Positions 1-41,771 of a stretch of DNA of 41,771 bases are shown here, piece after piece. The notes under the pieces are model-generated. The model saw only the letters and a program-made list of their open reading frames with translations, was not told where the DNA came from and did not search any database. Source of the stretch: Candidatus Parcubacteria bacterium (GTDB lineage: Bacteria > Patescibacteriota > Minisyncoccia > Phycocordibacterales > Phycocordibacteraceae); NCBI GenBank assembly GCA_021731495.1, contig JAKFXG010000007.1:1-41771 (forward strand), given 5' to 3'. How positions within the stretch are numbered: position 1 is the stretch's first letter; every line of letters starts with the position of its first letter. Position numbers and translations under genes: made by a program.

Positions 1-21
1 TTATACCATACACTCCATAAT

Positions 22-465
22 ATGCGGTACCTCGGCGTGGATTATGGAAGCAAAAAAATAGGTCTCGCGCTTTCAGATGAAGCGGGGACTATGGGCTTTC
101 CACACTCGATCATCTCAAATACTCCAAGACTTGTTGATGATCTTTGTGGCCTCATTGCGAAGGAGAATATCGGTGCGATCGTGATCGGGGAATCCCGCAA
201 TCTCGCGGGTGGTGAAAATCCGATTGCAAAACACGCCCGCACGTTCGGCAATCAGATTGCCGAACGTGCGGGCGTGTCCGTTTTCTTTGAACCAGAAGTG
301 TTTACGAGTGTCGAGGCGCGTCGGACTCCGGTAGAAAAGAAGGCTTCCCTTCGGAAGTCCCGGAGCGGGACACGTACTCCAAAACGGCATCCCGCTATTG
401 ACGACTCCGCCGCCGCGCTTATCCTTACGAGCTATCTCTCACGAACTGATCATGGAAAACTCTAA
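22..465 (+). CDS. ruvX: RuvX/YqgF-type Holliday junction resolvase-like nuclease
   Basis: This 147-residue protein belongs to the YqgF/RuvX family of RNase H-fold nucleases, linked to Holliday junction resolution and 16S rRNA 5' end maturation. The N-terminal strand MRYLGVDYGSKKIGLALSD carries the first acidic residue (D7), E57 lies in VIGESRN, and the C-terminal DDSAAALIL supplies the last acidic pair. Length is normal for the family. The start is the first ATG, just after an AT-rich box at 1-7 and with no Shine-Dalgarno sequence. The 3' end overlaps the next gene by 14 nt. Oddly, codons 71-85 contain a perfect 23-bp inverted repeat (231-277) with a single-base loop. Confidence 0.93.
   Translation: MRYLGVDYGSKKIGLALSDEAGTMGFPHSIISNTPRLVDDLCGLIAKENIGAIVIGESRNLAGGENPIAKHARTFGNQIAERAGVSVFFEPEVFTSVEARRTPVEKKASLRKSRSGTRTPKRHPAIDDSAAALILTSYLSRTDHGKL
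231..277. repeat. perfect 23-bp inverted repeat inside ruvX
   Basis: Positions 231-253 and 255-277 are exact reverse complements, separated only by A254. The arms are GC-rich and the translation across them (HARTFGNQIAERAGV) still looks like normal family sequence, so the palindrome sits in working coding sequence. In mRNA it would form a very stable hairpin. Confidence 0.9.
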
Positions 466-811
466 CGGGGCGGGTAAGTCGCGTATAACAATCGACGACT
501 TTAGCAACATAGAGGTAAAAGTCGGCACCGTACGCGTCGCAGAGCGCGTACCTGAGACCGACAAGCTTCTGCGACTCATGGTTGATTTCAACGAGGAGGC
601 TGGTCCCCGCCAGATTGTTTCCGGCATTGCTTCTTATGTACCGGAACCAGAGTCGCTCGTGGGCCGCCAGCTCGCATTTGTGACAAACTTGGAACCGCGC
701 ACGATACGCGGGCTCGAGAGTAATGGGATGCTATTTGCAGTGGGCTCGGGAGAATCGTTTGCATTCCTTACTCCCGACAGAGAGATACCTCCGGGTACCA
801 GTGCACACTAA
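452..811 (+). CDS. free-standing tRNA-binding (EMAP II/CsaA-like OB-fold) domain, MetRS beta-like
   Basis: A 119-residue protein consisting of one tRNA-binding OB-fold of the type found at the C terminus of bacterial MetRS, in CsaA and in Arc1p/EMAP II. Visible hallmarks are ITIDDFSNIEVKVGTV at the start, the central RQIVSGIASYV, and the late NLEPRTIRGLESNGMLFA. The start chosen is ATG452, which overlaps the end of ruvX; an earlier in-frame ATG at 398 would only add residues that look like a ruvX shadow. MetRS at 30135-31568 ends without this domain, so the two products probably work together as a split MetRS (inference). A general tRNA chaperone of CsaA type is the alternative. Confidence 0.88.
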   Translation: MENSNGAGKSRITIDDFSNIEVKVGTVRVAERVPETDKLLRLMVDFNEEAGPRQIVSGIASYVPEPESLVGRQLAFVTNLEPRTIRGLESNGMLFAVGSGESFAFLTPDREIPPGTSAH

Positions 812-850
812 CCGATTTCTTCAGGGGAGCAGCAATGAAGAAATCGGTTA
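809..850 (+). terminator. 15-bp hairpin overlapping the stop codon of the tRNA-binding gene
   Basis: Positions 809-823 and 836-850 are perfectly complementary, with a 12-nt loop. The left arm includes the TAA stop and the right arm runs into the TATACT box of pilM (849-854). A T-rich stretch follows only after about 14 nt, so it may be a weak terminator, an mRNA 3' end stabiliser, or a structure influencing the pilM promoter. Confidence 0.45.
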
Positions 851-860
851 TACTTCTTGT

Positions 861-1955
861 ATGTTTTTTATTTCCAGTGGACGTTTGCGTTCTGCATTTG
901 CGCCGCCGCAGTATCTTACACTTCCGCTTTCCGGCATCGATGTCTCGACAAGTGGCGTCAAGGCGGTGCATCTCGCTGAGGGCGCGCACGGCCTTACGCT
1001 AGCAAGTTATGCCGAAGCCAAGCTGCGCTCAGGCGCATTTACCTATGGCGAGATAGTCGATCGTGAGGCGGTCATTGAGGCGCTGATTGCCGCCGCAAAA
1101 ACAGCAGGTATTTCCAGCACGAACGCCGCACTACCGGAATCAAAATCATATCTCTTTGAGGCCGCGGTCAAAGGTTCTAAGAAAGCAGAATGGCGGATCG
1201 GGATCGAACAGCGTCTTGATGAGTTGGTTCCGCTCCCTCCGCCAGAGACGTCCTTCGATATTATCGGGATGGGAAAGGGAGCGAACGATGATACGCTCGT
1301 CGCGGGTATCGGTTTCGCACGGCGCATCGTTGACGACACGCTCTTTGCGTTTGACCAGGCAGGCATCAGAGTGCGCGCTCTTGAAGGAGAGACGTTTGCA
1401 ATGGCGCGCGCACTCCTTCCGAAAGGAGACACCTCCACCGCGCTTATTATCGATATCGGAAAGACGACGACAAAGATAGCTATCGTTGTAAGACGCATAC
1501 CGCGTTTCGCCACGACGATCGGCATCGGAGGCCATGCGCTTACGCTCGCCGTGCAGAAGCATTTCGGCGTGACGGATGCCGAAGCGCGCAAGGTGAAAGA
1601 GGAGCGAGGCATCGTACCCGCTCCCGGGAATGAAGACTATCTTGCAGCCATGTTCTCGACGGTTTCCGCAATCCGCGATGAGATTTCTCGCAGGCTCAGT
1701 TATTGGCAGGAGCGGGCGTCCCTAAATGCGCATGAACCGGTGTCGCATGCAATTCTCGCCGGCGGCAACGCTTCGATACGCGGACTCCCCGAATATCTTG
1801 AAGGCGCGCTCAGGATCCCAGTCGCGCCCGGCGACGTCTTCACTAACCTGGCCTCCCGCGACTTCTGGATTCCAGCGCTCGATTACAGCGAGTCGCTCGC
1901 GTATGCGACGGCGATCGGTCTCGCGCTTCGTGATGACATTGAACCCTATGCGTAA
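861..1955 (+). CDS. pilM: PilM-like type IV pilus assembly ATPase
   Basis: PilM is the cytoplasmic actin/FtsA-fold component of the type IV pilus inner-membrane platform; it binds the N terminus of PilN. This 364-residue protein shows the fold's nucleotide-binding motifs: the phosphate 1 loop near GIDVSTSGVKAV, the phosphate 2 loop IIDIGKTTTKIA, and the adenosine motif AILAGGNASIRGL. The start is ATG861, six bases after a TATACT box, so the mRNA may be leaderless; the longer frame back to 723 would run through the preceding gene and hairpin. It is the first gene of a four-gene run with overlapping stops and starts. Confidence 0.9.
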   Translation: MFFISSGRLRSAFAPPQYLTLPLSGIDVSTSGVKAVHLAEGAHGLTLASYAEAKLRSGAFTYGEIVDREAVIEALIAAAKTAGISSTNAALPESKSYLFEAAVKGSKKAEWRIGIEQRLDELVPLPPPETSFDIIGMGKGANDDTLVAGIGFARRIVDDTLFAFDQAGIRVRALEGETFAMARALLPKGDTSTALIIDIGKTTTKIAIVVRRIPRFATTIGIGGHALTLAVQKHFGVTDAEARKVKEERGIVPAPGNEDYLAAMFSTVSAIRDEISRRLSYWQERASLNAHEPVSHAILAGGNASIRGLPEYLEGALRIPVAPGDVFTNLASRDFWIPALDYSESLAYATAIGLALRDDIEPYA

Positions 1956-2499
1956 CGAACTCACTAATTTGCTTCCAGTCGAGCGTCGACGCACTCTGGC
2001 GCGCGAATATTACCTACGTCTAGGTGTCGTCATCATGTGTTTTGTGACTGCCCTCACTCTCGTATCCATGGTTTTACTCATACCAACCTATGTTCTCCTG
2101 GTGAAGAATTCCGCCGCAAAAGAAGCTTACCTCGTAAGTGTTGAAGCGACGATATCCGCGACCAGCGAAGTGTCACTGCCGGTGCGGCTCGCCACGTTGA
2201 ACAGCAATGCAGAAACCCTATCTGCGCTCGCGCACGCGCCTTCCGTAAGCGCAATCATACGTTCGATTCTTGCCATTTCTCGGCCGGGGATAACGCTTTC
2301 TAACTTCTCCTATACTCCCGCCGGAACTAAACCCGGAACGATTGCCATCTCCGGCACCGCTACAACGCGCGACGCGCTGCGTAACTATCAGTTGGCGCTT
2401 TCAGGCATGTCGTCCGTCCGTTCTGCAGATCTTCCTGTTTCTGCGTATGCGAAAGACAGCACTATTCCGTTTGTCATCACGGTAACTCTCGCGCCATGA
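1948..2499 (+). CDS. pilN: PilN-like type IV pilus platform protein
   Basis: A 183-residue bitopic membrane protein. The N-terminal MRNELTNLLPVERRR resembles the short cytoplasmic NLLP motif by which PilN docks onto PilM. A single membrane helix follows at about residues 25-50, then a periplasmic domain that would pair with PilO. Identification rests on this N terminus, topology and position directly after pilM (8-nt overlap) more than on overall sequence. ATG1933, five codons upstream, is an alternative start. No clear Shine-Dalgarno sequence is visible, so translation is likely coupled to pilM. Confidence 0.8.
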   Translation: MRNELTNLLPVERRRTLAREYYLRLGVVIMCFVTALTLVSMVLLIPTYVLLVKNSAAKEAYLVSVEATISATSEVSLPVRLATLNSNAETLSALAHAPSVSAIIRSILAISRPGITLSNFSYTPAGTKPGTIAISGTATTRDALRNYQLALSGMSSVRSADLPVSAYAKDSTIPFVITVTLAP

Positions 2500-3026
2500 A
2501 ATCTCCCTTCACCCATCTTATCGTGATGTCGCTTATATGTGTCGCCGTCCTCGCCGGCTATGGGGCATGGTATGCCGTCATCGTGGCGAAGAGCGCTTCC
2601 GTGGCGGCCCTGCAGGATGATATTGATACGAAAACAGAGAGCGTCAGTCTTATGTCTACGGCGCGTGCCGCGCTTTCAGAAATAGCGGATGACGAAGCTA
2701 CGGTGCAGAGTTATTTCGTTCCGGAAACCGGCGTGGTGGCCTTTATTGACAGTCTCGAGGCGCGCGGTCGGTTGCTTGGTGCTACGGTAGACGTCCTCTC
2801 TGTCTCGGCCGGGAAGACGCTCTCAAAACCGACCCTTGCATTCGCGCTCTCCATCGAAGGAACGTTTGATGCGGTCATGCGTACGGTTGGCGCAATCGAA
2901 TATGCGCCATACGCCATTTCAGTATCAACGTTCTCGATCGGACAGGGTGAAAAGCAGCGCTGGCGCGCAAGCCTTAATTTGCTCGTCGGTTCCGTAGCGG
3001 CAACTACCGCAACAAGCACTCCATGA
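2496..3026 (+). CDS. pilO: PilO-like type IV pilus platform protein
   Basis: A 176-residue protein with one N-terminal membrane helix (about residues 8-30), a short coiled-coil-prone stretch (about 35-65), and a C-terminal periplasmic alpha/beta domain in which ALSIEGTFDAVMRTVGAIE resembles the ferredoxin-like core of PilO. Its ATG overlaps the pilN stop as ATGA. In characterised systems PilN and PilO form a heterodimer that joins PilM to the outer parts of the pilus machine. The call depends largely on order and topology, since PilO sequences are poorly conserved. Confidence 0.72.
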   Translation: MKSPFTHLIVMSLICVAVLAGYGAWYAVIVAKSASVAALQDDIDTKTESVSLMSTARAALSEIADDEATVQSYFVPETGVVAFIDSLEARGRLLGATVDVLSVSAGKTLSKPTLAFALSIEGTFDAVMRTVGAIEYAPYAISVSTFSIGQGEKQRWRASLNLLVGSVAATTATSTP

Positions 3027-3331
3027 ATATGTTTAATCCCATGACTTCCTTTCTGAAACGTATGCGCTCTGGCGTGCGTTTTGACCCGGTACGCGATTGG
3101 CTGATAGTGCTGACACTCTCGATCATAGTGTTGGCAGGGGTCATTGTATGGAATGCGTGGGCTTTCGATACCGTTGCAAGGGGCGATGCCATCGGCAATA
3201 AGGCAACCAAACCACCTCCCGTCTTTAGCCGTGCCTCCCTTGACGCCGTTCACGCCATTTTTGAAAACCGCGCTACGGAGGAGTTGAAGTACAAAACCGG
3301 CGTGTATCGTTACGTCGACCCTTCGCAATAA
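3023..3331 (+). CDS. small single-pass membrane protein at end of the pil operon
   Basis: A 102-residue protein of unknown function. Residues 1-22 are basic and cytoplasmic, residues 25-47 form one hydrophobic helix (WLIVLTLSIIVLAGVIVW), and the remainder is a short polar exterior domain. The start overlaps the pilO stop as ATGA, showing operon membership and translational coupling. In comparable operons this place is taken by PilP-like or other accessory pilus proteins, but I see no PilP signature; a role in pilus assembly is inferred only from position. Confidence 0.7.
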   Translation: MNMFNPMTSFLKRMRSGVRFDPVRDWLIVLTLSIIVLAGVIVWNAWAFDTVARGDAIGNKATKPPPVFSRASLDAVHAIFENRATEELKYKTGVYRYVDPSQ

Positions 3332-3363
3332 GTTAAGGGTTAGAGTGTGCTATTATAACCCGC

Positions 3364-3681
3364 ATGCCCTATAAAAAAAGGATTGATTTATATGCGGCAC
3401 AGAAAAGACATCGGGTGAAAATTCGGCAAAAAATGCTAGAGTATCTCTCTGAGAAGGAGTGTGTTGATTGCGGAGAAAAAGATCCGATTGTTCTTGAGTT
3501 TGATCACCGAAACCCGAAAGACAAATCGAGGACTGTGGCACGCATGATGTCCGGCCATAATTCTTGGGAGTCGGTGAGTAAAGAGGTTGAAAAATGTGAA
3601 ATCCGGTGTGCGAATTGTCATAGGCGTAAATCCTACAAACAGCTCGGTCACTGGGGCAAAACGAAAGCCCCCATAGCTTAA
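3364..3681 (+). CDS. HNH-type endonuclease-like protein overlapping tRNA-Arg
   Basis: A 105-residue basic protein with an HNH nuclease layout: CVDCGEKD at about residues 35-42 gives a first zinc-binding CxxC pair, LEFDHRNP (about 48-55) has the catalytic DH, and CEIRCANCHRRKS near 76-88 supplies the second CxxC and the terminal HNH histidine. A TATTAT box ends 7 nt before the ATG, so the mRNA may be leaderless. The last 15 nt, including the TAA stop, lie inside the tRNA-Arg gene. Small HNH proteins of this kind occur in phages and mobile elements and also as solitary genes; no partner genes suggest a specific system here. Confidence 0.75.
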   Translation: MPYKKRIDLYAAQKRHRVKIRQKMLEYLSEKECVDCGEKDPIVLEFDHRNPKDKSRTVARMMSGHNSWESVSKEVEKCEIRCANCHRRKSYKQLGHWGKTKAPIA

Positions 3682-3738
3682 TGGATAAAGTAGCGGACTT
3701 CTAAGCCGTTGATGTTGGTTCGATTCCAGCTGGGGGCA
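3667..3738 (+). tRNA. tRNA-Arg(TCT)
   Basis: A cloverleaf can be drawn: acceptor GCCCCCA pairs with TGGGGGC, the anticodon loop is CTTCTAA with anticodon TCT, and the T arm has loop TTCGATT. The base pair at the loop end of the anticodon stem is an A-G mismatch. CCA is not encoded. The HNH gene ends inside its D arm. Confidence 0.88.
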
Positions 3739-3760
3739 CAGCTGGCATAAGGCGAGTAGG

Positions 3761-3842
3761 GGGCATGTGGCGGAACTGGTATACGCGTACGTCTCAGAAG
3801 CGTATGTCGCAAGACTTGGGAGTTCGAGTCTCCCCATGCCCA
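3761..3842 (+). tRNA. tRNA-Leu(CAG)
   Basis: A class II tRNA with acceptor GGGCATG paired to CATGCCC, anticodon loop CTCAGAA (anticodon CAG), a long variable arm and T loop TTCGAGT. CCA is not encoded. It lies 22 nt after tRNA-Arg and is probably co-transcribed with it. Confidence 0.9.
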
Positions 3843-3887
3843 CATTCAGATACTTTTAGCCTATACAAAAGAAAAATACCACGCCAT

Positions 3888-3916
3888 TTGACTTTATACA
3901 AAACTTATGCTATATA
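3888..3916 (+). promoter_or_regulatory. sigma-70-like promoter for the CPBP protease gene
   Basis: TTGACT (3888-3893) and TATATA (3911-3916) are separated by exactly 17 nt. Transcription would begin near 3923, leaving a leader of about 35 nt that holds the AGGAGG Shine-Dalgarno sequence at 3947-3952. Confidence 0.75.
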
Positions 3917-3957
3917 AGAGTGCTGGTAGCACATTCGCAAACCAATAGGAGGGTAGA

Positions 3958-4617
3958 GTGGATTTTCTCATCGCGGCGGGAAAAGCACTTCTGATCGCGT
4001 TCGCTGTGGCGGGAGTGGCATATCCTCTCTTCGTCGAGCGTCGTAATTATCAGTTCGTCTGGCAGGTCTTCAAGCGTTTCCGTTTTGGGCTCTTCGCCCA
4101 AGCGCTCGGCGTACTGATGGTGATAGCGGTGGTCGGCGTCACGTTGTCGATCTCTATCCCGTTTCTCAAGTACGGGTGGCCAAACTTGTTCTTCGATGTG
4201 GGCGGCAACTTTCTCATCACGCCCATTTCCGACGGGTCGAAGTCATCAAGTCAGTTCGTCAGGTTTCTTCCCATCCTGTTTTTCGTGGCCCTGATCTTCG
4301 TTCTCCCATTCATAGCGAAGTTCGAGGAAGAGATGTTCAGGAAGGGTCACGAGAAATGGCGGACAATCCCGTGGCAGTCCGTAAAGTTCGGCCTGGTCCA
4401 CTGTCTGGTTGGGGTCTCATTGGCGTTTGGCATAGCGCTCATTCTCGCGGGCCTGTTCTTTGGCCAGAAGTACAAGAGCGCCTTCGACCGCAATGTCCAA
4501 ACGCTCGGCTATCGCCGCGCCCAAGAAGAAGCGATCATGGCGAGCACGGTTGCTCACACCATGTACAACATGATTGTCGTTACCGTGCTTCTAGCTCTAG
4601 CGCTCGTGGCACTGTGA
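3958..4617 (+). CDS. CPBP family intramembrane metalloprotease
   Basis: A 219-residue membrane protein with about five hydrophobic helices and all three CPBP/CAAX-protease motifs: EEEMFR (EExxxR) at about residues 122-127, FGLVH (FxxxH) at about 143-147, and HTMYN (HxxxN) near 200-204. These place glutamate and histidine side chains in the membrane to bind a catalytic metal. The start is GTG3958, fixed by AGGAGG six bases upstream. Unlike most neighbours it has both a strong promoter and a strong ribosome site. The substrate is unknown; bacterial relatives include bacteriocin-immunity and prenyl-protein-processing-like enzymes. Confidence 0.82.
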   Translation: MDFLIAAGKALLIAFAVAGVAYPLFVERRNYQFVWQVFKRFRFGLFAQALGVLMVIAVVGVTLSISIPFLKYGWPNLFFDVGGNFLITPISDGSKSSSQFVRFLPILFFVALIFVLPFIAKFEEEMFRKGHEKWRTIPWQSVKFGLVHCLVGVSLAFGIALILAGLFFGQKYKSAFDRNVQTLGYRRAQEEAIMASTVAHTMYNMIVVTVLLALALVAL

Positions 4618-4645
4618 AATACGAGTATCGCAAAGCAAGACCTCG

Positions 4646-4680
4646 AGCCTCGTCTACCAAGATGGGGCTCTTCTTATTTT
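4646..4680 (+). terminator. weak hairpin and T-rich tract after the CPBP gene
   Basis: GAGCC and GGCTC can pair around a long loop and are followed by TTCTTATTTT. The stem is short, so this is only a possible terminator. The rest of the stretch to 4875 shows no convincing gene. Confidence 0.3.
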
Positions 4681-4875
4681 CTATTTCTGAAGGGCGCTCA
4701 TGGAAACAAGCGGGTTTACCGCTATGATGTCACGGATGTTTTCTCGCAAATGATCTTCTCGATGAGAGAGGACTTTCATAAATGTTTTTTTGAGTATCGT
4801 TCTATTTCCCCTCACATAATCCCACTCTGTAGTTCAAGTGATTTCGTCTGTATCTTCTACGCGGATAATATGGCC

Positions 4876-5154
4876 TTACTTCTTCAGTTTTTTGCTCACT
4901 TTATTCACCAGTTCCTTGCCAAAGCTCTCGATAATCTGCTTTACGGCCGTTTCTATAACTGCCCATAGTTGCTTCCGAGTCATTACTAGCAGTCCTTTTC
5001 TTACCCGTACCTTTACCTGACGGCCTTTTGGCCCTCCCAATGTAATGATCTCCTCGTTTGTACTGATTACTTCCCACACCACCTCAGAGGATCTCTCCTC
5101 AGGTTTCTCCTGCAAAAACTCCACCACGTCAGTGAGGTTATCCTTCTGCGCCAC
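4876..5154 (-). CDS. small protein of unknown function (reverse strand)
   Basis: A 92-residue lysine- and glutamate-rich protein read from GTG5154. A GAAGG stretch lies directly before the start, though at short spacing. The middle (VKVRVRKGLLVMTRKQ) is predicted as beta followed by an amphipathic C-terminal helix ending in KVSKKLKK. I recognise no domain. The composition looks protein-like and the opposite strand offers only shadow frames. It starts 5 nt after the stop of the upstream fragment at 5160-5342, as in an operon or a broken gene. Confidence 0.5.
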   Translation of the reverse strand: MAQKDNLTDVVEFLQEKPEERSSEVVWEVISTNEEIITLGGPKGRQVKVRVRKGLLVMTRKQLWAVIETAVKQIIESFGKELVNKVSKKLKK

Positions 5155-5159
5155 ACCTT

Positions 5160-5342
5160 CTATTTTACTCTCTTTTGCAGCTTTATCGGCATGGGTTCTG
5201 CACTGTGTTCTTTGGCAAGAAAGGCTATAACGTCGTCATTCCATTTCTGCAGGATCTCACAGTTGTCGGTGACCGTTTCCCAGAGTTCAAGTGAAGGCCT
5301 ATTATGCCCACAGCGAATGCAGTATGATGCAGTAGCGCACCC
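5160..5342 (-). pseudogene. possible 5'-truncated gene fragment abutting tRNA-Val
   Basis: Reading the reverse strand from the TAA at 5343-5345 to the TAG at 5160-5162 gives 60 open codons with convincing protein composition, including YCIRCGHN (a CxxC zinc-ribbon-like start) and a helix-like segment ELWETVTDNCEILQKWNDD. No ATG, GTG or TTG is in frame until very late, and the open frame begins within the antisense of tRNA-Val. It may be a remnant of a gene cut off at the tRNA, the first half of a frameshifted gene with 4876-5154, or chance. Confidence 0.3.
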
Positions 5343-5409
5343 TTAGCTCAGTTGGTAGAGCAACCCGTTTACACCGGGAAGGTCGTAGGTTCGAGTCCTA
5401 CAGGGTGCA
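5337..5409 (+). tRNA. tRNA-Val(TAC)
   Basis: Acceptor GCACCCT pairs with AGGGTGC, the D arm is GCTC/GAGC, the anticodon loop is TTTACAC giving anticodon TAC, and the T loop is TTCGAGT. CCA is not encoded. Confidence 0.92.
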
Positions 5410-5450
5410 CCTGAAACTAAATAGAATGACTCACAGTTTGAAATAAACAT

Positions 5451-6152
5451 ATGGATGAACCCATCAAAGGGGTCGATAGTTCGTCTCCGACATGCGTTGG
5501 CATCATTATGGACGGCAACCGTCGGTGGGCGAAGCAACGCGGGCTCCCGAAGCTCGAAGGCCATAGAGTGGGTCTTCTTGAGACATTAAGAAACACCGTA
5601 CGTTTTGCGCGCACACGCAAGATTGACCATCTCATCGTCTATATGTTCTCAACAGAGAATTGGAATCGCGACCGTGAGGAAGTGTCCTACCTCATGGATC
5701 TTTTCCGTGAATCAATCAAAAAGGAGATGAAAGAATTTAATAAAGAAGGCGTTCGTATTCGATTTGTGGGTCAGCGCGAGCGTTTTTCGCAAGATTTGCA
5801 ACAAGCAATGGATACTACTGAAAGAGAAACAGAGAATAATAGTGCAATTACATTATGGTGTTGCCTTTCATATGGTGGACGTCCAGAAATCGTGGCAGCG
5901 GCACGTGCCGCCGCTAGAGATGGAGAGATCACGGAAGACTCTCTCGCGTGTCATTTATGGACTACAGGCATGCCCGATCCAGATCTCATCATTCGTACGG
6001 GCGGCGAGAAACGCCTTTCAAACTTTCTCCCCTGGCAGTCTGTTTATAGCGAGCTCTTTTTTACAGATACAAAATGGCCAGATTTCTCGGAAGAAGAGTT
6101 TGATTCCATTCTTGCGGAGTTTGCTCTACGCGAACGTCGGCGCGGAAAATAA
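5451..6152 (+). CDS. uppS: undecaprenyl diphosphate synthase (cis-prenyltransferase)
   Basis: UppS condenses isopentenyl diphosphate units onto farnesyl diphosphate to make the C55 lipid carrier for cell-wall and surface polysaccharide synthesis. The 233-residue protein has the family signature IMDGNRRWAKQRG with catalytic D21, the FSTENWNR motif, and the C-terminal PDPDLIIRTGGEKRLSNFL and PWQSVYSELFF blocks. Length is typical. The start ATG has no clear ribosome site. A hairpin straddles the region just after the stop and contains the ribosome site of the next gene. Confidence 0.96.
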   Translation: MDEPIKGVDSSSPTCVGIIMDGNRRWAKQRGLPKLEGHRVGLLETLRNTVRFARTRKIDHLIVYMFSTENWNRDREEVSYLMDLFRESIKKEMKEFNKEGVRIRFVGQRERFSQDLQQAMDTTERETENNSAITLWCCLSYGGRPEIVAAARAAARDGEITEDSLACHLWTTGMPDPDLIIRTGGEKRLSNFLPWQSVYSELFFTDTKWPDFSEEEFDSILAEFALRERRRGK

Positions 6153-6153
6153 T

Positions 6154-6184
6154 CCTTCCTTTCGCTTGAAAGGAGGGAGGTGAT
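6154..6184 (+). promoter_or_regulatory. strong Shine-Dalgarno partly held in a hairpin, deciding a TTG start
   Basis: GGAGGTGAT (6176-6184) matches the 16S rRNA 3' end closely and lies 9 nt (from GGAGG) before TTG6190. Positions 6154-6163 can pair with 6168-6177 around a GCTT loop with one wobble, covering the first bases of the ribosome site. This could dampen translation of the downstream gene or simply be an intergenic hairpin. Confidence 0.5.
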
Positions 6185-6189
6185 ACTGT

Positions 6190-6876
6190 TTGGTGATGGA
6201 ACTCCCCATACTCTACGAAGACACTGATGTTGTCGCGGTTGCGAAGCCCGTAGGGCTTATTACGCATTCCGATGGACGAACACAAGAGGAGACGGCCGAG
6301 GATTGGTTCAATAAAAAATATTCAGTCGAGGCAGCTGGGTATGTGCATCGCCTCGACCGTGACACATCAGGCATACTCGTCTTCGCGAAGAACGCGGCGG
6401 CGTACGAATTTCTACGCAAAGCGTTCCACGATAGAAATGTGCAGAAGACGTATCTCGCATTCGTCTACGGCGTGCCCAAAGAGAAGAAGGGTGTCATTGA
6501 TTTCGATATTGGTCGTTCCCGCAAAGATTTTCGTCTTCGCAGTGCGCAGCCGAAAGCGAAGGGACGTCTGCGTGAATCACTTACGAACTACGAAGTGATT
6601 GGGGAAACAGAAGGATACGCCCTCTTGAAAATGACTCCGGAGACCGGGAGGACGCATCAGATACGTGTTCACCTCAAAGCGATTCATCACCCGATCATCA
6701 ATGACCCTTTGTACGCGCCAAATCACCCCCCAGCGCTCGGTATTAAGCGTCTCGGTCTCCATGCCTATATGCTCGATATCCCGCTTCCTAACGGCACTCG
6801 TACGCTCATAACGGCACCCGTCCCCGAGGATTTAAAGCCGGCCTTTGTGCAATTTCCCCAAGTGGCGTACCCTTAA
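6190..6876 (+). CDS. RluA-family RNA pseudouridine synthase
   Basis: A 228-residue enzyme that isomerises uridine to pseudouridine in rRNA or tRNA. The catalytic motif HRLDRDTSG (residues 53-61, catalytic D56) is intact, preceded by VVAVAKPVGL and followed by KTYLAFVYG and the conserved C-terminal GRTHQIRVHL block. There is no N-terminal S4 domain, as in RluA itself and unlike RluC/D. The TTG start at 6190 is chosen because the near-perfect Shine-Dalgarno sequence is spaced for it; ATG6196 is the alternative. The target uridine cannot be deduced. Confidence 0.93.
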   Translation: MVMELPILYEDTDVVAVAKPVGLITHSDGRTQEETAEDWFNKKYSVEAAGYVHRLDRDTSGILVFAKNAAAYEFLRKAFHDRNVQKTYLAFVYGVPKEKKGVIDFDIGRSRKDFRLRSAQPKAKGRLRESLTNYEVIGETEGYALLKMTPETGRTHQIRVHLKAIHHPIINDPLYAPNHPPALGIKRLGLHAYMLDIPLPNGTRTLITAPVPEDLKPAFVQFPQVAYP

Positions 6877-6902
6877 CGCAGACCCAAAAAATGGAGGTTG
6901 CC

Positions 6903-7229
6903 ATGGCCGCGGATAATCTGCAGGAACTGATGAATACTTTCGCCACTCTGTTTGCGGTTACGAAGGAGAAGTACCCTGATGCCGATCTTTCAACCACGCA
7001 ACGGACTCTCGCGTTCACCGTCGATCACAGCCTTAAGCATTTACAAAAATCGCTTGGCAAAATCGCTGCCGAGCGTGAAGTCGCCGATCATGGCGGCGCG
7101 CCGAACGAGTTTGAAATGAGAATCGCCACCGCAAAGATGTTCAATACTGTGGTCAATCTCGCTCGCGTACTCGGGATGGATGGCGAGAAACTTGGGGACC
7201 TCGCAGTTTCGGTCGCACGCGCCGGATAG
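6903..7229 (+). CDS. all-helical protein of unknown function
   Basis: A 108-residue soluble, predicted all-alpha protein. ATG6903 is preferred over ATG6891 because GGAGG at 6893-6897 then serves as its ribosome site. The C-terminal MFNTVVNLARVLGMDGEKLGDLA faintly resembles the last helix of MazG-type pyrophosphohydrolases, but the acidic metal-binding motifs of that family are absent, so I do not assign the function. It forms a single transcription unit with the strong terminator at 7251-7284 directly after it. Confidence 0.72.
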   Translation: MAADNLQELMNTFATLFAVTKEKYPDADLSTTQRTLAFTVDHSLKHLQKSLGKIAAEREVADHGGAPNEFEMRIATAKMFNTVVNLARVLGMDGEKLGDLAVSVARAG

Positions 7230-7250
7230 CGCACAGTACACCCTCTCTTA

Positions 7251-7284
7251 AACGGCGGGCCCAGGCCCGCCGTTTTGCTTTTTT
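7251..7284 (+). terminator. Rho-independent terminator
   Basis: An 11-bp perfect GC-rich stem (7251-7261 with 7264-7274) is followed by TTGCTTTTTT. Confidence 0.9.
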
Positions 7285-7299
7285 ATGAGGTAAATGCTA

Positions 7300-7803
7300 A
7301 TGTCACCGCACATGAGGAAGGTAATAACTCCAGTAAATACAGAGGGACGCGCTAAACTCGGAATCCGGGCGGGTGACACCGTGCGCGTCGTACAGAATAT
7401 CGTGGAGCTCAAGAAAGGCCGCGGTACCGATAAGAAGGAGAAGACTACCAAGAACGCTCGCAAGCAGGTTTTCGAGGGCCTCGTTCTCTCGGTTAAACAC
7501 GGCGCTGAGGCAGGCGGTTCGTTCACCATTCGCGCGACACTTTCGGGCGTTGGTGTAGAGAAGACGTTTCCGCTCTATACCCCCTCGATCGACTCGATCG
7601 AGATCGTGAAGCGTTCTAAAGTTCGTCGCGCGAAGCTGTACTTCATACGCGAGAAGGCGGCCAAGGCGGTGCGTCGTCAATTGCGTAACGCTCGCATGGT
7701 GCACATCAAGAGTGATGAGACGATTGCACCGGTAGAAGAAGTTTTGGAGGAGGAAGTAGCCGCTCCGGTAGCAGAAGAGAAAGCGGAGGAAGTTGTAGTA
7801 TAG
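7300..7803 (+). CDS. rplS: 50S ribosomal protein L19
   Basis: L19 sits at the 30S-50S interface. The core is clearly recognisable: GIRAGDTVRVV, VFEGLVLSVKHG, TIRATLSGVGVEKTFPLYTP, and the diagnostic KVRRAKLYFIRE. ATG7300 is chosen because GAGGT at 7287-7291 is spaced correctly; ATG7294 and ATG7312 are possible. At 167 residues it is longer than the usual 115 or so because of an inserted lysine-rich stretch near residue 40 and a C-terminal acidic tail rich in EEV and VAE. A tRNA-Leu gene follows after 11 nt. Confidence 0.94.
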   Translation: MSPHMRKVITPVNTEGRAKLGIRAGDTVRVVQNIVELKKGRGTDKKEKTTKNARKQVFEGLVLSVKHGAEAGGSFTIRATLSGVGVEKTFPLYTPSIDSIEIVKRSKVRRAKLYFIREKAAKAVRRQLRNARMVHIKSDETIAPVEEVLEEEVAAPVAEEKAEEVVV

Positions 7804-7814
7804 TATTTTCACCT

Positions 7815-7898
7815 GCCCAGGTGGCGAAATTGGTAGACGTACTACCTTGAGGTGGTAGCGCCCGCAAGGGCTTGGAGGTTCGAGTCCTCTCCTGGGCA
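7815..7898 (+). tRNA. tRNA-Leu(GAG)
   Basis: Acceptor GCCCAGG pairs with CCTGGGC, the anticodon stem CTACC/GGTAG encloses loop TTGAGGT (anticodon GAG), and there is a long variable arm and T loop TTCGAGT. CCA is not encoded. Confidence 0.92.
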
Positions 7899-7966
7899 CC
7901 GACGAAGAATTCAATGCGGTTTCCTAGTCGACTCTGTTGGCGTTTTTGGCGGCTCCAACCAGTGTA

Positions 7967-8046
7967 TGTTTACAAAAGTAAAAACTCGTGATATGGATGT
8001 GTTGGGTTTGATGAGTTTGTTTCTGCAACAAGGAGAGGTTCTATGA
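7967..8046 (+). CDS. possible 26-residue leader ORF overlapping the next gene
   Basis: ATG7967 opens a 25-26 codon frame beginning MFTKVKTRDMDVLG and ending in a TGA that overlaps the ATG of the next gene as ATGA. The next gene's AAGGAGAG ribosome site lies inside it. Such an arrangement would couple translation of the two. Its own ribosome site is not evident, so it may be chance. Confidence 0.3.
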
Positions 8047-8762
8047 CACAGCGTGGTTTTGATGTTCAGCTCAAAGTCCTTACCGGTTTGTACGACCAGT
8101 ACTGGCAGGTTCATCGGCGGGCGGAGGCAGCTCTCCGTCGGGTCAGTAGAGCGCTCCAGGAAGATGGTTGTACAACTGGTGATCCGATGCGTGACTACTG
8201 CCTTCTGCACTACGGCTTCTTCTGCGAGGGCATGATCAATCGCTATCAGACCGTGAACGAAGTACTGCGCGGCCATGCAGGGGAGCTCGTTCTCACGGAA
8301 TGGAACGAGTCATTGACGAGTAACGGCGGAGGATTTCCGCGGCACTTAGGGTTCCTGCGGCACTTCAAGATGGGGGTTCTCAAGACGGACATCATTGAGT
8401 TTCCCCACAAGCTCAACTGTTTACTGCCGACCAACGGCTATGTCACGCATGAGGATATAGCCGAGGATGGCAAGCTACGACCTTGGGGCATCCACGAAGA
8501 TCTCGAGTTCTTCGTTCCGGCCAGAATCTACGATCATGCAGTTCCATTGATGGCCTACCGTGAACTGCTCGAAAATTGGGTCAACACGACACTCCTCCGT
8601 CCGAACTGGCATATGGCTTCGGTTATTGCCGGAGACGATAACGTGCGTAATTGGTTTGCCCGGGAGAGATGTGGTGTTCCTGGCGGTCTCGATACTTGCC
8701 GTCGTCTGGAAGACAGGCTACGGTCGGCGCCGACATCAGAAGAGGTGTCCATCGCCGTATAG
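8043..8762 (+). CDS. protein of unknown function
   Basis: A 239-residue soluble protein with no signal peptide or membrane helix. It begins with a long helical region (about residues 8-42), and the middle contains a run of aromatic and histidine residues (RHLGFLRHFKMG; LRPWGIHEDLEFF). Five cysteines are scattered without an obvious metal motif. I recognise no family. AAGGAGAG lies 6 nt before the ATG, one of the few strong ribosome sites here, and a strong terminator follows, so it appears to be independently expressed. The composition differs little from its neighbours. Confidence 0.75.
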   Translation: MTQRGFDVQLKVLTGLYDQYWQVHRRAEAALRRVSRALQEDGCTTGDPMRDYCLLHYGFFCEGMINRYQTVNEVLRGHAGELVLTEWNESLTSNGGGFPRHLGFLRHFKMGVLKTDIIEFPHKLNCLLPTNGYVTHEDIAEDGKLRPWGIHEDLEFFVPARIYDHAVPLMAYRELLENWVNTTLLRPNWHMASVIAGDDNVRNWFARERCGVPGGLDTCRRLEDRLRSAPTSEEVSIAV

Positions 8763-8784
8763 GCCAAGCATGAGTGTTCGCAAA

Positions 8785-8809
8785 GGGAGTCCTTCGGGGC
8801 TCCCTTTTT
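8785..8809 (+). terminator. Rho-independent terminator
   Basis: An 8-bp stem with a TTCG tetraloop (8785-8792 with 8797-8804) is followed by TTTTTC. Confidence 0.9.
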
Positions 8810-8894
8810 CTCTCGTACGAATTGTTCAAGAGGACTGCATCACAATCTGATACAATAAACCCCGCATTGGGCATAGCCTGATTCAGTAACAATC

Positions 8895-9955
8895 ATGGAA
8901 ATTTCTAACGGAACGAATCGATCTAAGGTCGAACATTATTTCCTCCTTGTTCTTCTTTCAAGCATTCTCGTCCTCACTTTTTTCATTTTGAGGCCTTTTC
9001 TCTATACGATTATTTTGGCGGTGGTGTTCGCGACCATCTTCTGGCCGGTCCATAAAAAATCGCTCATTATCACGCGCGGGAGAAAAACTTTGGCGGCGCT
9101 CTTCGCTACCATTTCCGTTCTTGTTATCGTCATCGTACCGCTTACTTTTCTGGGCGTGCAGATTTTCCAGGAAGCGTCGCAGTTGTATTCTTCCCTGGTT
9201 ACCAATGGCGGTGCAGCCGATCTCTCTCGCAACGTGGGTCTCACTTTGGAAAGATTTACAAATTCTTCTTCTTTGCCGATTGAATTCTCAACTGACGTCA
9301 ATCAGTATGCGAAGCAGGGACTCAGCTGGCTGCTGCAGCATTTGGGAACGCTCTTCGCAAGTTTTGCAAAAGTGCTGGTAAGTGTATTTATATTCCTGAT
9401 CGCTCTTTATTATTTATTTAAGGACGGCGACAGGCTCAAAAGAACGGTTATCGCCCTCAGTCCTCTCCAGGATATTTATGACGAGACGATCTTCAGTAAG
9501 CTCGCGCTGGCGATCAATCGGTCGTCAAAGGGAGTCTTGCCGTAGCCATTATCCAAGGGATACTGACCGCAATCGGCCTCACGCTCTTCGGGGTTCCTAA
9601 TGTGGCGCTCTGGGGAAGTGTTGCCGCACTGGCCGCACTGGTCCCCACCGTTGGGACGTCCCTTGTGATCTTCCCGGCGATTCTCTATCTGTTCTTCGGC
9701 GGGGACATGCTCTCTGCGGCAGGTCTTCTTCTTTGGGGAATGACAGCAGTGGGGCTCGTGGATAACTTTTTGGGACCGAAACTCGTTGAACGGGGAATGC
9801 GGCTCCACCCGTTCCTCATTCTCCTTTCTATACTAGGCGGCATCGGTTTCTTCGGGCCTCTTGGATTCTTGCTTGGGCCGCTCGTACTAAGCATGCTTTT
9901 TGTCCTCCTTGAGATTATTTCGGCATCAACAAAAAATATAAGAGCAGCCAATTAA
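8895..9955 (+). pseudogene. AI-2E family transporter split by a -1 frame change
   Basis: Two frames together give one full-length AI-2E/YdiK-type membrane protein of about 353 residues. Frame one runs 8895-9545 and ends at TAG; the continuing sequence is in the -1 frame, where codons from about 9536 read LAVAIIQGILTAIG, the conserved mid-protein loop of the family, through to the C-terminal GPLGFLLGPL block. The break lies at 9527-9539. A heptamer A AAG GGA (9527-9533) is in exactly the frame needed for -1 slippage and would yield KGSLAVAIIQG. A single-base deletion (real or sequencing error) explains it equally well. An intact paralogue is at 29075-30133. Confidence 0.8.
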
Positions 9956-9961
9956 GTAACC

Positions 9962-10498
9962 ATGGCTTTATTTACAGGCAAAGGAGATCAGGGAACCACA
10001 ACAGCATTCGGTTGCAATCAACAGCGGATATCGAAGTCGTCCGAACTACCGGAGGCGCTTGGCGCGCTCGATGAACTGAATGCTTTTCTCGGATTCGTAA
10101 AGATGCTGAGCATTTCAGAACCGCGCATTATGAATGCCCTACGCGATGCGCAGGAAACGCTCTTTATCATTCAGGCCGAAGTTGCCGGCGCTGACAAGAA
10201 GGTGGAGGAGAATGCGGTCAAGAATATTGAGGACATCGTGAATGCCATAGAAAAGGAGATTCCACCCCTTAAAGGATTTTCCATTGCAGGCGGAACGGAA
10301 CTCTCCGCGCTCCTCGACGTTGCGCGGACCATCGCGCGACGTGCCGAACGACGCATTATTGCTGTGAAGGAACTGCATCTGCGCGAGCTCTCGGCTGAAA
10401 CGCTCGCGTATATGAATCGGCTTTCCTCGCTCCTCTTTGCGCTTGCGCGCCTGGCAAATCATCTTGCCTGCGTCGCCGAGGAAACGCCGCGGTATTAA
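9962..10498 (+). CDS. PduO-type ATP:cob(I)alamin adenosyltransferase
   Basis: A 178-residue protein that transfers the adenosyl group of ATP to cob(I)alamin to make adenosylcobalamin. It has the N-terminal ATP-binding motif TGKGDQGTT, the ALGALDELNAFLGF segment, the arginine-rich helix ARTIARRAERR and the late YMNRLSSLLFALAR, all characteristic of the PduO fold. It starts 6 nt after the AI-2E gene and may be co-transcribed with it. No other cobalamin gene is in the window; the coenzyme would serve an enzyme elsewhere, possibly a class II ribonucleotide reductase (inference). Confidence 0.9.
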   Translation: MALFTGKGDQGTTTAFGCNQQRISKSSELPEALGALDELNAFLGFVKMLSISEPRIMNALRDAQETLFIIQAEVAGADKKVEENAVKNIEDIVNAIEKEIPPLKGFSIAGGTELSALLDVARTIARRAERRIIAVKELHLRELSAETLAYMNRLSSLLFALARLANHLACVAEETPRY

Positions 10499-10546
10499 TT
10501 TTCTTCGCGTACTTCGTACTTTCGTGTTATAAAAAATATCGTGCAT

Positions 10547-10623
10547 GGTGGTCGTAGCTCAATTGGTAGAGCATCTGCTTGTGGAGCAGAAGGTTGTGGG
10601 ATCGTGACCCATCGACCACCCCA
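10547..10623 (+). tRNA. tRNA-His(GTG) with unusual T loop
   Basis: An eight-pair acceptor including the extra G-1 (GGTGGTCG with CGACCACC) is diagnostic of tRNA-His, and the anticodon loop TTGTGGA gives GTG. CCA is encoded, unlike the other four tRNAs here. The T stem GTGGG/CCCAT is normal, but the loop is ATCGTGA in place of the usual TTCGAAT type, exchanging the T54-A58 pair for A-T. Confidence 0.88.
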
Positions 10624-10738
10624 TTTAAAGTTATATGAAATTTTGGTTCGATTCCCGATAGTCGCCCTTGTTTGGCAACCCTATTTCCGCAGGGGACTAT
10701 GTACATTCATCATTCCGTTCTTTATAGACATTCATGAG

Positions 10739-10858
10739 GTGAGCAATAAAGAAGGCTTTTTCTCGCTAGCGGCTGTCGCGGTGATTAGCTTTATAGTAGG
10801 TGCATTAAAGTTGCGAACATATTTTTCAGAAAAACGAAGCCGACTTTCGCCCTTGTGA
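10739..10858 (+). CDS. possible 39-residue single-pass membrane peptide
   Basis: GTG10739 opens a short frame coding for one hydrophobic helix (FFSLAAVAVISFIVGALKL) followed by a basic tail. It lies in the 254-nt gap after tRNA-His. There is no good ribosome site. It may be a small membrane protein or chance; the rest of the gap shows nothing else convincing. Confidence 0.25.
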   Translation: MSNKEGFFSLAAVAVISFIVGALKLRTYFSEKRSRLSPL

Positions 10859-10877
10859 TCGTGGTATTATCCGTGGC

Positions 10878-11525
10878 ATGAAGAGTCTTTTTCTCGGTAT
10901 TGTAGTCATCATCGTTCTCGGGATCGGCGGACTCGTCTACCGAAATGCGGTCGAACACCCTTCGCAGCCCATAGCGTGCCCGGTGGGTTCTTTCGTGTGT
11001 CCTGACGGTACATCGGTCTCGCGCACTGGTTTGTCCTGCACGTTCCCGGCGTGTCCTCCGCCAAATGTCTCGCTTTCGGATGTCAACATCTCATTCGCCC
11101 TGCCGGAAGGTTTTGTGGAAGCCGCGTCCCCCGACTCTGCGAGTGTTGTGGCGTACGAAATGCCAATAGCAGCCTCTTCATCAAGTATGGCGCGCATCAT
11201 TATTCGTCGCTATGAAATTGCTGCGTCCTCGACGGCGCTTGCGACCATACAGAAAACGGCCATTGGCGGCGCTTCAGGGTTGCCAGTAAGCGTAACGTCC
11301 TATTCCTCTTCGATGCTCGGCACTCATCGCTTTACCGTGGTCTCCATCGAACGATTTGAAGGGGTTATAGATACTGCCTATTATCTCGCACGAAGTGCGG
11401 ACGTGTTGCGCTTTGATGCTGTCGATCAGGGCGTTCTCGGATGGACCGATCCATCACTCGATATTTCAACGCTGCCTGCTCATGTGGCGCTCAGGAAACT
11501 CCTCACCACTCTTCAGGGGCAATAA
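10878..11525 (+). CDS. membrane-anchored extracytoplasmic protein, Cys-rich N-terminal motif
   Basis: A 215-residue protein with an N-terminal signal anchor (residues 3-20) followed outside by a short cysteine-rich module with CPVGSFVCPDG and CTFPACPPP, which would form two disulfides if exported. The remainder is a beta-rich domain of unknown function. A TATTAT box ends 7 nt before the ATG, so the transcript may be leaderless. The cysteine module resembles Kazal/EGF-like mini-motifs seen on surface proteins, but I cannot name a family. Probably an envelope protein. Confidence 0.75.
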   Translation: MKSLFLGIVVIIVLGIGGLVYRNAVEHPSQPIACPVGSFVCPDGTSVSRTGLSCTFPACPPPNVSLSDVNISFALPEGFVEAASPDSASVVAYEMPIAASSSSMARIIIRRYEIAASSTALATIQKTAIGGASGLPVSVTSYSSSMLGTHRFTVVSIERFEGVIDTAYYLARSADVLRFDAVDQGVLGWTDPSLDISTLPAHVALRKLLTTLQGQ

Positions 11526-11557
11526 GTTCGTAGGGTAGCTTGCGCGTGGGTGAGTGA

Positions 11558-11563
11558 TATACT
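11558..11563 (+). promoter_or_regulatory. -10 box upstream of the SIMPL gene
   Basis: A TATACT box lies about 33 nt before ATG11596. No convincing -35 is present at the usual distance. Confidence 0.4.
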
Positions 11564-11595
11564 GGTACCGATATTAATCCATAACTGGCCTCGCT

Positions 11596-12399
11596 ATGAA
11601 CGACAACCCTTTTTATGAGATCTTCAACAATGGCAGCGTACGCATCGCCCTTGTCGGAGCACTCTCCATTCTCGCGCTCTTCCTCCTCGCACAGACGATA
11701 ACGACAGCCGCTCATTTCGGCCGCTCGGGCACACCGGCAACTGATACCATCACCGTGCAGGGCAACGGTCAGGCGACGCTTCCGCCGGACGTTGCACGAG
11801 TTTCCTTCACCGTTGAACATACCGCCGCAACGGTTGCTGATGCGCAGTCCGCGACCACCAAGCAGGCAAATGCAGCCATCGACTTCGTGAAAGAGCAGGG
11901 CATTGCCGACAAAGACATTAAGATGCTCTCGTACAACATCTCGCCACAGTATTCATACCCGAACCCATGCTCGCCAGGAATCCCTTGTCCCGTGTATGGC
12001 GGTGCACCGAAAGTCATAGGCTATCAAGTGTCTGAGACGATTCAGGTGACGATGCATGACCTCGCTACTGTCGGCGCGATGCTCGGCGGACTCGGGAAGC
12101 TCGGCGTTCAGAACTTGAACGGCCCCGCGTTTGCACTCGACGACCCGACTGCCGGCTACGACGCCGCACGTGCTGACGCCATCAGTAAGGCGAAAGCACA
12201 AGCAACACTTCTTGCAGAGCAGCTCGGTGTCTCACTGAATAAGATCGTGAGTTTCAGCGAGTCCTCGGGCGGGTACCCGTATCCGATGTACGGGCTCGGC
12301 ATGGGTGGAGCAGAGACGAAGACGGTCGCCACGCCGGATGTCCCGGTCGGCGAGAATACGTATAATGCATCCGTTTCGATCACCTACGAAATTCGGTAG
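11596..12399 (+). CDS. SIMPL-domain (DUF541) membrane-anchored protein
   Basis: A 267-residue protein with a signal anchor at about residues 17-40 and one exported SIMPL/DUF541 domain. Hallmarks are DTITVQGNGQATLPPDVARVSFTV-like N-terminal strands, the helix rich in ATTKQANAAIDFVK, the KDIKMLSYNISPQY strand, and the late helix DAISKAKAQATLLAEQLG followed by KIVSFSE. Family members such as BP26 and YggE are periplasmic and can form channel-like oligomers; the role is unclear. A PNPCSPGIPCP loop is inserted and could form a disulfide. Confidence 0.88.
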   Translation: MNDNPFYEIFNNGSVRIALVGALSILALFLLAQTITTAAHFGRSGTPATDTITVQGNGQATLPPDVARVSFTVEHTAATVADAQSATTKQANAAIDFVKEQGIADKDIKMLSYNISPQYSYPNPCSPGIPCPVYGGAPKVIGYQVSETIQVTMHDLATVGAMLGGLGKLGVQNLNGPAFALDDPTAGYDAARADAISKAKAQATLLAEQLGVSLNKIVSFSESSGGYPYPMYGLGMGGAETKTVATPDVPVGENTYNASVSITYEIR

Positions 12400-12415
12400 T
12401 GATACTCAACTTCGC

Positions 12416-12447
12416 AAATGCCCCCATCGTTCACGATGGGGGCATTT
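12416..12447. terminator. 14-bp perfect hairpin after the SIMPL gene
   Basis: Positions 12416-12429 and 12434-12447 are perfectly complementary around a TTCA loop. There is no T-run beyond the arm itself, so on the plus strand it is at best a weak terminator. Its last bases form part of the next promoter. Confidence 0.7.
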
Positions 12448-12474
12448 GACGCATATAGGGCGCTGTACTATACT
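12446..12474 (+). promoter_or_regulatory. sigma-70-like promoter upstream of secE-nusG
   Basis: TTGACG (12446-12451) and TATACT (12469-12474) are separated by exactly 17 nt. Transcription should start near 12481, only a few bases before the terminator-like hairpin at 12485-12506. Confidence 0.75.
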
Positions 12475-12484
12475 CTCACTGTCG

Positions 12485-12506
12485 AAAGCCCGCAGGGCTT
12501 TTTTAT
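12485..12506 (+). terminator. short terminator or attenuator hairpin in the secE leader
   Basis: AAAGCCC and GGGCTTT pair around a 3-nt loop and are followed by TTTATT. It could terminate upstream transcription from the SIMPL gene, or attenuate transcripts from the promoter a few bases upstream. Confidence 0.65.
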
Positions 12507-12595
12507 TTCCAAGCGAGTGAGCTAAAGAGAGATTCTTATCTATCTTTTGCGAGCGAGCACCGGAAACAAGCTTACTTATTTACTAACGTCTTTTC

Positions 12596-12781
12596 ATGAT
12601 CTCACCCCTCGTTTATTTGAAGCATGTGCGCGAAGAGTTCACTCATGTCGTGTGGCCTACAAATCGGACGGCATTAGCGCACACGCTTGTCGTCGTGTTT
12701 ATTGCAATTGTCATCGCGGCTCTCGTCGGGGTGCTGGACTATCTCTTTGGTGTGGTAGTAAGTCGTGTCACCGGCGTCTAA
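12596..12781 (+). CDS. secE: preprotein translocase subunit SecE
   Basis: A 61-residue single-helix SecE of the minimal bacterial type. The amphipathic N-terminal helix contains the conserved EEFTHVVWPT (equivalent to the VxWPxR motif), and the membrane helix spans about residues 29-52. SecE clamps the two halves of SecY in the plasma-membrane translocon. The pairing with nusG immediately downstream is the classical bacterial order. Confidence 0.95.
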   Translation: MISPLVYLKHVREEFTHVVWPTNRTALAHTLVVVFIAIVIAALVGVLDYLFGVVVSRVTGV

Positions 12782-12791
12782 TTATTTCTCC

Positions 12792-13433
12792 ATGGACACA
12801 ACCCAACACATGCACAGCGGCGAGATGGAACTGCCGGAGGAGATCGGTATGGCGGATCTCGCGCCCTCGGCGCGCAAAGAGATCCGTGATGAAGTGGCCC
12901 CGCGCGAAGAGGATGCTCGGTGGTATACCATTCATACCTACGCCGGGTATGAGAATGCCGTCGAGCGCAATTTAAAGCAGCGTATCGAATCTCTGGGGAT
13001 GGAGAATAAGATTTTTGACGTCATCGTTCCCGTGGAGAAAAAGATTCGGGTAAAAGGAGGGAAACGCGTTGTTGAAGAGGAAAAAATCTATCCAGGGTAC
13101 ATTCTCGTACGTATGATCGTCGACGACGACTCGTGGTTCGTGGTGCGCAATACGCCGCGCGTTACCGGATTTGTCGGTTCGGGCAATACGCCAGTTCCCA
13201 TGGAGGAGTCCGAGGTCGCTTTGCTCATGAAGCGCATGACTGCCGAAGCACCGAAGCACCGTATCGACCTCGTAAAGGACGACCCGGTTGTCATCGCTGA
13301 CGGCCCCTTCAAGGATCTCGAGGGTAAGGTGGGGGAGATCGACGAAGACCGTGGAAAGGTGAAGGTTATGGTCTCGATGTTCGGCCGCGAGACGCCGGTC
13401 GAGCTCGATTTTCTTCAAATAAGGAAACTCTAG
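12792..13433 (+). CDS. nusG: transcription antitermination/elongation factor NusG
   Basis: A 213-residue NusG, which links RNA polymerase to the ribosome or Rho. After an acidic 40-residue N-terminal extension, the NGN domain begins at RWYTIHTYAGYEN and includes the conserved KIYPGYILVRM and RNTPRVTGFVG. The KOW domain (DDPVVIADGPFKDLEGKVGEID) ends in FGRETPVELDFLQIRKL. ATG12792 is chosen; an earlier frame overlaps secE. A terminator follows one base after the stop region. Confidence 0.96.
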   Translation: MDTTQHMHSGEMELPEEIGMADLAPSARKEIRDEVAPREEDARWYTIHTYAGYENAVERNLKQRIESLGMENKIFDVIVPVEKKIRVKGGKRVVEEEKIYPGYILVRMIVDDDSWFVVRNTPRVTGFVGSGNTPVPMEESEVALLMKRMTAEAPKHRIDLVKDDPVVIADGPFKDLEGKVGEIDEDRGKVKVMVSMFGRETPVELDFLQIRKL

Positions 13434-13436
13434 GTG

Positions 13437-13475
13437 AAAAAACTCTAGCTCATCCTTGAGCGTAGAGTTTTTTCA
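13437..13475. terminator. Rho-independent terminator after nusG
   Basis: A long A/T-flanked stem (13437-13452 with 13457-13474, slightly imperfect) around a TCCT loop ends in TTTTTTC; the opposite strand has a matching T-run, so it may act both ways. Confidence 0.85.
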
Positions 13476-13558
13476 TGTCGCGCCTCGGTTTCAGTCCTGC
13501 CGAGGTGCGGCGATATGACATTGACCTAAGACAGTTATTGATATAGATTCAACCCATT

Positions 13559-13981
13559 ATGGCTACAATCGTAAAGAAGATAAAACTCCAGATCCCGGGC
13601 GGGGCAGCTACGCCTGCGCCTCCGGTCGGTACTGCGCTCGGTCCTGCCGGCGTAAATATCGGCCAGTTCGTGACCCAGTTCAACGAAGCAACGAAAGAGA
13701 AGAGAGGCATGATCATTCCGGTGGAGCTCTCGGTGTTCGATGACCGCTCGTTTACGTTCGTCATGAAGAATCCGCCAGCATCCCGGCTCATCTTGAAGGC
13801 GCTCGGTCTCGAAAAGGGTTCAGGGAAAGCGAAAGAAACGAAAGCAGGCACTATTACTGCGGTGCAGATCGCGGCTATCGTTGAGGAGAAAATCCCCGAT
13901 ATGAATGCAAGCTCGCCTGAAGCGGCGGCCCGTACGATCGCCGGTACTGCGCGAAGCATGGGGATTGATGTGACCAAATAG
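13559..13981 (+). CDS. rplK: 50S ribosomal protein L11
   Basis: A 140-residue L11, which binds 23S rRNA at the GTPase centre. Conserved blocks are [42 protein letters not shown] and the C-terminal [12 protein letters not shown]. Length is standard. It stands alone: rplA (L1), which follows rplK in most bacteria, is absent, and the gene is instead followed by a structured non-coding stretch and a strong terminator. Loss of L1 has been reported in some Candidate Phyla Radiation lineages. Confidence 0.97.
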
Positions 13982-13983
13982 GG

Positions 13984-14095
13984 AACATCAATGGACCGGA
14001 GTCTGGCGAGTCGACCCAGTAGGTCATTCTGCTGAATGAGGCGGGCCCGCGCAAATTTTCAGCAGAAAATTATGCGTGGGTTGATGTGAAGTAAG
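13984..14095. other. structured non-coding segment with nested inverted repeats
   Basis: An outer pair ACATCAA (13985-13991) and TTGATGT (14081-14087) encloses a perfect 10-bp pair (14027-14036 with 14058-14067), which itself surrounds the short GC palindrome at 14041-14050. No reading frame is convincing. It may be an RNA structure in the rplK 3' region or a decayed repeat. Confidence 0.4.
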
Positions 14096-14109
14096 TCCGT
14101 AGTTTTCAA

Positions 14110-14154
14110 AAAGCAAACCGGCGCGAAAGCTTTGCTTTCGCGCCGGTTTGCTTT
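14110..14154. terminator. very strong 21-bp hairpin terminator
   Basis: Positions 14110-14130 and 14134-14154 are perfectly complementary with a TTT loop. The 3' arm ends in CTTTCC, and the other strand ends in T-rich sequence, so it could work in either direction. Confidence 0.8.
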
Positions 14155-14217
14155 CCATATCCTCAAAGCGTAGAGCGCATTCGGGTTTTAGTTCCACAAA
14201 CAGAAGGGCTATAGATC

Positions 14218-15590
14218 ATGGACACGAGCATATTGGAGTTGCCGCATACAACGTGCAGTCTCCCTAGCAAAGGCTTCATTCTCGTTCTCAATACTGGCGG
14301 GGTCATCACCCCAGAGGATGACGCAATGCTACAAGCGCTCCATTCCCGTTCAATTGGTGGTATCCGCAAGCATCTGGCAACACTTGCTGAAAAAGGCTCG
14401 GGGAAGTTTATTGGTAGTTTCTACGTCGGATATGGACATAAGTCCATCGGCGACTGCGGCACGGCGACGATTTTTATTGAAGGAGTTTCAATGCTTGTTG
14501 CGAAAGCAATACAGGATTGGCTTCTCTATTCGGGTCAGGAGGCGTCGACCCGCTACATCGACTTCTCCACACAGGAATTCATCGACCCGATCAATTCCAT
14601 CCGTTCGGCACGTGTGCTTAGAAACTGGAGAAAGTTCTACCTCTCCATGCAAGAGCCGGTTCGAGAGCATCTTCGGCAAAGCTTCCCCGTGAATGATGGA
14701 GAAGACCAGAAGGTCTATGCGAAGGCTATTAACGCACGAAGTTTCGACATCTTGCGTGGATTCCTGCCCGCCGGTGCCTCAACGAATCTTTCGTGGCATA
14801 CCAATCTACGGAAGCAGCTGATCATCTGATGCTTTTACGTCATCACCCACTTGCCGAAGTGCGGGTTGTTGCCGAAGCTTTGGAAAGCGTGCTGCAGAAG
14901 GCATTTCCGAATTCCTTCGGACACAAGCGTTATGAAGCGACCGAAGAATATAATCGTTCCTGGATGGAGACAGGGTATTACTTCTCTGGTTCTCGGGATA
15001 GTACCGATTATCTTGAAGTAACACGCGACTCGATCGACAAGGATTTTCTTCGGTCCGAGTATTTGCAATTCATTAAAAATCGTCCACCGAAGACTGAGTT
15101 GCCGAAGCAGATGGCTGAAGCAGGAACGATGCAGTTTGAATTCCTGATCGACTTCGGTTCATTTCGCGACCTGCAGCGTCAACGCTCGGTCATTCAACGT
15201 ATGCCGTTGCTCTCACGTTACTCTGGTATGCATCCGTGGTATCTCAACTCGCTTTCTACGGAACAGGCACGAGTGGCCGAGAGTATGCTACGCGAACAGC
15301 TTACTGAGATCGGCAATCTTCCATCAGAAGATCGGTTTGTACAGCAGTACTACCTTCCGATGGGGACGTGCGTTTCATGTCGTTTGACGGGCGATCTCCC
15401 GGCGCTCGTGTATGTGGTCGAGCAGCGTGCCCAGAGGGATGTCCATCCAACGCTCCACGAAGTGGCGCTTTGGATGGCAGATGCTCTCTTGGAACGCTTC
15501 GGTGATCTTGGCCTTACGCTCGGTGTCGACCGTGAGAAAGGGCGGTTTGACGTGAAGCGGGGGCTCCAGGACATCGTACAAAAAGACTGA
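14218..15590 (+). pseudogene. double-length ThyX-like protein broken by a -1 frame change
   Basis: Frame one (14218-14829) and the -1 frame (continuing to 15590) together make a protein of about 457 residues resembling long, apparently duplicated ThyX-like proteins. The first half has GHKSIGDCGTATIFIEG and a degenerate version of the ThyX motif (YSGQEASTRY); the second has FRDLQRQRSVIQRMPLLSRY. The catalytic RHRxxS pattern is not intact in either. The join falls at 14809-14813, where LR must be followed by EAADHLMLLR; one G missing from a run (CGG-GAA reduced to CGGAA) would explain it. A decayed gene or a sequencing error are both possible. Strong terminators flank it. Confidence 0.72.
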
Positions 15591-15606
15591 ACATAACAAG
15601 AAAATA

Positions 15607-15634
15607 AAAAGCGGCGACTTCGGTCGCCGCTTTT
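15607..15634 (+). terminator. Rho-independent terminator
   Basis: A 12-bp perfect stem including GCGGCGAC/GTCGCCGC with a TTCG loop ends in TTTTCTTAT. Confidence 0.9.
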
Positions 15635-15711
15635 CTTATCTTGCAGATTTGCTTTTTGCCTTTTCCGCGCGTAGAGTCCACCCAGAACTGAGCTTTTTGG
15701 GAGATTGAATT

Positions 15712-16782
15712 ATGACAAAAGGTGTCCTTCCGAAGCAAATGCTTCGCGAGATACTTCAGTTGTATGTGAAAGACGTGGACGAACGATATCTGAACCCCGC
15801 TTCGATAGATCTGCCACTCTCTGATGAGGCGTATCGGCTTGAGGAGGTATTTCTTCCGCCACCAGGCTGTATGGTGCGCAGTATGCTCTCAAGGGTCGGT
15901 GCGACCCAACATGATTTGGGTAAGCCTCTTGAGGTTGGCGTCCCCTATCTCATAAAGGTGGCTGGTCACTGGGAGCTTCCGAAGATAACGTACGGATATG
16001 TAAACCCAAAGTCATCGGCCGGGCGCGTGTTCGGGCTATTCCGGACTGTCGCTGATGGTGTCGCTATGTACGACGCCCTCACACCGGCAGGATGGAAAGG
16101 AGAATTGTGGGTCCTTGCAAGAGCGGATGCGTTTCCGCTCCTCGTGTCTCCTGGTCTCGCAGTCTCACAGCTCCGGCTGTTTGACGGTCCAAACTTCCTC
16201 GGTCCGCTTGATAGTGATTTCGCCATACGGCGACACGGCCTTTTGTTCGGGAAAGATAAAAAGCGTCTCACCGATCTTCGTCGGCATCAGGATTCTTTTT
16301 TCCTTTCGCTCGCTACGGAACTTGGCGGTTGGGAATGCCGAGGAACCAATAAGATCTTGGATATGAGCAAGGTCGCTGCCTATGACAGCGGCGATTTCTT
16401 TGAGCCGTTAAAGCCTGTCAACGGTACTCTGAAATTAAGGAAAGGATCTTTCTATCTACTTTCTACGCATGAGCGCGTGATGGTCCCCCCGACGCTTTCT
16501 GCGGAGCTACGGGCAATGGATCCGCGATTCGGAGAATTCCGTTCTCACTCCGCCGGATACATTGATCCCGGCTGGGGTTGGGGAACGGACGGCAGCGTGT
16601 GCGGTCGTCCGATCACTCTTGAGCTTACGCTCTTTGAAGATCGTGAAGTACGCGTTGGGGAAAATATCGCACGGGTGCGATACGAGTGGATGAAGGAGGC
16701 ACCTGAACTTCTCTATGACCAGTCCGCTTCAAATTACACGGAGCAGGAAGGCGTTGCACTCGCGAAGTTCTTTAAGAAGTAA
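15712..16782 (+). CDS. dcd: 2'-deoxycytidine 5'-triphosphate deaminase, long two-domain (DCD) type
   Basis: A 356-residue protein of the long DCD family, in which two dUTPase-fold domains are fused; it converts dCTP to dUTP, feeding dUMP synthesis. The N-terminal half has GVLPKQMLREI, LNPASIDLPLSDEAYR, and the nucleotide-binding VNPKSSAGRVFGLFRTV; the C-terminal half has a second set ending in SAGYIDPGWGWG and GENIARVRYEW. Length matches the long form found mainly in alphaproteobacteria rather than the 190-residue enterobacterial Dcd. It sits between ThyX-like genes, consistent with a dTMP pathway. Confidence 0.9.
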   Translation: MTKGVLPKQMLREILQLYVKDVDERYLNPASIDLPLSDEAYRLEEVFLPPPGCMVRSMLSRVGATQHDLGKPLEVGVPYLIKVAGHWELPKITYGYVNPKSSAGRVFGLFRTVADGVAMYDALTPAGWKGELWVLARADAFPLLVSPGLAVSQLRLFDGPNFLGPLDSDFAIRRHGLLFGKDKKRLTDLRRHQDSFFLSLATELGGWECRGTNKILDMSKVAAYDSGDFFEPLKPVNGTLKLRKGSFYLLSTHERVMVPPTLSAELRAMDPRFGEFRSHSAGYIDPGWGWGTDGSVCGRPITLELTLFEDREVRVGENIARVRYEWMKEAPELLYDQSASNYTEQEGVALAKFFKK

Positions 16783-16787
16783 AAACT

Positions 16788-16816
16788 GACCCCCGAAGCG
16801 TGTCGCTTCGGGGGTC
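16788..16816. terminator. bidirectional terminator between dcd and thyX
   Basis: A perfect 13-bp stem (16788-16800 with 16804-16816) with a TGT loop. On the minus strand it is followed by a run of five T, so it best serves thyX; on the plus strand it ends dcd. Confidence 0.88.
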
Positions 16817-16823
16817 TCGCTAT

Positions 16824-17765
16824 TTAAGAACGGGCCATGCCGATTCCGGTAGTAAACTCGTCCCACTCGCGCTTGGAGAGCCCGCTTGTTTCCTGTGTTA
16901 CTTTTTCGCCGGTGATAATCCGACACACGATTTTCTTCATCGTATTCGAGAGTGTAAATGCGTTGAGGTGATACTCCTCAAACGCTTCGCAGGAGTAGGG
17001 AACCCACTTGCGGACGATGTCCATGATGATGTCCGCATAGACGCGAATTTCGTACTGGGCATGGGTGTCCGCGCGTAGGCCGAGGAAGTGGAACAGGTTG
17101 TGCAGGTCGATTTTCCAATACCACTGCGTGTAATAGTTGAGCGACAGGTTCATTCGAGCGAGTTCGCGGGCAAGCATCGAACGATCCGGGTCTTGTTCTT
17201 TGCCTGAGCCGTCATCGTTCAGCATATGTTCGTAATGTCGGTATGCTCGCTCCGCATCTTCAAACAAGAGAGTACGGACGGCCTCGGCTTCTTCGGGCGA
17301 GAGTACTGCGCCGCGCCCTTGCCGGTTCACGGTCGATTGCGCAGCGAGATGCTCCGGTTTTGGCAGATAAAACTCCTTGTCGAGAATGGAGTACCGTGCC
17401 GAGTACTCGTTCACGTTTGCGGTGCGGTGTCGGATCCACTGCCGGGCGACGAAGATTGGCATTTTGATGTGGAACTTGATCTCGCACATCTCAAATGGCG
17501 TCGTATGACGATGCCGCATAAGGTAGCGGATAAGACCCCGATCCTCACTTATTTTCTTGGTTCCTCTGCCGTAGGAGACGCGGGCTGCCTGTACGACAGC
17601 GGCATCGTCACCCATATAATCCACGACCCGGATGCACCCGTGGTCGAGGACTGGCAGGAATTCGTAGAGAATTTCCTCGAGCGCTGGTATAGTAGGGCGT
17701 TTCGTTTCGGACGATTGTGCTCGCGCTTCCCGGATTTCAGCGAGCTGTGTTTCCTTGGTTGCCAT
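16824..17765 (-). CDS. thyX: flavin-dependent thymidylate synthase
   Basis: ThyX methylates dUMP to dTMP using methylene-tetrahydrofolate, FAD and NADPH. The 313-residue protein has the complete ThyX motif [14 protein letters not shown] (residues 112-125), the upstream [19 protein letters not shown], and a C-terminal block with [22 protein letters not shown]17765 is chosen because GAGGAG lies 7 nt upstream; an open frame extends further to 18116 but overlaps the divergent tmk gene and lacks protein character. The motif is intact here, unlike in the ThyX-like gene at 14218. It converges on dcd and diverges from tmk. Confidence 0.96.
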
Positions 17766-17913
17766 TGAGCAACTCCTCATCTGGTGGTTAGAACGTTCCA
17801 GAAGAACCTTACTCCCCCTGGTCTTGTTCGGCAAATCTGGTTTGCGTTTTGGTGAATGAACGCGTAATGTTCGGATGGAATTATGGAACCATATAGGACT
17901 AGAGGGCCTTATC

Positions 17914-18567
17914 ATGAATAGCAGGAACAATACAAAATACATCGTCTTCGACGGCATGGACGGGTCCGGAAAGGGCACGCAAATCGACCTTCTCAAGAAG
18001 AAATTCGGCTCCTCAGTGGTTTTCACGCGGGAGCCCGGAGGAACGCCGTTTGCTGAAGAGATACGGAAACTCGTCCGCGATAACCCTCTTGCGGGCACGT
18101 CAACACCACTCAACAACTTCTTATTGTTCTGGGCGGCGCGTGAGGAGCTTCAGCAAAATTTCGTCGTCCCAATGTTGTCATCGGGGAAGCATGTGTTCTC
18201 CGACCGCGGTGATTCGTCGACATTTGCTTTTCAGCTTTACGGGGAACAACGTGAAGAGTTTTTCGGCGCGTTCGGATTCATGCGAAGAATGGTCTTTGGT
18301 CATGGCGGAGGACGGCGTGGGCCCGACCTCTACATCATATTCGATCTTCCGGCCGAAGTAGCTCGTGAACGTGCCTTGCAGGACGCAAATCGGGTAAAGA
18401 CTCATTTTGATGTCCGTGATCTTGCGTACTACGAGCGAGTGCGAACTGGATTCCGCAGGTTTGCAGACAACCATCCTCCAGTGAGAGTCGTTGATGCGAC
18501 TCGAACGCCGGAAGAAGTACACCAGTCCGTGATGGGAATTCTCGCGGAGATGGGTATCGCAGAATAG
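17914..18567 (+). CDS. tmk: thymidylate (dTMP) kinase
   Basis: Tmk phosphorylates dTMP to dTDP, the step after ThyX. The 217-residue protein has the P-loop [12 protein letters not shown] (residues 12-23), the [13 protein letters not shown] motif (the DR(Y/H)-preceding REPG block), [13 protein letters not shown] with the conserved DR pair, and a late [17 protein letters not shown] upstream supports ATG17914. It is divergently placed from thyX, so the two probably share the roughly 150-nt control region. GlyA follows downstream with its own promoter. Confidence 0.95.
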
Positions 18568-18587
18568 TTTGATCTGTCTGAATAGTA

Positions 18588-18620
18588 CCGGCGCGCCCAT
18601 GGCGTGCCGGAATCTTTTTT
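18588..18620 (+). terminator. Rho-independent terminator after tmk
   Basis: A 10-bp stem with one G-T wobble (18588-18597 with 18601-18610) is followed by AATCTTTTTT. Confidence 0.9.
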
Positions 18621-18645
18621 CTCACACATGCGGTAGGATATCTCA

Positions 18646-19902
18646 ATGGAATTTCCATTTATAGAAAAGGAGGACCAAGAAGTCTACGCATCACTTGCGG
18701 GCGAAGAGAAGCGGCAGGCCGAGGGGCTGGAGCTCATCCCGTCCGAGAACTATGTCTCGCGCGCCGTGAAGGAAGCGATGGCGTCATCGCTCACGAATAA
18801 ATATGCGGAGGGGTATCCGGGGAAGCGTTACTACGGCGGGCAGGAATTTACGGACAACGTGGAGATACTCGCTATCGAGCGAGCGAAAAAGCTCTTTGGT
18901 GCGGCGTATGCGAACGTCCAGCCGCTTGGCGGTGCGAACGCGAATATTGCCATGTACTTTGCTCTTCTTCAGCCTGGGGACACCATTCTTGGTATGGATC
19001 TCTCGCACGGCGGGCATCTGACGCATGGCCACCCGGTAACGTACCTCACGAAGGTGTTCAATTTCATACGGTACAAAATGAAAGATGTGGAAACGGGCGA
19101 GATCGACTACGACGACATGCTCCGCGTCGCGAAAGAATCGAAGCCGAAAATAATCCTTGCAGGGTTCTCGGCATATCCGAGGGAACTCGATTATGCAAAA
19201 TTCGTTAGCATTGCACGCGAAGTGGGTGCGGTCGCCGTGATGGACATCGCGCATATCGCCGGACTCATTGCTGGTGGAGCAGCGAAGAATCCATTTGATT
19301 ACGGGTTCGATGTTATGACGACCACCACCCACAAGACGCTTCGCGGTCCGCGGGGCGGCATGATACTCACGCACGACAGCGAGGAGATCGCTAAGAAGAT
19401 GGATAAAGCCGTGTTCCCGGGATTCCAGGGCGGCCCGCATATGCATCAGATAGCGGCAAAAGCGATTGCGTTTGGCGAAGCGCTTCATCCGTCATTTAAG
19501 ACGTACGCGAAGCAGATCATCTCAAATACTCACGCAATGGCGGGAGTCTTTAAGGCACAGGGCGCGCGCATGATAACGGGCGGTTCTGATAATCACCTCA
19601 TCCTGCTCGACGCATGGACCTCGTTTGGCATTTCTGGCGGGGAAGCCGAGACGCTTCTCGATCACGCAGGCATCACGCTGAATAAAAATGCGATTGCGGA
19701 TGATACTCGCAAGCCGATGGACCCTTCCGGTATCCGCTTCGGGACACCGGCGATGACTACTCGCGGTTTCAATGAGGCCGAGTCCGCGCAAGTGGCTTCA
19801 ATCATGATCGACGTACTCACGAAACGTACCGATGTCGCCACGGCGAAAGAAGAAGTGAAAAAACTCGCGCTCGCACACCCCATTCCTGAGAGTTTCGGGT
19901 AG
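18646..19902 (+). CDS. glyA: serine hydroxymethyltransferase
   Basis: GlyA interconverts serine and glycine with transfer of a one-carbon unit to tetrahydrofolate, making the methylene-THF that ThyX uses. The 418-residue protein has the N-terminal LELIPSENYVSRAV, the NKYAEGYPGKRYYGG block, and the pyridoxal-phosphate lysine K230 in TTTTHKTLRGPRGG. Length is standard and no catalytic element is missing. A TAGGAT box ends 6 nt before the ATG, with no Shine-Dalgarno sequence, so the transcript is probably leaderless. Its position beside thyX, dcd and tmk fits dTMP supply. Confidence 0.97.
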   Translation: MEFPFIEKEDQEVYASLAGEEKRQAEGLELIPSENYVSRAVKEAMASSLTNKYAEGYPGKRYYGGQEFTDNVEILAIERAKKLFGAAYANVQPLGGANANIAMYFALLQPGDTILGMDLSHGGHLTHGHPVTYLTKVFNFIRYKMKDVETGEIDYDDMLRVAKESKPKIILAGFSAYPRELDYAKFVSIAREVGAVAVMDIAHIAGLIAGGAAKNPFDYGFDVMTTTTHKTLRGPRGGMILTHDSEEIAKKMDKAVFPGFQGGPHMHQIAAKAIAFGEALHPSFKTYAKQIISNTHAMAGVFKAQGARMITGGSDNHLILLDAWTSFGISGGEAETLLDHAGITLNKNAIADDTRKPMDPSGIRFGTPAMTTRGFNEAESAQVASIMIDVLTKRTDVATAKEEVKKLALAHPIPESFG

Positions 19903-20039
19903 TTGCAGAATTGTCCGCCGGGCGTACCATTATTGTGGTCGTGGGGAAGGAGCTCGCTCCGTGGCGATGCTGGACGTTAAATCCAGTAAGTTAACGGAAC
20001 ATGGCGGGCTTTGTAAACACCGCCTTCCTCACGATCGCC

Positions 20040-20065
20040 CGGCCTGCCACGCGCAGGCCGTTTTT
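20040..20065 (+). terminator. Rho-independent terminator between glyA and argS
   Basis: An 8-bp GC stem (CGGCCTGC with GCAGGCCG) is followed by TTTTT. The 137 nt between the glyA stop and this hairpin hold two small hairpins but no gene that I can support. Confidence 0.88.
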
Positions 20066-20084
20066 AATTGTTATACTCGCGCGT

Positions 20085-21743
20085 ATGGAAGAGAGAATAC
20101 AAAAAGCAGTCAGTGAGGCTCTCGCACGGGCAGGAGCTCCAAAAACATCGTTCGTTATCGAACGGCCAAGCATCGCTGCGCATGGAGACTATGCGACGAA
20201 TGCTGCACTTGCCGCTGCAAAGGTGCTTGGCAAGAACCCGCGCGAGCTCGCGGACGAGTTCGCGCATTCTCTCATCGAGATGCTCGGAAAAGATATCGTA
20301 AGCCACGTTACTGTGGCGGGACCGGGCTTCGTGAACATCACGCTCGCGCGCGAGGCAGTAACATTTGCGGTCGCAGAAGCCGACGCAAAAGGACAAGAAT
20401 GGGGGAAGGGAGCAACAGAAAGCGGGAAGCGCACCATTGTTGAATATTCAAATCCAAATGCATTTAAAGAAATGCACGTGGGGCACCTGGTCGGTACGGT
20501 TATCGGCGAAGCAGTAGCGTGTCTCACGGAGAATGCCGGGGCAATACTTGCCCGTGATACGTTTGGCGGCGACATCGGTCCCAATGTGGCGAAAGCACTT
20601 TGGGGACTCCAAAAAAATGGCGTCACCGAGCCGACGACCGCGCATGAGATAGGTACGGCATACGCCGAGGGCTCAAACGCGTATGAGAACGATCCGAAAG
20701 CGAGAGCGGAAATAGACGCGCTGAATCAGGCGATATACGCCGGGACGGACCATGCACTTATGGATCTCTGGCGTAGGGGGCGCGAGGTCTCCATGGAAGA
20801 ATTCCGCCGCATCTGGCGCCTCCTCGGTACCCATTTTGATTTTGAATTCTTTGATAGCGATACGACGGAAATCGGCATTCGTGTTGTGCATGACGGACTC
20901 GCAAAAGGCATATTCCAGAAGAGTGACGGCGCAATTATTTACAATGGAGAAAAAAAAGGCGTGCACACGATGGTGTTTATCACCTCACACAATACGCCAA
21001 CCTACGAAGCAAAGGACATTGGGCTCGCTTTCCTTAAAGAAGAGCGATGGCCATCCGATAAAGCCATCATCGTTACGGGCAACGAGCAATCAGGTCGTTT
21101 CAAGACAGTCCTCATGGCTCTCTCTGAGATCGCTCCACTCTTGGCGGCAAAGACCGTGCACCTTGCGACTGGTTTCTTGAAGCTCACTTCAGGAAAAATG
21201 TCTTCTCGCGAAGGGAATGTCATTACCGCCGCCGATTTCATCAGAAGCGTGATTGAGAAAGCGAATGAAAAGAATACTGACCCACTTGTTGCAGAACAAG
21301 TCGCAATAGGTGCGATTAAATACATGATTCTGCGACAGTCGCCGGGTTCCGATATTATTTTTGACGCGGAGAAGTCACTTTCGCTCGAGGGCGACTCAGG
21401 ACCATATCTGCAGTATGCACTCGTACGTGCGAAGTCAGTGTTATCTGCAGCAGAAGAGAAAGGCGCGGCACCGGTTGCCGGTGTTCCAGAAACTCCGTAC
21501 CTTTTGGAACGAATCATTCTGCATTTCCCGGAGGTTGCCGCTTGCGCCGCGAACGAGCTCGCTCCGAATCTGCTCGTAAACTACCTCACCGAGCTTGCGA
21601 GCGAATGGAACTCTTTTTATGCGCAGGAACGCATCGTGGGCGGCGACTACGAAAAGCACAAACTCATGCTTGCGCGTGCATTTGTGACGACTATGACAAA
21701 TGGTCTCACGCTCCTCGGTATCCCTGTGCCGGAGAGAATGTAA
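20085..21743 (+). CDS. argS: arginyl-tRNA synthetase
   Basis: A 552-residue class I synthetase. The order is as expected: N-terminal ArgRS additional domain (residues 1-105), catalytic domain with HVGH (131-134, the HIGH motif) and KMSSR (371-375, the KMSKS motif), then the DALR anticodon-binding domain near the end. The start is ATG20085, seven bases after a TATACT box (20072-20077) and with no Shine-Dalgarno sequence; a longer frame from 20001 crosses the terminator and is rejected. ileS begins one base after the stop, so the two synthetases are probably one operon. Confidence 0.96.
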
Positions 21744-21744
21744 T

Positions 21745-24700
21745 ATGGGGAATATGCCCGAGAAATCAGACGTAGCCAAGCGCGAAGAGGCGACCCTCGC
21801 ATTTTGGGAGCGGGAGCGCATTTTCGAGAAATCGCTTGAGAAGGAGTCTCCGAAAGGCGATTTCATTTTCTATGAAGGCCCTCCCACAGCCAACGGGAAG
21901 CCCGGCATCCACCACCTCGAGGCGCGTGCTTTCAAAGACGCAATTCCGCGCTATAAGACAATGCGCGGTTACCGTGTGAGCCGGCGGGCAGGCTGGGATA
22001 CTCACGGCCTCCCGGTTGAACTCGAAGTCGAGAAACAGCTCGGCTTTTCAGGGAAAAAGGATATCGAGCAGTACGGCATCGCGGCGTTCAATAAGAAGTG
22101 CCGCGAGAGCGTATTTACGTACATCGACCTCTGGGCAAAGTTCACGAAACGCATCGGCTATTGGGTCGATGAGACGAAAGCATATTTCACATTCGACAGC
22201 GCGTACATGGAAGTGCTCTGGCATCTTTTCGCGCGGATAGCAAAAGACGGGCGGCTCTATAAAGACTACAAAGTCGTACCGTGGTGCCCGCGCTGCGGCA
22301 CGGGACTTTCTTCGCACGAACTTGCGCAGGGCTATACCGATGTCAAAGACCTCACCATCACGGCAAAATTCAAACTCAAGAACCCGGAGAAGATTGGCCT
22401 TTCAGGTGACGTGTATTTCCTTGCATGGACGACGACACCATGGACACTTCCGGGGAATGTCGCACTTGCGGTCGGCAAGGACATCGATTACGTAGTTGTT
22501 GAGACGAAGGGGCAGAGCGTTATTGTGGCGAAAGCGAGAAGGGAAGTCGTGCATGGCGATGTACACGCCCATGCCGTAGTGAAGGGGAAAGAATTGAAAG
22601 GTTCTGAGTTGCTTGGTCTTACCTACGAACCGCTCTACGATTTTGCAATACATCTGGCAGCGGAGTCAGAAAAGGCAAAGTTCGATAAAGCATTCCAGGT
22701 ATATGCTGCAGATTTTGTCACGACCGAAGACGGGACGGGTATCGTGCACACGGCGGTGATGTACGGACAGGAAGATTTTGAACTTGGAAACAAGATCGGG
22801 TTGCCGAAAGTGCATCTCGTGAATCCGGAAGGAAAGTTTATTTCAGGCACCGGATTTCTAGAGGGGAAATCAGTCGTCGACGAAGAGACGACGGTGAGCA
22901 TCATCCAGGACTTGGCGCATCGGCATCCTCACCCGCTCCTTTTCGATAAATCGAAGTACGAACACCCATATCCGTTCTGCTGGCGTTGTAAAACTCGTCT
23001 CGTCTACTATGCGCGCGATTCGTGGTATATCCGCATGCTTGATTTGCGCGGGAAGATGGTCACGGAGAACAAACATATTCATTGGGAACCGGCCTACATC
23101 CGCGACGGCCGCATGGGCGAATGGCTTGAGAACGCAAAAGAATGGGCGATTAGCCGCGAACGGTATTGGGGCACGCCGCTGCCCATCTGGCAGAGTGCCG
23201 AGGGAAGCGGACAACTCATCGTCGGCTCCATCGATGACCTTAAAAAGCATACGAAAAAGTCCGGCAATACGTATTTTGTGATGCGACACGGCGAAGCAGA
23301 GAATAATGTTAAGAATATTGTTACGTCTGACCCCAAAGGCAGTAGTCTTACCGAACGAGGAAAGGAGGAGGTTAGGAAATCCATCCAGACACTCGAACGC
23401 TCAGGTATAGATGTGATGTATACATCGCCTTTCGTTAGGACACGAGAGACCGCAGAACTTGTCGCTGATACTCTCGGCATACCGCGGTCGGCTATCGTAT
23501 GTGACGATCGGTTGCGCGAACTTAATTTCGGTTCGCTTTCTGGCCGCTCGGTTGCCGATTTTCTTGTGTATCGCGAAGCGCATGCACAGTACTTCACCGA
23601 GTCTTTACCGGGCGGTGAGAGTTATACCGACGCGAAACGGCGTTTTGGATCGTTCATATATGAGGTGGAACAGACGGTCAAAAACAAACGCGTGCTTATC
23701 GTGACGCACGGAATAGGCCTTGAATCCCTCACCACTATTTGTCGCGGCGGCGACGCGAGCGCACTTGCAGATGTCGTGCATACGGCCAATTTCAAGACGG
23801 GAGAAATGTATGAACTGGGCTTCATCCCGCTGCCGCACAACGAGAACTACGAGCTTGATTTGCACCGTCCGTATATCGATGACATAGTTCTCGTTTCAGA
23901 GAAGGGGACGGAACTGAAGAGAGTAAAAGAAGTGATGGACGTGTGGTTCGATTCCGGCGCGATGCCGTTTGCACAGTCGGCAAAAGAACGTGCGGGCGAG
24001 TCACTGGGAACGTTCCTCAAGAAGGTCGAGTATCCGGCCGATTATATCTGCGAGGCTATTGATCAGACGCGCGGGTGGTTCTATACGCTGCTTGCCGTCG
24101 GAACGCTCGCGGGACGCGGTGCCGCCTATAAAAGTGCGATCTCGCTCGGGCATCTGCTTGATGCTGAAGGCCAAAAGATGAGCAAGTCGAAAGGGAATGT
24201 CGTCGATCCATGGATAGAAATAGAAAAGTGGGGAGTCGATGCGCTCCGGTTTTGGATGTACAGCGTGACACAACCGGGCGATTCGAAAAATTATGACGAG
24301 CAGACGGTGCGCGAAGCGGCAAAGACACTCTCCTGGCTCGAGAACAGTGCGAAGTTTTACGAACTCTTCAAAGGTATTCCTCGGAGAGAAGCCCAGCCGA
24401 CAGTGATTGATCGATGGATGCGAGTGCGCATAAATACAACCATTTCGACTGTCACCGCCGCTTTAGATGACTACCGACCATTCGAAGCGGCGCGCGCGGT
24501 CGCGGTGCTTTTCGAAGATCTGTCGCAGTGGTATGTACGTCGCATACGCGACCGCGCGCGCGCCGGCGACGCGGCCGCCCTCTCAACACTTCGTTCAGCC
24601 TTGCGCACTTCAGCGCTTCTTCTTGCACCGTTTGCACCATTTCTTTCTGAAGAAGTGTTCGCAAAGGTACGGTATGAAGACGATCCGGTGAGCGTGCACC

Positions 24701-25158
24701 TCGCCAAGTGGCCGGAAGGGAAGAAGTCTTTCAGCATCATGGGTATGTTTGGAAAAGATACAGATGCCAAACTGATCACTGAAATGGCTCGTGTACGTGT
24801 TCTCGCATCAGATGCGCTCAAACTGCGACAGGAGGCAAACAGTAAGGTTCGACAACCACTCGCTTCCCTCACAGTATCTGACGAGCTTTCGCAAGAGCTC
24901 GCACACATTCTTGCTGAGGAAGTGAATGTGAAGAAAGTGATTGTGGGGGAAGAACTCGCGCTCGATACCAGCATGACCCCCGAACTTATTAAAGAGGGCG
25001 ATGAGCGAGAGATGGCACGCGCAGTTGCCGAAGCCCGGAAGTCGGAAGGATTTCTTACGCACGATGTGGTGCGCTCGGAAATCCGTCCGGAAGGCAAGCA
25101 CTCAGTGTTGTTGTCGACCGGTCTCACGCACTTTGATTTAATTCGCGATGAGGTATAG
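21745..25158 (+). CDS. ileS: isoleucyl-tRNA synthetase with an inserted histidine-phosphatase domain
   Basis: A 1137-residue IleRS. Catalytic and editing parts are intact: PGIHHLEAR (HIGH equivalent, near 54), [10 protein letters not shown], the zinc-type CPRCGTGLS, the editing-domain [23 protein letters not shown], the insertion-flanking [12 protein letters not shown], and KMSKS at 811-815. Between GSIDDLKKH and DLHRP, where other IleRS have a short linker, lies a complete histidine phosphatase (phosphoglycerate-mutase superfamily) domain at about 507-690, with the phospho-histidine motif RHGEAENN (514-521), conserved [11 protein letters not shown] and the second catalytic THG (654-656). The frame is continuous. 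The role of the extra domain is unknown; recO overlaps the end. Confidence 0.95.
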
Positions 25159-25717
25159 GTACGAAACACGCGGCATCGTGCTTTCTCGGGCTCCTTTGGG
25201 AGAGGCACATGCGTTGGTTACGCTCATCACGCCCGGACTCGGATTGGTCCGTGCTCGCGCGCAGAGCGTGCGTCGACCGGGAGCGAAGCTCGCCGCCGCG
25301 CTTGCGACGTTTGCTGAGAGCTCCCTTGTGCTTGTCCGTGGGAAGGAGGGTTGGCGCATCGCGGGCGCAGTTCTCGAAGAGAATTGGTTCATACGGATAG
25401 AGCGGACCCTGGCTCGCCGCACCGCCGCACGGGTATCAGGCCTTCTGCAGCGACTGATGGCGGGCGAGGTGCACGATCCCGCGCTTTTCTCGATCGTTGC
25501 CAGTTTCTTCGAAGCGCTCTCAACGCTTCCCGAAGATGCGTACGAAGTGGCTGAAGCTCTCGCAGCACTCCGCGTGCTTGCGGCGCTCGGTCTCGATGCG
25601 GGGGATATCCCAGGCGACATGTCAGAATTCACCCCCTCCGTGCTTTCAGATATCCGCGCAGTGCGTGCGGACTATATAACGCGCATCAATCGCGGCATCA
25701 CTGCTTCAGGCCTTTAG
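25148..25717 (+). CDS. recO: DNA repair protein RecO
   Basis: A 189-residue RecO, which helps load RecA at gaps by binding SSB and ssDNA. The N-terminal OB-fold is clear: [36 protein letters not shown], read in pieces. It is shorter than most RecO proteins (about 240 residues) and lacks the usual C-terminal zinc cysteines, as in some other reduced genomes. ATG25148 overlaps the ileS stop by 11 nt. Confidence 0.85.
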
Positions 25718-25792
25718 CCCCATGAAATAGTACCTACCAAATATTGAGATTTATCTCGCAAACAACTCCTGCTCGATTCCGTCACAAACCTT

Positions 25793-25820
25793 TTGAGAGC
25801 GGTATCTCACGGGGTATACT
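25793..25820 (+). promoter_or_regulatory. sigma-70-like promoter for the surface-protein gene
   Basis: TTGAGA (25793-25798) and TATACT (25815-25820) are 16 nt apart, and the ATG is only 8 nt beyond the -10 box, predicting a leaderless message. GAGA and TCTC flank a short inverted repeat across the spacer. Confidence 0.7.
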
Positions 25821-25828
25821 GAGTAACG

Positions 25829-27715
25829 ATGCCTCAGCACCCCGAAGACGATACAAGCTCGCTTGAGCGTGCCCGCGCACGCCTCTACAAGCCCGTCGAC
25901 ATTCCGCGCGAGCGCACGCCACTCGCTTCTTCCGGAGAGCGGACATTGCCGCACATGTGGAAAGAGGAAGTTGTCCTCGAGCAGGCACCGGTCAAGAAAG
26001 AACGACATGTGCATCTTGCGGGGATATTTTTTATGGCTGCCGTTACGTTCTTCTTCATCGCGCTCGGCGTCGCCGGCTATTTCTTCTATTTCGGCGGCAA
26101 TACGGTCTCGGTGGACAAAATCACCATCGATATCCAGGGGCCGACGACGATCGCCGGTGGTGATACCGTGTCGCTCTCGCTGGTTATTACGAACAAAAAT
26201 GCGGTTGCGATCGAGAATGCGATTATGGAGATTGATTTCCCGAGCGGGACCAGGGATGCGGCGAACGTGCTGCAGGCGTATCCGCATTACGTCGAGACTC
26301 TCGGCACGCTCGAGAGCGGCGCGACGGTCACTCGGTCGATAAAAGCGGTCGTGTTTGGCGGGACAGGGCAAAACGTTACGCTCCCAATTTCTCTTTCTTA
26401 CCGCACTGTCGGTTCCAATGCCGTTTTCGTGAAGAAGTCTTCCTATACTCTTGAAATATCCACGGCGCCGCTCGAAGTCACTGTAGACGCGCTTACCGAG
26501 ACCGTTTCAAATAAACCGCTTACGCTTACGCTCACCGTTCGTTCAAATGCAAGCGTGCCGCTGAGTAATGTCGTTCTCGTCGGCGCTTTCCCGTTCGGTT
26601 TCTCGATCACCTCTTCTTCGCTCCCCCTGAACAATTCGAGTTTTCTTCTCGGGACCCTCGTGCCCGGAGCGAGCAAGACAATAACGCTCACCGGAACGCT
26701 CACGGGACAAAATAAAGAACAGCGAGTTTTTCGTTTCACTGTTGGGACTGCGGATACCGCAAACAATCAGACGCTTGCCGTTACCTATATGACTCAGGAT
26801 GTGACGGTCGGTATCGCCGCGCCCTTCATCGACACGACACTCTCACTCAATGGCGATACGAGAGAAAATCCCATCATCGCTCCGGGGAGCAGCCAAAGCG
26901 TCATGCTCTCGTACACCAATACTCTCGCCACGACCATAGAGAATGCAGTCGTGAGGGTCGCTCTCTCCGGTTCCGCAGTCGATTACGGCAGCATCAAAAC
27001 CACCAGCGGTTTCTACAATTCCGCCGACCGTACAATCATCTTCAGTAAGGACACTGACCCGTCGCTTGCAACGCTTGCACCAGGTCGTTCTGGTGTTGGG
27101 GCGTTCTCTTTTTCAACCCTTGCGGCGGGAGCATTTTCTTCCTCTCCGACCGTAACCTTTGCGATATCGGTTTCAGGTACGCGCGTGGGGCAGGCGAATG
27201 TGCCGGAACAAATAAGTGCTTCCATAACCAAGACGGCGAAAGTCACGACAACGGTTGTGCTCTCGGCGCTCTCGCTCCATACATCCGGTTCTCTAAGCAA
27301 CAGTGGCCCCATTCCTCCGCGCGCCGAGCAGGCGACGACCTATTCGATCGTCTGGAACGCGCAGAATAAGGGAAGTACCGTTGCCGGCGGCATCGTCTCT
27401 GCCACTCTGCCAGGCTACGCGTCCTATACCGGCCTGACGACGGGAACCGGCGCTTTCACGTACGATAAGGGGTCTCGCACGGTCTCGTGGAATACAGGCG
27501 ACCTCGCGCAAGGGGCGAGTGCCCGTGGTACCTTTCAAGTCTCGCTCACCCCCTCAACGTCGCAGAAGGGCAGCGCGCCACAGCTATCCGGTGTGGCATC
27601 GTTCTCGGGATACGACCGCTTTGCGGGTGTACAGGTTTCCGCGACTGCAGAACCGGTGACGACCGAGACGAAAGGAGATCCGGGGTATGTATCCACATTC
27701 GGAGTTGTGCAATAA
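25829..27715 (+). CDS. large single-pass surface protein with DUF11-like beta-sandwich repeats
   Basis: A 628-residue protein. Residues 1-60 are charged and cytoplasmic, residues 63-90 form one membrane helix (IFFMAAVTFFFIALGVAGYF), and the remaining 530 residues are Ser/Thr-rich exported beta domains. At least three modules resemble DUF11/CARDB-type repeats, with recurrent patterns such as LVITNKNAVAIENA, LTVRSNASVPLSNV and LSYTNTLATTIENA (two similar openings). There is no LPXTG or autotransporter signal. Probably a cell-surface or envelope protein; the function cannot be told from sequence. Confidence 0.82.
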   Translation: MPQHPEDDTSSLERARARLYKPVDIPRERTPLASSGERTLPHMWKEEVVLEQAPVKKERHVHLAGIFFMAAVTFFFIALGVAGYFFYFGGNTVSVDKITIDIQGPTTIAGGDTVSLSLVITNKNAVAIENAIMEIDFPSGTRDAANVLQAYPHYVETLGTLESGATVTRSIKAVVFGGTGQNVTLPISLSYRTVGSNAVFVKKSSYTLEISTAPLEVTVDALTETVSNKPLTLTLTVRSNASVPLSNVVLVGAFPFGFSITSSSLPLNNSSFLLGTLVPGASKTITLTGTLTGQNKEQRVFRFTVGTADTANNQTLAVTYMTQDVTVGIAAPFIDTTLSLNGDTRENPIIAPGSSQSVMLSYTNTLATTIENAVVRVALSGSAVDYGSIKTTSGFYNSADRTIIFSKDTDPSLATLAPGRSGVGAFSFSTLAAGAFSSSPTVTFAISVSGTRVGQANVPEQISASITKTAKVTTTVVLSALSLHTSGSLSNSGPIPPRAEQATTYSIVWNAQNKGSTVAGGIVSATLPGYASYTGLTTGTGAFTYDKGSRTVSWNTGDLAQGASARGTFQVSLTPSTSQKGSAPQLSGVASFSGYDRFAGVQVSATAEPVTTETKGDPGYVSTFGVVQ

Positions 27716-27725
27716 TGACGCTCTT

Positions 27726-29051
27726 ATGGCAGATGCAAATTTGATGGAAAAGATAATATCGCTCGCGAAACGCCGCGGATTTGTCTTTCCCGGTTCTGAG
27801 ATCTATGGCGGTCTCGCTGGCACCTTCGACTATGGCCCACTCGGGGTTGTCCTCAAAGAAAATGTGGAGCGCCTTTGGCTGCAGATGTTTCGCGATGACC
27901 GCGACGATATGTATGGCGTCGACGCGACGATACTCATGAATCCGAAAGTTTGGGAGGCGAGCGGTCACGTGTCCGGATTCTCCGATCCGCTTGTTGAGTG
28001 TGAGAAATGCAAGAAACGTTTTCGCCCAGATCATCTCGATGATCCTAAAAAGTGTCCCGAATGTGAGGGTACTCTCGGCGAGGTGCGCCAGTTCAATATG
28101 ATGTTCAAGACACAAGTGGGCGCTACGGCGGATGAATCGTCGGTCGTGTATCTGCGCCCCGAGACTGCCGGCGGCATTTTCACAAATTTCAAGAATGTTG
28201 TCGATTCGCTGCATCCGAAACTCCCATTCGGCATCGCGCAGATAGGAAAGGCATTCCGGAACGAGATCGCGCCACGCGATTTTATTTTCCGGCTGCGTGA
28301 ACTCTCACAGATGGAGGTTGAGTATTTCGTGAAGCCCACGGATTGGGAGCAGGCATTTGAGGAATGGCGCAAAATGATGCATCTTTTTGCCGAAGCGGTC
28401 GGTTTGCCGCAAGGCATGGTTCATGAGCTCGAAGTTTCCGACGGAGATCGCGCGCACTACTCTAAGCGCACGATTGATTTTGAATTCGACTATCCGTTTG
28501 GCCGAAAGGAGCTTTGGGGTCTCGCATACCGCACTGATTTCGATCTTTCTGCCCACGCAGGAGCATCAAGCACTGAACTCACCTATCTTGATGAGGAAAC
28601 AAAAGAGAAATTCGTCCCCCATGTTATTGAGCCGTCGCTTGGCGTTGATCGCACGATTCTCGCGATACTTGCGAGCGCCTATCGCGAAGACGATATGGGT
28701 GGGGAAGTGCGCACCTATCTCGCTCTTGCACCGAAGATTGCGCCCGTGAAGGCGATGGTCTCCCCACTCTTGAAGAACAAGCCCGAGCTTGTCGCAAAGG
28801 CGCGCGAGGTGCGTGCCGAGTTGAGGAAAATTCATCCAGGAATCGCGTGGGACGACAACGGCAACATCGGCAAACGCTATCGCCGTCAGGACGAGATAGG
28901 AACGCCGTTCTGCATCACGATTGATTTTGACACGCTCGGAGAGCATTCGGAGCTTGCCGACACAGTGACTCTGCGCCATCGTGATACGGGCGAGCAGGAG
29001 CGTCTCACGATTCCCGAAGTTGCCGAACGTATTAGTTCCGCAATCCAATGA
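27726..29051 (+). CDS. glyQS: glycyl-tRNA synthetase, alpha2 (single-chain class II) type
   Basis: A 441-residue class II synthetase of the dimeric form found in archaea, eukaryotes and some bacteria, not the alpha2beta2 GlyQ/GlyS type. It has the N-terminal RRGFVFPGSEIYGGLAGTFDYGPLG, motif 2 around FRNEIAPRDFIFRLREL, motif 3 in IEPSLGVDRTILAIL, and the C-terminal anticodon-binding domain ending in EVAERI. The CxxC pairs CEKCKKRF and CPECEG form a zinc insertion. ATG27726 is favoured; ATG27744 is a possible alternative. Confidence 0.95.
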   Translation: MADANLMEKIISLAKRRGFVFPGSEIYGGLAGTFDYGPLGVVLKENVERLWLQMFRDDRDDMYGVDATILMNPKVWEASGHVSGFSDPLVECEKCKKRFRPDHLDDPKKCPECEGTLGEVRQFNMMFKTQVGATADESSVVYLRPETAGGIFTNFKNVVDSLHPKLPFGIAQIGKAFRNEIAPRDFIFRLRELSQMEVEYFVKPTDWEQAFEEWRKMMHLFAEAVGLPQGMVHELEVSDGDRAHYSKRTIDFEFDYPFGRKELWGLAYRTDFDLSAHAGASSTELTYLDEETKEKFVPHVIEPSLGVDRTILAILASAYREDDMGGEVRTYLALAPKIAPVKAMVSPLLKNKPELVAKAREVRAELRKIHPGIAWDDNGNIGKRYRRQDEIGTPFCITIDFDTLGEHSELADTVTLRHRDTGEQERLTIPEVAERISSAIQ

Positions 29052-29074
29052 TAGGAATATGTTAGGATGCCCGT

Positions 29075-30133
29075 ATGGGTAAGGACATTCGCATTTCCAT
29101 CACGTCGGGCACGATTATCACCATACTGATCATCAGTGCGGGTGCGTATATTTTGTGGCTCCTCAGGGATCTTGCGCTCCTTGTGTTGGCTTCCATTGTC
29201 ATCGCTTCGGCTATCGAGCCGGGGGTCGCCTTTTTCATCCGGTACCACTTGCCCCGCTTCGCCGCCGCACTCCTCGTCTATATACTCGTTTTCGGTTCGC
29301 TGTTCTCGCTCCTCTATTTTTTCTTCCCACCCATCATTGCGGACACCGCGGATTTCCTCTCCGCGATGCCGCGCTATCTCGACACGCTCAACGCCGCGTC
29401 CTCCTTCCCAGGTATCGCTCAAGCGACTGATTTTGTCGCTGGACCTGAGGGGATTCAGTCGTTCATACAAACGCTACTCTCACTCCAATCTGCTTTCGCT
29501 ACGGCCTCGGGCGGCGTACTGCAACTCCTCGTTACATTTTTCGGTAGCATTTTCTCGTTTTTGCTTGTCGTTGTCCTCTCTTTCTACTTTGCGCTCCAAG
29601 ACACGGGAGTGGATGACTTCCTCCGCATGATTATGCCAGTACGGTACGAGGACTATTCCGTCGATCTCTGGAAAAGGGCGCAGAAGAAAATAGGGCTCTG
29701 GATGCAGGGGCAAATACTTCTCTCGGTCATCGTCGGCATCCTCGTGTATCTCGGTCTTCTCATTATCGGCGTACCCTACGCACTCCTCCTCGCTGTCCTC
29801 ACTGCTTTCGGGGAAATTATTCCAATCTTCGGTTCGCTCATAGCCGGAACGGTCGCGGTTATCGTCGGCTATTCTGACGGCGGCGTCTCGCTCGGACTCA
29901 TCGTGGCCGGGCTCTACGTCGTCGTAAACCAATTTGAGTCGAATCTTATTTATCCGCTCATTGTGAAGAAAATAGTGGGTATCCCGCCGCTCCTGGTTAT
30001 TGTCGCACTCATCGCGGGCTATACGCTTGCCGGTTTCCTCGGCGTATTGCTCTCAGTGCCCGTTGCGGCGGTCGCGCTCGAATTTATTACGGACTTTGAT
30101 AAGCGGAAACGCCAGGCCCTCACAAACGTATAA
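29075..30133 (+). CDS. AI-2E family transporter (intact copy)
   Basis: A 352-residue membrane protein with about eight helices and the AI-2E/YdiK signatures: an early helical hairpin, a large loop near residues 90-150, LWKRAQKKIGLWMQGQ, and the conserved GEIIPIFGSLIAG and VGIPPLLVIVALIAG blocks. The family name comes from an autoinducer-2 exporter, but most members export unknown solutes. A TAGGAT box ends 6 nt before the ATG, so the transcript may be leaderless. metG follows one base after the stop. Compared with the broken paralogue at 8895-9955, the length is the same. Confidence 0.93.
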   Translation: MGKDIRISITSGTIITILIISAGAYILWLLRDLALLVLASIVIASAIEPGVAFFIRYHLPRFAAALLVYILVFGSLFSLLYFFFPPIIADTADFLSAMPRYLDTLNAASSFPGIAQATDFVAGPEGIQSFIQTLLSLQSAFATASGGVLQLLVTFFGSIFSFLLVVVLSFYFALQDTGVDDFLRMIMPVRYEDYSVDLWKRAQKKIGLWMQGQILLSVIVGILVYLGLLIIGVPYALLLAVLTAFGEIIPIFGSLIAGTVAVIVGYSDGGVSLGLIVAGLYVVVNQFESNLIYPLIVKKIVGIPPLLVIVALIAGYTLAGFLGVLLSVPVAAVALEFITDFDKRKRQALTNV

Positions 30134-30134
30134 C

Positions 30135-31568
30135 GTGAAGAAAACTTTCTATCTCACGACACCTATTTTCTACCCGAACGCGAAGCTCCATCTCGGGCAT
30201 GCGTATACGATGACACTTGCTGATGCGCTCGCTCGCTCCCATCGGCTTAGGGAAGAGAACGTCTATTTCCTCGCAGGCTCAGACGAAAATACTCAAAAGA
30301 TGGTAGATGCAGCCGCGAAAGCAGGCACGGAACCGATTGCATTTCTCGATGGGATCGTCCAAAATTTTATGAAGCTCTACTCTTCGTTGAACATCTCCTA
30401 CGACCAATTCATTCGCACGACTGATACGCGCGTGCATTGGCCAGGCGCACAGGCGCTCTGGGAGAAAATCGTCGCCGCCGGTGACCTCTACAAAAAGGAA
30501 TACAGGGGGTTGTATTGCGTCGGACACGAGGCATTTATTACGGAGAAAGAATTAGTTGATGGGAAATGTCTTGATCACGGTACAGTGCCAGAAGAGTTGA
30601 GTGAAGAAAATTATTTCTTTCGTCTCTCGAAGTACGCAGGAGCGCTCCGACAGAAAATTGAAAGCGATGAACTACGCATCGTTCCGCAGTCGAGAAAAAA
30701 TGAGATTCTGTCTTTCATAGATAGTGGACTGGAGGACGTGAGCTTCTCGCGTCCACGTCGCGCGAATTGGCCAAAAGGTCTCGGTGTACCAGTCCCTGGG
30801 GACGACTCACAGATTATGTATGTCTGGTGCGATGCGCTCGCCAATTACATTACGGCACTCGGATTCGGCCGCGACGACGCGCTCTTCCAAGAGTTCTGGC
30901 CTGCCAATGTGCACGTCATCGGGAAGGATATTTTGCGTTTTCATGCGGCAATATGGCCAGCGATGCTTCTCTCCGCGGAGCTGCCACTCCCAGAGTCTAT
31001 TTTTGTGCATGGCTTTATCACCTCGGGCGGGAGGAAAATGTCAAAAACATTAGGGAACATCATCGATCCCGAAGAGCTTATCGAAACGTACGGAGCTGAG
31101 GCTATTCGTTATTTTCTCCTTCGGCACATATCGCCTTTTGAGGATGGGGAGATTACCCGCGAAGGATTTAAGGATGCGTATACCGCAAATCTTACCAACG
31201 GCCTTGGCAATCTTGTCGCACGGGTGATGAAACTTGCGGAGACTCACTTACCTAAGCCTGTCGAGCGCCCCAAGGCCGAGCATTTTCCACAAGAGTACTG
31301 GGACGCGCTTAATGGATATGAGATCAACCGGGCAGTTGATATGGTGTGGAGCCGTATACAAAGACTCGACGAGCGCATTACAAATGAAGAACCCTTTACT
31401 CTCGTGAAGAAGGACGCAGAAAGGGGTCGCGCACTCATTGGGGAACTCGTCATCGAGCTGTACTGGGTCGGTCGTCTTTTGAATCCGTTCATGCCAAACA
31501 CGAGCGCCACGATAAAGAAAGCGGTATTAGAAAATAAAAAACCAGAGAATCTCTTCCCGAGACTATGA
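30135..31568 (+). CDS. metG: methionyl-tRNA synthetase lacking the C-terminal tRNA-binding domain
   Basis: A 477-residue class I synthetase. HLGH (residues 19-22) is the HIGH motif and KMSKT (301-305) the KMSKS motif; the connective peptide and anticodon-binding helical domain follow (VDMVWSRIQRLDERI). The protein ends shortly after the anticodon domain (NLFPRL) and has no EMAP II-like tail, which is encoded separately at 452-811. The zinc-knuckle cysteines of some MetRS forms are not obvious here. GTG30135 starts one base after the AI-2E stop; no long leader is possible. Confidence 0.96.
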   Translation: MKKTFYLTTPIFYPNAKLHLGHAYTMTLADALARSHRLREENVYFLAGSDENTQKMVDAAAKAGTEPIAFLDGIVQNFMKLYSSLNISYDQFIRTTDTRVHWPGAQALWEKIVAAGDLYKKEYRGLYCVGHEAFITEKELVDGKCLDHGTVPEELSEENYFFRLSKYAGALRQKIESDELRIVPQSRKNEILSFIDSGLEDVSFSRPRRANWPKGLGVPVPGDDSQIMYVWCDALANYITALGFGRDDALFQEFWPANVHVIGKDILRFHAAIWPAMLLSAELPLPESIFVHGFITSGGRKMSKTLGNIIDPEELIETYGAEAIRYFLLRHISPFEDGEITREGFKDAYTANLTNGLGNLVARVMKLAETHLPKPVERPKAEHFPQEYWDALNGYEINRAVDMVWSRIQRLDERITNEEPFTLVKKDAERGRALIGELVIELYWVGRLLNPFMPNTSATIKKAVLENKKPENLFPRL

Positions 31569-32029
31569 GTAATGACGAACATTTTATGGAAGTAGCAATC
31601 GAAGAAGCACGCAAAGCCCCGTGGCCTTTTGGTGCAGCCGTAGTCGTCGCAGGTGAGATCATATCGCAAGCCGGGTCAGGAGATGGTAAGGATAACCATA
31701 TGGACCCGACGGCCCACGCAGAGGTAAATGCGATTCGTTTTGCATGTAAATCTCTCAACGTCAACAGTCTGGAGGGTAAAGACGCAATCATATACGCGTC
31801 CTGCGAGCCATGCGCAATGTGTATGGGGGCAATTTGGTATGCGGGTATTCGAAAAATCATTTACGGGAGTACGATCGAAGAGGAGCAGAAGTTCTTCCCA
31901 TGGAAAGACCTTATATTTCCGCGTGACGTGCTCATGCAGCTAACGAATAACGAACTTTCAATAACAGGCGGGCTCTTCAAAAATAGGGTGATGGAGGTTT
32001 ATGAAAGTCATTCGGCACGAGTGAATTAA
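31565..32029 (+). CDS. nucleobase/nucleoside deaminase, GuaD-like
   Basis: A 154-residue zinc deaminase of the cytidine/deoxycytidylate superfamily. The zinc site is H51-A-E53 in DPTAHAEVNAIR and C80-E-P-C83 in ASCEPCAMCMG. The DPTAHAEV context and late ARIxKIIYG-like region (GIRKIIYGST) are closest to guanine deaminase of the GuaD type, but tRNA adenosine deaminase (TadA) cannot be excluded. ATG31565 overlaps the metG stop as ATGA, so it is translationally coupled to metG; a role in tRNA editing would fit this context. Confidence 0.88.
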   Translation: MSNDEHFMEVAIEEARKAPWPFGAAVVVAGEIISQAGSGDGKDNHMDPTAHAEVNAIRFACKSLNVNSLEGKDAIIYASCEPCAMCMGAIWYAGIRKIIYGSTIEEEQKFFPWKDLIFPRDVLMQLTNNELSITGGLFKNRVMEVYESHSARVN

Positions 32030-32032
32030 AGT

Positions 32033-32929
32033 ATGTTTGAAGCGAAATATATTGATGCCCATTGTCATATTCAATTTGAGCAATACGCACAGGATGACGT
32101 TGAGTTGATAGAACGGATGAAAGAGAGAGGTGTCGTAGGCATCGTCGTTGGCGTTGATTACGAGTCTTCAAAGAAAGCAGTTGCGCTTGCTGAGAAACAC
32201 GAGCATCTATATGCTTCCGTCGGTCTCCACCCAAACTATGAGAGTGCTGAATGGTACGAAGTATCGCGATATCGCGAATTGGCACAGAGTCCGAAAGTCG
32301 TCGCGATAGGGGAGTGCGGGCTGGATTACTACCGAGCGCAGCGAGCAAATGCGGAAGGCTCTGCTTCTGTATTTGCGAAGCAAGCGAAGGGAGCAAGCAC
32401 TGCTTATTTCAGGCCAACTGAAGTGAATGACGAGGTGAAGCAAAAACAAAAGGCGATACTCAATGACCAAATCGCTCTGGCTGTGGAACTCGACAAACCA
32501 CTCATTATTCATTCACGCCCAAGTAAGGGTACGCAGAATGCGTATTACGACCTGATCGCGATACTGACTGAAGCAAAACACGTCCATCCGAATCTGCGCG
32601 GCGACATTCATTTTTTCGTCGGCGGCGTAGCAGAAGCCGAAGCACTTATAGCGCTCGGCTTTACGATTTCTTTCACGGCGGTCATTACCTTCACTCGTGA
32701 CTACGATGAGGTCGTGAGAGCCGTTCCTCTCGAGAGTATTCTCTCCGAGACCGACGCCCCGTATGTGGCACCTGCCAGTCGCCGCGGAACTCGTAATGAC
32801 CCTCTGGCTGCCGAAGACGTTGTCGTAAAAATTGCGGAAATTAGAGCCGAAGACCCCGAGACCGTCCGGGCAATGCTCCTTAAAAACGCACAACGTCTTT
32901 TCTCTATACCTGACGCTCAGGCGTTGTAA
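32033..32929 (+). CDS. tatD: TatD-family DNase with an in-frame insertion
   Basis: A 298-residue metal-dependent hydrolase of the TatD family, a 3'-5' DNase thought to act in DNA repair. The TIM-barrel metal site is visible in YIDAHCH (H10, H12), VAIGECGLDYY (E91-D95 region), PLIIHSR, and the late SETDAPYVAP. Between the CGLDYYR strand and the KQKAILNDQIALAVEL helix there are about 35 extra residues (about 101-136) rich in Ala, Ser and Gln, absent from ordinary TatD proteins; the DNA for them starts with a 13-bp hairpin (32345-32376). It starts 3 nt after the deaminase stop. Confidence 0.93.
   Translation: MFEAKYIDAHCHIQFEQYAQDDVELIERMKERGVVGIVVGVDYESSKKAVALAEKHEHLYASVGLHPNYESAEWYEVSRYRELAQSPKVVAIGECGLDYYRAQRANAEGSASVFAKQAKGASTAYFRPTEVNDEVKQKQKAILNDQIALAVELDKPLIIHSRPSKGTQNAYYDLIAILTEAKHVHPNLRGDIHFFVGGVAEAEALIALGFTISFTAVITFTRDYDEVVRAVPLESILSETDAPYVAPASRRGTRNDPLAAEDVVVKIAEIRAEDPETVRAMLLKNAQRLFSIPDAQAL
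32345..32376. repeat. palindromic insertion element candidate inside tatD
   Basis: Positions 32345-32357 can pair with 32364-32376 (11 Watson-Crick pairs and two G-T wobbles) around a 6-nt loop, at the beginning of the extra coding segment. A second small hairpin AAGCA-C-TGCTT follows near 32394-32405. This resembles, by analogy only, the palindromic elements that insert in frame in Rickettsia genes. Confidence 0.5.
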
Positions 32930-32934
32930 ACGTC

Positions 32935-32963
32935 TTGCGGGCGGCAGAATCGCGTGCTAGGAT
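32935..32963 (+). promoter_or_regulatory. promoter for rpsF-ssb-rpsR
   Basis: TTGCGG (32935-32940) and TAGGAT (32958-32963) are separated by 17 nt; the rpsF ATG follows 9 nt later, predicting a leaderless or near-leaderless message. Confidence 0.65.
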
Positions 32964-32972
32964 GCCGTCACT

Positions 32973-33461
32973 ATGGCGAAGGACCTGGATCTGGAGATAT
33001 CGGCGGATGAACTCGATGAAACGAGTTTGGAGCCCCGTGTCTATGAACTCGGTTTCCATCTCGACCCAGAACTTCCTACTGAGGAAGTAAAGAAGTCGTA
33101 CCAGGCAGTTCGCGAACTCATTGAGGGGAAGGGCACAGTGGTTGCTGAGGGCGAGCCTCAAAAGATCCAGCTCGCCTACACCATTTCTCGCCAGGAGGTT
33201 GCCGGCCGACGTGATTTCGACTCCGCCTACTTCTCATGGATCGTGTATGAGGCCACCGCATCGAACCACGCGGAAATCATCGCTGCAGCTTCCGCCAACA
33301 AACACATCATCCGGTTCATTGACCTCCTCACCACAAAAGACGCCGCCCGCCATTCGGCTGAAATGCGCGAGCTCTTCATGAAGACGCCGGAACGGGTTGA
33401 GGACGCGGAGACCGTAGCTGGGGCCGAGCTCGACGCCGCACTCGAGAGCGTTGCGATATAA
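32973..33461 (+). CDS. rpsF: 30S ribosomal protein S6
   Basis: A 162-residue S6, which binds 16S rRNA together with S18. The ferredoxin-like core is clear (YELGFHLDPELPTEEVKKSYQAV, IQLAYTISRQ, and the C-terminal HIIRFIDLLT). It is longer than the standard 100-130 residues because of an acidic N-terminal extension of about 20 residues and a C-terminal acidic tail. It heads the classical S6-SSB-S18 operon; the ssb promoter-like box lies near its 3' end. Confidence 0.93.
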   Translation: MAKDLDLEISADELDETSLEPRVYELGFHLDPELPTEEVKKSYQAVRELIEGKGTVVAEGEPQKIQLAYTISRQEVAGRRDFDSAYFSWIVYEATASNHAEIIAAASANKHIIRFIDLLTTKDAARHSAEMRELFMKTPERVEDAETVAGAELDAALESVAI

Positions 33462-33468
33462 TACAAAC

Positions 33469-33924
33469 ATGTACCTCAACAAAGTATTTCTCTACGGCAA
33501 TCTTACCCGCGATCCGGAGCTGAAGGCTCTTCCCTCAGGGAGCCAGATCGCAAACTTCGGTCTCGCGACGAATCGTACCTACAAAGACAAGAACGGCGCA
33601 AAGCAAGAGGCGACGGAGTTCCACAATATCGTCGCCTTCGGCCGTACGGCAGAAGTCATCGCGCAGTACTGTAAGAAGGGCCGTCCAATTTTCGTCGAGG
33701 GCCGCATCCAGACCCGCTCATGGGAAGGAAAGGAGGATGGCAAAAAGCAGTACCGCACTGAAATCATCGTGGACAACTTTCAGTTTGGTGCTGATGGTGG
33801 CAAAGGCCCTGCTGCAGGGTCGTCTCGCGCCGAGACGACGGCAGCTGACAATGGTGAGTCGCCGGACGGCGGCGAGATAAAGTATCCAGACGAGGAAATC
33901 AACCCGGAGGATATTCCTTTTTAA
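33469..33924 (+). CDS. ssb: single-stranded DNA-binding protein
   Basis: A 151-residue SSB with the usual OB-fold (NKVFLYGNLTRDPELKALPSG, FHNIVAFGRTAEVIAQYCKKG, VEGRIQTRSW) and an acidic C-terminal tail ending DIPF, the tip used by SSB partners such as RecO, which is also in this window. A TATAAT box (33457-33462) ends 6 nt before the ATG, inside rpsF, so ssb may have its own leaderless transcript. It starts 7 nt after the rpsF stop. Confidence 0.96.
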   Translation: MYLNKVFLYGNLTRDPELKALPSGSQIANFGLATNRTYKDKNGAKQEATEFHNIVAFGRTAEVIAQYCKKGRPIFVEGRIQTRSWEGKEDGKKQYRTEIIVDNFQFGADGGKGPAAGSSRAETTAADNGESPDGGEIKYPDEEINPEDIPF

Positions 33925-33933
33925 ATTATTTAT

Positions 33934-34140
33934 ATGGCATACCAAGCTGAACGCGAAGAGATCGAGATCAAGAAGTTTATCGACTATAAGGATGTAGCGT
34001 ACCTCAAACTGTTCACAAACCCCCACGCAAAGATGCTTTCCAAGAAGCGCACCGGCATTCCCTCGGGCAAGCAGCGCGATGTTGTGGAAGCTATTAAACG
34101 CGCCCGCTTTATGGCATTACTTCCCTACGTTGCCGCATAA
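33934..34140 (+). CDS. rpsR: 30S ribosomal protein S18
   Basis: A 68-residue S18. The conserved core is FIDYKDVAYLKLFTN, ISPHAK-like NPHAKMLSKKRTGIPSGKQRDV and the terminal KRARFMALLPYV. It ends the rpsF-ssb-rpsR cluster. Many bacteria have rplI (L9) directly downstream, but here there is only the inverted-repeat element and the convergent efp gene, so L9 is absent from this locus. Confidence 0.96.
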   Translation: MAYQAEREEIEIKKFIDYKDVAYLKLFTNPHAKMLSKKRTGIPSGKQRDVVEAIKRARFMALLPYVAA

Positions 34141-34155
34141 AGGGAAGCCCTAATC

Positions 34156-34300
34156 GCAAAATGATACTAGTGTGAAAGCGAAAACCACCCCAGCGGGTGG
34201 TTTTCTAAGCTTCAGCATCCGTTTTTGGCATTGCCTTCGGCAAAGAATGCCAAAAGCCGGCACGGATACCTACGCTACTTTCACACTAGTATCATTTTGC
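34156..34300. repeat. 145-bp element with 23-bp perfect terminal inverted repeats
   Basis: Positions 34156-34178 and 34278-34300 are exact reverse complements. Between them are two internal hairpins: one with AAACCACC/GGGTGGTTT followed by a T-run (plus-strand terminator), and one nested structure at about 34215-34268 with ATCCGT/ACGGAT outside, GGCATT/AATGCC inside and a TTCG-containing tip. It lies exactly between the convergent rpsR and efp genes. It could be a bidirectional terminator, a MITE-like repeat, or both. No clear target-site duplication is visible. Confidence 0.85.
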
Positions 34301-34304
34301 TTAC

Positions 34305-34880
34305 CTATGATTTCGTGACGCGCTCAGTGTATTCGCCCGAGTCAGTATTGATACGGATGATGTCGCCTGTATTGATAAACAAGGGAACATTGACCTTTGC
34401 GCCGGTGACAAGCTCAACAAGCTTCGTGCCTCCCGAGACCGTATTGCCTTTTACTGCGGGAGGAGCGTCCTTCACTGCGAGCTCTACTTTTACCGGTATC
34501 TTGATCGTCATCGGTCTCTCTTCGTAGGTGAGCACTTCAACGGATGCGTTTGGACTAAGCCACTGTACCTTGTTGTGTACCGAATCTTCCGGAAATGAAA
34601 AGCGATTCTTCGGGTTACCTTCTTCGGCGAACCAACTTTCTCCTCGATTGGTGTAGAGGTACTGTGCCTGTATTTTCCCGGTATCGGCCTCGGTGACGGT
34701 TTCATTTTGGTGAAAGGAGATCTCAACGACCTTTCCGCCAACGAGCTGGCGCAATTTGGTCTGGTTTACAGGCTTACGCATCTGCATACGGAAAATATGC
34801 GATGAAAGAACCTCATACGGCTCGTTATTGTAATTAATGATGGTCTTGGGGAGGATTTCGTTATACGACAGTACGGCCAT
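34305..34880 (-). CDS. efp: translation elongation factor P, with non-standard tip loop
   Basis: A 191-residue EF-P with three beta-barrel domains; it relieves ribosome stalling at polyproline. The N-terminal LSYNEILPKTIINYNNEPYEVL, LRQLVGGKVVE and the late VPLFINTGDIIRINTDSGEYTERV are all diagnostic. The usual tip loop KPGKGQA, bearing the lysine or arginine modified in most bacteria, is replaced here by RMQMRKP, so the standard modified position aligns with Met. It is transcribed convergently with rpsR. TATAAC lies about 30 nt upstream of the start on its strand. Confidence 0.93.
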   Translation of the reverse strand: MAVLSYNEILPKTIINYNNEPYEVLSSHIFRMQMRKPVNQTKLRQLVGGKVVEISFHQNETVTEADTGKIQAQYLYTNRGESWFAEEGNPKNRFSFPEDSVHNKVQWLSPNASVEVLTYEERPMTIKIPVKVELAVKDAPPAVKGNTVSGGTKLVELVTGAKVNVPLFINTGDIIRINTDSGEYTERVTKS

Positions 34881-34989
34881 GGTGCTGAAACTTAATCTTG
34901 ATAAAAATCGTTATAAAAAGTACCCCATGAGATAACAAATCTAGGGCGTGGGGGCGGGCTGAGGTTATTTCTCAAATCGCTTATTCCAT

Positions 34990-35005
34990 AGAACTCAAGA
35001 GTTCT
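34990..35005. promoter_or_regulatory. inverted repeat in the sigma-factor promoter region
   Basis: AGAACTC and GAGTTCT flank AA at 34990-35005, overlapping where a -35 box would fall for the TATGCT (35025-35030) box of the sigma-factor gene. It could be a regulator-binding site. Confidence 0.4.
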
Positions 35006-35040
35006 TATCTCACGGGGATTCATGTATGCTATCAGACATA

Positions 35041-35625
35041 ATGAGTTTTTCAAGCCTCGCTGAAGACATGAGCGTTCTGGGAGATGCCGACATACTGGCG
35101 CGCTCAAAGAAGGAGCCTCAGCTCTTTACCATTCTTGTGCGTCGCTATGAGGCTCCTTTATTGCGCCGTGCACGGACGATACTGAAGAATCCTGAGGACG
35201 CTGAGGAAGCAGTGCAAGATGCCTTCACGAAAATGTACCTCTACGCGGATAAGTACCATCCACAGGAGGGGGCGAGCTTTTCTTCGTGGGCATACACGAT
35301 CCTTAACCGCGTTGCCTATACAAAGTATCGCGTGCAGAGCATCGAGCGAGGCAAACGTGCCGAGCTTCTTCCAGAGCACTATGAGTCATTGCCGGATGCG
35401 CGCGCTGAGTTTCTCGAGGATCTCTCAGTGCGCAATGAAGTGATTGCGGCCCTCTCAAAGCTTCCTGAGATGGCGGCAAAGATATTGCGGTTGCAATTCA
35501 TAGAGGGAAAAACGCAAGAAGAGATCGCCGCATCAGAGCAGCTTTCCATCCCCGCGGTCAAAACACGCGTACATCGGGCAAAGAAATTATTTAAACAAGC
35601 GTATGACGAGCAACACTATGGATAA
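35041..35625 (+). CDS. sigma-70 family (ECF-like) RNA polymerase sigma factor
   Basis: A 194-residue sigma factor with only regions 2 and 4, the ECF layout. Region 2 includes FTILVRRYEAPLLRRART and DAEEAVQDAFTKMYLYADKY, and region 4 has LPEMAAKILRLQFIEGKTQEEIA and a helix-turn-helix in LSIPAVKTRVHRAKKLF. ATG35041 is used, 10 nt after the -10-like box; ATG35026 is possible. The next gene encodes a small membrane protein, a common place for an anti-sigma factor. Its regulon is unknown. Confidence 0.93.
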   Translation: MSFSSLAEDMSVLGDADILARSKKEPQLFTILVRRYEAPLLRRARTILKNPEDAEEAVQDAFTKMYLYADKYHPQEGASFSSWAYTILNRVAYTKYRVQSIERGKRAELLPEHYESLPDARAEFLEDLSVRNEVIAALSKLPEMAAKILRLQFIEGKTQEEIAASEQLSIPAVKTRVHRAKKLFKQAYDEQHYG

Positions 35626-35944
35626 CACCTCTACCATCGAACGTATTGTGATGCGCCGGGTCCACCTTATTCGTGTGCTGCGGTTCGTCATATCAGGTGG
35701 CGCGCTCTCGATGCTCGTATCTACGCTTGCGCTGTGGGGTATTGGGAGGGAAGTCTGGGTCGCCCGCGTGCTGCAAAACGCCCCGGCGAATCTATTGGAT
35801 GTCCCGGGTTTCTACCTCGCCGCATTCAGTCACACGCACGTCGTTGTGCAGGTACTAACGCTCCTTGTGGGTGCGTCGTTCTGTTACCTCGCCTATGAGG
35901 TCGTTCGAGTGGCTGCTTTCCTTACCAACGCGAGGCGAGTTTAA
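35618..35944 (+). CDS. small two-helix membrane protein, possible sigma-factor partner
   Basis: A 108-residue protein with two hydrophobic helices (about residues 20-42 and 75-100) joined by an exterior loop containing [16 protein letters not shown]. Its ATG35618 overlaps the sigma-factor stop, so the two are translationally coupled. Position and topology suggest an anti-sigma-like regulator, but no zinc anti-sigma motif or other family mark is seen. ATG35603 is an alternative. Its stop overlaps the recA stop on the other strand (35941-35944). Confidence 0.75.
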
Positions 35945-36987
35945 CCCTCTGCGAGTTTTGTCTTGATTTGTTTGAGGAGTTCCTTTGAAACGTCTTTGTT
36001 CTCACGGAGAAAAGTACGGGTCGCATCATACCCAACGCCAAGCTTCGTCTCACCCATTCTGTACGTAGCCCCAGACTTCGCCATAAGGTCGAACTTCTCG
36101 CCAAGCGCGATGAGTTCCCCTTCACGGCTAATACCTTCGTTATAAAGGAGATCAAACTCGGTCGTTTTGAAGGGGGCCGCAACTTTATTTTTCACCACCT
36201 TCACCCGTACGCGCCCGCCGACGACTTCTTCACCTTTCTTGATGCTCGCGATACGGCGGATATCGAGGCGCACTGAGGTGTAAAACTTTAGCGCCTTACC
36301 GCCCGGGGTCGTCTCCGGATTGCCGAACATGACGCCTATCTGCATGCGGATCTGGTTGATAAATATGACGATGGTCTTGCTTCGAGCGGCTATGGCGGTG
36401 AGTTTACGGAGCGCCTGACTCATGAGGCGCGCCTGCTTGCCCATGTGCTGCTGGCCCATCTCTCCCTCAATTTCGTCTTTCGGTGTGAGTGCCGCCACAG
36501 AGTCGACAACGATGACGTCGACGTTTCCGCTTCTGACGAGGCTCTCGACGATGTCGAGCGCCTGCTCGCCCGTGTCCGGTTGGGAGATGAGCAACTCAGG
36601 AAGCTTCACGCCGATGCGTCGAGCGTACTCCGGATCAAGCGCATGTTCAGCATCGACGAATGCCGCGATGCCGCCCGCTTTCTGAGCTTCGGCAATGACA
36701 TGGAGTGCGAGCGTCGTCTTGCCGCTTGACTCAGGCCCGAATATTTCGATGATACGTCCACGGGGAAGACCCCCGACACCGAGTGCGGCGTCGAGTCCGA
36801 TGGAACCTGTCGAAATGGTCGGTATCCTTTGCGGGGTTCCGGCACCATACGTCGTAATCGATTCGTCGCCGAATTTGGTGCGGATCTCTTTCAGAGCCTG
36901 CTCGATTGATTTCTGTCTCTCGCTTTTGTCATCGCTTGCAGCGGTGATAGTTTTAAGCACTTTCTCTTTCTTCGGTTTGAAGGCCAT
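35941..36987 (-). CDS. recA: recombinase RecA
   Basis: A 348-residue RecA, the strand-exchange protein of homologous recombination. The Walker A motif GPESSGKT is at residues 84-91, the MAW region and catalytic E appear in [12 protein letters not shown], Walker B in [10 protein letters not shown], and loop L2 in [16 protein letters not shown]. Length is normal; a basic and acidic N-terminal extension of about 15 residues precedes the core. It follows ftsK and a small gene on the minus strand. recO and ssb, which help load RecA, are also in this window. Confidence 0.98.
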
Positions 36988-37024
36988 AAAATATAGTTAG
37001 TAGGGAATAGGTTATAGGGGATAG

Positions 37025-37348
37025 TCAGGGAATGAAAATAGAACGTGTGGCAGTGACCCTCCTCCCGAAGCGGTCGGTAGCTACAAAGGTAAGTATAGAA
37101 CCTCCTTGAGGAAAGGTAAGGGTTGACGAAAAGCCGCCACCCTGGTCGCGAAAAAGGGGCGCGCCGTCAAGCGTGAGAGCAGCTGCGCGAACCACTCTAC
37201 CTTTAATGGTCACAAGACCTCCCGGGAAAGAAGCATTATCGGCAGGGGATTCAATGGAGAGTGATGGTCCGGCCACGAGCGGCCATGCTTCGATACTTCC
37301 ATACCCCGCAAGAATAAGCAGAACCGCAATGATGAGGTATTTAATCAT
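37025..37348 (-). CDS. small exported protein with Ig-like beta domain
   Basis: A 107-residue protein with an N-terminal hydrophobic helix (residues 4-22) and a single beta-sandwich with LSIESPADNASFPGGLVTIKGRV, resembling glucodextranase-B/Ig-like domains found on envelope proteins. It starts 8 nt after ftsK ends, so it belongs to the same transcript, and its product is presumably held on the outer face of the membrane. Function unknown. Confidence 0.75.
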   Translation of the reverse strand: MIKYLIIAVLLILAGYGSIEAWPLVAGPSLSIESPADNASFPGGLVTIKGRVVRAAALTLDGAPLFRDQGGGFSSTLTFPQGGSILTFVATDRFGRRVTATRSIFIP

Positions 37349-37356
37349 CTCTCCCG

Positions 37357-39600
37357 TCAGAAGACCTCTTCGTCATCTTTGACGCTACTAAGAGTCGGCA
37401 GCTCGGTCTGCCTGCCTGCGGCCGCAGCAGTGAGAACTTCTCGCGGCTTCGACCCGTCAGCGCTACCGATAACACCCTTTGCTTCAAGCACATCCATAAG
37501 CCGCGCCGCTCGAGAGTATCCGATCTTCAGCTTGCGTTGCAGATACGATGTCGAGGCGCGTCCGGCTTCCTCGACTGCCGTACGGGCATCCTCATAGAGA
37601 TCATCGTCAATATCGTCATCATCGAAATTCCCGTTAGCTAATCCAATAACGTCATTTGCTTCCGCAGGGGAGCTTGTGCCGCTTCCGCCGAAATCGATAC
37701 TTGAGAGGTCTCCTGCATTATGACTCTTGATGTAGCTCACTACTTTCTTTACCTCGCTCTCGCTGATATAGGCCGTCTGAATACGCACGGGTTTCTGCAT
37801 TTCGCTCGAAAGATAGAGCATGTCGCCGGCGCCGAGGAGCGATTCTGCACCAGAGCCATCCAAGATAGTGCGGGAGTCTATCTGCGAAGCGACTTGGAGC
37901 GCCATGCGGGTAGGCACATTGGCTTTGATGAGGCCCGTGATGACGTTTACCGACGGACGTTGCGTGGAGAGTACCAAATGAATGCCGACGGCGCGCGACA
38001 TTTGCGCGAGGCGGACGATAGAGGCCTCAAGTTCTCGTGGGTAGCTCTGCATGATGTCCGCGAGTTCGTCGATGACGATGACGATATAGGGGAGCGCCTC
38101 AGGCATCTCTTCGGCGCCTTTCTTTTTCGCTGGCTCAAACACGGTCGCATGGTAGGAACCTATGTCACGTACTTTTTCCGCCTCAAGAATATTGTAGCGG
38201 CGCTCCATCTCCTTTGCCGCCCACTTAAGCGAAAAGATCGCTTTCTTTGGGTCGGTGATGACAGGCGTGAGTAGGTGGGGAATGCCGTTGTACGCGGTGA
38301 GCTCCACGCGCTTCGGGTCGATCATGATGAACCTCAATTGGTTCGGACCGTTCCGGTAGAGCAGGGAGGTGATGATTGCATGGATAGCGACCGATTTTCC
38401 TGATCCGGTTGCGCCGGCGACAAGCCCGTGCGGCATTTTTGCGATATTGACATAATGCGGTGTCCCCGTGATATCCCGGCCAAGTGCAGCGAGGAGCGGT
38501 TTGTCACTGTCGCTCCACTGGGGCGCCGCGAGAATACCACCAAGACCGACCATTGCTTTAACGGTATTGGGCACTTCGATACCAACGAGAGATTTGCCCG
38601 GGATGGGAGCCTCGATGCGCACCGGGTGTGCGGCAAGGGCAAGCTCGAGATTGTTTGCAAGAGAGACTATTTTTGAGAGCCGCACCCCCTCCGCAGGCTT
38701 CACGGCATAACGGGTCACCGTCGGACCTACCGAGACTTCGTCCATCTCGAGATTGATGCCGAAGTTTTGGAACGTGCGTTTGATGATGTTCGCATTCGCT
38801 TTAATATCTCCTACTCCCGGCTTTCCATGATCGGCACCAAGGATAGAGAGCGGCGGGGCGTCATACTCGGCATCAAAGTTCGCTATACCGGTCCCCTGCG
38901 CGCCCGTTGTGCGATTGAACACATTCACCACCGGTTCATGGTCTGGTTTAGGAGGGCTTCCGGCGTCCTCGTCTTGGCCATCCGATACATACTCCTCACC
39001 CTCTTCGGGGATGCCAACGACAGCAAGCTCGTCATCCTCGGAAAATTCTTCATCGCGCCCTTTGCGCGAGCGCAGGCGCTCCCAGAGCGACAGCACGTTC
39101 TCGCTCAGAAGCGCTCCCACCGCCTCAAGGTCGCTCACGATGGCGGCGCCGATGGAAATGGTCGCCAGCAAAAGCACAAACGCTCCCCAGAAGCCGAAGA
39201 ATCCTGAAAGCATCCCACCCCCCCATTCACCGAGCATTCCGCCGAAATGCGTATCGGGGAAGAGTCCGGCGAAAGCAAGTATGGAGGCGCAAATGACAAG
39301 GATGCCGGAGGTGGTCAGTGGCGTGAGTACCGGCCGGCCGAATCCTGCGTAGAGACCAACTGAGATCAAAGCGATTGGGAGAAGGAATGCGCCAATACCG
39401 ACGATCGCATAGCTCGCGGTGAACGCTGCGGTGCCCACGGGTCCTGCTGCGCCGAATAGCGCGAGGGTAAGCAGGACGCCTGCGGCAAGCAATACGATGG
39501 CAGAGGCATAGCGAATGAGCACATCGTATTCACGGACGTTCTCATCACGTGCACGACTACGCCGAGCGCCATTGCCGTTCTTTCCTTTTCCGCGACTCAT
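37357..39600 (-). CDS. ftsK: DNA translocase FtsK/SpoIIIE
   Basis: A 747-residue hexameric DNA pump that clears chromosome DNA from the division site. The N-terminal 160 residues hold about four membrane helices. A short acidic linker follows, then the motor: Walker A GATGSGKSVAIH, Walker B YIVIVIDELADIM, STQRPSVNVITGLIKANVPTR, and a C-terminal gamma winged-helix domain (STSYLQRKLKIGYSRAARLMDVLE) that reads DNA polarity signals. ATG39600 follows a TACAAT box after 13 nt; in-frame ATGs at 39612 and 39645 are upstream alternatives. The linker is short compared with E. coli FtsK, similar to SpoIIIE. Confidence 0.97.
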   Translation of the reverse strand: MSRGKGKNGNGARRSRARDENVREYDVLIRYASAIVLLAAGVLLTLALFGAAGPVGTAAFTASYAIVGIGAFLLPIALISVGLYAGFGRPVLTPLTTSGILVICASILAFAGLFPDTHFGGMLGEWGGGMLSGFFGFWGAFVLLLATISIGAAIVSDLEAVGALLSENVLSLWERLRSRKGRDEEFSEDDELAVVGIPEEGEEYVSDGQDEDAGSPPKPDHEPVVNVFNRTTGAQGTGIANFDAEYDAPPLSILGADHGKPGVGDIKANANIIKRTFQNFGINLEMDEVSVGPTVTRYAVKPAEGVRLSKIVSLANNLELALAAHPVRIEAPIPGKSLVGIEVPNTVKAMVGLGGILAAPQWSDSDKPLLAALGRDITGTPHYVNIAKMPHGLVAGATGSGKSVAIHAIITSLLYRNGPNQLRFIMIDPKRVELTAYNGIPHLLTPVITDPKKAIFSLKWAAKEMERRYNILEAEKVRDIGSYHATVFEPAKKKGAEEMPEALPYIVIVIDELADIMQSYPRELEASIVRLAQMSRAVGIHLVLSTQRPSVNVITGLIKANVPTRMALQVASQIDSRTILDGSGAESLLGAGDMLYLSSEMQKPVRIQTAYISESEVKKVVSYIKSHNAGDLSSIDFGGSGTSSPAEANDVIGLANGNFDDDDIDDDLYEDARTAVEEAGRASTSYLQRKLKIGYSRAARLMDVLEAKGVIGSADGSKPREVLTAAAAGRQTELPTLSSVKDDEEVF

Positions 39601-39794
39601 ATATAGGCCCATTGTAACACTCGGTTTACGGATAGCAGAAAACATCTAGTGGAGAGGTCTTGTCACCCTAGTTTCGGGCACAGAACCACTGTCCTCTATG
39701 GGTGGAAACAACTCACCTCCCAACGATCTTATTCGATCAAAAAGCGTTCCGCCATCGACCTAAAAGACAATACCAACGAGGCCAGTGTAGGGGC

Positions 39795-39822
39795 TTGCAC
39801 GCGATTCTCACGGACGTATACT
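39795..39822 (+). promoter_or_regulatory. promoter and possible operator for the HTH gene
   Basis: TTGCAC (39795-39800) and TATACT (39817-39822) are 16 nt apart. ATACT (39818-39822) and AGTAT just before the ATG form an inverted repeat overlapping the -10 region, a plausible operator for self-regulation. Confidence 0.5.
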
Positions 39823-39834
39823 GTCCGATATAGT

Positions 39835-40632
39835 ATGAGCCACGGACGATCAGATATAAGACATACAACTGAAATCAGGCAAACGCAACTGAAAGGGAAG
39901 GATGTGCATCTTGAGGATTTTGTCCTAGAAAAAAGCATATTTAATAACATATTTGAAAAGGACATACGGAGAGTATTTATATATAAAAAAGCCGAGCGTC
40001 TCGCAAAAGCTATCCATCTTATTACGCCAGCCTTTAGTGAATCAGTGTCCCTTAGGAACCGAATAAACGCCATTGCCGTTGGACTCGTGGATGCGGCGAT
40101 ACTCCCTCCGTCTACGGCGCGCACGGCTCTTTCTCGGGAACTTCTTGCACTTTCGAGCCTACTCTCGATAGCGCGCACGGGCGGCCTGCTCTCTTTTATG
40201 AACGCCGAACTCATTAGCCACGAGGCGCATTCATTGCTTCAAGAAGTTGCCGCGTACGAGGAGCCGAGACTCTTTCTCGATGAGGCGCCGACACTTTCCA
40301 GCCTTGCCAAAAAAGCCCTTTCTCGAAGCTCAACGGGTTCGGTACACTCGTCAAAACATCCGGTACGCGACAACCATCCCGTTGGAGGAGGCCAAGCCAA
40401 TAAAAGACATATAAAGGACAACACTGGTGTATCAGACATACATGTAAAGGACAGACGAGAGGCTGTTTTGTCCGTTATAAGGAGTAAAGAGAAGGCGAGT
40501 ATAAAGGACATCTCGACACTTATTCGTGACGTTTCCGAAAAGACTATCCAGCGCGAACTTCTCGCACTCATTGCGGCGGGGATAGTCTTGAAGCAGGGTG
40601 AGCGCCGTTGGAGCACCTATTCACTCGTATAG
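39835..40632 (+). CDS. helix-turn-helix protein of unknown function
   Basis: A 265-residue protein. The first part is charged; the middle (about residues 60-150) is a helical domain beginning IFEKDIRRVFIYKKAERLAKAI with a patterned leucine-rich bundle and TARTALSRELLALSSLL; a low-complexity linker with HPVRDNHPVGGG follows; and the C terminus is a winged-helix domain (REAVLSVIRSKEKASIKDIST, then EKTIQRELLALIAAGIVLKQGERRWSTYSLV). It probably binds DNA as a regulator and may control itself, as the promoter contains an inverted repeat. I do not recognise the family. It is divergent from ftsK. Confidence 0.78.
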   Translation: MSHGRSDIRHTTEIRQTQLKGKDVHLEDFVLEKSIFNNIFEKDIRRVFIYKKAERLAKAIHLITPAFSESVSLRNRINAIAVGLVDAAILPPSTARTALSRELLALSSLLSIARTGGLLSFMNAELISHEAHSLLQEVAAYEEPRLFLDEAPTLSSLAKKALSRSSTGSVHSSKHPVRDNHPVGGGQANKRHIKDNTGVSDIHVKDRREAVLSVIRSKEKASIKDISTLIRDVSEKTIQRELLALIAAGIVLKQGERRWSTYSLV

Positions 40633-40633
40633 T

Positions 40634-40656
40634 AATACAAGGTTGAACCTTGTATT
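40634..40656. repeat. perfect 11-bp palindrome after the HTH gene
   Basis: Positions 40634-40644 and 40646-40656 are exact complements around one G. It is followed by TATTCACC rather than a T-run. It may be a terminator or a regulator site. Confidence 0.55.
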
Positions 40657-40663
40657 CACCGAA

Positions 40664-40686
40664 CTTGGACATTAGTGATGTCCAAG
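40664..40686. repeat. 9-bp hairpin
   Basis: CTTGGACAT and ATGTCCAAG pair around TAGTG. It lies just upstream of a strong promoter-like sequence. A role as terminator for the HTH gene or as an operator is possible. Confidence 0.5.
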
Positions 40687-40702
40687 ATGCAGGTCAGCAG
40701 TT

Positions 40703-40731
40703 TTGACTTCGAGGAATGTTTTTGCTAGTAT
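40703..40731 (+). promoter_or_regulatory. strong sigma-70-like promoter in intergenic DNA
   Basis: TTGACT (40703-40708) and TAGTAT (40726-40731) are 17 nt apart. It points into about 430 nt with no convincing gene before the last protein. It may drive a non-coding RNA or a long leader for the last gene. Confidence 0.6.
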
Positions 40732-40922
40732 ATGTTCGTGGTAGCAACTGCGTCATAGGGCGAATAAAAGACTGGGAACGGTCTATTTTCCGTGCCTAAT
40801 TCCTAGCTGTTATCCACACCGTCGAAATCGGAAATGCTTGCCTCCGCTATATACTTGACCTACTCCTTGCGGGGACTCTTTCGTTTCCGAAGGGGCGTAC
40901 TTTGATAACTGAATAGTGAGTA
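40732..40922. other. non-coding intergenic segment with no recognised gene
   Basis: This stretch has small potential hairpins and AT-rich boxes, for example CTATATACTTGACC near 40849, but no supported reading frame. I could not match it to tmRNA, RNase P, 6S or SRP RNA. Together with the downstream inverted repeat it forms the main gap in the window. Confidence 0.4.
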
Positions 40923-41027
40923 GTCCAGCCCCAGTTTCGTAACGGGATTCCATTTTTTTGTTGGGACATACGAAACAAAACGATAGAAATCAGTCGTGGC
41001 GATTGCGTTACGAAACTGGGGCTGGAC
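40923..41027. repeat. 105-bp element with 21-bp perfect terminal inverted repeats
   Basis: Positions 40923-40943 and 41007-41027 are exact reverse complements (22 bp counting G40944 with C41006). The 62-nt interior is T- and A-rich. It could be a terminator, a miniature inverted-repeat element, or a regulator of the following gene. Confidence 0.8.
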
Positions 41028-41080
41028 ATTACCCTTACCAGCTAACCCATGGCGTACTGGTCGATACCGTGCGCTGTGGG

Positions 41081-41128
41081 GTAGTGTGAAAGTGAACGTG
41101 CTCTCGTAAATAAGTAGTGTGAACGTGC
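41081..41128. repeat. pair of imperfect direct repeats
   Basis: GTAGTGTGAAAGTGAACGTG (41081-41100) and GTAGTGTGAACGTGC (41114-41128) share most of their sequence, differing by a small insertion. They lie in the presumed control region of the last gene. Confidence 0.5.
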
Positions 41129-41176
41129 GAACCAAACTTAATTATTATGTGCTTCTTAAATTCATTAACAATCGTT

Positions 41177-41771
41177 ATGCAAATGGTAACTACAAAAGCG
41201 ATCGCGAAGGTCGCAGCAGTGGCCACCGGACTCGCGATGGCGATGTCAATGCTCTCGTTTGCGCCGATGGCGCAAGCGGCTCTGACTCCCTCGCAGGTTT
41301 CGGCGATCATTTCGCTCCTTCAATCGTTCGGTGCTGACGCATCGACAATCGCAAACGTTCAGGCATCGCTGACGGGCGGCACACCTTCAACGCCTCCGTC
41401 ATCTTCTGCATGTTCCTTCTCACGCAGTCTCACTATCGGCTCACAAGGAGCGGATGTGACCTGCCTCCAGCAGGCGCTTATCGCAGGAGGATTCTCGATC
41501 CCGGCAGGCGCGACAGGGTACTTCGGTACTCAGACACGAACGGCAGTTGCTTCGTGGCAGTCGTCTAAGAACATCGCTCCGGCAGTTGGGTACTTCGGTC
41601 CCATCTCACGCGCGGCGTTCAATCTTGGCGGCACACCAGGTACTCCGGGCGTTCCAGGGGTTCCAATTACGGGCAACGGCCTCAAGGTCATGCTCGCTTC
41701 GGATTCTCCGAATGGTATCGCGCTCGTCGCAGGACAGGCAATCGGCGCTCTCGGTAAGTTCACTCTCGTGA
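41177..41771 (+). CDS. exported peptidoglycan-binding protein, start of a larger surface protein (partial)
   Basis: Reading from ATG41177 gives 198 open codons with no stop before the window ends. Residues 1-36 form a signal peptide (positive start, hydrophobic run ending AQA). A peptidoglycan-binding type 1 domain follows: CSFSRSLTIGSQGADVTCLQ, then QALIAGGFSIPAGATGYFG, then TQTRTAVASWQ and GYFGPISRAAFN. The next segment has collagen-like repeats GTPGTPGVPGVP, then a new domain. It is probably a cell-wall-associated surface protein. Its start lacks a Shine-Dalgarno sequence. Confidence 0.85.
   Translation, partial: MQMVTTKAIAKVAAVATGLAMAMSMLSFAPMAQAALTPSQVSAIISLLQSFGADASTIANVQASLTGGTPSTPPSSSACSFSRSLTIGSQGADVTCLQQALIAGGFSIPAGATGYFGTQTRTAVASWQSSKNIAPAVGYFGPISRAAFNLGGTPGTPGVPGVPITGNGLKVMLASDSPNGIALVAGQAIGALGKFTLV

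Follow-up and report, generated by a model that had tools for sequence, protein, structure and literature searches.

A three-way junction recurring behind housekeeping genes of Patescibacteria, a putative 3′-end element

The spacer between rpsR and efp in the window (the whole stretch of DNA analyzed here, 41,771 nt of a Candidatus Parcubacteria genome) contains a conserved three-way junction, which occurs in several copies per genome and is placed about 11 nt past the stop codons of co-oriented housekeeping genes. Its pairing is preserved by hundreds of matching base changes, and it is thus a functional structure, the role of which is putative. With a probability of roughly 0.55, the window element belongs to a family of structured elements that mark transcript 3′ ends in Patescibacteria, most likely as a 3′-end element in which termination is coupled to an RNA fold that is protein-bound or protective. 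The family appears to be previously undescribed; a search of the open-licence literature found no earlier account of it. The 666-kb genome assembly comprises 30 contigs, and most of its nearest named relatives carry the label Candidatus Kaiserbacteria (Parcubacteria). The analysis drew on searches together with about 350 kb of sequence stretches.

The two genes that flank the element are convergent, as the first-pass annotation had reported: rpsR (ribosomal protein bS18; 33934–34140, + strand) was recognized by similarity to its orthologues and by the order rpsF-ssb-rpsR, and efp (elongation factor P) occupies 34305–34880 on the − strand. The neighborhood, read by eye, comprises tatD, rpsF, ssb, rpsR, efp, a sigma factor, and recA. 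The element had been said to fit exactly between its neighbors; it does lie inside the gap, but a margin of 15 nt separates it from the rpsR stop and one of 4 nt from the efp stop. Its inverted arms (34156–34178 and 34278–34300; GCAAAATGATACTAGTGTGAAAG and CTTTCACACTAGTATCATTTTGC) are 23 bp long, 100% complementary, and separated by 99 nt, which confirms the perfect terminal repeats first described, and the two hairpins claimed inside them both exist. Within the window there are three perfect inverted repeats of at least 22 nt, and the rpsR/efp element is one of the two with a long loop. The whole spacer (34141–34304) folds with an energy of −78.7 kcal/mol (z −9.5) on the + strand and −91.7 kcal/mol (z −11.5) on the − strand, values that none of 200 shuffles matched on either strand.

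The fold common to the aligned copies consists of an outer stem (P1), a hairpin (P2), and a long hairpin (P3/P4), and spans about 120–170 nt across the family. The 5′ arm of P1 (34156–34178, + strand, 23 nt, the perfect complement of 34278–34300) varies among copies; P1 can have any sequence and may comprise as many as about 30 perfect pairs. P2 (34180–34205, + strand; GAAAACCACCCCAGCGGGTGGTTTTC inside the window arms) is a terminator-like hairpin, GAAAACCACC-CCAGC-GGGTGGTTTTC, with a family-conserved loop that reads CCAGCG. The junction TAAGCTTCA (34206–34214, + strand; nn-GCUCC- in the family, alignment A6) leads from P2 to P3/P4 (34215–34267, + strand), in which P3 is (GC)ATCCG/CGGAT and P4 is TTTTTGGCATTGCC..GGCAAAGAATGCCAAAA. 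P3 is preceded by a short GC stem that bears an internal loop rich in pyrimidines (UGC-UCC/UCC-GCA), and it is parted from P4 by a 7-nt bulge on the 3′ side (34256–34262, + strand), which is ACCAUGC or near to it in most families and GCCGGCA in the window. A further junction, ACCTACGCTA (34268–34277, + strand; AGCUCCGCAA in the family), precedes the 3′ arm of P1 (34278–34300, + strand), the end of which, TTTTGC(TTA), corresponds to the right-flank motif of the family. This motif, YYGCT, stands right of P1 in 45 of 70 copies (7 expected; TTGCT in the window), and GCTC/YTCG stands left of P1 in 43 of 70 (12 expected).

The search for further copies in the genome, recommended by the first-pass annotation, had a divided outcome. 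By BLAST the window element matches only itself, but this single-copy result is misleading, since covariance models find four copies: the window copy on contig C5 (98 bits), C25:3088–3239, C3:39926–40065, and C9:14997–15136. The copy on C3 lies 3′ of a ribonucleotide reductase gene (L285), which has an in-frame stop (..KIDY*KLYAYER..) 27 codons before its end, either an assembly error or real. Beyond this genome, sequence matches covering part of the element occur at the rpsR locus of G079, where part of P3/P4 has been lost, and at another locus, 3′ of ftsZ, in G093; the core of the latter agrees with the window at 83% over 79 nt and keeps P2 and the layout of the second hairpin, but its outer stem differs. 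Three copies in G272, which belongs to another family, were recovered by a pattern search, and a search seeded from them gave many more, with G272, G232, G333, G171, and other genomes having multiple copies. An exact-pattern search with the P2 loop recovers only a small part of the family. Model R1 yielded strong Kaiserbacteria copies behind ftsZ, rpoC, rpsA, and ychF and also upstream of pth, and with model R2 the element was found in at least 53 of the order's 397 genomes (E ≤ 1e-6); this is a minimum, as scoring was limited to seven candidates per genome. Models trained without them score many further families at 60–118 bits. Finally, model R3 detected the element in eight genomes outside the order; two of these belong to its class and six to other parts of the phylum, and a secA-like gene and an aldolase gene are among the genes followed by a copy. 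Downstream of ftsZ in G106 and G018 (L294 and L297) there are shorter elements, in which a long outer stem is combined with a common loop segment, CTCGCGCCGTCGCGCTCCG; they have no R3 match at E ≤ 1e-5 and may be a sister subclass.

The pairing of the element was evaluated on two alignments. With 36 copies (A5), 91.7% of the cells are paired and two-sided changes occur in 46 of 48 pairs; with 57 copies (A6), the values are 92.3% and 54 of 54. The covariation score of the 57 copies is 0.773, against 0.181 after shuffling and 0.09–0.16 with the partner slid, and the P1 arms pair at about 90% with their own partner and about 50% when swapped between copies. Covariance models were used to fit both alignments, which therefore lean toward structure; the slid and swapped-arm controls are far below the observed values, and thus the signal is not created by the fitting alone. 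Pairing kept by matching base changes means that the element is neither a chance hairpin nor an ordinary mobile repeat. It also supports the structured RNA or terminator suggested at first, the fold being kept by compensatory changes in relatives and the branch P2 being terminator-like. Such changes had been named, for a single-copy structure, as the sign of an RNA or terminator rather than a mobile element; they were found, though the element is not single-copy. The ratio of G-U to A-C is 34/33 in P1, 2/6 in P2, and 2/2 in P4, and simple hairpins of the genus behave alike (2 G-U, 3 A-C), so this wobble test does not separate RNA from DNA; P3 has an excess of G-U (25 versus 8 A-C).

The position of the copies relative to genes is equally regular. 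A co-oriented open reading frame stops within 60 nt upstream in 59 of 75 copies, at a median distance of 11 nt and mostly 8–13 nt, compared with 25 of 75 in a mirror test and 19% at random sites. The upstream genes, the names of which were assigned by eye from the sequence rather than by profile search, are mostly housekeeping genes: rpsR, rpsJ, rpsG, rplE, rplT, rpmB, ftsZ, rpoC, gyrB, secY, smc, hisS, argS, eno, groEL, rpoD, ftsW/rodA, and nrd. The site 3′ of rpsR is occupied in G000 (the genome of the window), G079, G333, and G046, which represent three families; the ftsZ site is occupied in two families and the nrd site in three genomes. As exceptions, some copies precede pth or lie in reverse orientation behind dnaB. 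The bidirectional terminator between convergent genes that was first envisaged is too narrow a description, because the majority of copies occur outside convergent gene pairs.

A function at transcript 3′ ends could be exerted in several steps. During transcription of the upstream gene, P2 and its U-rich 3′ side may cause pausing or termination, and any read-through RNA would then fold into the full junction. The loop CCAGCG, the bulge ACCAUGC, and the internal-loop motifs would be presented to a binding factor or would shield the mRNA 3′ end, and the long P1 might block 3′-to-5′ exonucleases. At rpsR/efp, the element would take the place of the simple two-way terminator hairpin of the relatives and serve both converging genes. 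The sequence-specific cores may spread or convert within genomes, P1 needing only to pair. Several points count against such a 3′-end mark. If P2 ended all transcripts, P3, P4, and P1′ would be absent from the RNA; six copies have no U-rich P2, and a simple terminator scan does not flag P2; and the copies upstream of pth or behind dnaB depart from the usual placement. In addition, P1, P2, and P4 lack an enrichment in G-U, which might be expected if the structure acted at the DNA level or on either strand, although simple hairpins of the genus share this trait.

A broader proposal, put forward tentatively and at less than even odds, is that of a 3′-UTR RNA class extending over the Patescibacteria, in which a common protein or factor reads one junction behind many essential genes, while the cores are copied between loci and the outer stem need only pair. 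If correct, this class would represent a shared signal for 3′-end control or processing. To our knowledge, RNA regulation has hardly been characterized in Patescibacteria, and a multicopy structure just behind ftsZ, rpoC, ribosomal-protein, secY, gyrB, groEL, and sigma-factor genes suggests a shared 3′-end system that acts on the core genes of these reduced genomes. The element family provides a specific model open to testing in any carrier that is in culture, together with a covariance model for annotation, and it may combine mobility with a function as RNA.

This last aspect recalls the MITE-like repeat of the first-pass annotation, an idea that is mostly not borne out. Copies do exist elsewhere in the genome, and the cores in family f79 have moved or been homogenized: the cores within a genome are near-identical (99–100% among three copies in G232, 94–97% in G272) at different loci, although their P1 arms differ, and copies that different genomes carry at one and the same gene are less alike, which indicates spreading or homogenization by conversion. 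A rival explanation is that the element is a non-autonomous mobile DNA (MITE- or REP-like) that enters beside stop codons or into terminator loops, with the folded strand as the substrate of recombination. This explanation is unlikely, although it agrees with the number of copies per genome, with their patchy presence at orthologous sites, with the conserved flank motifs just outside P1, and with the lack of wobble preference in P1, P2, and P4. Other features oppose it. The arms are copy-specific, so that there are no common terminal repeats; the window copy is flanked by the different sequences AATC and TTAC, with no target-site duplication; and a search of the relatives at rpsR/efp and ftsZ for a clean empty site in which the arms are joined yielded none, as unrelated hairpins occupy these places. 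The duplications and empty sites that a mobile element was expected to leave thus failed to appear. Furthermore, the orientation is biased, the spacing to stop codons is fixed, and the same site is retained across families. The ftsZ copies of Kaiserbacteria diverge gradually (71–78% for three of them) with compensatory changes, and three core patterns had no match in 2.9 million viral contigs. REP/BIME and MITE repeats are likewise dispersed, palindromic, intergenic, and present in several copies per genome, but the element differs from them by its covarying arms, which share no terminal sequences, and by its oriented placement at a fixed distance from the upstream stop.

Less probable still is that the element amounts to no more than an elaborate bidirectional intrinsic terminator serving rpsR and efp, with the remaining fold incidental. 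The rpsR-efp spacers in most of the genus lack the element and hold simple long, near-perfect hairpins of the A-tract/GC/T-tract type with unrelated sequences; P2, directly 3′ of rpsR and 40 nt past its stop, is a GC-rich hairpin of this kind with near symmetry between the strands, and in a few relatives (L014 and L057) a structured loop is likewise enclosed by long arms. BLAST and these spacers gave the first impression of an ordinary bidirectional terminator, which was overturned by the matches in G079 and G093. The idea suggested by G079, that the right half is a 72-nt insertion into a simple terminator, was rejected because full copies turned up elsewhere, and G079 has instead lost part of P3/P4. 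The conserved core further weakens the terminator-only explanation: P3/P4, the junction, and the unpaired motifs show a conservation that far exceeds what a terminator requires, and they recur at dozens of non-convergent loci. The 3′ side of P2 is U-rich (at least 5 U in 8) in 51 of 57 copies, leaving six without this feature; in the window only TTTTCT follows P2, partly within the stem, and a simple terminator scan does not flag it. Thus, the element resembles intrinsic terminators, including bidirectional ones, in lying 3′ of a stop codon, in the A-tract/GC/U-tract-like hairpin P2, and in replacing such a hairpin of the relatives at rpsR/efp, but it is one conserved family where terminators are unrelated hairpins, and it adds the conserved three-way junction, loops and a bulge of specific sequence, and an outer stem that can reach about 30 bp and is not followed by a U-tract. 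In two rpsR-efp spacers (L035 and L059), a common repeat, CACGGATA..GCTCGC..TGTTTTGCGTGCTCGCAAAACATGCCTCCGGCCGAT, stands beside the simple terminator.

A DNA-level binding site, as a cruciform or single-stranded hairpin serving, for example, chromosome organization or the arrest of replication/transcription conflicts at gene ends, is very improbable: the nearly pure Watson-Crick pairing, the long and perfect P1, and the about equal folding of both strands would fit it, but the orientation mostly tracks the upstream gene, P3 tolerates G-U, and the simple hairpin terminators of the genus share the lack of G-U.

Among known classes, an integron attC site was discarded, as the outer stem is the variable part and the genes are single-locus housekeeping genes, with no conserved outer core or cassette array; so was a retron ncRNA (msr-msd), with no reverse transcriptase seen by eye among the window neighbors and mostly housekeeping genes elsewhere. 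TIGR arrays of Parcubacteria are tandem 8–12-nt repeats adjoining Tas genes (PMC12045711); they are RNA-bearing loci with stem-loops in the same phylum, but their layout differs from that of the element, which is solitary and gene-terminal. The candidate structured RNAs obtained by comparative genomics (PMC2864571, PMC6429828) are similar in their covariation, conserved unpaired motifs, and consistent gene context; the element differs in that each genome may have many copies, located 3′ of housekeeping genes that are unrelated to one another, and in the lack of an Rfam match: at permissive thresholds, the window copy and seven f79 copies gave only chance matches in Rfam 15, none above the gathering threshold.

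Other repeats were encountered along with the element. A separate MITE-like family with the ends CCCCGTTAGAAAT (variants CCCCGTGAGATA) forms an insertion of about 85 nt in L306 (G002, 3′ of ftsZ), for which L315 (G008) offers the empty site GAGCTATATG^CACGACC, and it has copies in the genome of the window at L153:14984–15102, L157:175–293, L151:775–874, and L156:3151–3245. A second long-armed inverted repeat of the window (40923–41027; 22-bp perfect arms, GTCCAGCCCCAGTTTCGTAACG, around a 61-nt loop) is perhaps a relative of the CCCGTTA family. A 23-bp perfect palindrome, GATTGCCGAACGTGCGGGCGTGT, lies at 231–277 of the window within an open reading frame predicted by crude calling, and two long palindromes of the same genome (L151:18979–19020 and L155:8406–8443) have TATCCACAACTTGT in common and perhaps constitute another repeat family.
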